Of a stretch of 42,320 nucleotides of DNA, positions 1-42,320 are shown piece by piece. The notes under the pieces were generated by a model that was not told the DNA's origin, ran no database searches, and saw nothing but the letters and a program-made list of their open reading frames with translations. The translations under genes and the position numbers were made by a program. Position 1 is the first letter of the stretch, and each line of letters opens with the position of its first letter. Source of the stretch: Gemmatimonadota bacterium (lineage in GTDB: Bacteria > Gemmatimonadota > Gemmatimonadetes > Longimicrobiales > Gaopeijiaceae); contig JAPPNM010000024.1 of the NCBI GenBank assembly GCA_028873825.1, positions 1 through 42,320 on the forward strand, read 5' to 3'.

Positions 1-808
1 CGTCGTAGCGCGTGATCGTGATCGAGTCGGTATCCGCCAGGTAGGCGTAGCGATCAGTGACGGCAGACACGGCAGTCCGTCCGAAGGTCACGGGTGTCCC
101 GCCGTCACGGAGCCTGCCGTCGGCTTTAACCTCCCTCGCCGCCCACTGCTCCTCACCGGGACGGGTGCCCTCGAAGACGACCTCCCCGTCAGAAAACCGA
201 ACGATCTCATATGTCACCGGCAGCCGGATCTCCATCGGCCCGGCGGGCGAGGAACCCCGCCATCCCATCTCCCAGCTTTCGAGCAGCACGCTGTTTACGA
301 AGGCTCCAACGATCCTGCTCATTAGATAAGGACCGACCAGTGTGTGTTTCGTCTGCCCGATGTACCCCCCGGACGCGTCGAGCCGGGTTACTCGCAAGTG
401 ATATGCGTCCCAGGTGACCAGTCCGTCCGCGTGGCGAGCGATCGCGGCCAGATTCATGTAGTCGCCGGGACCTTCTCCCTTCCTGCCTTGCCGAGAAAGC
501 AGCCGACCCGCAGCATCCAGGATCAGGACTTCGTGGGCCATCCTATCCGCGATAGCGATGCCGTCGCCGAAGAAGACCGCTCCGGAGACCCAGCCCAGCG
601 GGAGAGACTTGTCCGATCCCACCACCAGACTTGGTTCCGCGGCGATCCGCAACGACTCCTCACCTGGCCACTCGGAGAACAGGTCCACGGCCTCTGCGCG
701 ACCCGTGGCCCCCAGGTCCGACTGCTCGTCCCGACAGGCGACGCAGAGCACCAGACAGGAAACGGCGAGCATCGGTTGCGGCAGCGGCCTGCGTAGGGCG
801 TACGTCAC
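1..808 (-). CDS. Six-bladed beta-propeller lipoprotein, 3' end cut by window edge
   Basis: Reading the minus strand from a GTG at 808 (or an ATG at 772) gives about 269 uninterrupted residues that run off the window. The start from 808 gives an arginine-containing n-region and a hydrophobic stretch ending in LVLCVAC, a plausible though imperfect lipobox, so an exported lipoprotein is likely. The body has propeller-like strand repeats: GWVSGAVFFGDGIAIAD, VLILDAAGRLLSRQGRKGEG and DRYAYLADTDSITITRYD. The motif GRKGEGPGDY is typical of the six-bladed propeller proteins common in Gemmatimonadota and Bacteroidota. The gene lies 11 bases downstream of the truncated AlbA_2 fragment on the same strand and may not belong to that module. 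Its ligand or partner cannot be told from the sequence. Confidence 0.7.
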   Translation of the reverse strand, partial: MTYALRRPLPQPMLAVSCLVLCVACRDEQSDLGATGRAEAVDLFSEWPGEESLRIAAEPSLVVGSDKSLPLGWVSGAVFFGDGIAIADRMAHEVLILDAAGRLLSRQGRKGEGPGDYMNLAAIARHADGLVTWDAYHLRVTRLDASGGYIGQTKHTLVGPYLMSRIVGAFVNSVLLESWEMGWRGSSPAGPMEIRLPVTYEIVRFSDGEVVFEGTRPGEEQWAAREVKADGRLRDGGTPVTFGRTAVSAVTDRYAYLADTDSITITRYD

Positions 809-819
809 GTCGCGGCCAT

Positions 820-1137
820 CTAGCGCGATCGTTCGATCAGATCGGCGAGCCCATCCGTGATTTGAGAGGTCACCGCTGCCAGCACGAGGAGGTCCTCTCC
901 GGCGGCGTCAAGGGCTGCAACCTGGTCTCCCGTCAGTCTCTGCACCCGCCCATCATCGGTGACCCCGCACAGCAGGACCCCGCCCCGGGAATTCGCGAAA
1001 GCCGCGATTTCATCGGCCAGGACGGCGCGCTTCGGGCTCCTCAATCTGGTTCCTGCGAATTCAACCTGTTTGAACTCCCAGCTGCTGTCCTCGCCGGCCT
1101 CAATCTGGTCGAGGATCTCCTGTACCGTGTAGGTCAT
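820..1137 (-). pseudogene. Truncated AlbA_2 (Schlafen AAA_4-type) domain fragment of a restriction module
   Basis: The 105-residue product matches only the N-terminus of the full-length AlbA_2 protein at 7094-8855. I count 59 identities in the first 77 residues, including the shared WEFKQVEFAG, FANSRGG and LCGVTDDGRVQ. After residue 77 the similarity stops, and a 28-residue unrelated tail runs to the stop codon. Full-length relatives are near 580 residues, so about 85% is missing. The start ATG overlaps the stop of the upstream hsdM remnant as ATGA, exactly as in the longer copy, so the pair derives from the same two-gene arrangement. At 77% identity it is a diverged homologue rather than a recent duplicate. 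A residual function of the isolated domain cannot be excluded. Confidence 0.75.
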
Positions 1138-1328
1138 GATTCACCCCCGAATCCCGGCGTCTCGAGATTCCCGGCGACCCCGGCATCGAGCCGGGCGCCC
1201 TCATCCTGCTGCTCCCGCAGTACCGCCACCACCGTCGAGCCGCGGAGCGTGTCGGCCATCGCCCACAGCTCGGCCTCGCAGCCGGTCGTGGTGCCGCTGT
1301 CCGTCTGCTTGGTAGCCACCTTCGTCAA
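1134..1328 (-). pseudogene. Internally deleted hsdM remnant (64 residues)
   Basis: The product joins the beginning of HsdM directly to its end. Residues 9-29 ([20 protein letters not shown] and the next residue) match the start of the longer HsdM, which has [20 protein letters not shown]. Residues from about 36 (LREQQDEGARLDA to GFGG) match its last 30 residues. Everything between, including the cofactor-binding and NPPF catalytic motifs, is gone. The junction lies near 1221-1232, and the reading frame across it is preserved. The start is the ATG at 1328. It cannot be an active methyltransferase. It shows what the intact N-terminus should look like, which helps diagnose the first frameshift in the longer copy. 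Confidence 0.8.
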
Positions 1329-1479
1329 GGTTCCTCGTTCGTCCGTCGATGTGGGATCGTGGGCACCGGAAATATGACATGCGGCGGGTTGCCGTGCATC
1401 TTCCCGGCAGCGGTCGAGCTGCCGGGTGGATCCTTGGGAACAGGTCTGCGACGGGTCGGCTCAAGCGTCAGGTATGTCA

Positions 1480-1508
1480 TTGCGAATTATTTCACAGTTT
1501 AGTACCAT
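1480..1508 (+). promoter_or_regulatory. Putative promoter of the ATPase/NTPase operon
   Basis: TTGCGA at 1480-1485 and TACCAT at 1503-1508, 17 bases apart, lie in a short AT-rich island (1485-1513) within otherwise GC-rich DNA. The ATG at 1515 is only 6 bases from the -10-like box and has no Shine-Dalgarno sequence, so the transcript would be leaderless or nearly so. The assignment rests on spacing and base composition only. Confidence 0.4.
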
Positions 1509-1514
1509 AAACGA

Positions 1515-2789
1515 ATGGGAAACTACAACCGCCCGCAGGTGCGTCGCATGATGGAGCTCGTCACGGACAGCTCGGTCATGCGGCTCGTTGCGATCACCGG
1601 CCCCCGGCAGACCGGGAAGACGACGATCGCCGTCGCGGCGTGCCGGATGCTGGCCGAGTCGGGCTATCCGTGCTCGTACGTGGCCATGGACGATCCAGCG
1701 CCCGCCCGGCTCCCTTCGCTGGGGCCGCCGGGAGTATTCGAGACGGTTCCGACCGGCGCCGCGCCCGACGGTCAATGGCTTGTCGAGCTGTGGGAAAGGG
1801 CTCGCCGGGCCTCGATCCGGACCGAGCGGGGCCTGGTGCTGGTCCTCGACGAGATTCAGCTCGTACCGCGCTGGTCGGACATCGTGAAGGGACTCTGGGA
1901 CGGGGATCGACGAGCGGGGCACCCGCTCCGGGTCGTGATCCTGGGGTCGGCGCCCTGGCGGATGCTGACCGGGATGAACGAGAGCCTGGCGGGCCGGTTC
2001 GGCGCGTTGCCGGCCACGCACTGGACCCTCCGGGAAATGGCGACGGCCTTTGATCTGACGGTTGACGAGTACGTGTTCCTCGGCGGGTATCCAGGCTCCC
2101 TGTCGGACGGATGGGAAGGCGACGGACTCGCCGCCTGGCGGGACTACGTTACGCGTTCGATCGTCGCACCCGCCATCGGTCGGGACATCGTGGGGCTCGC
2201 ACGCGTCAGGAAACCGGCGCTGTTGCGGCAGTTGATGGATCTGGCGCCTCGGTATTCCGGCCAGCTCATGTCCCACAACAAGCTGCTCGGGGAGCTCCGC
2301 GGCGCTGGCAACACGGCGACCGTCGCCCGGTACCTCGACCTCCTCTCCGACGCGGGTCTCGTCAGCGCCCTGTCCCGCTACACGCCCGCCCCGCACGTGG
2401 GGAGAGCGTCTCCTCCCAAGCTCATCGTCCTCAATACGGCGCTGATGACGGCCCCGTCCGGCTACACGTTCGACGAGGCGCGGGCCGACAGGTCCTATTG
2501 GGGACGGCTTGTCGAAAGCGCGGTGGGTGCGCACCTCCACAACACCCGGGGTAGCGCGACCCGGCTCCACTTCTGGCGCGACCCGCCGCACGAGGTCGAC
2601 TACGTCGTCGCCCGCGGCCCCCGCCTGCTCGGGATCGAAGTCAAGACCGGGAGACCGCGGAGCCGGTCCGGCCTGGACGCCTTCATCCGGCGCTTTCCGG
2701 CCGCCAGGACGGTCGTGGTGGGCCCGGGTGGAGTACCGCTCAACGAATTCCTGTCGCTGAGCGCGGACGACTGGCTGGAGGATGCATGA
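1515..2789 (+). CDS. AAA ATPase with DUF4143 domain (AAA_14 family)
   Basis: This 424-residue protein has a P-loop near residue 29 (ITGPRQTGKTT) and a Walker B near 111 (LVLVLDEIQ). A DUF4143-type region follows, containing the SGQLMSHNKLLGELRGAGNT and YLDLLSDAGLV segments. Near the C-terminus, HEVDYVV and LLGIEVKTG supply the acidic residue and E-x-K of a PD-(D/E)XK-like fold, which is usual for this family. Such ATPases are widespread and often found in mobile or defence regions; their biochemical role is largely unknown. The stop overlaps the next ATG (ATGA at 2786-2789), so the two proteins are probably translationally coupled and act together. The start at 1515 fits the family, whose N-terminus lies just before the P-loop. 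Family assignment is firm; a defence role is inference. Confidence 0.85.
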   Translation: MGNYNRPQVRRMMELVTDSSVMRLVAITGPRQTGKTTIAVAACRMLAESGYPCSYVAMDDPAPARLPSLGPPGVFETVPTGAAPDGQWLVELWERARRASIRTERGLVLVLDEIQLVPRWSDIVKGLWDGDRRAGHPLRVVILGSAPWRMLTGMNESLAGRFGALPATHWTLREMATAFDLTVDEYVFLGGYPGSLSDGWEGDGLAAWRDYVTRSIVAPAIGRDIVGLARVRKPALLRQLMDLAPRYSGQLMSHNKLLGELRGAGNTATVARYLDLLSDAGLVSALSRYTPAPHVGRASPPKLIVLNTALMTAPSGYTFDEARADRSYWGRLVESAVGAHLHNTRGSATRLHFWRDPPHEVDYVVARGPRLLGIEVKTGRPRSRSGLDAFIRRFPAARTVVVGPGGVPLNEFLSLSADDWLEDA

Positions 2790-5700
2790 GCCTGATCGTC
2801 CCCCGCACCGTCACCCTGGTCGAGCCGCGCGACGACAGGCGCCGCGGGCGGCAGGGCCTGTCCCTGAGCGACTTCCGCCCTGACCATGGTTACGTCCTCC
2901 TGGGCGAGCCCGGGATGGGCAAGAGCACGGAGTTCGAGACCGAAGCCGGCCGGACGGGTGCTTCAAGACCCATCGCGGCACAACGCTTCATGAGCCGAGG
3001 CATCGAGAGCCTCCCGGGACCGCGCCAGGGAGTGCCGCTCTTCATCGACGGACTGGACGAGGCCCGCGCCGGCGGTGTGGATCCGAGGAGAACGCTGCAA
3101 AGGATCGTGGCCCGGATCGAGGAGCTGGGAAATCCACGGTTTCGCCTGTCGTGCCGGGCCGGAAGCTGGCTGGGGCCGGGAGACCGGGGGAGACTATCGA
3201 GAGCGGTGGGCGACGCAGGGATTCCGGTCCTGCAGCTGGACCCGCTGTGTCGTGAAGGCGCTCGCCGGATCGTCGCCCGGCGGAGAGACGCCGCCGACGA
3301 GTTCATCCTTGCGGCCTTCGAGCATCGGCTGGACGCGTTCCTCCGGAATCCGCAGCTGCTCGATGTGCTCCTCAGGTCCGTGGAGGCGGCCGGCTGGCCC
3401 GAGACGCCCGGCGCCGCGTTCGAGGGCGCGTGCCGGGAACTGGCCAAGGAACCGAACCTCGAACATCGCGATGCTCGCCAACCGGTCGCGCAACCCTCGC
3501 GAAATGCGCTTCTGAGCGAGGCCGGAAGACTGTCGGCGCTCATGCTGATCGCCGGCAGGGGAGGCTGGACCGCCGCCGACTCCGACGATTCCGACATCAT
3601 CTCTCTGAGTCGGGTGCACGCCGGAAACAGGGAAGCCCTGCTGGCGGCTCTGGACTCCCGGCTCTTCAGAGGTCCCTCCACCCGTCGAGTTCCGGCCCAT
3701 CGGCTCGTGGCCGAGTTCCTGGGTGCACGGTTCCTAGACGAACGGATCCGCGCCTGCGACGGAGTCACCGTCAGGCGCGTGCTGTCGCTGCTGACGGGTG
3801 AAGACGGGATTCCCCTCCCCGACCTCCGGGGGCTGTCCGCCTGGCTCGCCGCCGCGCACCCCTGGGCCCGGGCGTCCCTGATTCGCGCCGATCCGGTCGC
3901 CGTCGCGTTCAACGGCGACGCGAGCGGGTTCACAGCCAAGGAGCGAGGGGATTTGTTCGAAGGCCTCGAGAGGAGTCCCGAGCTGGCTCGCGTCTGGCCT
4001 TCCGCGGTGGCCCTCGGCGCGCTGGCCGAAGGGCGGGGCAGGTCGGCGATCTGGGGGCTGACGGCGTCCTCGTCGCGCGCGGACGCCCGGCAGCACCTCG
4101 TTCTTCGCCTTCTCTCAGGCTTCTCGCGGATGCACCATGCCCGCGCGGAAGCGAGTGGCGATCCACATGCGCACTCGGATTCGGATCGCGTTGCGCTGCT
4201 GGACACTGTTCGCGATCCGACTTGGTGGTCCGATGTCCGGCGTCAGGCCCTTCACGCACTGAATCTGGTTCTCGCGGGTCATCCGACCCGTCGCGCCACG
4301 CTTGGCGGACTCCTGGCGGACATTGGACGTAAGCGGCTCCCGGACGAGCGGAACGAACTCCTCGGCACAATGCTCGACATCATGTATCCCGAAGATCTTC
4401 CGGCGGCGGAAGTCTGGGATCATCTCACCGCCAGCCGGCACCCGCACCACGGCACCTACCGGAAATTCTGGATGGGTCTCGCGGACAGGTCGAGCGACGA
4501 ACGGATCGGGGGATTGCTGGACTCGCTGTGGGACCGCGCATCCGAAGTGGCTCCGCGGCTGAGCGACCACCGGGTGGCCGATGTCGTCCTGAAGCTGCTG
4601 GCCCGCGGGCTCGACCTGTTCGGGAACCGGATGACCGTGCCCGCCGTCCACCGGTGGTTCGATCTTGTGGAAGTTGACCTCCAGCGCTCGCGATTGGTCG
4701 CCGCGGGCAGCTGGAAGCGAGGGGGCGGCGGCCACCACACCGAATCCGAGGAGGCGATCGAGGCTTGGCTGCGGTCGCGCGAGAACGTCCGGTTCGAGCT
4801 GGTCGAATTCGGCCTGCAAGAGCGGGAGTCCGAAATCGGGCGTGTCGCGCTCGATGTGACGATCGGCCGGAAGTTCCTGGGAAGGGAGCCGCCGGCCGGG
4901 GTTCGCCGATGGTGTCTTGCACGCGCGGTGGAGCTTTGCGATGCGCGGCCGAGGATCGCGGAGGAACTCGCCAGGTGGGCGGTCCGCGACCGCGAGGACT
5001 GGCCCCCTCCCGTGCCCGACGACGAAGTCGCGCGGGCCGTAGGGGACACGCCTCCCCTGCGGGAATGGAACAGGAAACGCCTCGAAGGCAAAGCGCGCCG
5101 GGAACACGAGGATGTGGAGAGGAAGCGCCGCCGGGCGGAGGAGCGTCGTCGTTTCGGGAAACGGCGACTGGCCCGGGTCGAACCCGTGCGCCGGCACGCG
5201 AAGCAACTGGCGGTGGGACGGTGCCCGCCGGCCCTGCTCCACGAACTTGCCCAGGTCTACTTCGACGGGGTCGCCGAACACGGACCGGTCAACGGTCCGG
5301 CGGCGGCGCTGGCGGTGCGCCTGGCCGACGACGAGACCCTGGTGGAGGCGGCTCTGGCGGGACTGCGCCGTCTGCCGGAACGCGAGGACCTGCCGGATCT
5401 GACCGAGATCGCGAAACTGCACGAGAAACGGAGACTGTCGTACCTCGTCCTCCCCTTCCTGGCTGGGCTGGCGGAGGACGAGCGTGCCGGGGTCGATCCG
5501 CTGGCCCGGATGGGCAAGCCCGGCAGGCGGCGGGCGTTGGGCTACCATCTCGTTTCGGGACTGCCGAGCAAGCGGTACTCGTCCGGCGGCGGTCCGCCGG
5601 TCGAAAGGGACGCACGTCCCCTCTGGTACCTTCGAGCCCTGGAGTCGCACCCCGGAGCGGTGGCCGACGCCTTCTCCGCAGTGCAACGCGCCCGCGTCCG

Positions 5701-7057
5701 GGCAAAGGATCCACCCGACCGGCACCTGTACGACCTGGCCCTCGATCCGGCATACGGGCGTGTGAGACCCACCGTCGCCGAACGGATGCTCTCAGTCTTC
5801 CCGACGCGATGCACCAAGCCGCAGGTTGAGTCCCTGCGTCTGGTCCTATGGGCCGCTACGGGAGCCGGCGGCATGCCGACCGCCCGGCTGCGCGAGGTCG
5901 TGCTGAGGCGACTCGAGCGCCGCGGGGTCGATGTGGCGCAGCGGGCCCAGTGGCTCGGTGCCGGTTTGTGCGTGGCCAAGGGTGAGTGTCTCCCGTTGCT
6001 GGCGGACTTTCTCGCGACGGGTGGGGAGGCCCGCGTCCGACACGTGGTCGACTTCTTCGTCTCCCACGACCCGCGGCGGCACGGCTCGCTCTCGCTCGAA
6101 GAATGGCGCGACGATGAGCTGGCCGGGCTCATCCGGTCGCTCGGGGGACGCGTGCGCCGATTCGATGCGCCGACGAACGGAGGGTTTCTCGAGGACGAGG
6201 ACGCGGCGCGCATGAAGTTCCAACCCGTGCTGGCCTCATGGATCCGAACGCTCGCCGGGCGTACCAGCGACGAGGCGGCCGACGCGCTGGAATCGCTGGC
6301 CTCCGATCCGGTCCTGGGCCCGTGGAGGACGGAGATCGTCGAGGCCCGGGAGGATCAGGCCATGGAACGCCGCATCGCCGGGCGGGAGACCCTCACGCTG
6401 GAGCAGGTCCAGCATGCGCTGCAGGGCCGCGCCCCCGCGAGCGCCGCGGATCTCGCCGCCCTCTCGCTCGACACCCTCGAACGGCTGGCGGATGACATCC
6501 GGAACGGTCCCACAAGCGACTGGCGCCAATACTGGCACCGCGATCCGGAATCGCGCATACCGGTGAAGCCGCAGCACGAGAACGACTGTCGGGACATGTT
6601 GCTTTCGGACCTGGTCCGGATGCTGCGGCCGTACAACGTCGATGCACGGCCAGGAAGCCGGTATGCCGATGACGCGCGAGCGGACATACGCGTGGCGTTC
6701 GGCCCGGGGCTCGCGATCCCGGTGGAGATCAGGAAGAACTCGCACCGCGACATCTGGCGCGCCGTGGACGAACAGCTGGTGGCGCGGTACGTGCCTGCAC
6801 CGGAGTCCGGCGGTTACGGCATCTATCTGGTGTTCTGGTTCGGGCCCGACTACATGACCGTTGTGCCGCCTCGCGGTCGTCTGCCCACGACACCGGCCAA
6901 GCTGAAGGAACGCCTGGAAGAGCAGCTCGCACCCGGCATCCGGCGCAGAATCGGCATCGTCGTGATCGATGTGTCCCGGTCCGGCAGGTATGCGGGCGAC
7001 AGGGATGTGCCGGCGTCGGCGTCTGTGAGCCGGATCGGTCTGCCGAAGCGAAAGTGA
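2786..7057 (+). CDS. 1423-residue STAND/NACHT-like NTPase with C-terminal PD-(D/E)XK-like domain
   Basis: Near the N-terminus there is a Walker A (LLGEPGMGKST, residue ~39) and a NACHT-type Walker B (VPLFIDGLDEA, residue ~83). About 1100 residues of mostly helical, leucine- and arginine-rich sequence follow, resembling the repeat sensors of STAND proteins. A strongly basic, highly charged helix lies near residues 760-815. The C-terminus (about 1259-1350) looks like a restriction-endonuclease fold: HENDCRD, then ADIRV, then IPVEIRKNSHRDIW, then EQLVARY and GYGIYLVFWFG. The usual E-x-K reads E-I-R followed by K. I infer ligand-sensing ATPase control of a nuclease, as in antiphage STAND proteins, but here the nuclease is C-terminal. 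I do not recognise a named family. Translation is coupled to the DUF4143 ATPase upstream. Confidence 0.75.
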   Translation: MSLIVPRTVTLVEPRDDRRRGRQGLSLSDFRPDHGYVLLGEPGMGKSTEFETEAGRTGASRPIAAQRFMSRGIESLPGPRQGVPLFIDGLDEARAGGVDPRRTLQRIVARIEELGNPRFRLSCRAGSWLGPGDRGRLSRAVGDAGIPVLQLDPLCREGARRIVARRRDAADEFILAAFEHRLDAFLRNPQLLDVLLRSVEAAGWPETPGAAFEGACRELAKEPNLEHRDARQPVAQPSRNALLSEAGRLSALMLIAGRGGWTAADSDDSDIISLSRVHAGNREALLAALDSRLFRGPSTRRVPAHRLVAEFLGARFLDERIRACDGVTVRRVLSLLTGEDGIPLPDLRGLSAWLAAAHPWARASLIRADPVAVAFNGDASGFTAKERGDLFEGLERSPELARVWPSAVALGALAEGRGRSAIWGLTASSSRADARQHLVLRLLSGFSRMHHARAEASGDPHAHSDSDRVALLDTVRDPTWWSDVRRQALHALNLVLAGHPTRRATLGGLLADIGRKRLPDERNELLGTMLDIMYPEDLPAAEVWDHLTASRHPHHGTYRKFWMGLADRSSDERIGGLLDSLWDRASEVAPRLSDHRVADVVLKLLARGLDLFGNRMTVPAVHRWFDLVEVDLQRSRLVAAGSWKRGGGGHHTESEEAIEAWLRSRENVRFELVEFGLQERESEIGRVALDVTIGRKFLGREPPAGVRRWCLARAVELCDARPRIAEELARWAVRDREDWPPPVPDDEVARAVGDTPPLREWNRKRLEGKARREHEDVERKRRRAEERRRFGKRRLARVEPVRRHAKQLAVGRCPPALLHELAQVYFDGVAEHGPVNGPAAALAVRLADDETLVEAALAGLRRLPEREDLPDLTEIAKLHEKRRLSYLVLPFLAGLAEDERAGVDPLARMGKPGRRRALGYHLVSGLPSKRYSSGGGPPVERDARPLWYLRALESHPGAVADAFSAVQRARVRAKDPPDRHLYDLALDPAYGRVRPTVAERMLSVFPTRCTKPQVESLRLVLWAATGAGGMPTARLREVVLRRLERRGVDVAQRAQWLGAGLCVAKGECLPLLADFLATGGEARVRHVVDFFVSHDPRRHGSLSLEEWRDDELAGLIRSLGGRVRRFDAPTNGGFLEDEDAARMKFQPVLASWIRTLAGRTSDEAADALESLASDPVLGPWRTEIVEAREDQAMERRIAGRETLTLEQVQHALQGRAPASAADLAALSLDTLERLADDIRNGPTSDWRQYWHRDPESRIPVKPQHENDCRDMLLSDLVRMLRPYNVDARPGSRYADDARADIRVAFGPGLAIPVEIRKNSHRDIWRAVDEQLVARYVPAPESGGYGIYLVFWFGPDYMTVVPPRGRLPTTPAKLKERLEEQLAPGIRRRIGIVVIDVSRSGRYAGDRDVPASASVSRIGLPKRK

Positions 7058-7093
7058 ACGGGTTGCGGCTGCGCAGGAAGGTGGTGTCGACGG

Positions 7094-8855
7094 TCACGGG
7101 GCGCCCCCGCCGCGACCGGAGTACGGGCGGTACTCCACCAGCGCCGACTTGCCGGAGACGTCGACGATCACCGCCGACAAGTCCGTCCCGAAGGAGTCCG
7201 TGAGGCGGAGCGGCTTCCCCAGGCGAAATGGCACCGGCTGCCGACGTCCCTCGTCGATGGCGATGTGGGCCGCGTACAGATAGGTCCGGTCGAAGCTGTC
7301 GCGCACGGGGTTCAAGCTGCCGTCCAAGCCCGGCAGGCGGCCTGATCCCTCGGCGAAGATCGCTCCGCCACCGCCGGACAGCGGACTCAGCTCCAGTGCC
7401 AGACCCTCCCGATCCGGTCTCCACTCGCGCGCTATCCCTGCGCAATAGCCCGGGGCCGCGGCGTAGACGGTCATCGGCAAGTGCGTCGTGTAGAGGTCCA
7501 GAGTTGGCCCGGCCGGCCTCGTCGGTGGTTGCCCGCCGCCATGTGTTGTTCGGGAACAGGGCCAACACTTCGACGTCCATCAACGGGGTTCCCCGGGAAT
7601 GCACCGTGACCCCCGACCGGGCGGGCGTCAGCTCGAGACGGGCGGCCGGGATGCTGAGGAACAGGCTCGATCCGCCCACGAGCGTGTACCGCGGGGACAC
7701 GCCGGCCACGCTTCGGGTCCCTCTCTTGATGATCGAGACCCCGTCCCCGCGGCGCTCCATCAGATACCGTCGGTGGTCGGACCCGGGCACCTCGCCTACC
7801 GGGATGCGGCCGAACACGGACGCGATGACCTCGTTTCGGGTGGACTGGCCGGCGGCCATGCCGTCGATGGTCATGTTGTTCGGCAGAGCACCGGGAGAGT
7901 CGATCTCCAAGCGGTCCCTAAACATGGCCAGCCGGATCCGCTGCGAGGCGATGGAGTAGTACCGGTGGGCCACGGCGTTGACCACCGCCTCGAAGACCGC
8001 TTTCGCGCTGTACTGCGGCATATCGACCCGCATCGGCGTCTTGCGCGCGGCAACACGCATGTTGCGCACCACGAAATGCACCGCTTCGGCGATCTGGCGC
8101 TGCAGGGGCCCACCGATCTCCTGTGCGTCCAACTGGGCGGAGGCGCGATCCTCGCCCCGATAGTGCGTGGCCACGATCATCGCGTGCCGCAGCCACTCCT
8201 GCGGCTCCCGCGCACACAGCAGCACGCCCGCCACGGTGGCCCTGAGCACACGGTTCTCGTCCTCCGCGAGCAGGCGGAGCCTCGTCAGGCCAGCGCGAGG
8301 ATCCGCAGCCCCCGTCACGCTCAGCAGCGGCTCCCAGAGACGCTCGCTGAGTGTCTCATACCCCGTTCCCAGGACGATCTGCTCGTCGAACCACAGGTAG
8401 CGGGCCTGGCCTCGCCGCCGCGCCAGCCGGAGCTGCTCATCGGTAGACATCCTGCGCTTGGTGCCGCCTACGCGAATGAAGCTCCCGCCGGGGCCACGAT
8501 GGTGCGCATCCCCTTTGGGCACGTCCACCGCCAGCACCGCGCCCCCATCCGGCAGCCGCATGTGATGCGTCTGTATCGGCACCGGCGGTTTGATGGAGTC
8601 CGTGCCTACCTCCGCCAACACGTTGTCCAAGGCCGCAAGCTGACCCCTCGTCAAGCTCTGCACTCGCCCGTCGTCGGTCACGCCGCAAAGCACCGCCCCG
8701 CCCCGTGAATTCGCGAACGCGACGACCTCGTCGGCGAGGACGTCGCGCTTCGGGCTCTTCAGCTTGGTTCCCGCGAATTCAACCTGCTTGAACTCCCAGC
8801 GGCTGTCCTCGCCGAGCTCGATACGGTCGAGAATCTCCCGCGCCGAGTAAATCAT
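7094..8855 (-). pseudogene. AlbA_2-domain protein of type I restriction module, frameshifted
   Basis: The ATG at 8855 overlaps the hsdM stop (ATGA). The N-terminus is an AlbA_2 (Schlafen AAA_4-type) nucleic-acid-binding domain (WEFKQVEFAG, NSRGGAVLCGVTDDG). It is followed by RVGGTKRRMS, an HATPase/winged-helix-like region (FEAVVNAVAHR, DRLEIDSPG) and a long C-terminal domain. Frame is lost near 7501-7506, after TDEAGRA. One extra base there separates it from LDLYTTHLPMTVYAAAPGY and the remaining C-terminus to 7094. Removing one base restores 586 codons. Proteins of this type accompany hsdM in some type I restriction operons; their role is unsettled. Damage could be real decay or a sequencing indel, but the neighbouring 4-kb genes are intact. 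It converges on the large NTPase gene with a 36-base gap. Confidence 0.75.
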
Positions 8856-10404
8856 CGCCCACCCCCAAACCCCAGCATCTTCAGATTCCTGGTGATCGCG
8901 GCGTCGAGCCGAGCGCCTTCGGCCTGCTGTTCCCGCAGCTCCGAGACCAGCCGCTTCATCTTGTCCTCGAACGGCTCCCCGTCGTCCTCCTGCGGCTCCA
9001 CGCCGACGTACCGGCCAGGCGTCAGCACATGCCCGTGCTTGCGCACTTCGTCCAGCGAGGCGCTCTTGCAGAAGCCGGGAACATCGGCGTAGCCGTCCCC
9101 GTCCTCTCCCGTCCGCCACGCGTGGTAGGTCTCCGCGATCCGCGCGATGTCCTCCGGCGTCAGTTCGCGGTGCGTCCGGTCCACCATTCGGCCGAGCTTC
9201 CGGGCGTCGACGAAGAGGACCTCACCCCGCCGCTCGCGCCCGCGCGCCAGAAACCACAGGCAGGCCGGTATCTGCGTCGAGTAGAAGAGTTGGCCCGGCA
9301 GAGCGACCATGCAATCGACCAATTCGGCCTCGACCAGGTTCTTCCGGATCTCGCCCTCGCCCGACTGCTGCGACGACATCGAACCGTTGGCCAGCACGAA
9401 CCCCGCGACGCCCTTCGGCGCGAGGTGGTGGCCCATGTGCTGGACCCAGGCGAAGTTCGCGTTCCCCTTCGGCGGGACGCCGTAGCGCCAGCGCTTGTCG
9501 TCTGCCAGCCGCTCCCCTCCCCAGTCCGAGACGTTGAACGGGGGATTGGCGAGGATGTAGTCGGCCTTCAGGTCCGGGTGGCGGTCGTTGTGGAAGGTGT
9601 CGCCGTGGGCGATCTGCCCCCCGATCCCGCGTATCGCCAAGTTCATCTTCGCGAGGCGCCACGTCGTATAGTTCGACTCCTGGCCGTAGATCGAGATGTC
9701 GCCCCCGCGCGTTGCCGCCGTTCGCGTTGCCGCCGGCGTGGGCGCGAATGAACTCGACCGACTGCACGAACATCCCCGAGGAGCCGCAGCAGGGATCGTA
9801 GACGCGGCCACGATACGGTTCCAGCATCTCGACGAGTAGCCGGACGACGCAGCGGGGGGTGTGGAACTCCCCTCCCCTCTTCCCCTCGGCGCTCGCGAAC
9901 TGCGAGAGGAAGTACTCGTACACGCGCCCGAGCACGTCCTTCGAACGGGCCTCGGCGTCCCCCACGCGGATGTTGCCGACCATGTCGATCAGCTGACCCA
10001 GGCGCTGCTTGTCCAGCGCGGGCCGCGCGTAATCCTTGGGCAGCACCTCCTTCAGCGCCGGGTTGTCCCGTTCGATGGCCGCCATGGCCCGGTCAACGGT
10101 CTGGCCGATGATGGGCTGCCGCGCCCCGGCCCTCAGGCGCTCCCAACGGGCCTCCGCCGGCACCCAGAAGATGTTCTCCGCGATGTACTCGTCCCGGTCC
10201 TCGGCGGCCTCTTCTCCCCACTCGGCCAGCACCGCCGCGCGGCGCTCCTCGAAGGCGTCCGAGATGTACTTGAGGAAGACGAGCCCGAGCACGACATGCT
10301 TGTATTCGCCGGCATCCATCGAGCCGCGGAGCGCGTCGGCCATCGCCCACAGCTCGGCCTCGTAGCCGGTCGTGGCTCCGCTGGTCGGTCCGTCTGCCGG
10401 CCAT
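8852..10404 (-). pseudogene. hsdM: Type I restriction-modification DNA methyltransferase subunit HsdM, two frameshifts
   Basis: This is the N6-adenine methyltransferase subunit of a type I restriction system. The helical N-terminus ([28 protein letters not shown]), the cofactor motif [13 protein letters not shown], the catalytic NPPFN and the tail [13 protein letters not shown] are all present but not in one frame. At 9702-9706 a run of five C (G on the coding strand) replaces four. NARG then continues as RHLDL instead of [12 protein letters not shown], cutting motif I from NPPF. A second extra base at 10383-10384 follows the likely start ATG at 10404 (MAGRRTD then SGATTGYE). Removing both bases gives 516 residues, the normal HsdM size. 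An unshifted alternative starts near 10538 but has a foreign N-terminus. No hsdS or hsdR is in the window. Confidence 0.8.
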
Positions 10405-10517
10405 CCTGGGGCCCTGTCCGCCTTTCCGTTGCGTCGTACGAATCCCGGATCCGGATCCCAACCAAGATACGACGGGCGGCGCGGTGCGGTACACCTTCTT
10501 CGTCGCATCCGGAAGAC

Positions 10518-10551
10518 TTGACACGACATGACCGTCACCGAGACTGGTCAT
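10518..10551 (+). promoter_or_regulatory. Promoter and operator-like inverted repeat of the toxin-antitoxin pair
   Basis: A perfect -35-type TTGACA (10518-10523) is followed by the inverted repeat ATGACC (10528-10533) and GGTCAT (10546-10551), 12 bases apart. The repeat ends directly at the antitoxin ATG (10552). Antitoxins of the Phd/YefM type usually repress their own operon by binding such palindromes, so this is the expected autoregulatory site. No clear -10 box is visible. Confidence 0.5.
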
Positions 10552-10863
10552 ATGGAATCGATCAACGCATCCTACTTCAAGGCGCGCTGCCTGAAGATCC
10601 TCGACCGCGTGCGGGAGACGGGCGAACGCATCGTGATTCTCAAGCGGGGCCGGCCGGTGGCGGAGCTATGGCCTCCCAGCCAAACCGAATCGAAGTACCC
10701 GCAATCGGAGCTGAAAGGCACGGTTACCGTCGTCGGTGACATCGTCGGTCCGGTGGTGCCGGAGCACGACTGGGACAGCCTGAAGGGCACGGGCGGAATC
10801 GAGGAGTCGGGCGGAGAAGCCAACGATCCCCGCAAGCAACCGCACCGGCTGGCCGGAGAGTGA
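10552..10863 (+). CDS. Type II antitoxin, Phd/YefM family
   Basis: The N-terminus INASYFKARCLKILDRVRET is the DNA-binding fold of Phd/YefM antitoxins, continuing as GERIVILKRGRPVAELWP, the usual end of that domain. The remaining 55 or so residues are hydrophilic and should be the flexible toxin-neutralising tail. The start at 10552 puts the conserved region right at the N-terminus, as in relatives; an in-frame ATG at 10528 would add eight residues and has a GGAAG at 10511. The stop overlaps the toxin start as GTGA (10860-10863). The partner is a PIN-domain toxin, a common pairing. It is transcribed divergently from hsdM, suggesting a defence-region stabiliser. Confidence 0.8.
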   Translation: MESINASYFKARCLKILDRVRETGERIVILKRGRPVAELWPPSQTESKYPQSELKGTVTVVGDIVGPVVPEHDWDSLKGTGGIEESGGEANDPRKQPHRLAGE

Positions 10864-11258
10864 CCGCGCTGCTCGACACCCATGTCCTGATCTGGTGGCT
10901 TCAGGGCGAGGGCCCGTTGTCGGCGGCGCAGCACAGCGTCCTGAACGCAGCGGACGGGAACTCGCCGCTACGGGTCTCCGACATTTCGCTCTGGGAGACC
11001 GCGACTCTTCACAGCCTGGGCCGCATCCAGCTTGCGATGCCGCTCCGTGAATGGCTGGAGAAAGCGGTGGCCCCACCCTTGGTTCGGCGGCACGGGATCT
11101 CGCCGGCGATCGCGACGGAGGTGGCGGCCCTGCCTGATTCCTTTCACCGTGACCCCGCAGATCGGATTCTGGTCGCGACGGCACGGATTCTCGGAGCGAC
11201 GCTGCTGACACGGGACCGCCATATCCTCGAGTCCGGCTTGGTCACAGCGCTGAGCTGA
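10860..11258 (+). CDS. vapC: PIN-domain ribonuclease toxin, VapC family
   Basis: This 132-residue protein has the PIN acidic residues in order: D in LLDTHVLIWW (residue ~6), E in ISLWETA (~46), D in DPADRILVATA (~97) and D in LLTRDRHIL (~118). These coordinate metal for RNA cleavage. The length is typical of VapC. It uses a GTG start overlapping the antitoxin stop, so synthesis is coupled to the antitoxin. The family usually cuts tRNA or rRNA; the target here cannot be predicted. Nothing looks damaged, in contrast to the restriction genes beside it. Confidence 0.85.
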   Translation: MTALLDTHVLIWWLQGEGPLSAAQHSVLNAADGNSPLRVSDISLWETATLHSLGRIQLAMPLREWLEKAVAPPLVRRHGISPAIATEVAALPDSFHRDPADRILVATARILGATLLTRDRHILESGLVTALS

Positions 11259-11340
11259 GCCCGCCTTATCCCCCCGGCGGCAAGCCCTGTAAACTCCAGT
11301 TTCCAATATGTCATGTTTACTTTACTTCTCGTCCCTTCGC

Positions 11341-11447
11341 GGCCCCGCTCCGCGCCGCTTCTCGGACGAACGGCGCCGCCCTTCCCCTAGGAGCGCCCTG
11401 CCCTCCCGGCCCCGTTCCGCGGCGCTTCTCGGACGAACGCCGCCCGC
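11341..11447. repeat. Imperfect 67-bp-period duplication
   Basis: A segment of about 40 bases at 11341-11380 recurs at 11408-11447. Both copies contain CTTCTCGGACGAACG and begin with GGCCCCG. Only a few bases differ between copies. The function is unknown. Confidence 0.65.
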
Positions 11448-11702
11448 CGCTCCCCCGCGAAGCCCTGCCGTCCCCGCCCCCCCGCTCTCGGCGCTCACGC
11501 CGCGTCGAGCAGTCCCTCGGGAACACGCCGCGGCCGCGGCGGCCCGCCGTCCGCGAGCGCTCGACCAGGCGCCGCACCGCCCGCGGCCCTTGATCCCCGC
11601 CGACTTCTCCGCTACCCATGGGATACGGGTTCGAGACAGTCGAAACCGAATGTAAATCACGGCGATTTGTGGCGTATTGCGGCCGGGAACAGCTAAAAGG
11701 CC

Positions 11703-11779
11703 ACCCGCGGTCACGCGGGTCTTCCTTCCGCCGGAGAGAGGGCCGCGGGCTCTCCCTCCGGAGACCGGCTTCCCTCCGG
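11703..11779 (+). promoter_or_regulatory. Structured 5' leader of metH
   Basis: A perfect hairpin (ACCCGCG 11703-11709, loop GTCA, CGCGGGT 11714-11720) is followed by pyrimidine-rich sequence. Then come two competing pairings: CCGGAG (11731-11736) with CTCCGG (11756-11761), and CCGGAG (11758-11763) with CTCCGG (11774-11779). They share bases 11758-11761, so only one can form. This looks like a leader that could switch between structures. It does not match the cobalamin, SAM or SAH riboswitch cores I can recall, so ligand control is conjecture. Confidence 0.35.
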
Positions 11780-11874
11780 GTTCCCGAAGCCGTCCCGCCG
11801 CTCCTCGCCCCAAGGGATACGGCCGGATCCGGTCCCCGCGCACCGGAGGTCCGGCGGAGGAGCTGCGGCATCCA

Positions 11875-14800
11875 GTGAGACCGACGACGGCGAGCGCCGG
11901 CGGCAGCCCGGGCGCCGGGACCTTCGACCGGCTCCTTGCGGAGCGCATCCTCGTGCTCGACGGCGCCATGGGGACCATGATCCAGGGATACGGCCTGGGC
12001 GAGGCCGACTTTCGCGGCGACGTCTTCGCCTCCCACCCCGCCCCGCTGCTCGGCAACAACGACCTGCTCGCGCTCACGCGCCCCGACGTGATCGGTGAGA
12101 TCCACCGCGCCTACCTCGGCGCGGGCGCCGACATCGTCGAGACGAACACCTTCAGCGCCACGCGGCTGCCGATGGCCGACTACGGGGTCGAGGACGCGGT
12201 GGGCGACGTCAACCTCGCGGCGGCGCGGATCGCGCGGGAGGCCGCCGACGAGTACACGGCCCGCACTCCCGGCCGGCCCCGCTTCGTGGCCGGTATCCTG
12301 GGCCCGACGAACCGCACCTCCTCGATCTCCGCCGACGTGAACGACCCCGGAGCCCGCCAGGTCACCTTCGAGGAGCTCCGCGCGGCGTACGCCGAGCAGA
12401 TCCGCGCCCTGGTCGCGGGCGGCGTGGACCTGCTGATGGTCGAGACCGTCTTCGACGCCCTGAACGCGAAGGCCGCGATCTTCGCCATCCTCGAGGCGCG
12501 CGACGAAACCGGCCGCGACATCCCGATCATGATCTCGGGGACGATCACCGACCAGAGCGGGCGCACCCTCACCGGCCAGACGCCGGAGGCCTTCTACAAT
12601 TCGCTCCGGCACGCCGCCCCGCTCGCCTTCGGGCTCAACTGCGCGCTGGGCCCCGAAGCGCTCCGCCCCTACCTGCGGGAGCTCGCGACGGTGTGCGAGG
12701 GCTGGGTGAGCTGCCACCCCAACGCGGGGCTGCCGAACGAATTCGGGGGCTACGACCTGTCTCCGGAGGAGATGGCCCGCTCCATGGGCGAGTTCGCCCG
12801 CGAGGGTTTCCTCAACTTCGCGGGCGGGTGCTGCGGCACGACCCCGGACCACGTCGCCGCGATCGCGGAGGCGGTGGAGGGAGTGGCGCCGCGGCGGCGC
12901 CCCGGCCTCCCCGTGCGTACCCGCCTGGCGGGGCTGGAACCCGTCACCGTCGGGCCCGACTCGCTCTTCGTGAACGTGGGCGAGCGCACCAACGTGACCG
13001 GTTCCGCCCGCTTCGCCCGCCTGATCCGCGACGGCGACTACGAGGCCGGACTGGAGGTGGCGCGCCAGCAGGTGAGGGGCGGCGCCCAGGTCGTCGACGT
13101 GAACATGGACGAGGGACTCCTCGACTCCGGGGCGGCGATGGTCAGGTTCCTGAACCTCATGGCGGCCGAACCGGAAATCGCGCGCGTCCCCTTCATGATC
13201 GACTCCTCGAAGTGGGAGGTGATCGAGGCCGGGCTCAGGTGCGTGCAGGGCAAGGCGGTCGTGAACTCGATCAGTCTCAAGGACGGCGAGGACGCGTTCC
13301 GCGAGAAAGCGAGGCTGGCGCGCCGCTACGGGGCTGCCGTGGTGGTGATGGCCTTCGACGAGACCGGGCAGGCGGACACCGCGGACCGCAAGGTGGAGAT
13401 CTGCGCCCGCGCCTACGACGTCCTCGTGCGGCGGGAGGGCTTCCCGCCCGAGGACATCATCTTCGACCCCAACGTCTTCGCCGTCGCCACCGGCATCCGG
13501 GAGCACGACGAGTACGCCCTCGCCTTCTTCGAGGCCACGCGGCGCATCAAGGAGTCCCTGCCCCACTCGCTGGTGAGCGGCGGCGTCAGCAACGTCTCCT
13601 TCTCCTTCCGCGGAAGTCACGGCGTGCGCGAGGCCATGCACTCCGCCTTCCTGTACCACGCAGGTTTGGCGGGGATGGACATGGGAATCGTAAATGCCGG
13701 CTCCATAGCTGTTTATGATGAGATTCCGGCTAATCTGCTTGAAGCCGTCGAGGATGTCCTCCTCAACCGCAACGAGGAGGCCACCGAGCGGCTGACGGCG
13801 CTGGCCGGAAGCTACCGGGAGAGCTCCGCGGGGGACGCCGAAGACCTGTCGTGGCGCGACGCGCCGGTCGAGGCCCGGCTGAGCCACGCGCTGGTGCACG
13901 GCGTGACCGACCACATCGAGGAGGACACCGAGGAGGCGCGGCGGGGGGCGGAGCGCGCGCTCGACGTCATCGAGGGGCCGCTCATGGCGGGGATGAACAC
14001 CGTGGGCGACCTGTTCGGGTCCGGGAAGATGTTCCTGCCCCAGGTCGTCAAGAGCGCCCGGGCGATGAAGCGCGCGGTGGGATACCTGGTGCCGCACCTG
14101 GAGCGCGAGAAACCGGCCGGAAGCGAGTTCCGGTCGGCGGGGCGAATCGTGCTGGCCACCGTCAAGGGGGACGTTCACGACATCGGCAAGAACATCGTCG
14201 GGGTCGTGCTCCAGTGCAACAACTACGAGGTCTTCGACCTGGGGGTGATGGTGCCCGCCGAGGTCGTCCTGGAGAAGGCGCGCGAGGTGAAGGCCGACAT
14301 CGTCGGGCTCTCCGGGCTGATAACGCCGAGCCTCGACCAGATGGTGCACGTGGCCTCCGAGATGGAGCGGACCGGGATGACCGTCCCCCTCCTCATCGGC
14401 GGCGCCACCACTTCCCGGGTCCACACCGCCGTGAGGATCGAGGAGCGGTATTCGGGCGCTACCGTCCACGTGCTCGACGCTTCGCGGTGCGCGGCGGTTG
14501 CGGGCAAGCTTCTCGACCCCGCGAGCCGCGCCGCCTACTCCGCCGGCGTTCGCGAGGAGTACGCCGCCGTTCGCCGGAGACGGGCGGCCGGCAAGCGGGC
14601 TCCGCTCCTGGCCCTGGAGGACGCCCGCGCGAACCGGCTGGAGCCGGACTGGAGCCGGCACCGCCCCGTGCGGCCCACCTTCACCGGCGACCGCGTCTTT
14701 CCCGGCGATTCGCCGAGCCCCGCCGCAGGCGGTCACGGACGCTCGGCGTCGCCTCGGGCCCGCGTACGCGCCTCCTACGACCTGGACGAACTGATCCGGC

Positions 14801-15741
14801 GGATCGACTGGACTCCCTTCTTCCGCACCTGGGAGCTTGCGGGCGCCTTCCCCGGCATTCTGAGAGACCCGGAGGTGGGATCCCAGGCTGCGAGCCTGCA
14901 CGAGGACGCCCTCGCGCTCCTCGGCCGCATTCGCCGCGAAGGGCTGCTGGCCGCGCGGGCCGTGGTGGGACTCTACCCGGCCAACTCCGCCGGCGACGAC
15001 ATCGTCTTCTACGCCGACGAGTCCCGGGCCGCCCCGCTGGCGGTCCTGCCCTGCCTGCGCCAGCAGTTCGCCAAGGGCGCAGGACGGCCCAACCTCTGCC
15101 TGGCGGACTTCGTCGCGCCGGCGAGTTCGGGGGTGGCCGACTGGGCCGGGGCGTTCGTTGTGACCGCCGGCGAGGGCGTGGACGAGCTCTGCGCCGAATT
15201 CGAAGCCGCCGGGGACGACTACGCGAGCATTCTCGCCAAGGCCCTCGCGGACCGGCTCGCCGAGGCCTTCGCCGAACGCATGCACGAGCGCGTGCGCAGG
15301 GAGTTCTGGGGATACGCGCCGAAGGAGTTGCTCACCAACAGGCAGCTGATCGCGGAGGAATACGGCGGGATTCGGCCGGCTCCCGGATATCCGGCGTGTC
15401 CGGATCACTCTGGGAAGCGGATCCTGTTCCGGTTGCTCGGCGCCGAGAGGATAGGCGTGACGCTGACCGAAAGTTGCGCCATGTTCCCCGCGGCGTCCGT
15501 CTCCGGGATCTACATCGGGCATCCGGACAGCTTCTACTTCGGGGTCGGACGGGTGGGGCGCGACCAGCTGCGGGACTACGCGCGGCGCAGCGGGACGAGC
15601 GTGGAGGAGACCCGGCGCTGGCTGGCCCCCAACCTGGCCGAAGGGGCGGCGGACTACGAACCGGGGCGCACGGGCCGCACGGCGGCGGCGGAGGCGGGAG
15701 GGGACGGCGGAGGCGGCCGGGAGGAGAGCCGAGTTGCCTGA
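11875..15741 (+). CDS. metH: Cobalamin-dependent methionine synthase
   Basis: It transfers a methyl group from methyltetrahydrofolate through methylcobalamin to homocysteine. All four modules are present in the 1288 residues. The homocysteine domain (15-330) has DGAMGTM and zinc ligands in GLNCALG and [10 protein letters not shown]. The folate-binding domain starts near 365 ([11 protein letters not shown]). The B12 cap and Rossmann domain has GDVHDIGKN near 764, whose His is the lower cobalt ligand, and GLSGLITPS near 810. The SAM-dependent reactivation domain (about 970-1250) has [11 protein letters not shown] and [14 protein letters not shown]. The GTG at 11875 is chosen because GGAGGAG lies 12 bases upstream and homology begins soon after; the frame stays open back to 11677 but as low-complexity residues. 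The last ~30 residues are Gly/Glu-rich and unusual. It overlaps the next gene by 8 bases. Confidence 0.95.
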
Positions 15742-17566
15742 CCTTCGCGCGATGCTCGGCCGAGGGCGGGTCCTCGTGGCGGACGGCGCCATGGGGACGA
15801 TGCTGTACGAACGAGGGGTGTTCGTGAACGTCTGCTACGACGAGCTCAACGCCACCCACCCCGATCTCGTCGAGGACGTGCACGGGCGGTATCTCCGGGC
15901 CGGGGCGGAGATCCTGGAGACGAACACCTTCGGCGCGAACCCGGTGAAGCTCTCGTCGTACCGGCTGGAGGACCGCACCGAGGAGCTGAACCGGCGCGGC
16001 GCCTCCATCGCCGTGCGGGCGGCGGGGCGGCGGGCGGCGGTGGCGGGCGCGGTCGGGCCGCTGGGGATCCGCGTCGAGCCGCTGGGCCCGACCTCGCTGG
16101 AAGAGGCGCGGGAGTGCTTCGGGCGCCAGGTGGACGGGCTGCTGGAGGGCGGGGTCGACGGGTTCGTTCTCGAGACCTTCTCGGACCTGGCCGAGCTGGA
16201 GCAGGCGTTCCGCGCGGTGCGGCTCCGTTGCGATCTGCCTGTGATCGCCCAGGTGACGGTCGAGGGCGACGACGGGAGGACCGCCACGGGCGCCTCCGCC
16301 GAGCAGGCGGCGCGCGCGGCCGCCGATTGGGGAGCCGACGTGGTGGGCCTCAACTGCTCGGTCGGCCCGGCGGCGGTGCTCGAGGCGCTGGAGCGCATGG
16401 CCGGCGTCACCTCCGTCCCCCTCTCCGCCCAGCCCAACGCGGGACAGCCCGTCGCCGTGCGCGAGCGCAAGATGTACCTCACAGGGCCCGACTACATGGC
16501 GCGGTACGCGCGCCGCCTGGTCGACGCGGGCGCGCGGATCGTGGGCGGCTGCTGCGGCACCACCCCGGAGCACATCCGCCGCATCAGCGAACAGGTCAGG
16601 GCGAGCCGGCCCAGCACCGTGTCGGTGCGAGCCGCGCGCGAGGCGGCCGCGCGCACGGGCGGGAGGCCGGCGCCTCCGCTCGCGACGCGTTCCGGGCTGG
16701 GACGGCGGCTGGCGGAAGGCGGCCCCGTGACCTCGGTCCGGATCCTCCCCCCGAAGGGGTGGGACACGGCGGCGCTGCTGGACGACTGCCGAGCCCTGGC
16801 CGCGGCCGGCGCGGATCTCGTCGCCGTGCACGAGGACCGGGGCGCCGCGCGTCTCGGCGTTCTCGCCGCCGCCGCGACGATCGCGCGCCGGTGCCCCGGC
16901 GTCGAGCCTCTGGTCCACTACACCTGCCGGGACCGCAAGCTCTCGCGAATGATGAGCGACCTCTTGGGCGCGGCCGCCAGCGGACTGCGCAACGTCCTCC
17001 TCCTCACCGGCGATCCTCCGGCTCCCGCCCCCTACCCCGCCTACAGGTCCGTCGTCGACGTCGACTCGATCGGCCTCGCGAACGTCGTCGCCGGACTGAA
17101 CGCCGGACTGGACCCCTCCGGCAACGACCTGGGCGAACCCGCGGGCTTCGTGGTGGGCGTCGCCCTCGACCAGTGGGCCCGCGACCGGACCCGCGAGCTG
17201 GGCCGGTTCCGCTGGAAGGTGGACGCCGGAGCCGACTTCGCCGTCACCAGGCCCGTCTTCGACGCGGGCCGGCTGCGGGGATTCCTGGCCGAAGCCGAAG
17301 ACGAAATCCCGGTGATCGCGGGGATCCTGCCGCTCGAGAGCGCCCGGCAGGCGGAGTTTCTGCAGAACGAGGTGCCGGGCGTCCACGTGCCGGACCGGGT
17401 GGTCGAGAGGATGCGCCGGGCGCGGGGGCGGGCCGCGGCCGAGGGGGCGGCGATCGCGCGGGAGATCGCCGGGGAGCTGCGGGACGAGGTCGCCGGGTTC
17501 CAGATCTCGGCGGTCGGCGAGGGGGTCGAGGCCGCGCTGGGGGTGGTGGAGGGGCTGGGGGGCTGA
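15734..17566 (+). CDS. Fused homocysteine S-methyltransferase / methylenetetrahydrofolate reductase
   Basis: The first ~290 residues are a homocysteine methyltransferase domain ([15 protein letters not shown], zinc ligands GLNCSVG and [10 protein letters not shown]). The last ~290 are an MTHFR-type TIM barrel ([49 protein letters not shown]). This is the YitJ-type architecture, which reduces methylene-THF and can methylate homocysteine. The TTG start at 15734 follows GGAGAG and overlaps metH, so both are one transcript. Where typical reductases have E-x-x-P-P at the first strand, this protein reads VRILPPKG, so the usual catalytic Glu position is Arg. Having both this and MetH downstream of one leader suggests two routes to methionine. 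Fold assignments are strong; reductase activity is uncertain. Confidence 0.88.
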
Positions 17567-17578
17567 GGGGCGGGAGGG

Positions 17579-18493
17579 CTACCGGCGCGTTCCCGCCACC
17601 CTCCCCAGCCGCCGCGCCGCGTCGCGGCCGTGCAGGTTGCTCACGTACACCTTCTCCGCTCCGGCCTCCCGGAGACGGCGGACGGACCGCGCGCAGATTT
17701 CGTCGGCGCTCATCCCGGCCGCGAACTCCGCCGCGATCTCCCGGGCCGGGACCGGAAAGTAGCGGTTCAGATAGCGGAGCGTGCGCGGATTTGCGCTGCG
17801 GTAGAGGAACACGCCGTACACCACCGGAATGTCCACGCCCAGGCGGTCCAGCTCGGCGCGGAAGCTCTCCACCCGGGCGAGGGAGTGGTGCGAGACGATC
17901 TGAGTGAGTACGAAGTCCGCGCCGAAGTCGTCCGCGGCGACGAAGCGGGCCTGCTCGACCGGGTCCCGGTGCGGGTTCGCCCACCCTCCGAGCGGGAACC
18001 CGGGCTGTTCGCGCCGCAGGATCGCGCGCAGGTCCTTGCCGTGCGGGACGCATCGTTCGGGCCCGCCCGTGCGGTCGCCCCCCACCACCGCCACGCCCGC
18101 CACGCCGAGTCCCGCCGCCCGCCTCGCGAAGAGCCGGCAGTAGCCGACCGTGTGCTTGCAGGTAAGGAACGGCACCACCGTCTCCAGGTCCGCGGCGGCG
18201 CCCAGGTTCGCGGCGAGGTGGGCCAAGCTCTCCTCCTCCGGGTTTCCGGCCGCGTCGTCGGTCAGCAGGACGAAGGTGCCGCTGCGGGCGAGGCTCCGAA
18301 CCGCATGGTACATGTCGATCCAGACGTCCATTCCGCGGGCGGCGTCGAGCCCCAGCCGGGGAGGGCGCAGCTCGGCTCCGACGAGAGGCCCCGGGCCCCG
18401 CAGGCGCGCGACGATGTCCCGCGGGCGGCGGGACCGGCTGCCGCCGCCGTTACGGGGCCGCCCCGCCCCGGCCGCCCCGGGCGCTCCGGACAT
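17579..18493 (-). CDS. Methylenetetrahydrofolate reductase-like TIM-barrel protein
   Basis: This 304-residue protein resembles the MTHFR family: VGAELRPPR near the N-terminus, where the Glu fits the E-x-x-P-P signature, then VVPFLTCKHTVGYCRLF, VAVVGGDRTGG, a barrel strand FGADFVLTQI, and IPVVYGVFLYRS. It probably binds flavin and a folate or related C1 carrier. The start is the ATG at 18493, overlapping the upstream gene's stop by one base (TGATG); the first 25 residues are Gly/Arg-rich. It converges on the fused methyltransferase/reductase with a 12-base gap. Since the fused protein lacks the signature Glu, this one may provide the reductase step. The substrate is unproven, and the family includes divergent members. 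Confidence 0.65.
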   Translation of the reverse strand: MSGAPGAAGAGRPRNGGGSRSRRPRDIVARLRGPGPLVGAELRPPRLGLDAARGMDVWIDMYHAVRSLARSGTFVLLTDDAAGNPEEESLAHLAANLGAAADLETVVPFLTCKHTVGYCRLFARRAAGLGVAGVAVVGGDRTGGPERCVPHGKDLRAILRREQPGFPLGGWANPHRDPVEQARFVAADDFGADFVLTQIVSHHSLARVESFRAELDRLGVDIPVVYGVFLYRSANPRTLRYLNRYFPVPAREIAAEFAAGMSADEICARSVRRLREAGAEKVYVSNLHGRDAARRLGRVAGTRR

Positions 18494-19824
18494 CAGCCCC
18501 CCGCCAGCGCCCCCAGCTCGTCCGCGTCCACCGGAAGGCCGGCGGTGAGCACCTCCGCTCCGTCGTCGGTGATCAGCACATCGTCCTCGATTCGGATCCC
18601 GGTTCCCGCGAGGCCGGGCGTTTCGGCGCCGCCGGGCGGAAAGTAGAGGCCCGGCTCCACGGTGAACACCATGCCCGGCTCGAGCCTGACCGGTCCCTCG
18701 CGGTCGCGGTAGGGTCCGGCGTCGTGCGTGTCCAGCCCGAGCCAGTGCGATGTCCGGTGAGGAAAGAACGGGCGGTGGAGCTTCTCCGCCACGACCTCCT
18801 CGAGGGGTCGCGCCAGGGCGCCGACGGCGACGAGTCCCTCCGCGACCTCCCGCACAACCGCTTCGTGAACCTCGTCGAGCGTTCCCCCCGGCGCGCACGC
18901 GGCCACCGCCGCCCGGTGAGCGTTCAGCACGATTTCGTACGCCTCGCGCCGCGCCCCCTCCAGCCTCCCGGAGGCGGGGACAGTTCGCGTGATGTCGGCG
19001 CAATAGCGGTCGAACTCGGCTCCCGCGTCCAGGAGAACCAGGTCGTCGGCGCGTATCCTCGAGTCGTTGGCCGCGTAGTGGAGGGTGCATGCGTTCGCCC
19101 CCGCGGCCACGATCGTCGCAAAGGCCGGGCCGTTCGCGCCCCGGCTCCGAAACCCGTACTCCAGCGCGGCCTCCACCTCCCACTCCCCGGCGCCCGCCCG
19201 GACCTTCGGCAACGCCTCCCTGAAGGCCGCCTCCGAGATCTTCGCGGCACGCCTCAAACGCGCTATCTCGGCGTGCTCCTTCCGGAGGCGCAACCCGTCC
19301 AGGATCGTGCCGGGGTCCGTCAGCCGCCACGGCCCGGCCCCCTCCCGCGGCCTGCGGCTCCGCGCGTTGCGGAGCGCCTCCCGAACCGCCCGGTCGCACG
19401 CCGGATGGGCCCCGAGCCTGTACCAGATCCCGTCTCCGCCGGCCAGCAGCGCCGGCGCCCGCGCGCGAAACTCCCCCACCGGAAAAACCCTGTCGGCACC
19501 GAACAGCGTCCGGGTTTCCTCCAGCTCGCGGCGCGGCCCGGTCCAGAGCTCCTTCTCCGGATCCCGTTCGGGCGCGAAGAGGACGAAACGGTCCTCGTTC
19601 GCGAAGCCCCGGAGGAGCGCAATGCCGTCCGGACGGTCCAACCCGGTCAGGTAGAGAAGCTCCGAATCCGGGCGGTGGCGGCACCCGGAGTCTCCGTTCC
19701 CGGACCGTGCCGGCGCGGCGGGAAGGACCATCGCCCCGTCGCCGAGCCGCGAAAACACCCGGTCCCGCCGGTGACCGTGGAGGACGGGCGGGAGCGGTTC
19801 GCGGCCACCCGGGCCGCGGCTCAC
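18493..19824 (-). CDS. pepP: Xaa-Pro aminopeptidase (M24B, aminopeptidase P)
   Basis: It cleaves N-terminal residues preceding proline. The N-terminal creatinase-like domain (DGAMVLPAAP, DSELLYLTGLDRPDG) is followed by a pita-bread catalytic domain with the five metal ligands in order: D and D in LLDAGAEFDRYCADITRTV, H in HRTSHWLGLDTHD, E in FTVEPGLYF and E in GIRIEDDVL. I choose the GTG at 19824 because it overlaps the S9 peptidase stop as GTGA and leaves a normal 443-residue protein; an upstream extension to 20016 is low complexity. No signal peptide is visible, so it is probably cytoplasmic. Together with the S9 enzyme it would finish peptide breakdown. Confidence 0.9.
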   Translation of the reverse strand: MSRGPGGREPLPPVLHGHRRDRVFSRLGDGAMVLPAAPARSGNGDSGCRHRPDSELLYLTGLDRPDGIALLRGFANEDRFVLFAPERDPEKELWTGPRRELEETRTLFGADRVFPVGEFRARAPALLAGGDGIWYRLGAHPACDRAVREALRNARSRRPREGAGPWRLTDPGTILDGLRLRKEHAEIARLRRAAKISEAAFREALPKVRAGAGEWEVEAALEYGFRSRGANGPAFATIVAAGANACTLHYAANDSRIRADDLVLLDAGAEFDRYCADITRTVPASGRLEGARREAYEIVLNAHRAAVAACAPGGTLDEVHEAVVREVAEGLVAVGALARPLEEVVAEKLHRPFFPHRTSHWLGLDTHDAGPYRDREGPVRLEPGMVFTVEPGLYFPPGGAETPGLAGTGIRIEDDVLITDDGAEVLTAGLPVDADELGALAGG

Positions 19825-22040
19825 CGCCTGCCCGTGTCGGCCGCGGCGCGCCTCCGGGGCGGGTTGTCGACCAGGAAGTGAACGAACCAGCTCCGGATCC
19901 GCTCCAGGCGGTCCGCCAGCAGCCACGGTTCCCCCGTCCGGGAAAGACCGTGCGACGAACGGGGATAGCGCACCATTTCCACGGGCACGCCCAGCTTCTT
20001 CAGCGACATGAACCACTGTTCGCCGTCGCCGATCGGCGTTCGGTAGTCGTTCTCGCTATGGATGATCAGGGTGGGCGCGGTGACGTTCTCGACATAGGAG
20101 ACCGGCGAGAGGCGGCGGTAGAGGTCGCGCTGCTCCCAAGGCGGTCCGTAGAACTCGTACTCGGTCAGTCCCTGTGCGTCCGAGGTGCCCCACCAGCTCT
20201 CCCAGTTGGCGATCGAGCGCGAGGTCACGGCCGCCTGGAAGCGGTCCGTGGTCGCGGTCAGCCAGTTGGTCATGAAGCCCCCGTAGCTTCCCCCCGAAAC
20301 GCCCAGGCGGTTCGCGTCGATCTCCGGGTACGCCGCCAGCGCCGCCTCGACGCCGGCCAGGTAGTCCTCCCGGTCCACGATGCCCCACTCCCCCCTCGTG
20401 GCGTACCGGAAGTCGTGGCCGTACCCGGAAGACCCTCTCGGGTTGGTGTAGAGAACGAAGAAACCCGCGGCCGAGAGGACGTGGAAGGTGGGGAAGAAGG
20501 TGTTGCCGTACGCCGAGTGAGGGCCGCCGTGAATCTTCAGGACCAGCGGATATGACCCGCCCGGACGATAGTTGACGGGCTTCACGACCCAGCCCTCGAT
20601 TTCCGTCCCGTCCTCGGCCGTCCAGGCCAGCCGCTCGGCGGGCATCAGCGTCACGCCGGACAGCCAGTCGTCGTTGAACCGGGTGAGCTTCTGCTCGCTC
20701 GTGCCGTCGGGCGCCCCCAGGTACAGCTCGGCGGGCGTGACGGCGTCGGTAGCGGTGAAGGCCATGACGTCTCCGGCGTCGGAGAAGGAAAAGGAGGACA
20801 GCCTGCGGGCGCCGCCGGTCACTTGCCGCACCTCCTCTCCGGGAGCGGCGCGGAAGAGGTGGCTGTTGCCGCCGGTCCCGGCGGAGAATCGGACCGCCTC
20901 CCCGTCGGCGGTCCAGTCCGGCGCCCCAGGCAGCAGGTCCCAGTCGGCGGTCAGGTTGGCGGGGACGCCCCGGAAGTGTCCGTCGGGACCCATTTCCGCG
21001 ACCATGAGGTCGGTCTGGCTCCCCCTCGCCGGCGTGGAGAGGAACGCCATACGGAGCCCGTCCGGAGAAACGGCGGGCGCGCGCTCGGTCCCCGGGTTCG
21101 AGGTGAGGCGGCGCACCGTGCCCCCACGGGCGTCGACCGCCCAGATGTCTCCCGAGTTCTCGATGTCGAGTTCGTCGTCCTCGCGTTCGTCCCCGGTGAA
21201 AAAGATGACGCTTCCGTCGCGGGACCAGACCGGGCCTCCCACGTCGAAGGACACCCGGGTGAGCTGCCGGGGCGTGCCCCCGGCCGCCTCGACGACCATG
21301 AGCTGGCGCTTCTCTCGCGTCAGGTAGTGCGGTTGCAGGGCGAGCCTCCCGTCCCGCTTGTAGCGCATGGACGTGACGACCCGGCCGTCGAACCGGGTCG
21401 CGTCGAGGGTCCGCGTCACGGCGTCCGGCGCGATCCGGCCCTCGCGCCCGGCCGCCTCGTCCGTTCCGTCTTCGGCCGACCCGCCGTCGTCCGGCGCCCC
21501 GACGAACGCGATCATGGATCCGTCGGGCGACCACACCGGGGCCCCGTCGACTCCCTCGATATGAAACGCCTCGCCCCCCGGCCCGCGCACGCGAAGGAAC
21601 CAGACCGCGTTGGGGTCGTCGCCGCGCGAGGACGAGAAGGCGAGCAGAGACCCGTCGGGAGACCAGCGCGGACCGCTCGAATCCTCGCCGGAGCTGGTGA
21701 CGGCGAAGGCGGCGCCGGCCGGGCGCCCGCCGGTCAACGGCTGCAACCAGATCTCACGGTGGCGCCGGTTCTCCTCTTCCGCCACCGTCGTGACCGTGAA
21801 GGCCACGTGGGCGCCGTCGGGCGCGACGGCGACGTCTCCGACGCCGACCAGGCGGTAGTACAGCTCCGGCGCGTAGCCCGGGTTCTGGGCGCTCAAACCG
21901 GCGGCCGCAAACGGTGCGCACGGAGCCGCGGCGGCTGCCGCGGCGGCCGCCAGACGGCGAAGCGCGCCGGCGGCGATCGCGGCCGGACGGCGATTCGCGT
22001 TCGGCGACGCGTGCCGCCGGAGCCTGATCGAAACGGTCAT
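19821..22040 (-). CDS. Secreted S9-family prolyl oligopeptidase / acylaminoacyl peptidase
   Basis: This 739-residue protein starts with an arginine-rich n-region and a long alanine stretch, a signal peptide ending about residue 50 (FAAAGLSAQ). A WD/TolB-like propeller follows, with repeated WSPDGS, WSRDGSVIFF and VSPDGLRMAF. The alpha/beta hydrolase domain carries the nucleophile in GVSGGSYGGFM, the acid in HSENDYRTPIGDGEQW and the His in RYPRSSHGLS. It should act in the periplasm or outside on peptides. It is first in an operon with the aminopeptidase P and MTHFR-like genes, linked by GTGA and TGATG overlaps. About 95 bases upstream of its start lies a copy of the dispersed element, oriented into this gene. 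Confidence 0.92.
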   Translation of the reverse strand: MTVSIRLRRHASPNANRRPAAIAAGALRRLAAAAAAAAAPCAPFAAAGLSAQNPGYAPELYYRLVGVGDVAVAPDGAHVAFTVTTVAEEENRRHREIWLQPLTGGRPAGAAFAVTSSGEDSSGPRWSPDGSLLAFSSSRGDDPNAVWFLRVRGPGGEAFHIEGVDGAPVWSPDGSMIAFVGAPDDGGSAEDGTDEAAGREGRIAPDAVTRTLDATRFDGRVVTSMRYKRDGRLALQPHYLTREKRQLMVVEAAGGTPRQLTRVSFDVGGPVWSRDGSVIFFTGDEREDDELDIENSGDIWAVDARGGTVRRLTSNPGTERAPAVSPDGLRMAFLSTPARGSQTDLMVAEMGPDGHFRGVPANLTADWDLLPGAPDWTADGEAVRFSAGTGGNSHLFRAAPGEEVRQVTGGARRLSSFSFSDAGDVMAFTATDAVTPAELYLGAPDGTSEQKLTRFNDDWLSGVTLMPAERLAWTAEDGTEIEGWVVKPVNYRPGGSYPLVLKIHGGPHSAYGNTFFPTFHVLSAAGFFVLYTNPRGSSGYGHDFRYATRGEWGIVDREDYLAGVEAALAAYPEIDANRLGVSGGSYGGFMTNWLTATTDRFQAAVTSRSIANWESWWGTSDAQGLTEYEFYGPPWEQRDLYRRLSPVSYVENVTAPTLIIHSENDYRTPIGDGEQWFMSLKKLGVPVEMVRYPRSSHGLSRTGEPWLLADRLERIRSWFVHFLVDNPPRRRAAADTGRR

Positions 22041-22134
22041 TCCCGACTCACGGTTCGGGGGAACGGATGGGGCCGGGGCGGCCCGCGGGCGGACGGCAAC
22101 CTACGATGGAGCACCGTTCCGGCTCAAGCCCCGG

Positions 22135-22228
22135 CAGCCCGCGGACAAGGCCCTCCCGGCGTTTGGCCGGCGATGCATCCGAACGGGGCCGCTTCGCTCG
22201 CCCGGTCACGAAGCAATGACGACATTCC
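22135..22228 (-). repeat. Dispersed ~95-bp element, copy A
   Basis: It aligns without gaps to copy B at 33864-33960. Over 93 aligned bases I count 18 differences. Shared blocks include GCCCGCGGAC, GCATCCGAAC and TTCGCTC. On the minus strand it encodes FGCIAGQTPGG and CPRAA, like copy B, but stops before reaching the S9 gene. Confidence 0.8.
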
Positions 22229-22370
22229 GTTCCGGGGCCGTGCCCGGCATGAATGCCGCGCCACGCACCGCGATATTACCTTCGATCGAATCCCACCGCA
22301 CCGGAATCGCGGCCAACCGGCCCATCGACCCGACCCGAGCTGATCCGTGAGCACCTAGTTTCAGCCCGCG

Positions 22371-22452
22371 GGGCGGCCGCTCGCGGCCATGGGAAATTCG
22401 AGCAAGCGGCGCATCCGCGTCGGACCCGCTCCGCCCACGGTCACAATGTAAT
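22371..22452 (-). repeat. Possible decayed copy of the dispersed element
   Basis: It has AGCCCGCGG near 22372, then ATTCGAGC and GCATCCGCG (22395-22416), then GGTCAC with AATG before the TonB promoter motif. The blocks occur in the same order as in copies A-C, but gaps are needed to align them. Confidence 0.35.
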
Positions 22453-22476
22453 GTTTGCTTGACATAATGTAATGTT
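22445..22476 (+). promoter_or_regulatory. Promoter-like motif with 21-bp-spaced direct repeat, TonB receptor
   Basis: AATGTAATGTT occurs at 22445-22455 and again at 22466-22476, exactly 21 bp apart, with TTGACA (22459-22464) between. A weak -10 (TACTCA, 22482) would fit at 17-bp spacing. The same arrangement precedes the tolC operon. Two-turn spacing suggests a site for a dimeric regulator as well as RNA polymerase. The first ATG of the receptor lies inside the second repeat. Confidence 0.6.
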
Positions 22477-24631
22477 CTCTTTACTCATCGCACGCTCGAG
22501 GCTTCGCTCGTCCGCGCGCGTTCCGTCCCGCGCGCCGGTTCGTTCGTCGGTCCCGATGACGTTGGCCGCCGCGGCCCTGTCGTTCGCGCCCGCCTCCGCC
22601 CGGCCCCAGGATGTCCCGGGCGACACGGCCGCCCTGGCGCCGATCGTCGTGTCGGTGCTCAGGTCGCCGGTGCGTCTGGACCGGCTGCCGTTCTCGGCCT
22701 CCGTGATCGCCGGCCCCGCCCTCGCCGAAGGCAACTCGGGCCTCTTCATCGAAGAAGCGCTTCACGCCCTGCCGGGAGTGAGGGTGCAGAACCGCTACAA
22801 CGCCTCCACGGGCGAGAGAATCTCGATCCGCGGCTTCGGCGCGCGGTCGCAGTTCGGCGTGCGCGGCATCAAGATCCTCGTCGACGGGATTCCGGCGACC
22901 CTTCCCGACGGCCAGACCACCCTCGATCACCTGGACATCGGTTCGCTCGTGCGGGTGGAGGCGCTCCGGGGCCCGTCGGCGGCCCTCTACGGGAACGGCG
23001 CGGGCGGCGTCATCCTCTTTCGCAGCGTACCGCCGCACGCGGGCGCCTATCGGCACGACGCCTCCGTGGTGGCCGGCTCCCACGGTCTGCTGAGGCTGCA
23101 GACCACCGGTTCGGGCACCGCGGGCGGGGTCGGATTTCGAGCCAGCGCGGCCCGGAGCGTCTTCGACGGATTCCGAAACAACACCTCCGAATCGGGGGAG
23201 GATCCGTACAGCCGGGCGGAGCGGACGACGATCAACGCCGCCCTGACCTCGCGGACGGCGGGCGGCACGCTGACGGTGCAGCTCGGAGGCGTGGATCTCG
23301 GCGCTCTCAACCCCGGTTCCCTGCCCGCCGAGCTCTTCGACAAGGGCAGCGACCAGGCCTGGGGCTTCAACGTCGCCCGGCGGACCCGCAAGAACGTCAG
23401 GCAGGTCCAGGCGGGTGTGGGCTGGAGCGGTTCCGCGGGCGGTCTGGAGGGGACGCTGGCGGCGTACGGCGTGCGGCGCGAGCTGGACAACCCCATCCCG
23501 AGCAGCGTGGTCGAGCTGCGCAGAAACGGCGGAGGCGCGCGGCTGGCGCTGGCACGGGAGTGGGGGGAAGGCGGTCGCGGGGGACGAGTCGACTTCGGGG
23601 TCGAGGGGGAGTTCCAGAGCGACGACCGCAGGAACTTCGTCAACGACGGCGGCCAGGCCGGCGCGCTGACCCTGGACCAGGAGGAGCGCGTCCGCGCGGC
23701 AGCCGTCTTCGGCCGGCTCCGCCTGTCCCTCTCCGGGCGCCTGGACGCCATGGCGGCGTTGCGTCTGGACCGTTTCGACTTCGCCGCCGACGATCACCTG
23801 ATGGCCGCCGGAAATCCCGACGACTCGGGAGAACGCGGCATGGGCGGGCTGAGCCCGTCGCTCGGGTTCCACTTCGACCTTGGCGGCCACGGCGTGTTCG
23901 CTTCCGTCGCGCACTCCTTCGAAACCCCCACCACCACCGAGCTCTCGAACCGGCGCGACCGGGCGGGCGGGTTCAACCCGGAGCTGGAGCCGCAACGGGG
24001 ATGGACGCTCGAAGCCGGGATCCGCGGCGTGGCGGGAGGCCGCTCCGCCTACGACGTCGCGGTCTTCGCGACCGCGTTGAAGGGCCAGCTCGTCCCCTTC
24101 GAGGTCCAGTCGGTCCCGGGGCGGCGATTCTACCGCAACGCCGGCCGGTCGACGGTGCGGGGCTTCGAGTTCTCCACTCGAACCGCGCTCTCCCAGCTGC
24201 TCGCGATTCGACTGGCGTACGGGTACGTGGACGCGCGCTTCACCGACTTCCAGGCCGGGAACGGCGTCTTCGACGGCAACCGCGTCCCGGGGATCGCGCC
24301 GCACCGGCTCGAGGCCTCGCTGCGGGCCGGCCGCGGCGCATGGTTCGCGGAAGTGCGCGTCGAGACCAGGGGCGAGGTGCCGGCCAACGACGCCAACGAC
24401 GCCGCCGCGCGGGGTCATACGCTGGTGGGGATGCGCGTCGGAGCGACGGGGATCCGGGCGGGCGGACTGGCGCTGTCGCCGTTTGCGGCCGTCACCAACG
24501 TCGCGAACAGGCGTCACGCCTCCTCGGTGGTGGTCAACGCCTTCGGCGGGCGGTATTTCGAACCCGGGCCCGGCCGGGGGGGCCACCTGGGGCTGTCGCT
24601 GAGATGGGAGCGCGCTCCCGGGGCGCGATAG
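22472..24631 (+). CDS. TonB-dependent outer-membrane receptor
   Basis: This 719-residue protein has an N-terminal signal peptide whose hydrophobic part is MTLAAAALSFAPASA. It carries a TonB-box-like PIVVSVLRSPV and a plug domain (ALPGVRVQNRYN, ISIRGFGARSQFGVRG, LVDGIPATLPDGQT, GPSAALYGNGAGGVI). A beta-barrel of alternating strands follows to the C-terminus. It imports an unknown ligand, perhaps a siderophore, cobalamin or sugar, using TonB energy. It lacks the N-terminal carboxypeptidase-like domain of SusC types. The ATG at 22472 lies within the promoter-like motif, so the ATG at 22556 (28 codons later, at the signal core) could be the real start. The 3' end overlaps the phosphodiester glycosidase gene by 118 bases, tail to tail. 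Confidence 0.92.
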   Translation: MFSLLIARSRLRSSARVPSRAPVRSSVPMTLAAAALSFAPASARPQDVPGDTAALAPIVVSVLRSPVRLDRLPFSASVIAGPALAEGNSGLFIEEALHALPGVRVQNRYNASTGERISIRGFGARSQFGVRGIKILVDGIPATLPDGQTTLDHLDIGSLVRVEALRGPSAALYGNGAGGVILFRSVPPHAGAYRHDASVVAGSHGLLRLQTTGSGTAGGVGFRASAARSVFDGFRNNTSESGEDPYSRAERTTINAALTSRTAGGTLTVQLGGVDLGALNPGSLPAELFDKGSDQAWGFNVARRTRKNVRQVQAGVGWSGSAGGLEGTLAAYGVRRELDNPIPSSVVELRRNGGGARLALAREWGEGGRGGRVDFGVEGEFQSDDRRNFVNDGGQAGALTLDQEERVRAAAVFGRLRLSLSGRLDAMAALRLDRFDFAADDHLMAAGNPDDSGERGMGGLSPSLGFHFDLGGHGVFASVAHSFETPTTTELSNRRDRAGGFNPELEPQRGWTLEAGIRGVAGGRSAYDVAVFATALKGQLVPFEVQSVPGRRFYRNAGRSTVRGFEFSTRTALSQLLAIRLAYGYVDARFTDFQAGNGVFDGNRVPGIAPHRLEASLRAGRGAWFAEVRVETRGEVPANDANDAAARGHTLVGMRVGATGIRAGGLALSPFAAVTNVANRRHASSVVVNAFGGRYFEPGPGRGGHLGLSLRWERAPGAR

Positions 24632-25530
24632 GCGACTCCGCAGTCCGATCCGTCGCGCACCAGCCACAGGCTGTTTCCGACCGGTCGCTCGCCCGTGACG
24701 TCCGAGGGCGTGCTGACCAGCCGTCTCCCCAGAGCCATCGCCGAGGAACCGCCTCCGTCCAGGTTGAGCGCCTCGGCGACACCCAGCGACTCGAGGAGTT
24801 CGGTCAGCTCGGGAAGCGTCATGCCCGCCGAGCGCGCGTTGCGGCGCCCGTCGACCACGACCAGCCAGAGGAGACCGTGCCGCGGGCCGTAGCCCACCGC
24901 CGTTCGCGGATGACGCACCGCCGCGAACTGCGGTCTCTCCGCGACTCCGAGGTCGTCCACCCGAACCCCCGAGTCCAGGAGCTCTGGGAATCCGCCGACG
25001 ACCTGGAGCCCCGCCGCCGGGTCGCCGGCCCAGCCGGACACGGTGTCGGAACCGATCCTCGGGGTTCGGCCCGAGTCCCACGCGATGGCCGGGCGGGTGG
25101 AGGAGCGTCGCGTGTTCGCCGTGACCTCCGGCCCGGCCGGGGATCCGTCCGGCGCGAAGAAATCCCCGTTCACGCCGGCCAGGGGAGTGACTTCGCCGCG
25201 CGGAGCCATCGCGGTGACGGTCTTGCGCGTGCGGGTGACCCCGTCCTCTCCCACCGCGGGCACGACGGCGAGCTCGAGCTCGCAGCGGGTCAGGTCCGCC
25301 GACACCAAATGCACGGCCCACGGCCCCCGGGCGGACCAGGCGAAATGGTAGAAGACGCCGTCGCCGACGAGCTCGGTGCGAAGGGAGTCGGGATCGAGCC
25401 ACGCCAGCGCGGGAGAGGGAAGCGACGGCCCGGCGGCGCCGCTCCGGTCCGCAAGCGCGCAGGCGGACGAGGCGACGGCCATGGCGGCAACCAGCGCGGC
25501 CGGTCCGCGCCCCGGCAACGCCGCTCGCAC
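24514..25530 (-). CDS. Phosphodiester glycosidase / NAGPA-domain protein (exported)
   Basis: The conserved NAGPA signatures are GVNGDFF near the first third and ALNLDGGGSSAM near the end, with VVVDGRRNARSAGMTLPELT between. These mark the phosphodiester glycosidase (formerly DUF2233) fold. The substrate is unknown; in bacteria it is probably a cell-surface polymer. A GTG at 25530 gives a signal peptide or lipoprotein leader (AALVAAMAVASSAC); ATG 25482 and GTG 25588 are alternatives. The last ~39 codons overlap the end of the TonB receptor on the other strand; they lie beyond the conserved domain. It is divergent from the secreted protein at 25747. Confidence 0.82.
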   Translation of the reverse strand: MRAALPGRGPAALVAAMAVASSACALADRSGAAGPSLPSPALAWLDPDSLRTELVGDGVFYHFAWSARGPWAVHLVSADLTRCELELAVVPAVGEDGVTRTRKTVTAMAPRGEVTPLAGVNGDFFAPDGSPAGPEVTANTRRSSTRPAIAWDSGRTPRIGSDTVSGWAGDPAAGLQVVGGFPELLDSGVRVDDLGVAERPQFAAVRHPRTAVGYGPRHGLLWLVVVDGRRNARSAGMTLPELTELLESLGVAEALNLDGGGSSAMALGRRLVSTPSDVTGERPVGNSLWLVRDGSDCGVAYRAPGARSHLSDSPRWPPRPGPGSKYRPPKALTTTEEA

Positions 25531-25746
25531 GCCGCGCGCGCGTCGTCCAAGGGCTGCCGGGGGTCCGAACGGAGTCGATCTGGACACGTGAAACGGCGCG
25601 GCGGGATGGGAAGCATGCACCGAGCTTGGGGCCGGGGGCGGGCCGTAATGATAAGGCCGCCGGCTCGGCCGCGGGGAGGGGCGCACCCGGGAAGACCCGT
25701 CAACCGGGCTGGAATCCCGTCCTCCGAGTCCGTATACTCCCGCGCC

Positions 25747-26274
25747 ATGGCGCCGCCGCCCCCCTCCCCCGCCCGCACCCCGCAAGCCGCGCTGTCGCGC
25801 GCGACGCTCGCGATCCTAATGGCCGCCGCGTATTTCGCCGCAGCGGCGGACGGCGCCCGCGCCCAGTACCGCTTCGGCCTGTCGTTGGGCGGGGCGAGCA
25901 CGGTGGCGCTCCTCGTCGAGTATCGCCGCGACCACCGGGGGCTGGAGGTGCAGGCGGGAACCTGGCGGTTCCGGGACATCAGCCTGTCCGTCACCGGAAA
26001 GCAGTACGTGGGTTCCTACGCGGCGGAACCCTTCCTGGGCGTGGGGCTCTGGGCCATCGCCGCCCGGGCGGCGGAAGGGACCGGCTACGGCCTCATCGGG
26101 CGCATGCCCGCCGGGGTGGACTGGGCCGTGGCGACGCGGCACTCGGTCGCTCTCACCGTCTACCTCAACCGCGCCCTCGCCCTCAAGCGCCCCGACCCGG
26201 AGGACCGGCGCCCGCCCCGCAAGGCCCTGATTCCCCTGCCGGAGGTCAGCTACCGCCGGCAGTTCGGGAGCTGA
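25747..26274 (+). CDS. Small secreted protein of unknown function
   Basis: This 175-residue protein has a clear signal peptide (LAILMAAAYFAAA, cleavage near ARAQ) and then alternating hydrophobic segments (FGLSLGGASTVALLVEYRR, LSVTGKQYVGSYAAEPFLG, HSVALTVYLNRAL) that could form a small outer-membrane barrel. It ends EVSYRRQFGS, and a terminal aromatic/strand segment fits that idea. I do not recognise a family. The ATG at 25747 is chosen because the signal peptide follows it. The upstream frame is open but arginine/glycine-rich and antisense to real genes. It lies 112 bases before the ECF sigma gene, so co-expression is possible. Confidence 0.6.
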   Translation: MAPPPPSPARTPQAALSRATLAILMAAAYFAAAADGARAQYRFGLSLGGASTVALLVEYRRDHRGLEVQAGTWRFRDISLSVTGKQYVGSYAAEPFLGVGLWAIAARAAEGTGYGLIGRMPAGVDWAVATRHSVALTVYLNRALALKRPDPEDRRPPRKALIPLPEVSYRRQFGS

Positions 26275-26386
26275 GCGGACAACCCCCGGAGGGAATCCTC
26301 CCGGCCCGGCGCCTCGCCGCCCCCGGTGCTTGCGCGGGTTCGTCCGCGGGCCGCCGGGGCAACCGTAGTCGCCGGGTCCGCGTCTC

Positions 26387-27064
26387 ATGAACGATCACAA
26401 CGCCGGGACGGCGCGTGCCGCGACAGGAACAACTGGGGCGGATTCCGGGAACTGCGCGCCGGTAGCCGCCGTCGAACCGGATTCGCGGAACGCCAGCTTG
26501 GAAACCAGAGACATCGAAGCCCAACTGATCCGCCGCGCGTGCGAGGGGGACGGCCGCGCCGTCCGCGCGCTCTACGACAGGTACTCCCCCAGGGTGTACG
26601 CTGTGGTGCGGCGGATCGCGGGCGACGACGACCTGGCGGAGGACTACGCCCAAGAAGCGTGGATCCGGGCCATCCGGGCCCTCCCCACCTTCCGCGGCGA
26701 AGCCCGGTTCTCCACTTGGCTGCACCGGATCGCCGTCAATTCGGCGCTCCAGGCGGTCAGGAAGGACAAGACGAGAAGGAAGCGCGAGGCGCCGCTCCCG
26801 GACGTCATTCCGGTGCCGCCCCGGGTCGGCGACACGCTGATGGCCCGCAAGCTGGAGGAGGCGCTGGCGGCGTTGCCGGAAGGCATGAGAAAGGTGTTGA
26901 TCCTTCACGACGTGGAAGGCTACACCCACGAGGAGATCGGCACCGCCTTGGGAGTTACGTCGGGCACTTCGAAGAGCCAACTCTTCAAGGCGCGGGCCAA
27001 GATGCGGAAGATGCTGAAGGGACACGAGACTCGTCCCAAGGAAATCGAAGCATGGAGCGTTTGA
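26387..27064 (+). CDS. ECF-type RNA polymerase sigma factor
   Basis: Region 2 spans about residues 55-125 (ALYDRYSPRVYAVVRR, DLAEDYAQEAWIRAIRALP, FSTWLHRIAVNSAL), which binds core polymerase and the -10. Region 4 spans 160-215 (LPEGMRKVLILHDVEGYTHE, EIGTALGVTSGTSKSQLFKA), a helix-turn-helix for the -35. The 40-residue N-terminal extension is low complexity. The gene overlaps the next by 13 bases; that neighbour has one membrane span and is a likely anti-sigma factor. This arrangement indicates an envelope-signal-responsive regulator. The target promoters are not known. Confidence 0.93.
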   Translation: MNDHNAGTARAATGTTGADSGNCAPVAAVEPDSRNASLETRDIEAQLIRRACEGDGRAVRALYDRYSPRVYAVVRRIAGDDDLAEDYAQEAWIRAIRALPTFRGEARFSTWLHRIAVNSALQAVRKDKTRRKREAPLPDVIPVPPRVGDTLMARKLEEALAALPEGMRKVLILHDVEGYTHEEIGTALGVTSGTSKSQLFKARAKMRKMLKGHETRPKEIEAWSV

Positions 27065-27711
27065 ACCTGGAACAGCTGGCTCGGCTGGTCGACGAGCCGC
27101 CGACGCCCGCCGAACGGGCCATCCTGGACGGAGATCCGCCCCTGCGCCGCGAGCTGGAGGCCCTCCGGTCGCAGACCGGGGCGCTGAAGGATCTCCCGGC
27201 GATGCTGCCGCCGCCCGGCGGGTGGGACGAACTCGAGAAGAAGCTGTTGGCCGCGGGCCTGATTCGCAGGCGGCGGGGCTCGCCGCGCGAGTGGCGGAAA
27301 TGGTCGCAGGTGGCCGCGGTCCTGGCGATCTTCGGCGGGGGAACAGCCTTCGGATGGATCACCGCGTCCACGGCGGGCGCCCCGGACGGCGGGGCCGCCC
27401 CGAACGCCGGACCGTCGTCGTTTGCGAGCGTCGAGGAGGCGAAGGCGGCGGTCGACGAGGCCGGCGCGCGATGGCGGGAGACCGTCGACGGATACCATAG
27501 CCTCCTCGGCGCGCAGAACCGGCTCCAGGGGTCCAGAGATCCCATCGTCCAGCTAGCGGCGATCGAGACGCTCATGGCGGCCGTCCGGGTCACCGTGGAG
27601 GAATTCCCGGAAGACGAGTTCTTCAACGGCGTCTTCGTGAGCACGCTGGCCGAGAGAGACCGGGCGAGGGAGCGCGCGCTGCGACAGCTCACGCTCGACA
27701 GCTGGCACTGA
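27052..27711 (+). CDS. Putative anti-sigma factor, single-pass membrane protein
   Basis: This 219-residue protein has a cytoplasmic N-terminus (MERLNLEQLARLVDEPPTPA), a single transmembrane segment near residues 85-105 (VAAVLAIFGGGTAFGWIT) and a helical outer domain (ARWRETVDGYHSLLGAQNRL). Its ATG at 27052 overlaps the end of the sigma gene. It lacks the zinc-binding HxxxCxxC motif of classical ZAS anti-sigma factors. The role is inferred from topology and position; the sequence itself does not prove sigma binding. Confidence 0.65.
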   Translation: MERLNLEQLARLVDEPPTPAERAILDGDPPLRRELEALRSQTGALKDLPAMLPPPGGWDELEKKLLAAGLIRRRRGSPREWRKWSQVAAVLAIFGGGTAFGWITASTAGAPDGGAAPNAGPSSFASVEEAKAAVDEAGARWRETVDGYHSLLGAQNRLQGSRDPIVQLAAIETLMAAVRVTVEEFPEDEFFNGVFVSTLAERDRARERALRQLTLDSWH

Positions 27712-27716
27712 TTCCC

Positions 27717-28712
27717 GTGACCGCCGGTCCCACCGCCGTTTCGAGGCCGCTCGCCGCGCCGCGCCCGGCGGGCTCGCGGGGATTCGTCCGCGGACTGCTG
27801 GTGCCGGCCGTCGCGACGGTTTCGGGTGCGGTCCTGCCGGTGGACGGCGTGGGCCAGGACACCGCGGGAACCGCCGGGAGCGCGTGGATCGGGATTCGTT
27901 TCGAGCTGGCGGCGCGCGGGACTTCGGGGCCGGGCCGCGGCACCGGCGCGCTGGTGGTGCGGGATGTCTACGGCAACGGTCCCGCCGACCGGGTCGGCAT
28001 ACGTCCCGGCGACCGGTTCGTCGCTGTCAACGGAAGCACTCTCCCGACCTACGAGGCCTGGTTGCGTTCCACATCCGACCTGGGTCCCGGAACGTCCCTC
28101 AGCGTGCGCCTGTTTCGCGACTCGGGCGAGCGGGAGGTGACCGTCGTGGCGGGCCGGCGCCCGAGTGCGCTCGTGGCTGATCCGCTCTACCGTCTCGAGT
28201 GGGAAATGGCCCGGCTCGACTCGCTCTTCGGTCTCTTTCTGGCGGGTGGCCCCCCGGTGGAGCGGTGGGCGCGGGTCGAGGTTCCGCTCGAGCCGCGAAC
28301 TCGCATGCGCTCCGAGAGCGAGGCCCGCGCGGACGCCGGCGGCCGGGCGCCCGTGCGGGCCGGGCGGCGTCCGGGCGGGGAGAGCGAGCCGGAGCCGCGA
28401 GCCTGGGCGACTCTGCTGCCGGGCAGGACCGTCGCAGTTGTTCTGGGGGGCGCCGTCGTGAGGGATCTCACCGCCGAGCTGGGGCGCTACTTCGGCGTGG
28501 GTGCGGGTGTGCTGGTGACCGACGTGGTCGACGCTTCGACTCCGGCCGCACAGGCGGGGTTTCGCCCCGGTGACATCATAGTTTCGGTGGAGGACCGGAA
28601 GGTCGAGAGCCTGCCGGCCTTCCGTCGCGTTCTAGCCGGAGAGCATTCCCCCGTCAAAATCACGGTCGTACGCCGCAAGAGCGCCCTGAAACTGGCCTAC
28701 CCGAACCGGTAG
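27717..28712 (+). CDS. Exported protein with two PDZ domains
   Basis: A GTG start at 27717, five bases after the previous stop, gives 331 residues. There is a signal peptide (LLVPAVATVSGAVL). A first PDZ domain follows (about 55-145: WIGIRFELA, GPADRVGIRPGDRFVAVNG), then a charged linker and a second PDZ near the C-terminus (VTDVVDASTPAAQAGFRPGD, IIVSVEDRKVESL). No protease domain is visible, unlike DegP/HtrA. PDZ proteins next to sigma/anti-sigma pairs often sense or present misfolded envelope protein C-termini. I infer a sensor or adaptor in this three-gene operon. The convergent permease gene ends 39 bases downstream. Confidence 0.8.
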   Translation: MTAGPTAVSRPLAAPRPAGSRGFVRGLLVPAVATVSGAVLPVDGVGQDTAGTAGSAWIGIRFELAARGTSGPGRGTGALVVRDVYGNGPADRVGIRPGDRFVAVNGSTLPTYEAWLRSTSDLGPGTSLSVRLFRDSGEREVTVVAGRRPSALVADPLYRLEWEMARLDSLFGLFLAGGPPVERWARVEVPLEPRTRMRSESEARADAGGRAPVRAGRRPGGESEPEPRAWATLLPGRTVAVVLGGAVVRDLTAELGRYFGVGAGVLVTDVVDASTPAAQAGFRPGDIIVSVEDRKVESLPAFRRVLAGEHSPVKITVVRRKSALKLAYPNR

Positions 28713-28751
28713 CGGCCCTGCTCGTCCGGCAGGTTCGTCGCGCCTCGCCGG

Positions 28752-29966
<1,215 letters not shown>

Positions 29967-30056
29967 GGTTGGGCCTCTTCGCTTGGAGGATTTCCTACGC
30001 GCGCGCCGGGTCGTCGCGGAACGGCGGCCGGGTGCGCCCCGGGGGGGCGAACCGGA

Positions 30057-31826
30057 TCAGAATGGTCGCATGCGTTGCCGAATCCTCTCGAGCCGCTCCT
30101 GCTGCCTCGCCTGCAGTTGGGCCGCGCCGATCAGGGCGAGCTCCTCGCCTGGTTCCAGTCCCGCTAGGATCTCGACGTAATCCCAGTCGCTCAGGCCGAT
30201 CACGACCGGACGCGGCGTTATGTTCCCGGCGGAGTCCACCACGAAGGCGACGGCGGGCCGGTAGGCGCGGTCCCCGGTCGCTCCCCCCATGGCCGCCATC
30301 GGTCCGCCGCGGAATCCGCCGAATCCGCCCCGCCCACCCCCGCCGCGATCGGCTCCGCGCGCCGTCCCGCTCCCGCCTTCCCGTCCTCCGCCGGACTCCG
30401 CCGCGTCGCCGCCCCCCGCCCCGCCGGCCCCCTCCGCCGCGCGTCCGGCGGCGGCGGAGCGGTCTTCCCGCGCCGTGTCGCGGCCTGGTCGCGCGGCGCC
30501 TCTCCCCCGCTGCCCCATCGCGGCCCGGAGCGCACGCAGCGAATCCTGGGAGATCTCGCCCGACCGAACCTTAGCGCGCAGGTCCGCGAAGTTCGGCGCG
30601 CCGTTCACGCCGCCGGACGTCCCGCCCGCGGCGCCCGGAGTTCCTATTCCGCCGGCGCCCGGACCACCGCCGGCAAGACCGCCCCGGGCGCCGTCGCGGG
30701 ACGCCCCCGGCAGGTCTCCGCCGGCCGTCCGGGCGGACTGCGAGTCGCCGCCCTCCAGCTCCTCGAAGCGGCTGGCGGCCTCCGCCATCAGGGGGCCCCA
30801 GGCCCTGAAGTCCAGCGGCGCCGACTCCGGATCCAGGCCCAGCACCTCGGCCGCCGGCGCCGTCTCCTGGGGCTGCACGATCGCGTTGTTGGGCACGGCC
30901 AGCGTCTCGGTTCGCTCGTTCACGAGCACCTCCACCGCGGCGTTCATGCCGGGTTTGAGGAGCCCCGCCCGGTTGTCCAGGCGCACGATCACGGGAAACA
31001 TGGTGACGTTCTGCTGCACGAGCGCCTGCGGCTCGATCTTCTCGACGCGGCCCCGGAAGGTGCGGTCGGGGAACGCTTCCACTCTGACCGTCGCCGACAG
31101 TCCCGCCGCGAGCTTCCCCACGTCCGTCTCGTCGACCAGCATGCGGACGCGCATGTCGTCGAGATCCGCCATGATGAAGAGCGTCGTGCCGCCCGACACG
31201 TTCTGGGTGGCCGACTGTATCACCTGTCCGTCCTCCACCCGCTTTTCCAGGATCGTGCCCGCCATGGGCGCCATTATCGTGACGTCCGTCAGCCGCAACT
31301 CGGCCAGCTCCTTGTTGGTCCGGGCGCGCACCAGGCCGGCCTGGGCGTTGGCGAACTCGAGCTCCGTGGCCTCGAACGCCTGCCTGGTGATGACCTCCTC
31401 CGCAAGCAGCTCCCGGTTGCGGTTCAGTTGGGCCCTGGCGTTCTTCTCCCGCGCCTCGGCGACATCGAGGTCGGCCTTCGCCTGATCGTACCCGTTGCGG
31501 ACGTCGCGGGGATCCACCCTGGCAAGGACCTTCCCCTCCTCCACCTCGTCGCCGGAGTCGACGAAGAGGTCCAGGATCTCCCCGGACGCCTTCGACTTGA
31601 CCTCGACCTTGAGGACCGGCTCGAGCTCTCCGTCGGCTTCGGCCGTGATCCGCATCGGGCGGAGCTCGGCGGGAGCCACCTGCAGGGAGATGCCCTCCGC
31701 GACCTCGGGGGCGCCGGAGCAAGCCTGGGCTCCCAGGAGGAACAGCGGTCCGCGGACGAACCGGAGCGGGCGCCGGGGGCGGCGGGGCGCCGGGACGGCG
31801 AGGCGCGTTGCTGTCGGGTCGCACAT
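30057..31826 (-). CDS. Periplasmic membrane-fusion (MacA/HlyD-type) subunit with a long Gly/Ala-rich insert
   Basis: The N-terminal signal (FVRGPLFLLGAQACSG, lipobox-like) precedes the lipoyl half-motif (VKSKASGEILDLFVDSGDEV), a coiled-coil hairpin (EAREKNARAQLNRNRELLAE), the second lipoyl half (TIMAPMAGTILEKRVEDGQV) and the beta-barrel domain (VRVEAFPDRTFRGRVEKIEP). Before the last membrane-proximal strands (FVVDSAGNITPRPVVIGLSD) there is an unusual insert of about 200 residues, rich in Gly, Ala and Arg, with GGGRGGFGGFRGG-like runs. That makes it 589 residues where MacA is normally near 370-400. The start overlaps the ATPase stop at 31826. It should bridge the permease to TolC. Confidence 0.92.
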   Translation of the reverse strand: MCDPTATRLAVPAPRRPRRPLRFVRGPLFLLGAQACSGAPEVAEGISLQVAPAELRPMRITAEADGELEPVLKVEVKSKASGEILDLFVDSGDEVEEGKVLARVDPRDVRNGYDQAKADLDVAEAREKNARAQLNRNRELLAEEVITRQAFEATELEFANAQAGLVRARTNKELAELRLTDVTIMAPMAGTILEKRVEDGQVIQSATQNVSGGTTLFIMADLDDMRVRMLVDETDVGKLAAGLSATVRVEAFPDRTFRGRVEKIEPQALVQQNVTMFPVIVRLDNRAGLLKPGMNAAVEVLVNERTETLAVPNNAIVQPQETAPAAEVLGLDPESAPLDFRAWGPLMAEAASRFEELEGGDSQSARTAGGDLPGASRDGARGGLAGGGPGAGGIGTPGAAGGTSGGVNGAPNFADLRAKVRSGEISQDSLRALRAAMGQRGRGAARPGRDTAREDRSAAAGRAAEGAGGAGGGDAAESGGGREGGSGTARGADRGGGGRGGFGGFRGGPMAAMGGATGDRAYRPAVAFVVDSAGNITPRPVVIGLSDWDYVEILAGLEPGEELALIGAAQLQARQQERLERIRQRMRPF

Positions 31827-32554
31827 CAGGCCGGTGTCCCTTCGTTCATGAAGTCGCGCTCCACGAGCCCGTCCTGGAGGTGGACCTGGCGGAACGCCGC
31901 GGACGCTATGTCCGCCTCGTGCGTCACCAGCAGGATCGTCTGCCCCGCGCCGTTGAGCGCGCTGAGAATCTCCACGATCTCCCCGGTGGTCCGCGAGTCG
32001 AGGTTGCCGGTCGGCTCGTCGGCGAGGAGCAGGGCCGGGTCGTTGACCAGGGCCCGCGCTATCGCCACCCTCTGCCGCTGCCCGCCCGACAGTTCCGGCG
32101 GCTTGTGCATCATGCGGTCCCCCAGCCCGACCCGGACCAGCTTCTCCTCGGCGCGCCTCCGACGCTCCTTCGCCCGCATGCCGGCGTAGATGAGCGGGAG
32201 TTCGACGTTGTGCAGCGCCGTGGCTCGCGGCAGCAGGTTGAAGGTCTGAAAGACGAATCCGATGTCGCGGTTGCGGACCCGCGCGAGCTGGTTGTCCGAG
32301 AGTTCCGAAACCTCGCGGCCGTTGAGCCAGTAGTTCCCGGCCGTCGGCGTGTCCAGGCAGCCTATGAGGTTCATGAAGGTGGACTTGCCGCTGCCCGAAG
32401 GACCCATGATCGCGACGAATTCGCCCCGCTCCACCGTCATGTCGACGCCCCGAACCGCGCGCACCGTCTCCGCGCCGAGTATGTAGTACTTGCGCAGATT
32501 CTCGGTGCGGATGACGGTGCCGTTGCCCGCCGAGCCGCTATTGAGTGTCTTCAT
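31826..32554 (-). CDS. ABC transporter ATP-binding subunit (MacB/LolD-type)
   Basis: This 242-residue protein has Walker [10 protein letters not shown], a Q-loop ([11 protein letters not shown]), the ABC signature [15 protein letters not shown], Walker [14 protein letters not shown] and H-loop LVTHEAD, all intact. The wording of the Q-loop and D-loop regions is that of the MacB/LolD class. The ATG at 32554 has a good Shine-Dalgarno (GGGAGGGG); the frame remains open upstream to 33694 but as tolC antiframe noise. It overlaps the membrane-fusion gene by one base. It powers the permease encoded two genes downstream. Confidence 0.95.
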
Positions 32555-32583
32555 GCCGCCCCTCCCGTGCCGGTGTTTTTCAT

Positions 32584-33954
32584 CTACAGTTCCCTTCCGA
32601 TGATCGATTCGAGCTCGGCCCTCGCCAGCGCGTAGTCGTACCTTGCCGCCACCAGATTCGCCTCGGCCTGGTCGAGCGCCACTTGGCTGGTGATGACGTC
32701 CAGGATGGGGGCGGCGTCGTTGTCGTAGAGCACCCGGTTCAGTCTCAGGTCCTCGACCGCGACCTCGCGCGCCTCCACCGCTATGGCGATCGCCTCTTCC
32801 TGCGTCTCGATGGTCCTGAGCGCCGCGTCCACGTCCTGTCTCACGCCGCGCCGGGCGTCCTCCTCGGTCAGGCGCGCGACCCGCCGGCCTTGGGACGCCT
32901 GGCCCACGCTCTGCTCGCGCGCGAAGCCGTCGAAGAGCTGGTAGCTGCCGTTGATCCGAATGCTCCAGCTCCTGTTGCCACCGTCGAGCGCTAGCTCCTG
33001 GTTCTGCCACGAGTAGCTGGAAGACGCCGACAGCGACGGGAGATAGGAACTCCTCGCGCTCTCCAGAGAAGACTCGGCCACGGAAGCGGCGGCTTCGGCG
33101 ACGCGAACCGCGGGCGACCTGGACTCCGCCAGCGCGACGATCTCGGCCTCGCTCAGTGCGAGCGGCGCCGGATCGAGGTTGTCCGGGGCGATGGGCAGGA
33201 CCGGGCCGCTCACCCCCACCTGCCGGCCCAGCGCGAACCGGGTCGCGCGGAGCTGGTTGCGCGACTGCAGGAGGGACTGGCGCGCGTTCGCCAGTTCCAG
33301 GCGGGTGCGCAGGGTGTCCGACCGTGTCGCGCCGCCCACCCTTATCCGCGCCCGGGTGATCTCCAGGCTCTCCTCGGCCCGCGCCACGCTGGCCTCCGCC
33401 ACCGCCACCAGGTCGGCCTGGCGCAGGGCGTTCACGAAGAGCGTGCCGGTCTGGAGCACCACCGAGTAGCGCTGGGTGAGCAGCCGGGCCTCGGCCTCCA
33501 GCTCGGCCGCGCGGGTGCGGCCCAGTTCGGCGTACTTGCGGCCGCCCTGGAACAACTGGTAGTTGGCGCTGACGCCGGCGCTGTAGGAATCGCTGCTCCC
33601 GGTCACGACGCGCTGGGTGTTGGGGTCGAAGCGGTCCCGGCTGTTGACCGACGCGCCGGAGCTCATGCTGACGGTGGGCAGGAAGGAACCCCACGCCCTT
33701 CGCCGCGTGCTCCCCGCGTTGATCACGCCGGCCTGCGTCTGGGCCAGCTGGGGGCTGTGGAGCATGGCGCGTTCAACCGCCTGCTCCAGCGACACCGCCT
33801 CCATCTCCTCCTGCGCTGCGGCCCCCGTCCCCAGCGCCGAAGCCAGGAGCGCCAAGCGGACGGCGGCCCGCGGACGGGACCCTCCGGGCATTCGACCGGC
33901 GACGCATCCGAACCGGGCCGTTTCGCTCAAGCGTTCACGAAGTAATGGCAACAT
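32584..33954 (-). CDS. TolC-family outer-membrane efflux protein
   Basis: After a signal peptide ([18 protein letters not shown]) come two tandem outer-membrane-efflux repeats: [20 protein letters not shown] opens the first and [20 protein letters not shown] the second. Long amphipathic helices and strands ([38 protein letters not shown]) form the trimeric channel-tunnel. It is the first gene of the efflux operon. The open frame starts inside the dispersed element. The ATG at 33954 lies in the promoter motif, and the ATG at 33891 begins directly before a compact signal peptide ([15 protein letters not shown]). I keep 33954 as the longest form but consider 33891 at least as likely. Confidence 0.93.
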
Positions 33955-33960
33955 TACATT
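33864..33960 (-). repeat. Dispersed ~95-bp element, copy B (5' end of tolC)
   Basis: This is the best-preserved complete copy. It aligns along its whole length to copy A (22135-22228) and over 50 bases to copy C (42271-42320). On the minus strand it encodes [16 protein letters not shown] in frame with the TolC signal peptide, so the element supplies the beginning of the reading frame. Confidence 0.85.
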
Positions 33961-33981
33961 AAGTCAAGCAAAGTTTACATT
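33950..33981 (-). promoter_or_regulatory. Promoter-like motif with 21-bp-spaced repeat, tolC operon
   Basis: On the minus strand AATGTAAACTT (33981-33971) and AATGTAATGTT (33960-33950) are 21 bases apart, with TTGACT (33967-33962) between and TACTTC 17 bases further. It matches the TonB-receptor motif at 22445-22476 in sequence and spacing. It fills the 37-base gap after the Spy-like gene, giving the efflux operon its own promoter. Confidence 0.6.
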
Positions 33982-33991
33982 CCGTCGCATG

Positions 33992-34450
33992 TCACCGTTC
34001 CTTCCCTCCCTTCCGCCGGTCTCCGCCCCGCGGCTGCGACGCCGAGTCGCGGCGGCTGCCGCCGTGACCGTACCGCACTGCTAGAAGTGAGTCGTAGAAG
34101 GCGCGCTGTTCGGGCGAAAGGACGGACTTGATCGAATCCCGGGTGCTGCGGTAGAGCTCCCGCATCCTGGGCTGGTAGGCGTCCTCGAACTCCTCGTCCA
34201 GCTCCCGCTTCCGGGCGAGGAAGTGCTGGACGATCGCTTCGACCTCGGCGCTCCTGCCGGGCTCCAGCCCCACTTCGTCGATGACCAACCGGCGCTCCCG
34301 GCGCCCGGACGGTTCCTCGGCCGCGGGTTCTTCGGGCTCGGAGGACACGGTCCGGCCCCTCTGCCAGGCGACGCCGCCGAGGAAGCCCGCGGCCACGGTC
34401 GCGAGTAGCAGCGCGATCGAAAGAACACTGGCCCTCCCGACACGGGCCAC
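33992..34450 (-). CDS. Membrane-anchored Spy/CpxP-like periplasmic protein
   Basis: In this 152-residue protein an N-terminal transmembrane or signal-anchor segment (SVLSIALLLATVAAGFLGGV) is followed by a helical periplasmic domain: LARKRELDEEFEDAYQPRMR, ELYRSTRDSIKSVLSPEQRA, FYDSLL. Helical pairs with an LSPEQRA-type turn are typical of Spy/CpxP/heavy-metal-sensor relatives that act as periplasmic chaperones or stress sensors. The charged C-terminal tail is short. The GTG start shares one base with the stop of the putative anti-sigma gene (TAGTG). It is the third gene of the sigma operon and lies just before the efflux operon on the same strand. Confidence 0.7.
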   Translation of the reverse strand: MARVGRASVLSIALLLATVAAGFLGGVAWQRGRTVSSEPEEPAAEEPSGRRERRLVIDEVGLEPGRSAEVEAIVQHFLARKRELDEEFEDAYQPRMRELYRSTRDSIKSVLSPEQRAFYDSLLAVRYGHGGSRRDSASQPRGGDRRKGGKER

Positions 34451-34902
34451 TACGGTGCGTTCCCTTCCACGCGGGCCATGAAGGCCACGGGATTCGCAGG
34501 GGCCCGGCCGCTCAGAGCGGCCTGGAACGGCCCGTCTCCGACTTCGCCCGCAAGGACGTCCTCCAGCAGCAGCGGAGGGGCGGCGTTCGCCGCCCGCCGA
34601 ACCTCGCCGGCGACCAGGAACGCCGCGACCGCAGCGGCCGCGGCCGCCACCGGAATGAGGCTCCGCGACCAGCCCGACAGGACCGCGGCGACGGACTCGC
34701 GCGCCATCCGGCGCCGGCGCGCCAACTCGAAGGACGCCCGCTCCACAACCCCGGCGCGGAGGTCGTCCCAGTAGCCCGGGCGGTCGTGCTCCGGATCCAT
34801 GACGGCCAGCAGCCGCCGGAGTCCGTCGGCCGGTTCGCCGTTCCGGTTCCGGTCCGGGGACGCGCCCCGGAGCGCCGCGCGATCCTGCTCTTCCGTTTTC
34901 AT
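34450..34902 (-). CDS. Putative anti-sigma factor, single-pass membrane protein
   Basis: This 150-residue protein has a cytoplasmic N-terminal half rich in charged residues (ERASFELARRRRMARESVAA), one transmembrane segment (SLIPVAAAAAAVAAFLVAG) and a short outer tail. Start ATG 34902 is two bases after the sigma stop. No zinc-binding motif is visible. Identification as an anti-sigma factor comes from position between an ECF sigma gene and a Spy-like gene plus the topology. Confidence 0.6.
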   Translation of the reverse strand: MKTEEQDRAALRGASPDRNRNGEPADGLRRLLAVMDPEHDRPGYWDDLRAGVVERASFELARRRRMARESVAAVLSGWSRSLIPVAAAAAAVAAFLVAGEVRRAANAAPPLLLEDVLAGEVGDGPFQAALSGRAPANPVAFMARVEGNAP

Positions 34903-34904
34903 CT

Positions 34905-35462
34905 TCAGCCGCCTTTTCCGTAGTCCTTCCACTCGGCCAACCGAACCCGCAACGCCTTTCTGGCGAAGTGCAGGTGGGAGCGGACCGTGCCGGCCGGCAT
35001 GCCGAGCTTCTCCGCTATCTCGGCGTGCTTCCATCCCTCCAGGTCGTGGAGGAGGGTGATCTCCCGCTGCACCTCGCTCAATGTGTTCAAAGCCTCCGTC
35101 AGCCGGCCCCGCAGGACCGAGATGTCCGCCGCCCGCTCGGGACCGGGGCCCGGCGAACTCGCGCTCGCCGGAATCTCGTCCCCTCTCCTCAGGCTCTCCC
35201 TGCGGATGAGGTTCCGCGAACGGTTCCGCGCTATCGCCAGAAGCCAGCCGGCGAACCGGGCCGGGCTGCGGCACTCCTCGAGCCGCTGCAGGGCGACCAT
35301 GAAGGACTCCTGGGTCGCATCCTCGGCGTCCTGATGCCTTCCGGTCACCGCCAGGGCCACGGAGTAGACCGCCCTCCGATACCGTCCGACCAGCTCCCCG
35401 AACGCGGCCCCGTCCCCGGAACGCGCCCGAATCACCAATTCGGCGTCCGGGAGTTCCTTCAT
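34905..35462 (-). CDS. ECF-type RNA polymerase sigma factor
   Basis: In this 185-residue protein region 2 (FGELVGRYRRAVYSVALAVT, DAEDATQESFMVALQRLEEC, FAGWLLAIARNRSRNLIRR) and region 4 (LSEVQREITLLHDLEGWKHA, EIAEKLGMPAGTVRSHLHFA) are complete. I use the ATG at 35462, where family homology begins; a GTG at 35495 would add 11 residues. It heads an operon with a membrane anti-sigma candidate and a Spy-like protein, and the tripartite pump follows directly. This order suggests an envelope-stress circuit that may control efflux. Confidence 0.93.
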   Translation of the reverse strand: MKELPDAELVIRARSGDGAAFGELVGRYRRAVYSVALAVTGRHQDAEDATQESFMVALQRLEECRSPARFAGWLLAIARNRSRNLIRRESLRRGDEIPASASSPGPGPERAADISVLRGRLTEALNTLSEVQREITLLHDLEGWKHAEIAEKLGMPAGTVRSHLHFARKALRVRLAEWKDYGKGG

Positions 35463-35569
35463 TCCCTGGGACAAGACACCTCTCGCACCCTCCACGTTGA
35501 GTGCCCGGCCACTCGTCGCTCCGTGGACATTCCGCCGGGTTCTCCCGTTAGCGCTCCGTGGACAGACCG

Positions 35570-35613
35570 GCGTCGCCGCTCGAACGCCGGGAGGATCCCG
35601 TCCGCGGGCCGCC
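35570..35613 (+). repeat. Core fragment of the dispersed element, copy D
   Basis: In reverse complement it matches copy B over about 44 bases (GCCCGCGGACGGGA, CCTCC, CGGCGACGC). It is inverted relative to copies A-C and not followed by a gene on its strand. Flanks do not align. Confidence 0.65.
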
Positions 35614-35657
35614 TGGGGCCGGGGGCCGGTTACGCGCCGGCGGCGGGACGACGCCGT

Positions 35658-36200
35658 TCATTCGGCCGCCGGGACCGCAGTCGCTCGCGGCACCGGGCTC
35701 TTCGGTCCCCGGGGCCGGCCGGGCTTTCGGCGGCGGCGGGACGACGCCGGCGCGCCGCCGGGGCTGCGGCCCGCCTCCGCCACCAATCCGCGCAGCACCT
35801 CCTCGTCCACGTCCTCCAGCCGGCCGGAGACCAGGTAGCGCGTGCCCTCGGGGTCGGGTCTCTCTCCCGGCGCACGCAACCCGACGCTCAGCACGCGGGC
35901 GCCCCGTCCGGCGCCGGAACCCACCGTGCAGGACCCCTTCACGAAGACCGTCCACACCTCTTCTCCCAATTCGACCTGGCGGGTCGGTTCCCGCGCCGCG
36001 GGGGGATTCGTGAGTTCGCGGGCCGACGGAGGCGCGCCTCTCGCCGGGCCGGGTCTCCGCCGCCGCCGTGCTGGCGAGCGCCGGCCGCGCGCGGGGTCGT
36101 AGCGGCCGGCCGGCCGCATCGCTTCCCGCACCGACGCCGGGCTGTCCTGGGCCCCCGGCCGCGGCGCGGCCTTCTCCGGCCGGGACCGCTCCTCGCTCAC
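35658..36200 (-). CDS. Conserved-looking hypothetical protein coupled to HNH gene
   Basis: A GTG at 36200 overlaps the HNH stop as GTGA and gives 180 residues. The first ~90 are Arg/Pro-rich and disordered. The next ~75 look folded: RQVELGEEVWTVFVKGSCTV, GSGAGRGARVLSVGLRAPGE, RPDPEGTRYLVSGRLEDVDE, EVLRGLVAEAG. The tail is basic. The middle section has the alternating pattern of a beta sheet followed by an acidic helix. I do not recognise a named family. The exact stop-start overlap and the ordered core argue that it is a real gene rather than a GC-rich open frame. The function is unknown. Confidence 0.6.
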   Translation of the reverse strand: MSEERSRPEKAAPRPGAQDSPASVREAMRPAGRYDPARGRRSPARRRRRPGPARGAPPSARELTNPPAAREPTRQVELGEEVWTVFVKGSCTVGSGAGRGARVLSVGLRAPGERPDPEGTRYLVSGRLEDVDEEVLRGLVAEAGRSPGGAPASSRRRRKPGRPRGPKSPVPRATAVPAAE

Positions 36201-36784
36201 GAGGTACTCCACGAAACGGGGGAGCGTCCGGACCCGCCGCCGATTCCGAGCGGCACGGCGTCTTCGCCGAAGAACATGCGAATGTACTTGGCCTGGATGG
36301 GCGTGACCCTGCGCACGGCCCAGACCAGCTGGACGTGGTTCGGCTCCACCGGCCGCGACGCCAGACGCAGGCCCGCCTCCCGCGGAAGACGGTTTCCCTT
36401 CCGGTGATTGCAGCTGGAACAGGCCGTGACGACGTTCTCCCACGAGTTGTCCCCGCCGCGCGAGATCGGAAGGACGTGGTCGCGGGTCAGGAACTCGCGA
36501 TTCCTCAGCTCCGGCTTCCGGCGCAGGCAGTACTGGCACGCGTATCCGTCGCGGGCGAAGAGGAAGGTGTTGGTGACCTGCCTGCGGAAGCGGCGCGGAA
36601 CGTGAACGTAACGAACCAGGCGGATGACGACCGGACAGGGGTGGCGCAGCCGCACGGAGCGGAAGGAGCGGCGGGCGTCCTCTTCGAGCAGCTCGGCCTT
36701 TCGGTCCAGCACCAGGCGGATCGCCCTCCGGGAGGGGACGATCATCAGCGGCTCGTACGACGCGTTCAGGGCCAGGCAGCTCAC
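36197..36784 (-). CDS. HNH endonuclease family protein
   Basis: This 195-residue protein has an HNH core: a first CxxC (ACQYCLRR), then LTRDHVLPISRGGDNSWENV (D-H, then N), then a second CxxC in CSSCNHRKGNRLP. Zinc is structural and the His-Asn-His forms the nick site. The N-terminus (LALNASYEPLMIVPSRRAI) is that of the chromosomal HNH proteins widespread in Actinobacteria, Deinococcota and relatives. Those are housekeeping-type genes of unclear role and are not linked to restriction. It uses a GTG start at 36784. The next gene is coupled by a GTGA overlap. Confidence 0.88.
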   Translation of the reverse strand: MSCLALNASYEPLMIVPSRRAIRLVLDRKAELLEEDARRSFRSVRLRHPCPVVIRLVRYVHVPRRFRRQVTNTFLFARDGYACQYCLRRKPELRNREFLTRDHVLPISRGGDNSWENVVTACSSCNHRKGNRLPREAGLRLASRPVEPNHVQLVWAVRRVTPIQAKYIRMFFGEDAVPLGIGGGSGRSPVSWSTS

Positions 36785-36945
36785 TGGGGACTCCGGGTTC
36801 TTCGCCGTTGCGCCGTCGACCGGACGCCCGGCCGCTCCCGGTGCGGCCGGGAGGCGGCGGGGTTCTTACCCGCGACGGCTTCTCCCGGAGAATAACGTAT
36901 CGGCCGCCCGCGGCGGAATTCCACCGCCTCCGGCCCGTCGCGCCG

Positions 36946-39228
36946 CTACATGAGGTTGAGCGGATCCCGGTCGAACGAGACCCGGACGTCCGTACCCTTC
37001 GCCCGGAATCCCGCCGCCGCCGCTTCGAGCGCCCCGCCCACGCCCCCGGCGCCCCCGCGCAGAAGAAGGTGCCACCGGAACCGTCCGTGCAGCCGTTCGA
37101 TGGGCGCCGGCGCCGGTCCCATCGCCTCTACTCCCGGGGGAAGCCGAGACTCGAGCCACGCGTCCAGCGACTCCGCGGCGGCCAGCGCGGCGGCCTGCAC
37201 GGGGCTGCTGAGCACGATCCTCGCCATGCGGAGGTGCGGCGGATAGGGGGGATCGGCCCTCGCCCGCAGCTCGCGCTCGACGAACCCGCGGTAGTCGTGG
37301 GCCACCGCGGCTCGCACGACGTAGTGGTCCGGGACGTAGGTCTGGATGACGACCTCGCCCGGCAGCCGGCTGCGCCCGGCGCGTCCCGCCACCTGGGAGA
37401 GCAGCTGGAAGGTCCGCTCGCAGCTGCGGAAATCGGGAAGGTGCAGCCCGGTGTCGGCGTTGATCACGCCCACGAGGCTCACCCTCGGGAAGTCCAGGCC
37501 CTTGGCGATCATCTGGGTGCCCAGCAGGATGTCGACCTCGCGCCGGCGCACCCGCTCCAGTATGTCCCGGTGCGACCACTTGCCCCGGGTCGTATCCACG
37601 TCCATGCGGGCGATCCGGGCCCCGGGGAAGCTCTCGACGAGGACGCGCTCCACCTGTTCGGTCCCGAGCCCGCCGTAGGAGATGCCGCGGGAGCCGCAAC
37701 GCGCGCAGCGCTCCGGAGGAGTCGCGGCGTGGCCGCAGTGATGGCAGATCATCCGGCGCCGGGCGCGGTGCAGCGTCATCGACACCGAGCAGCGGACGCA
37801 CTGCGTCACCTGGGCGCAGTCCTCGCAGAGAGCGAAGGTCGCGTAGCCCCGGCGGTTGAGCAGCAGGATGGTCTGTTCCCGGCGCGACAGCCGCCGCCGC
37901 ACGGCGTCCGCGAGCCGCGGGGACAGCACTCGCGGGGGCGGAGCGGGGGGCGCGGTGCCGGCCGGCGCGGGCGCGACCCAGGGCGCCGGCGCCGAAGCCG
38001 CGACCCCGGCCGGTTCGGGCGCGGTCCGGAGGTCCACCACCTTCACGTCCGGGAGGACCCCTCCGCCGACGCGATCGGGCAGCTCGAGAAGGGCGTACTT
38101 CCCCGATCGCGCGTTGACCCAGCTCTCGAGCGAAGGGGTCGCCGAACCCAGGAGGCAGATCGCGCCGGCGCCCTTCGCGCGGACCACGGCCACGTCGCGG
38201 GCGCTGTAGCGCGGGGTTTCGGACTGCTTGTAGCTCCCGTCGTGTTCCTCGTCCACCACGATGGCGCGGGGCGCGGGAACGGGAGCGAAGACGGCCGAGC
38301 GGGCGCCGACCGCAATGCGCTTGCCGCCCGAGCGGAGCAGCCGCCACGCGTCGAGGCGCTCGCCGTTCGACAGCCCCGAGTGCAGCACGGCGACCAAGTC
38401 GCCGAAGGCCTGCCGGAAGCGGCCGACGGTCTGCGGAGTCAGTGCGATCTCGGGAACGAGCACGATGGCGCCCCCGCCCTCCTCCAGAGCCCGCCGAATA
38501 AGCTCGATGTAGACGAGCGTCTTCCCCGAACCGGTCACGCCGTGCAGGAGGAAGGTGCCGCCCCCGCCGGCCAGCGCCCGTTCGAGAGGGGCCAGGACCC
38601 GTCGCTGGCCCGGCGTCGGGGTGTGCGCGGGTTCGTCCGCCGCCGGTTCGTCCCGGAACGGATCCCGCACGACCGCTTCCTTCGCCACGCGCACGAGCCC
38701 CCTGTCCTCCAGCCCCCGCACGACGCCGCGGCCGAACCCCGCCTCCAGCAGCGCGGCCAGCGGCTGCCGGCCGCCCGTCTGCAGGAGATGTTCGTACGCC
38801 TCGCGCTGGCGCTTCGCCCTGCCGAACACCCTGTCCATCTCCTCGAGGGTGCCGACGGAGCGGACCACCCGGGCCACCGCGCGCCGGGCGGGCGCGGGTT
38901 CCGCCGCGGCGGGGGCGGTCAGGAGCACGGGGAGCATGGCGCGCAACACGACCCCGAGGGGCACCACGTAGTACTTGGCGATCCACTCCGCGAGCCCCCA
39001 CAGTTCGGCGCTGACGCTGGGTTCGTCTTCGAGTACGCGGATCACGTCCTTCAGGCCCGGGACCTCCGACCCGGAACCCGTCACCCATCCCACCAGGGTG
39101 CGATCCCTGAAGGGGACCCGCACGCGCGTGCCGGCCGCGGGGACCGGTCCGTCCAGCCGGTAGTTGAAGGCGCGCCGCAGCGGGACCGGAAGCGTCACTT
39201 CCACGAGCGAACGGCGGCCGGGCGTCAC
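36946..39228 (-). CDS. priA: Primosomal protein N' (replication-restart helicase PriA)
   Basis: PriA reloads the replisome at collapsed forks by 3'-to-5' unwinding. The 760-residue protein has the 3'-DNA-binding domain (VEVTLPVPLRRAFNYRL), winged helix, and helicase motifs: HGVTGSGKT (I), IVVDEEHDGSYKQ (II), LLGSATPS (III), ILLGTQMIAKGLDFP and QVAGRAGRS (V-VI). The eight-Cys zinc module CEDC, CVRC, CHHC, CARC is complete. GTG 39228 is chosen because GGAGGTGA lies 8-15 bases upstream on the coding strand and homology starts at once; the longer frame from 39318 is Ala/Arg-rich. A short Ala/Pro-rich insert follows VVDLRTAPEPAG. Confidence 0.95.
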   Translation of the reverse strand: MTPGRRSLVEVTLPVPLRRAFNYRLDGPVPAAGTRVRVPFRDRTLVGWVTGSGSEVPGLKDVIRVLEDEPSVSAELWGLAEWIAKYYVVPLGVVLRAMLPVLLTAPAAAEPAPARRAVARVVRSVGTLEEMDRVFGRAKRQREAYEHLLQTGGRQPLAALLEAGFGRGVVRGLEDRGLVRVAKEAVVRDPFRDEPAADEPAHTPTPGQRRVLAPLERALAGGGGTFLLHGVTGSGKTLVYIELIRRALEEGGGAIVLVPEIALTPQTVGRFRQAFGDLVAVLHSGLSNGERLDAWRLLRSGGKRIAVGARSAVFAPVPAPRAIVVDEEHDGSYKQSETPRYSARDVAVVRAKGAGAICLLGSATPSLESWVNARSGKYALLELPDRVGGGVLPDVKVVDLRTAPEPAGVAASAPAPWVAPAPAGTAPPAPPPRVLSPRLADAVRRRLSRREQTILLLNRRGYATFALCEDCAQVTQCVRCSVSMTLHRARRRMICHHCGHAATPPERCARCGSRGISYGGLGTEQVERVLVESFPGARIARMDVDTTRGKWSHRDILERVRRREVDILLGTQMIAKGLDFPRVSLVGVINADTGLHLPDFRSCERTFQLLSQVAGRAGRSRLPGEVVIQTYVPDHYVVRAAVAHDYRGFVERELRARADPPYPPHLRMARIVLSSPVQAAALAAAESLDAWLESRLPPGVEAMGPAPAPIERLHGRFRWHLLLRGGAGGVGGALEAAAAGFRAKGTDVRVSFDRDPLNLM

Positions 39229-39331
39229 GGGCCGGTCACCTCCCCATTTGCGGGCGCCGGCCCCGGCCTTGCCAGCCCGGCGCCTCGCCGCTCTTGCCGC
39301 TCGGGCGGCTTTGTCCACGGACTGCCGGGTT

Positions 39332-40540
39332 TCAAAGGAGGAGGAAGACGTCCCGCTGGCGCTCGGAGACCGTCACCTCCGGCCCGGCCGGTCCCATGAA
39401 GACGTTGATTTCGGTGCGCATCCCCACGTCGTCCGGGATGTAGATGCCCGGCTCGACCGAGAAGCCCACGCCCGGCACGAGCACCCGGTCGTCGCGGGTC
39501 TCGAGGTTGTCCAGGTTGGGACCGCTTCCGTGCAGGTCCCGGTCGATCGAGTGGCCGGTGCGGTGGATGAAGTAGTCCCCGTACCCCGCGTCGGCGACGA
39601 TCCGGCGGGCCACGTCGTCGGCCTCGAAGCCGCGAGTGGCCTCGCCGCGCGCATGCCGGGCCTCCAGCGACGCCACCACGCCGTCGCGCGCGGCCCTCAG
39701 CGTGCGCCACAGCTCTCCGATCCGGGGCGGAAGCTCGCCGCCCAGGTAGCCCATCCAGGTCTGGTCGGCTGGAACCGAGTTCCCGTGAACGGCGCCCCAG
39801 AGGTCTATCAGCAGGAGGTCGCCCGCGCGGATGGGCTCTCCCGCCTCGCCCGGGTCGTAGTGGGGATCGGCCGCCTTGGGGCCGACCGCCACGATGCAGT
39901 CGGCCTGAGCGGGGACGCCGCGCCGCTCCAGCTCGTCGCGGATCCAGCGCGAGAGCGCCCCTTCGGTGACGGTCTCGCCCCGCGAAACGCGGTCCGCCGC
40001 CCGCGCGAAGGCGTCCCGGGCCAGGGCCCTGACGATCTCGGACGCGCGCCCGTGCTCCTCGCGCTGGGCCGGGGTCCACACCGCGTGGAACGTCGACACG
40101 AGGTCGCCCGAACTGCGAAGTTCGACGCCCGTGCCGGCGATGACGTCCCGGATCCCGGCCGGAAGCAGGTCCAGGTACGGGACATCGCCCCGGGCCGAGG
40201 TCTCGGCCGCCGCCCGGTCGCATCCGGCCAGAAGGGCGCGCAGTCCCTCCACCATCTCCGCACGGCTCGAGTAGCTCTCCCTGGGCCAGTCCAGGTGGCG
40301 CCACGACGAGTGCTCGATGGCGTGGATCAGGAGACGAGGTCGGCCCGAAGCGGGAACGAGGGCGAAGCCGCGCCGGGTGGTCCATTCCAGCCCGAGCAGC
40401 GAGCGCCCGATCGGATTGCGGTCCTTGAAATCGTAGATCAGCCAGCCGTCGAGCCCCATGCCGCGGAGCGCCGCCTGTACCTTCGCGACACCCTCCCGCG
40501 TGGCCAGCAACGCCGGCGAATCGTCCGGCTCGACCTTCAT
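39332..40540 (-). CDS. M24-family metallopeptidase (Xaa-Pro peptidase-like)
   Basis: In this 402-residue protein the N-terminal domain (GLDGWLIYDFKDRNPIGRSL) is followed by a pita-bread domain with all five metal ligands: D in LLLIDLWGA, D in VPADQTWMG, H in RTGHSIDRD, E in FSVEPGIYIP and E in RTEINVF. It is a second M24 enzyme in the window but differs from the aminopeptidase P at 18493. The HSIDRDLHGSGPNLDN segment is characteristic of a prolidase-like subgroup. ATG 40540 overlaps the CcmH-like stop (ATGA). The open frame upstream is antisense noise. Confidence 0.88.
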   Translation of the reverse strand: MKVEPDDSPALLATREGVAKVQAALRGMGLDGWLIYDFKDRNPIGRSLLGLEWTTRRGFALVPASGRPRLLIHAIEHSSWRHLDWPRESYSSRAEMVEGLRALLAGCDRAAAETSARGDVPYLDLLPAGIRDVIAGTGVELRSSGDLVSTFHAVWTPAQREEHGRASEIVRALARDAFARAADRVSRGETVTEGALSRWIRDELERRGVPAQADCIVAVGPKAADPHYDPGEAGEPIRAGDLLLIDLWGAVHGNSVPADQTWMGYLGGELPPRIGELWRTLRAARDGVVASLEARHARGEATRGFEADDVARRIVADAGYGDYFIHRTGHSIDRDLHGSGPNLDNLETRDDRVLVPGVGFSVEPGIYIPDDVGMRTEINVFMGPAGPEVTVSERQRDVFLLL

Positions 40541-41184
40541 GACTCCGCTTCCTCCGTCGCTTCGAGCTGCGCCAGGGCCGCGTCCAGGCGATCCCTCTCC
40601 TCTTCCGTAAGTCGCGCGGCCCCTTCCGCGGCCTTCCCCGCCCCCTTGAGACGGCGGAGCGCGACCACGACGAGCCCGAGCCCGGCCAGAAGCGCCGCCG
40701 GCGGCATCGCCCAGGCCAGCAGGCCCACCCCGTCGCGCTTCGGGAACGCGCGGTACTCCTCGCCGTGGGATGCAATCATCCATTCCACGAGACTATCGGC
40801 GTCAAGTCCATTTTCCGCAAGCATTTGAATGCTGTCACGCAACGCTTCGGCTTCGTGCGAGGGGCAGACTTCGAGCATGAGCCCGGGGCAGAAGGGGGAG
40901 CGGAGCCTGGAGATGGCGTCGCTCGCCTCGGAGCGAAGCTCCTCGGGCGCCGACTCGGCGTCGCGCGACCCGAGTTCCGCCCGCCCGGGCGCGGGGTTCG
41001 ACTCGCACGCCGCCGACAGCGCCGCGATCAGCGCGACGAACCCGCCCCGAAGCCCGCCCGCCCGCCGGCGGCCGCGGTGCTCGGGCGGCTTTTCCGCGAA
41101 ACTCGGAAGGCATGGTTTCGGCTCGCGCGGGGTGGCCACCCCAACTGGCGCGGCCATGACCGCTATCCACCGACTGTCAGGCAT
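40537..41184 (-). CDS. CcmH/CycL-like cytochrome c biogenesis protein with altered CxxC
   Basis: The central segment (EASDAISRLRSPFCPG, LMLEVCPSHEAEALRDSI, SLVEWMIASHGEEYRAFPKR) followed by a transmembrane helix (AMPPAALLAGLGLVVVAL) matches CcmH, the periplasmic thioredoxin-like reductant of apocytochrome c haem ligation. CcmH normally has L-R-C-x-x-C; here the first Cys is Ser (LRSPFC), leaving that Cys and one in EVCPS. An N-terminal signal or lipobox (FVALIAALSAAC) is preceded by about 50 low-complexity residues, so the true start may be later than 41184. It overlaps the deacetylase-family gene by 8 bases and the M24 gene by 4. No other Ccm gene is in the window. Confidence 0.65.
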   Translation of the reverse strand: MPDSRWIAVMAAPVGVATPREPKPCLPSFAEKPPEHRGRRRAGGLRGGFVALIAALSAACESNPAPGRAELGSRDAESAPEELRSEASDAISRLRSPFCPGLMLEVCPSHEAEALRDSIQMLAENGLDADSLVEWMIASHGEEYRAFPKRDGVGLLAWAMPPAALLAGLGLVVVALRRLKGAGKAAEGAARLTEEERDRLDAALAQLEATEEAES

Positions 41185-42298
41185 CCGTCTCCACCCCGGC
41201 GAGCTCCCGGATCACCGCCACGCACCCGTGCCCGAGCCGGACCGGGTCGTAGCCTCCCTCCAAGAATACCACAACCCTGCCCCCGCAACAGCGCTCCGCG
41301 GCCTCCATGACCATCCGCGTGGCGGCGCGGAGGTCTTCGGGCTCCAGAAGCTGCCCGCCCAGCGGGTCGCCGGCCAGGACGTCGAAGCCGGAGGAGACCA
41401 GGACGAAGTCGGGGGCGCTCCGCGAAACCGCGGTCTCCAACGCCCTCGCAAAGGTGTCCAGGTAGCGGCTGCGGGCGGTCCCCGCCGCCAGCGGCACGTT
41501 CAGCGTGGCCCCCTTCCCCCTCCCCCGCCCCGTCTCGCTCGCGGCCCCCGTGCCGGGATAGTGCGGGTGCTGGTGGAGCGACAGGAAGAACACGTCCGGG
41601 TCCTCGTAGAAGATCTCCTGGGTTCCGTTCCCGTGATGAACGTCCCAGTCCACGATCAGGACGCGTTCGGCCTCGCCCCGCGCCCGAAGGCTCGCGGCCG
41701 CCACGGCGATGTTGTTGAAGAGACAGAATCCCATTGCGCGGCCCGGAGTCGCGTGATGCCCGGGCGGACGCGCGGCCACGAAGGCGTTGCGGAACCGCCC
41801 CGCCGCGACCCCGTGCACGGCCTCGAGCCCGGCCCCCACGGTCCCGAGCGCGGCCTCCCACGAAGCGCCGGACACCCGCGTGTCGGCGTCGACCGTCACC
41901 GGCCGGCCCCGTTCGCGGGCCCGGTTCGCCGCCTCGCGCACCGTCTCGACCAGCGCCCCGGAGTGCACGAGCGCCACGTCCCTTTGCCGGGCCGTCTCCG
42001 GCGCCGCCTGCACCACCCTCCCGTGCAGCGCGACCAAGTCCTCCTTCAGCGCCGACGCCACCGCGCGCAGCCGGCCCTGGTGCTCCGGGTGGCCCCAGCC
42101 GGTGTCGTGGAGCACCGCCGAAGGATGCATGACGAAGGCCGTTCGCCGGGGCGCCGGCCCGGCGTCCGCATCGCCGCCCGCGGCGAAGTCCGAATCGGCG
42201 GGAGACGCGGCGGAACCGGGCGCGCCGCCCGCCGAACCGGCGCGGTCCGTTCCGCGTCCCGCGCGCCTAGCAGCCCGTGGACAAAATCCCCCCGGCAT
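41177..42298 (-). CDS. Histone deacetylase / acetylpolyamine amidohydrolase family protein
   Basis: This is a zinc-dependent deacetylase fold. The paired His in RPPGHHATPGRAMGFCLFNN, the metal-binding VDWDVHHGNGTQEIF, the second Asp in SSGFDVLAGDPLG and the C-terminal FLEGGYD (catalytic Tyr) are all present. Bacterial members deacetylate small amines, acetoin-pathway proteins or polyamines; the substrate here is not evident. Recognisable sequence begins at TAFVMHPSAVLHDTGWGHPE (about residue 53). The first 50 residues are Ala/Gly-rich and start in a copy of the dispersed element (MPGG then CPRAARR). The start could be the ATG at 42298 or lie outside the window; ATG 42130 would cut the first strand. 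Confidence 0.88.
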   Translation of the reverse strand: MPGGFCPRAARRAGRGTDRAGSAGGAPGSAASPADSDFAAGGDADAGPAPRRTAFVMHPSAVLHDTGWGHPEHQGRLRAVASALKEDLVALHGRVVQAAPETARQRDVALVHSGALVETVREAANRARERGRPVTVDADTRVSGASWEAALGTVGAGLEAVHGVAAGRFRNAFVAARPPGHHATPGRAMGFCLFNNIAVAAASLRARGEAERVLIVDWDVHHGNGTQEIFYEDPDVFFLSLHQHPHYPGTGAASETGRGRGKGATLNVPLAAGTARSRYLDTFARALETAVSRSAPDFVLVSSGFDVLAGDPLGGQLLEPEDLRAATRMVMEAAERCCGGRVVVFLEGGYDPVRLGHGCVAVIRELAGVETDA

Positions 42299-42320
42299 TC
42301 GAGCGGCGACGCATCCGCGC
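42271..42320 (-). repeat. Dispersed element, copy C, cut by window edge
   Basis: The last 50 bases align to copies A and B (CAGCCCGTGGAC, CCCGGCATTCGA, GGCGACGCATCCG). As in copy B, the ATG inside GAATGCC opens the frame of the downstream gene, here the deacetylase-family protein. Confidence 0.8.

Follow-up and report, generated by a model that had tools for sequence, protein, structure and literature searches.

The DUF4143 ATPase-nuclease P0001 (424 aa, 1515..2789) is, by genomic linkage, a dedicated partner of P0002 (1423 aa, 2786..7057), an EruA-like NACHT protein encoded immediately downstream in the window, i.e., the whole 42,320-nucleotide stretch of Gemmatimonadota DNA analysed here. 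The partnership is the new part, the antiphage naming of EruA being already known. All features described below lie on the + strand, and both open reading frames, coupled through a 4-base ATGA start/stop overlap (2786..2789), were confirmed as the first-pass annotation had described them.

The association of the two genes recurs throughout the nearer relatives. In the window's genus, 19 of the 23 genomes hold a P0002 match at E <= 1e-50, and every match that has its N-terminus shows a DUF4143 gene directly upstream (34/34, in 18/23 genomes), with up to four coupled copies in one genome. Conversely, 34 of the 48 DUF4143 matches at E <= 1e-60 have an EruA-like gene directly downstream, while the other 14 comprise three frames of 861-868 aa of the fusion type described below, six 407-aa frames with 44-46% identity, four partial matches, and one full-length match in a 465-aa frame (G139:C8). 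Among named genomes, DUF4143 is adjacent at 75 of 80 loci, which are the best 80 of 342 and therefore biased towards the window clade; the 75 include one locus (L111) where 85 residues of DUF4143 adjoin an incomplete EruA match. Among the same best 80, two loci without DUF4143 (L155, L162) end at contig edges, and DUF4143 is absent from the 8000, 8000, and 2137 bases searched upstream of L130, L137, and L163, respectively. The co-occurrence of the two genes across genomes, on which the earlier proposal had been made to depend, is borne out by these counts. The second ATPase, which had been called obligate, is near-obligate in the nearer relatives only, as the wider family contains uncoupled ones.

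Of 113 loci examined, 86 contain both genes at full length and 79 are non-identical pairs, whose gene distance is -4 in 52, +2 in 13, -1 in 5, and another value in 9. After the window pair replaced L149 (distance 326), which keeps the number of pairs at 79, the partner distances co-diverge (Mantel r 0.872; 0/2000 permutations as high, the highest being 0.096), although co-inheritance of adjacent genes would give a similar correlation. The ATPase and nuclease sites of both proteins are near-invariant across the 79 pairs, and the mean pairwise identity is 0.54 for the DUF4143 proteins vs 0.36 for the EruA-like proteins. This higher conservation, together with the upstream and translationally coupled position of the DUF4143 gene, would be explained if DUF4143 were not an effector but a chaperone- or antitoxin-like safeguard that keeps the NACHT nuclease silent; this is the main rival reading and is judged unlikely on the evidence of its own catalytic residues, of the uncoupled relatives, and of the fusions, each taken up in turn below.

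P0001 matches the Pfam families AAA_14 (E 1.6e-16, 60.9 bits, gathering score 27) and DUF4143 (E 2.2e-24, 86.5 bits, gathering score 28.1), and, over residues 4-420 of 424, the PADLOC PDC-S01 model PDLC04791 (E 6.4e-127). Its Walker A (GPRQTGKTT, 1599..1625) and Walker B (VLDEIQ, 1842..1859) motifs retain G29, R31, Q32, G34, K35, and T36, and D112 and E113, respectively, in 79/79 pairs. The intact D/ExK site attributed to this ATPase is indeed there: E334, D362, and E375-x-K377 (2514..2645) are all present, with E334 kept in 79/79 pairs and D362, E375, and K377 each in 78/79, a constancy that a pure inhibitor would not need. In the P0001 model, the helix-strand-strand-strand-helix-strand order and the residues of the site fit a PD-(D/E)XK fold, with the fold search chiefly covering residues 1-341, and this fold is supported less directly here than at the C-terminus of the EruA-like protein. 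The same fold search likens the ATPase half to Orc1/Cdc6, RFC, and archaeal AAA+ ATPases, while matches to PDB sequences are limited to RecA and ATP synthase P-loops. PMC12988326 describes PDC-S01 as an ATPase fused to a PD-(D/E)XK domain, ranks it fourth in frequency among the defence annotations of prokaryotes, and regards most such candidates as still awaiting validation. P0001 shares this composition and matches the corresponding model, but it forms half of a two-gene unit, whereas PDC-S01 is a single-gene candidate, if the "S" is so read. Elsewhere, a Thermus DUF4143 gene is listed downstream of a CRISPR array in PMC4406477, and isolated DUF4143 relatives in Thermus and Bacteroides adjoin metabolic genes.

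The large protein, first annotated as uncharacterised, turned out to be a full-length relative of EruA, which NCBIfam names "NACHT domain-containing antiphage protein" (NF058535; E 1.2e-211). The alignment runs end to end, from residue 21 to 1397 of P0002 and from 11 to 1318 of the 1318 model positions, with scores that fall under the curated cut-off (706.1 and 705.9 vs 1000 bits). In agreement with the proposed NACHT-like NTPase, P0002 carries the Walker A motif GEPGMGKS (2903..2926; K46 in 79/79 pairs) and the NACHT-type Walker B motif LFIDGLDE (3038..3061; D88, D91, and E92 in 79/79 pairs). Structure prediction of its C-terminal region modelled alone (266 aa, 6203..7000, mean pLDDT 87.6) yielded an alpha-beta-beta-beta-alpha-beta core similar to solved PD-(D/E)XK members, with modest fold-search scores; the model thus supports a PD-(D/E)XK fold at the C-terminus of the EruA-like protein, and the contrary outcome, a C-terminus devoid of the nuclease fold, was not observed. 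No PADLOC model, PDB sequence, or model of a Pfam set without PF28130 matched P0002 at E <= 1; a precomputed PF28130 annotation is present on most of its listed homologues.

P0002 resembles EruA in combining NACHT with a C-terminal PD-(D/E)XK-like domain and in aligning over the whole model, and differs from it in having a DUF4143 partner; of the EruA genes found, the two with the best scores have no such partner nearby. HyoA (NF058534), likewise a NACHT antiphage protein by name and similar in length, matches P0002 at 941-1355 (E 8.2e-22), but P0002 lies far under its cut-off (76.7 vs 1200 bits). Avs proteins consist of a STAND NTPase joined to a nuclease, their effectors being N-terminal. 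P0002 also unites a STAND NTPase and a nuclease in one protein, but its nuclease fold is C-terminal and its NACHT P-loop starts at residue 40, which leaves no room for an N-terminal nuclease; on this domain order and the lack of a PADLOC match at E <= 1, an Avs identity was rejected. Among open PMC papers, none describing EruA or HyoA and none joining DUF4143 to a NACHT protein was found, and passage searches of PMC13092281 showed neither "Eru" nor "Hyo" in its main text.

Uncoupled relatives define how far the partnership extends. Among the 369 genomes of a class sample, matches to NF058535 at E <= 1e-20 occur in 19, two of which exceed the cut-off (1439 and 1318 bits), and no DUF4143 lies within about 9 kb upstream or 6 kb downstream of these two EruA genes. 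In the same sample, a partial match (G457) does have DUF4143 (43% identity), a second partial match, which holds a stop (G562), shows no DUF4143 in its short flank, and another (G299) is cut at the N-terminal end. For the plasmid relatives L036-L039 (22-25% identity), flanks of 6-8 kb are likewise devoid of DUF4143. A FastTree phylogeny of 88 proteins leaves these six uncoupled outliers on the same side of a branch whose support is 1.0, the branches being long, and sets L130 and L163 among the coupled proteins, as if their partner had been lost. Three of five coupled proteins tested (L159, L153, L148; 1012-1048 bits) and the uncoupled plasmid protein L038 (1035 bits) exceed the NF058535 cut-off; because coupled and uncoupled proteins alike pass it, the coupling characterises a lineage and does not delimit the EruA family. 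The existence of EruA relatives without DUF4143 also argues against DUF4143 as a safeguard.

Natural fusions point to the part of P0002 with which DUF4143 may cooperate. In five assemblies, DUF4143 is fused, in proteins of 851-866 aa, to a region that matches only about aa 738-1193 of P0002 (4997..6364), without NACHT and without nuclease. A protein database search with this region returned 59 proteins, the first 25 of which all carry DUF4143 and measure 841-887 aa except two of 620 and 822 aa, and the rest of which are mostly EruA-like. The same region also occurs alone as proteins of 377-418 aa in genomes that belong to the same class as a Nitrosomonas, with NCBIfam matches in the two tested and 36 proteins in that length class. 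These arrangements suggest that DUF4143 works together with the aa 738-1193 region, and the fusions lack the NACHT and nuclease that a safeguard would restrain.

The window copy itself departs from its relatives at the C-terminal nuclease, a point that the first-pass annotation had missed. In an alignment of 121 proteins (P0002 and the 120 listed of 1721 matches), 118 have K at position 1316, two have R (P0002 and P0003, a cluster 98% identical to it), and one has a gap; at position 1290 the counts are 116 E, three G, one A, and one gap. Correspondingly, codon 1290 of P0002 (6653..6655) encodes Gly where 75/79 pairs have Glu, and codon 1316 (6731..6733) encodes Arg where 78/79 pairs have Lys, the K of the E-x-K. 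P0002 retains E1265, D1300, E1314, and the residues of its ATPase, and the DUF4143 site of P0001 is intact throughout, but the complete catalytic set of the C-terminal PD-(D/E)XK domain that characterises EruA is not found. Because positions 1290 and 1316 depart from near-invariant residues, the C-terminal nuclease of the window copy is doubtful and may be impaired; hence, of the C-terminal nuclease first proposed, the fold stands and the working effector in this copy is weakened. The G/R variant is not a single-assembly error, as P0003 stands for 11 member sequences. Across the 79 operons, catalytic changes affect six in EruA only (the window included; two are E to D) and three in DUF4143 only, none being altered on both sides; with about 0.2 coincidences expected by chance, this separation shows nothing.

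A rival reading, given somewhat less than an even chance, treats the window copy as a paralogue that is decaying or has a regulatory role, with NACHT and helical parts that still sense and a C-terminal nuclease that is dead. Such a reading would account for G1290 and for R1316, an arginine common only to the window copy and its 98% identical cluster where 118 of the 120 aligned homologues with a residue at that position have K, and would suit a genome that holds two further pairs (contig C44) and a neighbouring restriction gene that looks broken. It is countered by the intact 1423-codon frame and ATPase residues, by the 11 member sequences of the P0003 cluster, and by the chance that the role could still be filled by this arginine or by the lysine that follows.

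By record titles, the best 80 of 342 loci come from Rhodothermales, Gemmatimonadetes, Caldilineales, Bryobacterales, and Latescibacteria, and also from Nitrospinota, Binatia, Dadabacteria, and iron-oxidising proteobacteria; a sponge-metagenome source is suggested by many of the isolate names. FastTree phylogenies of 59 rows from 12 phyla require at least 24 changes of phylum for EruA and 23 for DUF4143, some of which may be added by mis-binned contigs. In a phylum sample, 61/298 genomes match NF058535 at E <= 0.001 and none exceeds the cut-off; these 61 are not counted as carriers of the system because many are short P-loop matches near E 1e-4. The gene metH was found in 22/23 genomes of the genus, and, among the listed matches, an EruA match shares its contig only in the window's genome and, at more than 1.5 Mb, in G017 and G058; the site looks variable, contig ends limiting the comparison.

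The placement of the pair among restriction and toxin-antitoxin genes was upheld, with an N6-methylase piece, AlbA/Schlafen proteins, and a Phd/PIN pair nearby. In a wider scan (E <= 1e-10), 200 PADLOC models match 115 neighbour proteins of 20 loci (116 were listed, of which the final gene of L068, running off its contig, was left out), and 90 models match in a control of 79 proteins from 20 arbitrarily chosen regions, including type III methylase, SIR2/HerA, and PDC-S01. Since these counts are per model and not per protein, and since the control regions also hold defence genes, no defence-island enrichment is claimed. A different origin had been read from a GC contrast of 63% in the large gene and 70% in metH, which falls because the measured values are 69.2% (DUF4143 gene), 69.1% (large gene), and 71.2% (metH); that origin is rejected as stated, leaving only a small difference in third-position GC (0.86 in the DUF4143 gene and 0.80 in the large gene vs 0.89 in nine other window genes pooled).

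A role on plasmid DNA or in repair or replication, and not against phages, would find some footing in the Orc1/Cdc6-, RFC-, and archaeal AAA+-like ATPase half and in the metabolic neighbours of the isolated Thermus and Bacteroides relatives, but is quite improbable given that NCBIfam names EruA antiphage and that the patchy, multi-copy, cross-phylum distribution is unlike that of housekeeping genes. The favoured reading, to which an about even chance is assigned, is an EruA-type immune operon made up of two genes, supported by EruA homology, linkage, co-divergence, fusions, the near-invariant ATPase and nuclease sites, folds, the published description of PDC-S01, multiple copies, and phylum changes; its defence role and mechanism are inferred. 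Specifically, the N-terminal NACHT ATPase, recognised by its motifs, would be kept inactive until an invader is sensed by the variable helical middle; the NACHT protein would then oligomerise, as NACHT biology suggests, and the oligomer would license the C-terminal PD-(D/E)XK nuclease, whose fold is supported, to cut nucleic acid. The DUF4143 protein, a CED-4/Orc-like ATPase with its own PD-(D/E)XK-type site, would be the dedicated partner that the linkage indicates, probably docking on the helical region aa 738-1193, as the natural fusions suggest, and acting as a co-effector or licensing subunit, its likeliest role because its nuclease residues are under the same degree of constraint as those of its ATPase site. 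In the window copy, cutting may rest on the DUF4143 subunit because the nuclease of the large protein has lost two consensus residues, or the copy may be losing function.

Tentatively, and with somewhat less than even confidence, the pair may form a dual-nuclease immune complex with two different STAND-like ATPases, in which DUF4143 docks on the helical region of an EruA-type NACHT receptor, PDC-S01 is the movable half, the fusions are single-chain versions, and the multiple copies are an NLR-like repertoire. The as many as four diverged copies that single genomes of one genus carry recall NLR repertoires, and the coupled, fused, and uncoupled forms offer natural experiments on how a bacterial NACHT receptor could recruit a second ATPase-nuclease. 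The near-constant partner gives one branch of the large PDC-S01 family a testable job and, if the dual-nuclease reading is true, complexes of this type would have as their movable half PDC-S01, one of the most frequent candidate annotations for defence.

Elsewhere, the helical module, which is homologous to residues 738-1193 of the 1423-aa EruA-like NACHT protein, occurs alone or fused to DUF4143. Specifically, stand-alone proteins of 377-418 aa encoded at four loci in other genomes (L178:1483-2628, L179:1498-2631, L180:1390-2646, and L174:1474-2715) match the EruA profile (NF058535) in part, covering the model at about positions 730-1124 only, and a Pfam search of three such stand-alone proteins returned a match for none of them. 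In five genomes (L040-L044), the module of the stand-alone proteins is joined to DUF4143 as a fusion and, in two of these (G099 and G128), the fusion is that genome's sole EruA-model match among those reported at E <= 0.001 in the phylum sample of 298 genomes.

The complete pair recurs in the genome of the window, where contig C44 carries two additional, diverged DUF4143+EruA pairs (L005:3544-8957 and L006:1542-7075) inside a stretch of about 22 kb, with a remoter DUF4143 ATPase (27% identity; L005:9777-10970) between them.

In the window, a minus-strand open frame (6729-9119) that encodes Schlafen/AlbA_2 and RecG-type HATPase_c_4 domains overlaps the EruA-like gene in antisense, 3' end to 3' end, and a second AlbA_2 piece matches at 820-1137. 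The restriction gene at 8852-10538 (minus strand) looks broken: an N6-methylase (HsdM-like) piece (8852-9811) is adjoined by a longer open frame in a different reading frame (9222-10538). A Phd/YefM antitoxin and PIN toxin pair (10528-11258, plus strand) has the island on one side and metH on the other.

One Dehalococcoidia assembly carries an EruA-like gene without DUF4143 at two places (L130 and L137), directly following a gene that, on visual inspection, resembles a serine recombinase (L130:7269-7835, L137:7309-7836). The two EruA-like copies are of equal length, with identical first 120 residues, and this gene may be mobile.
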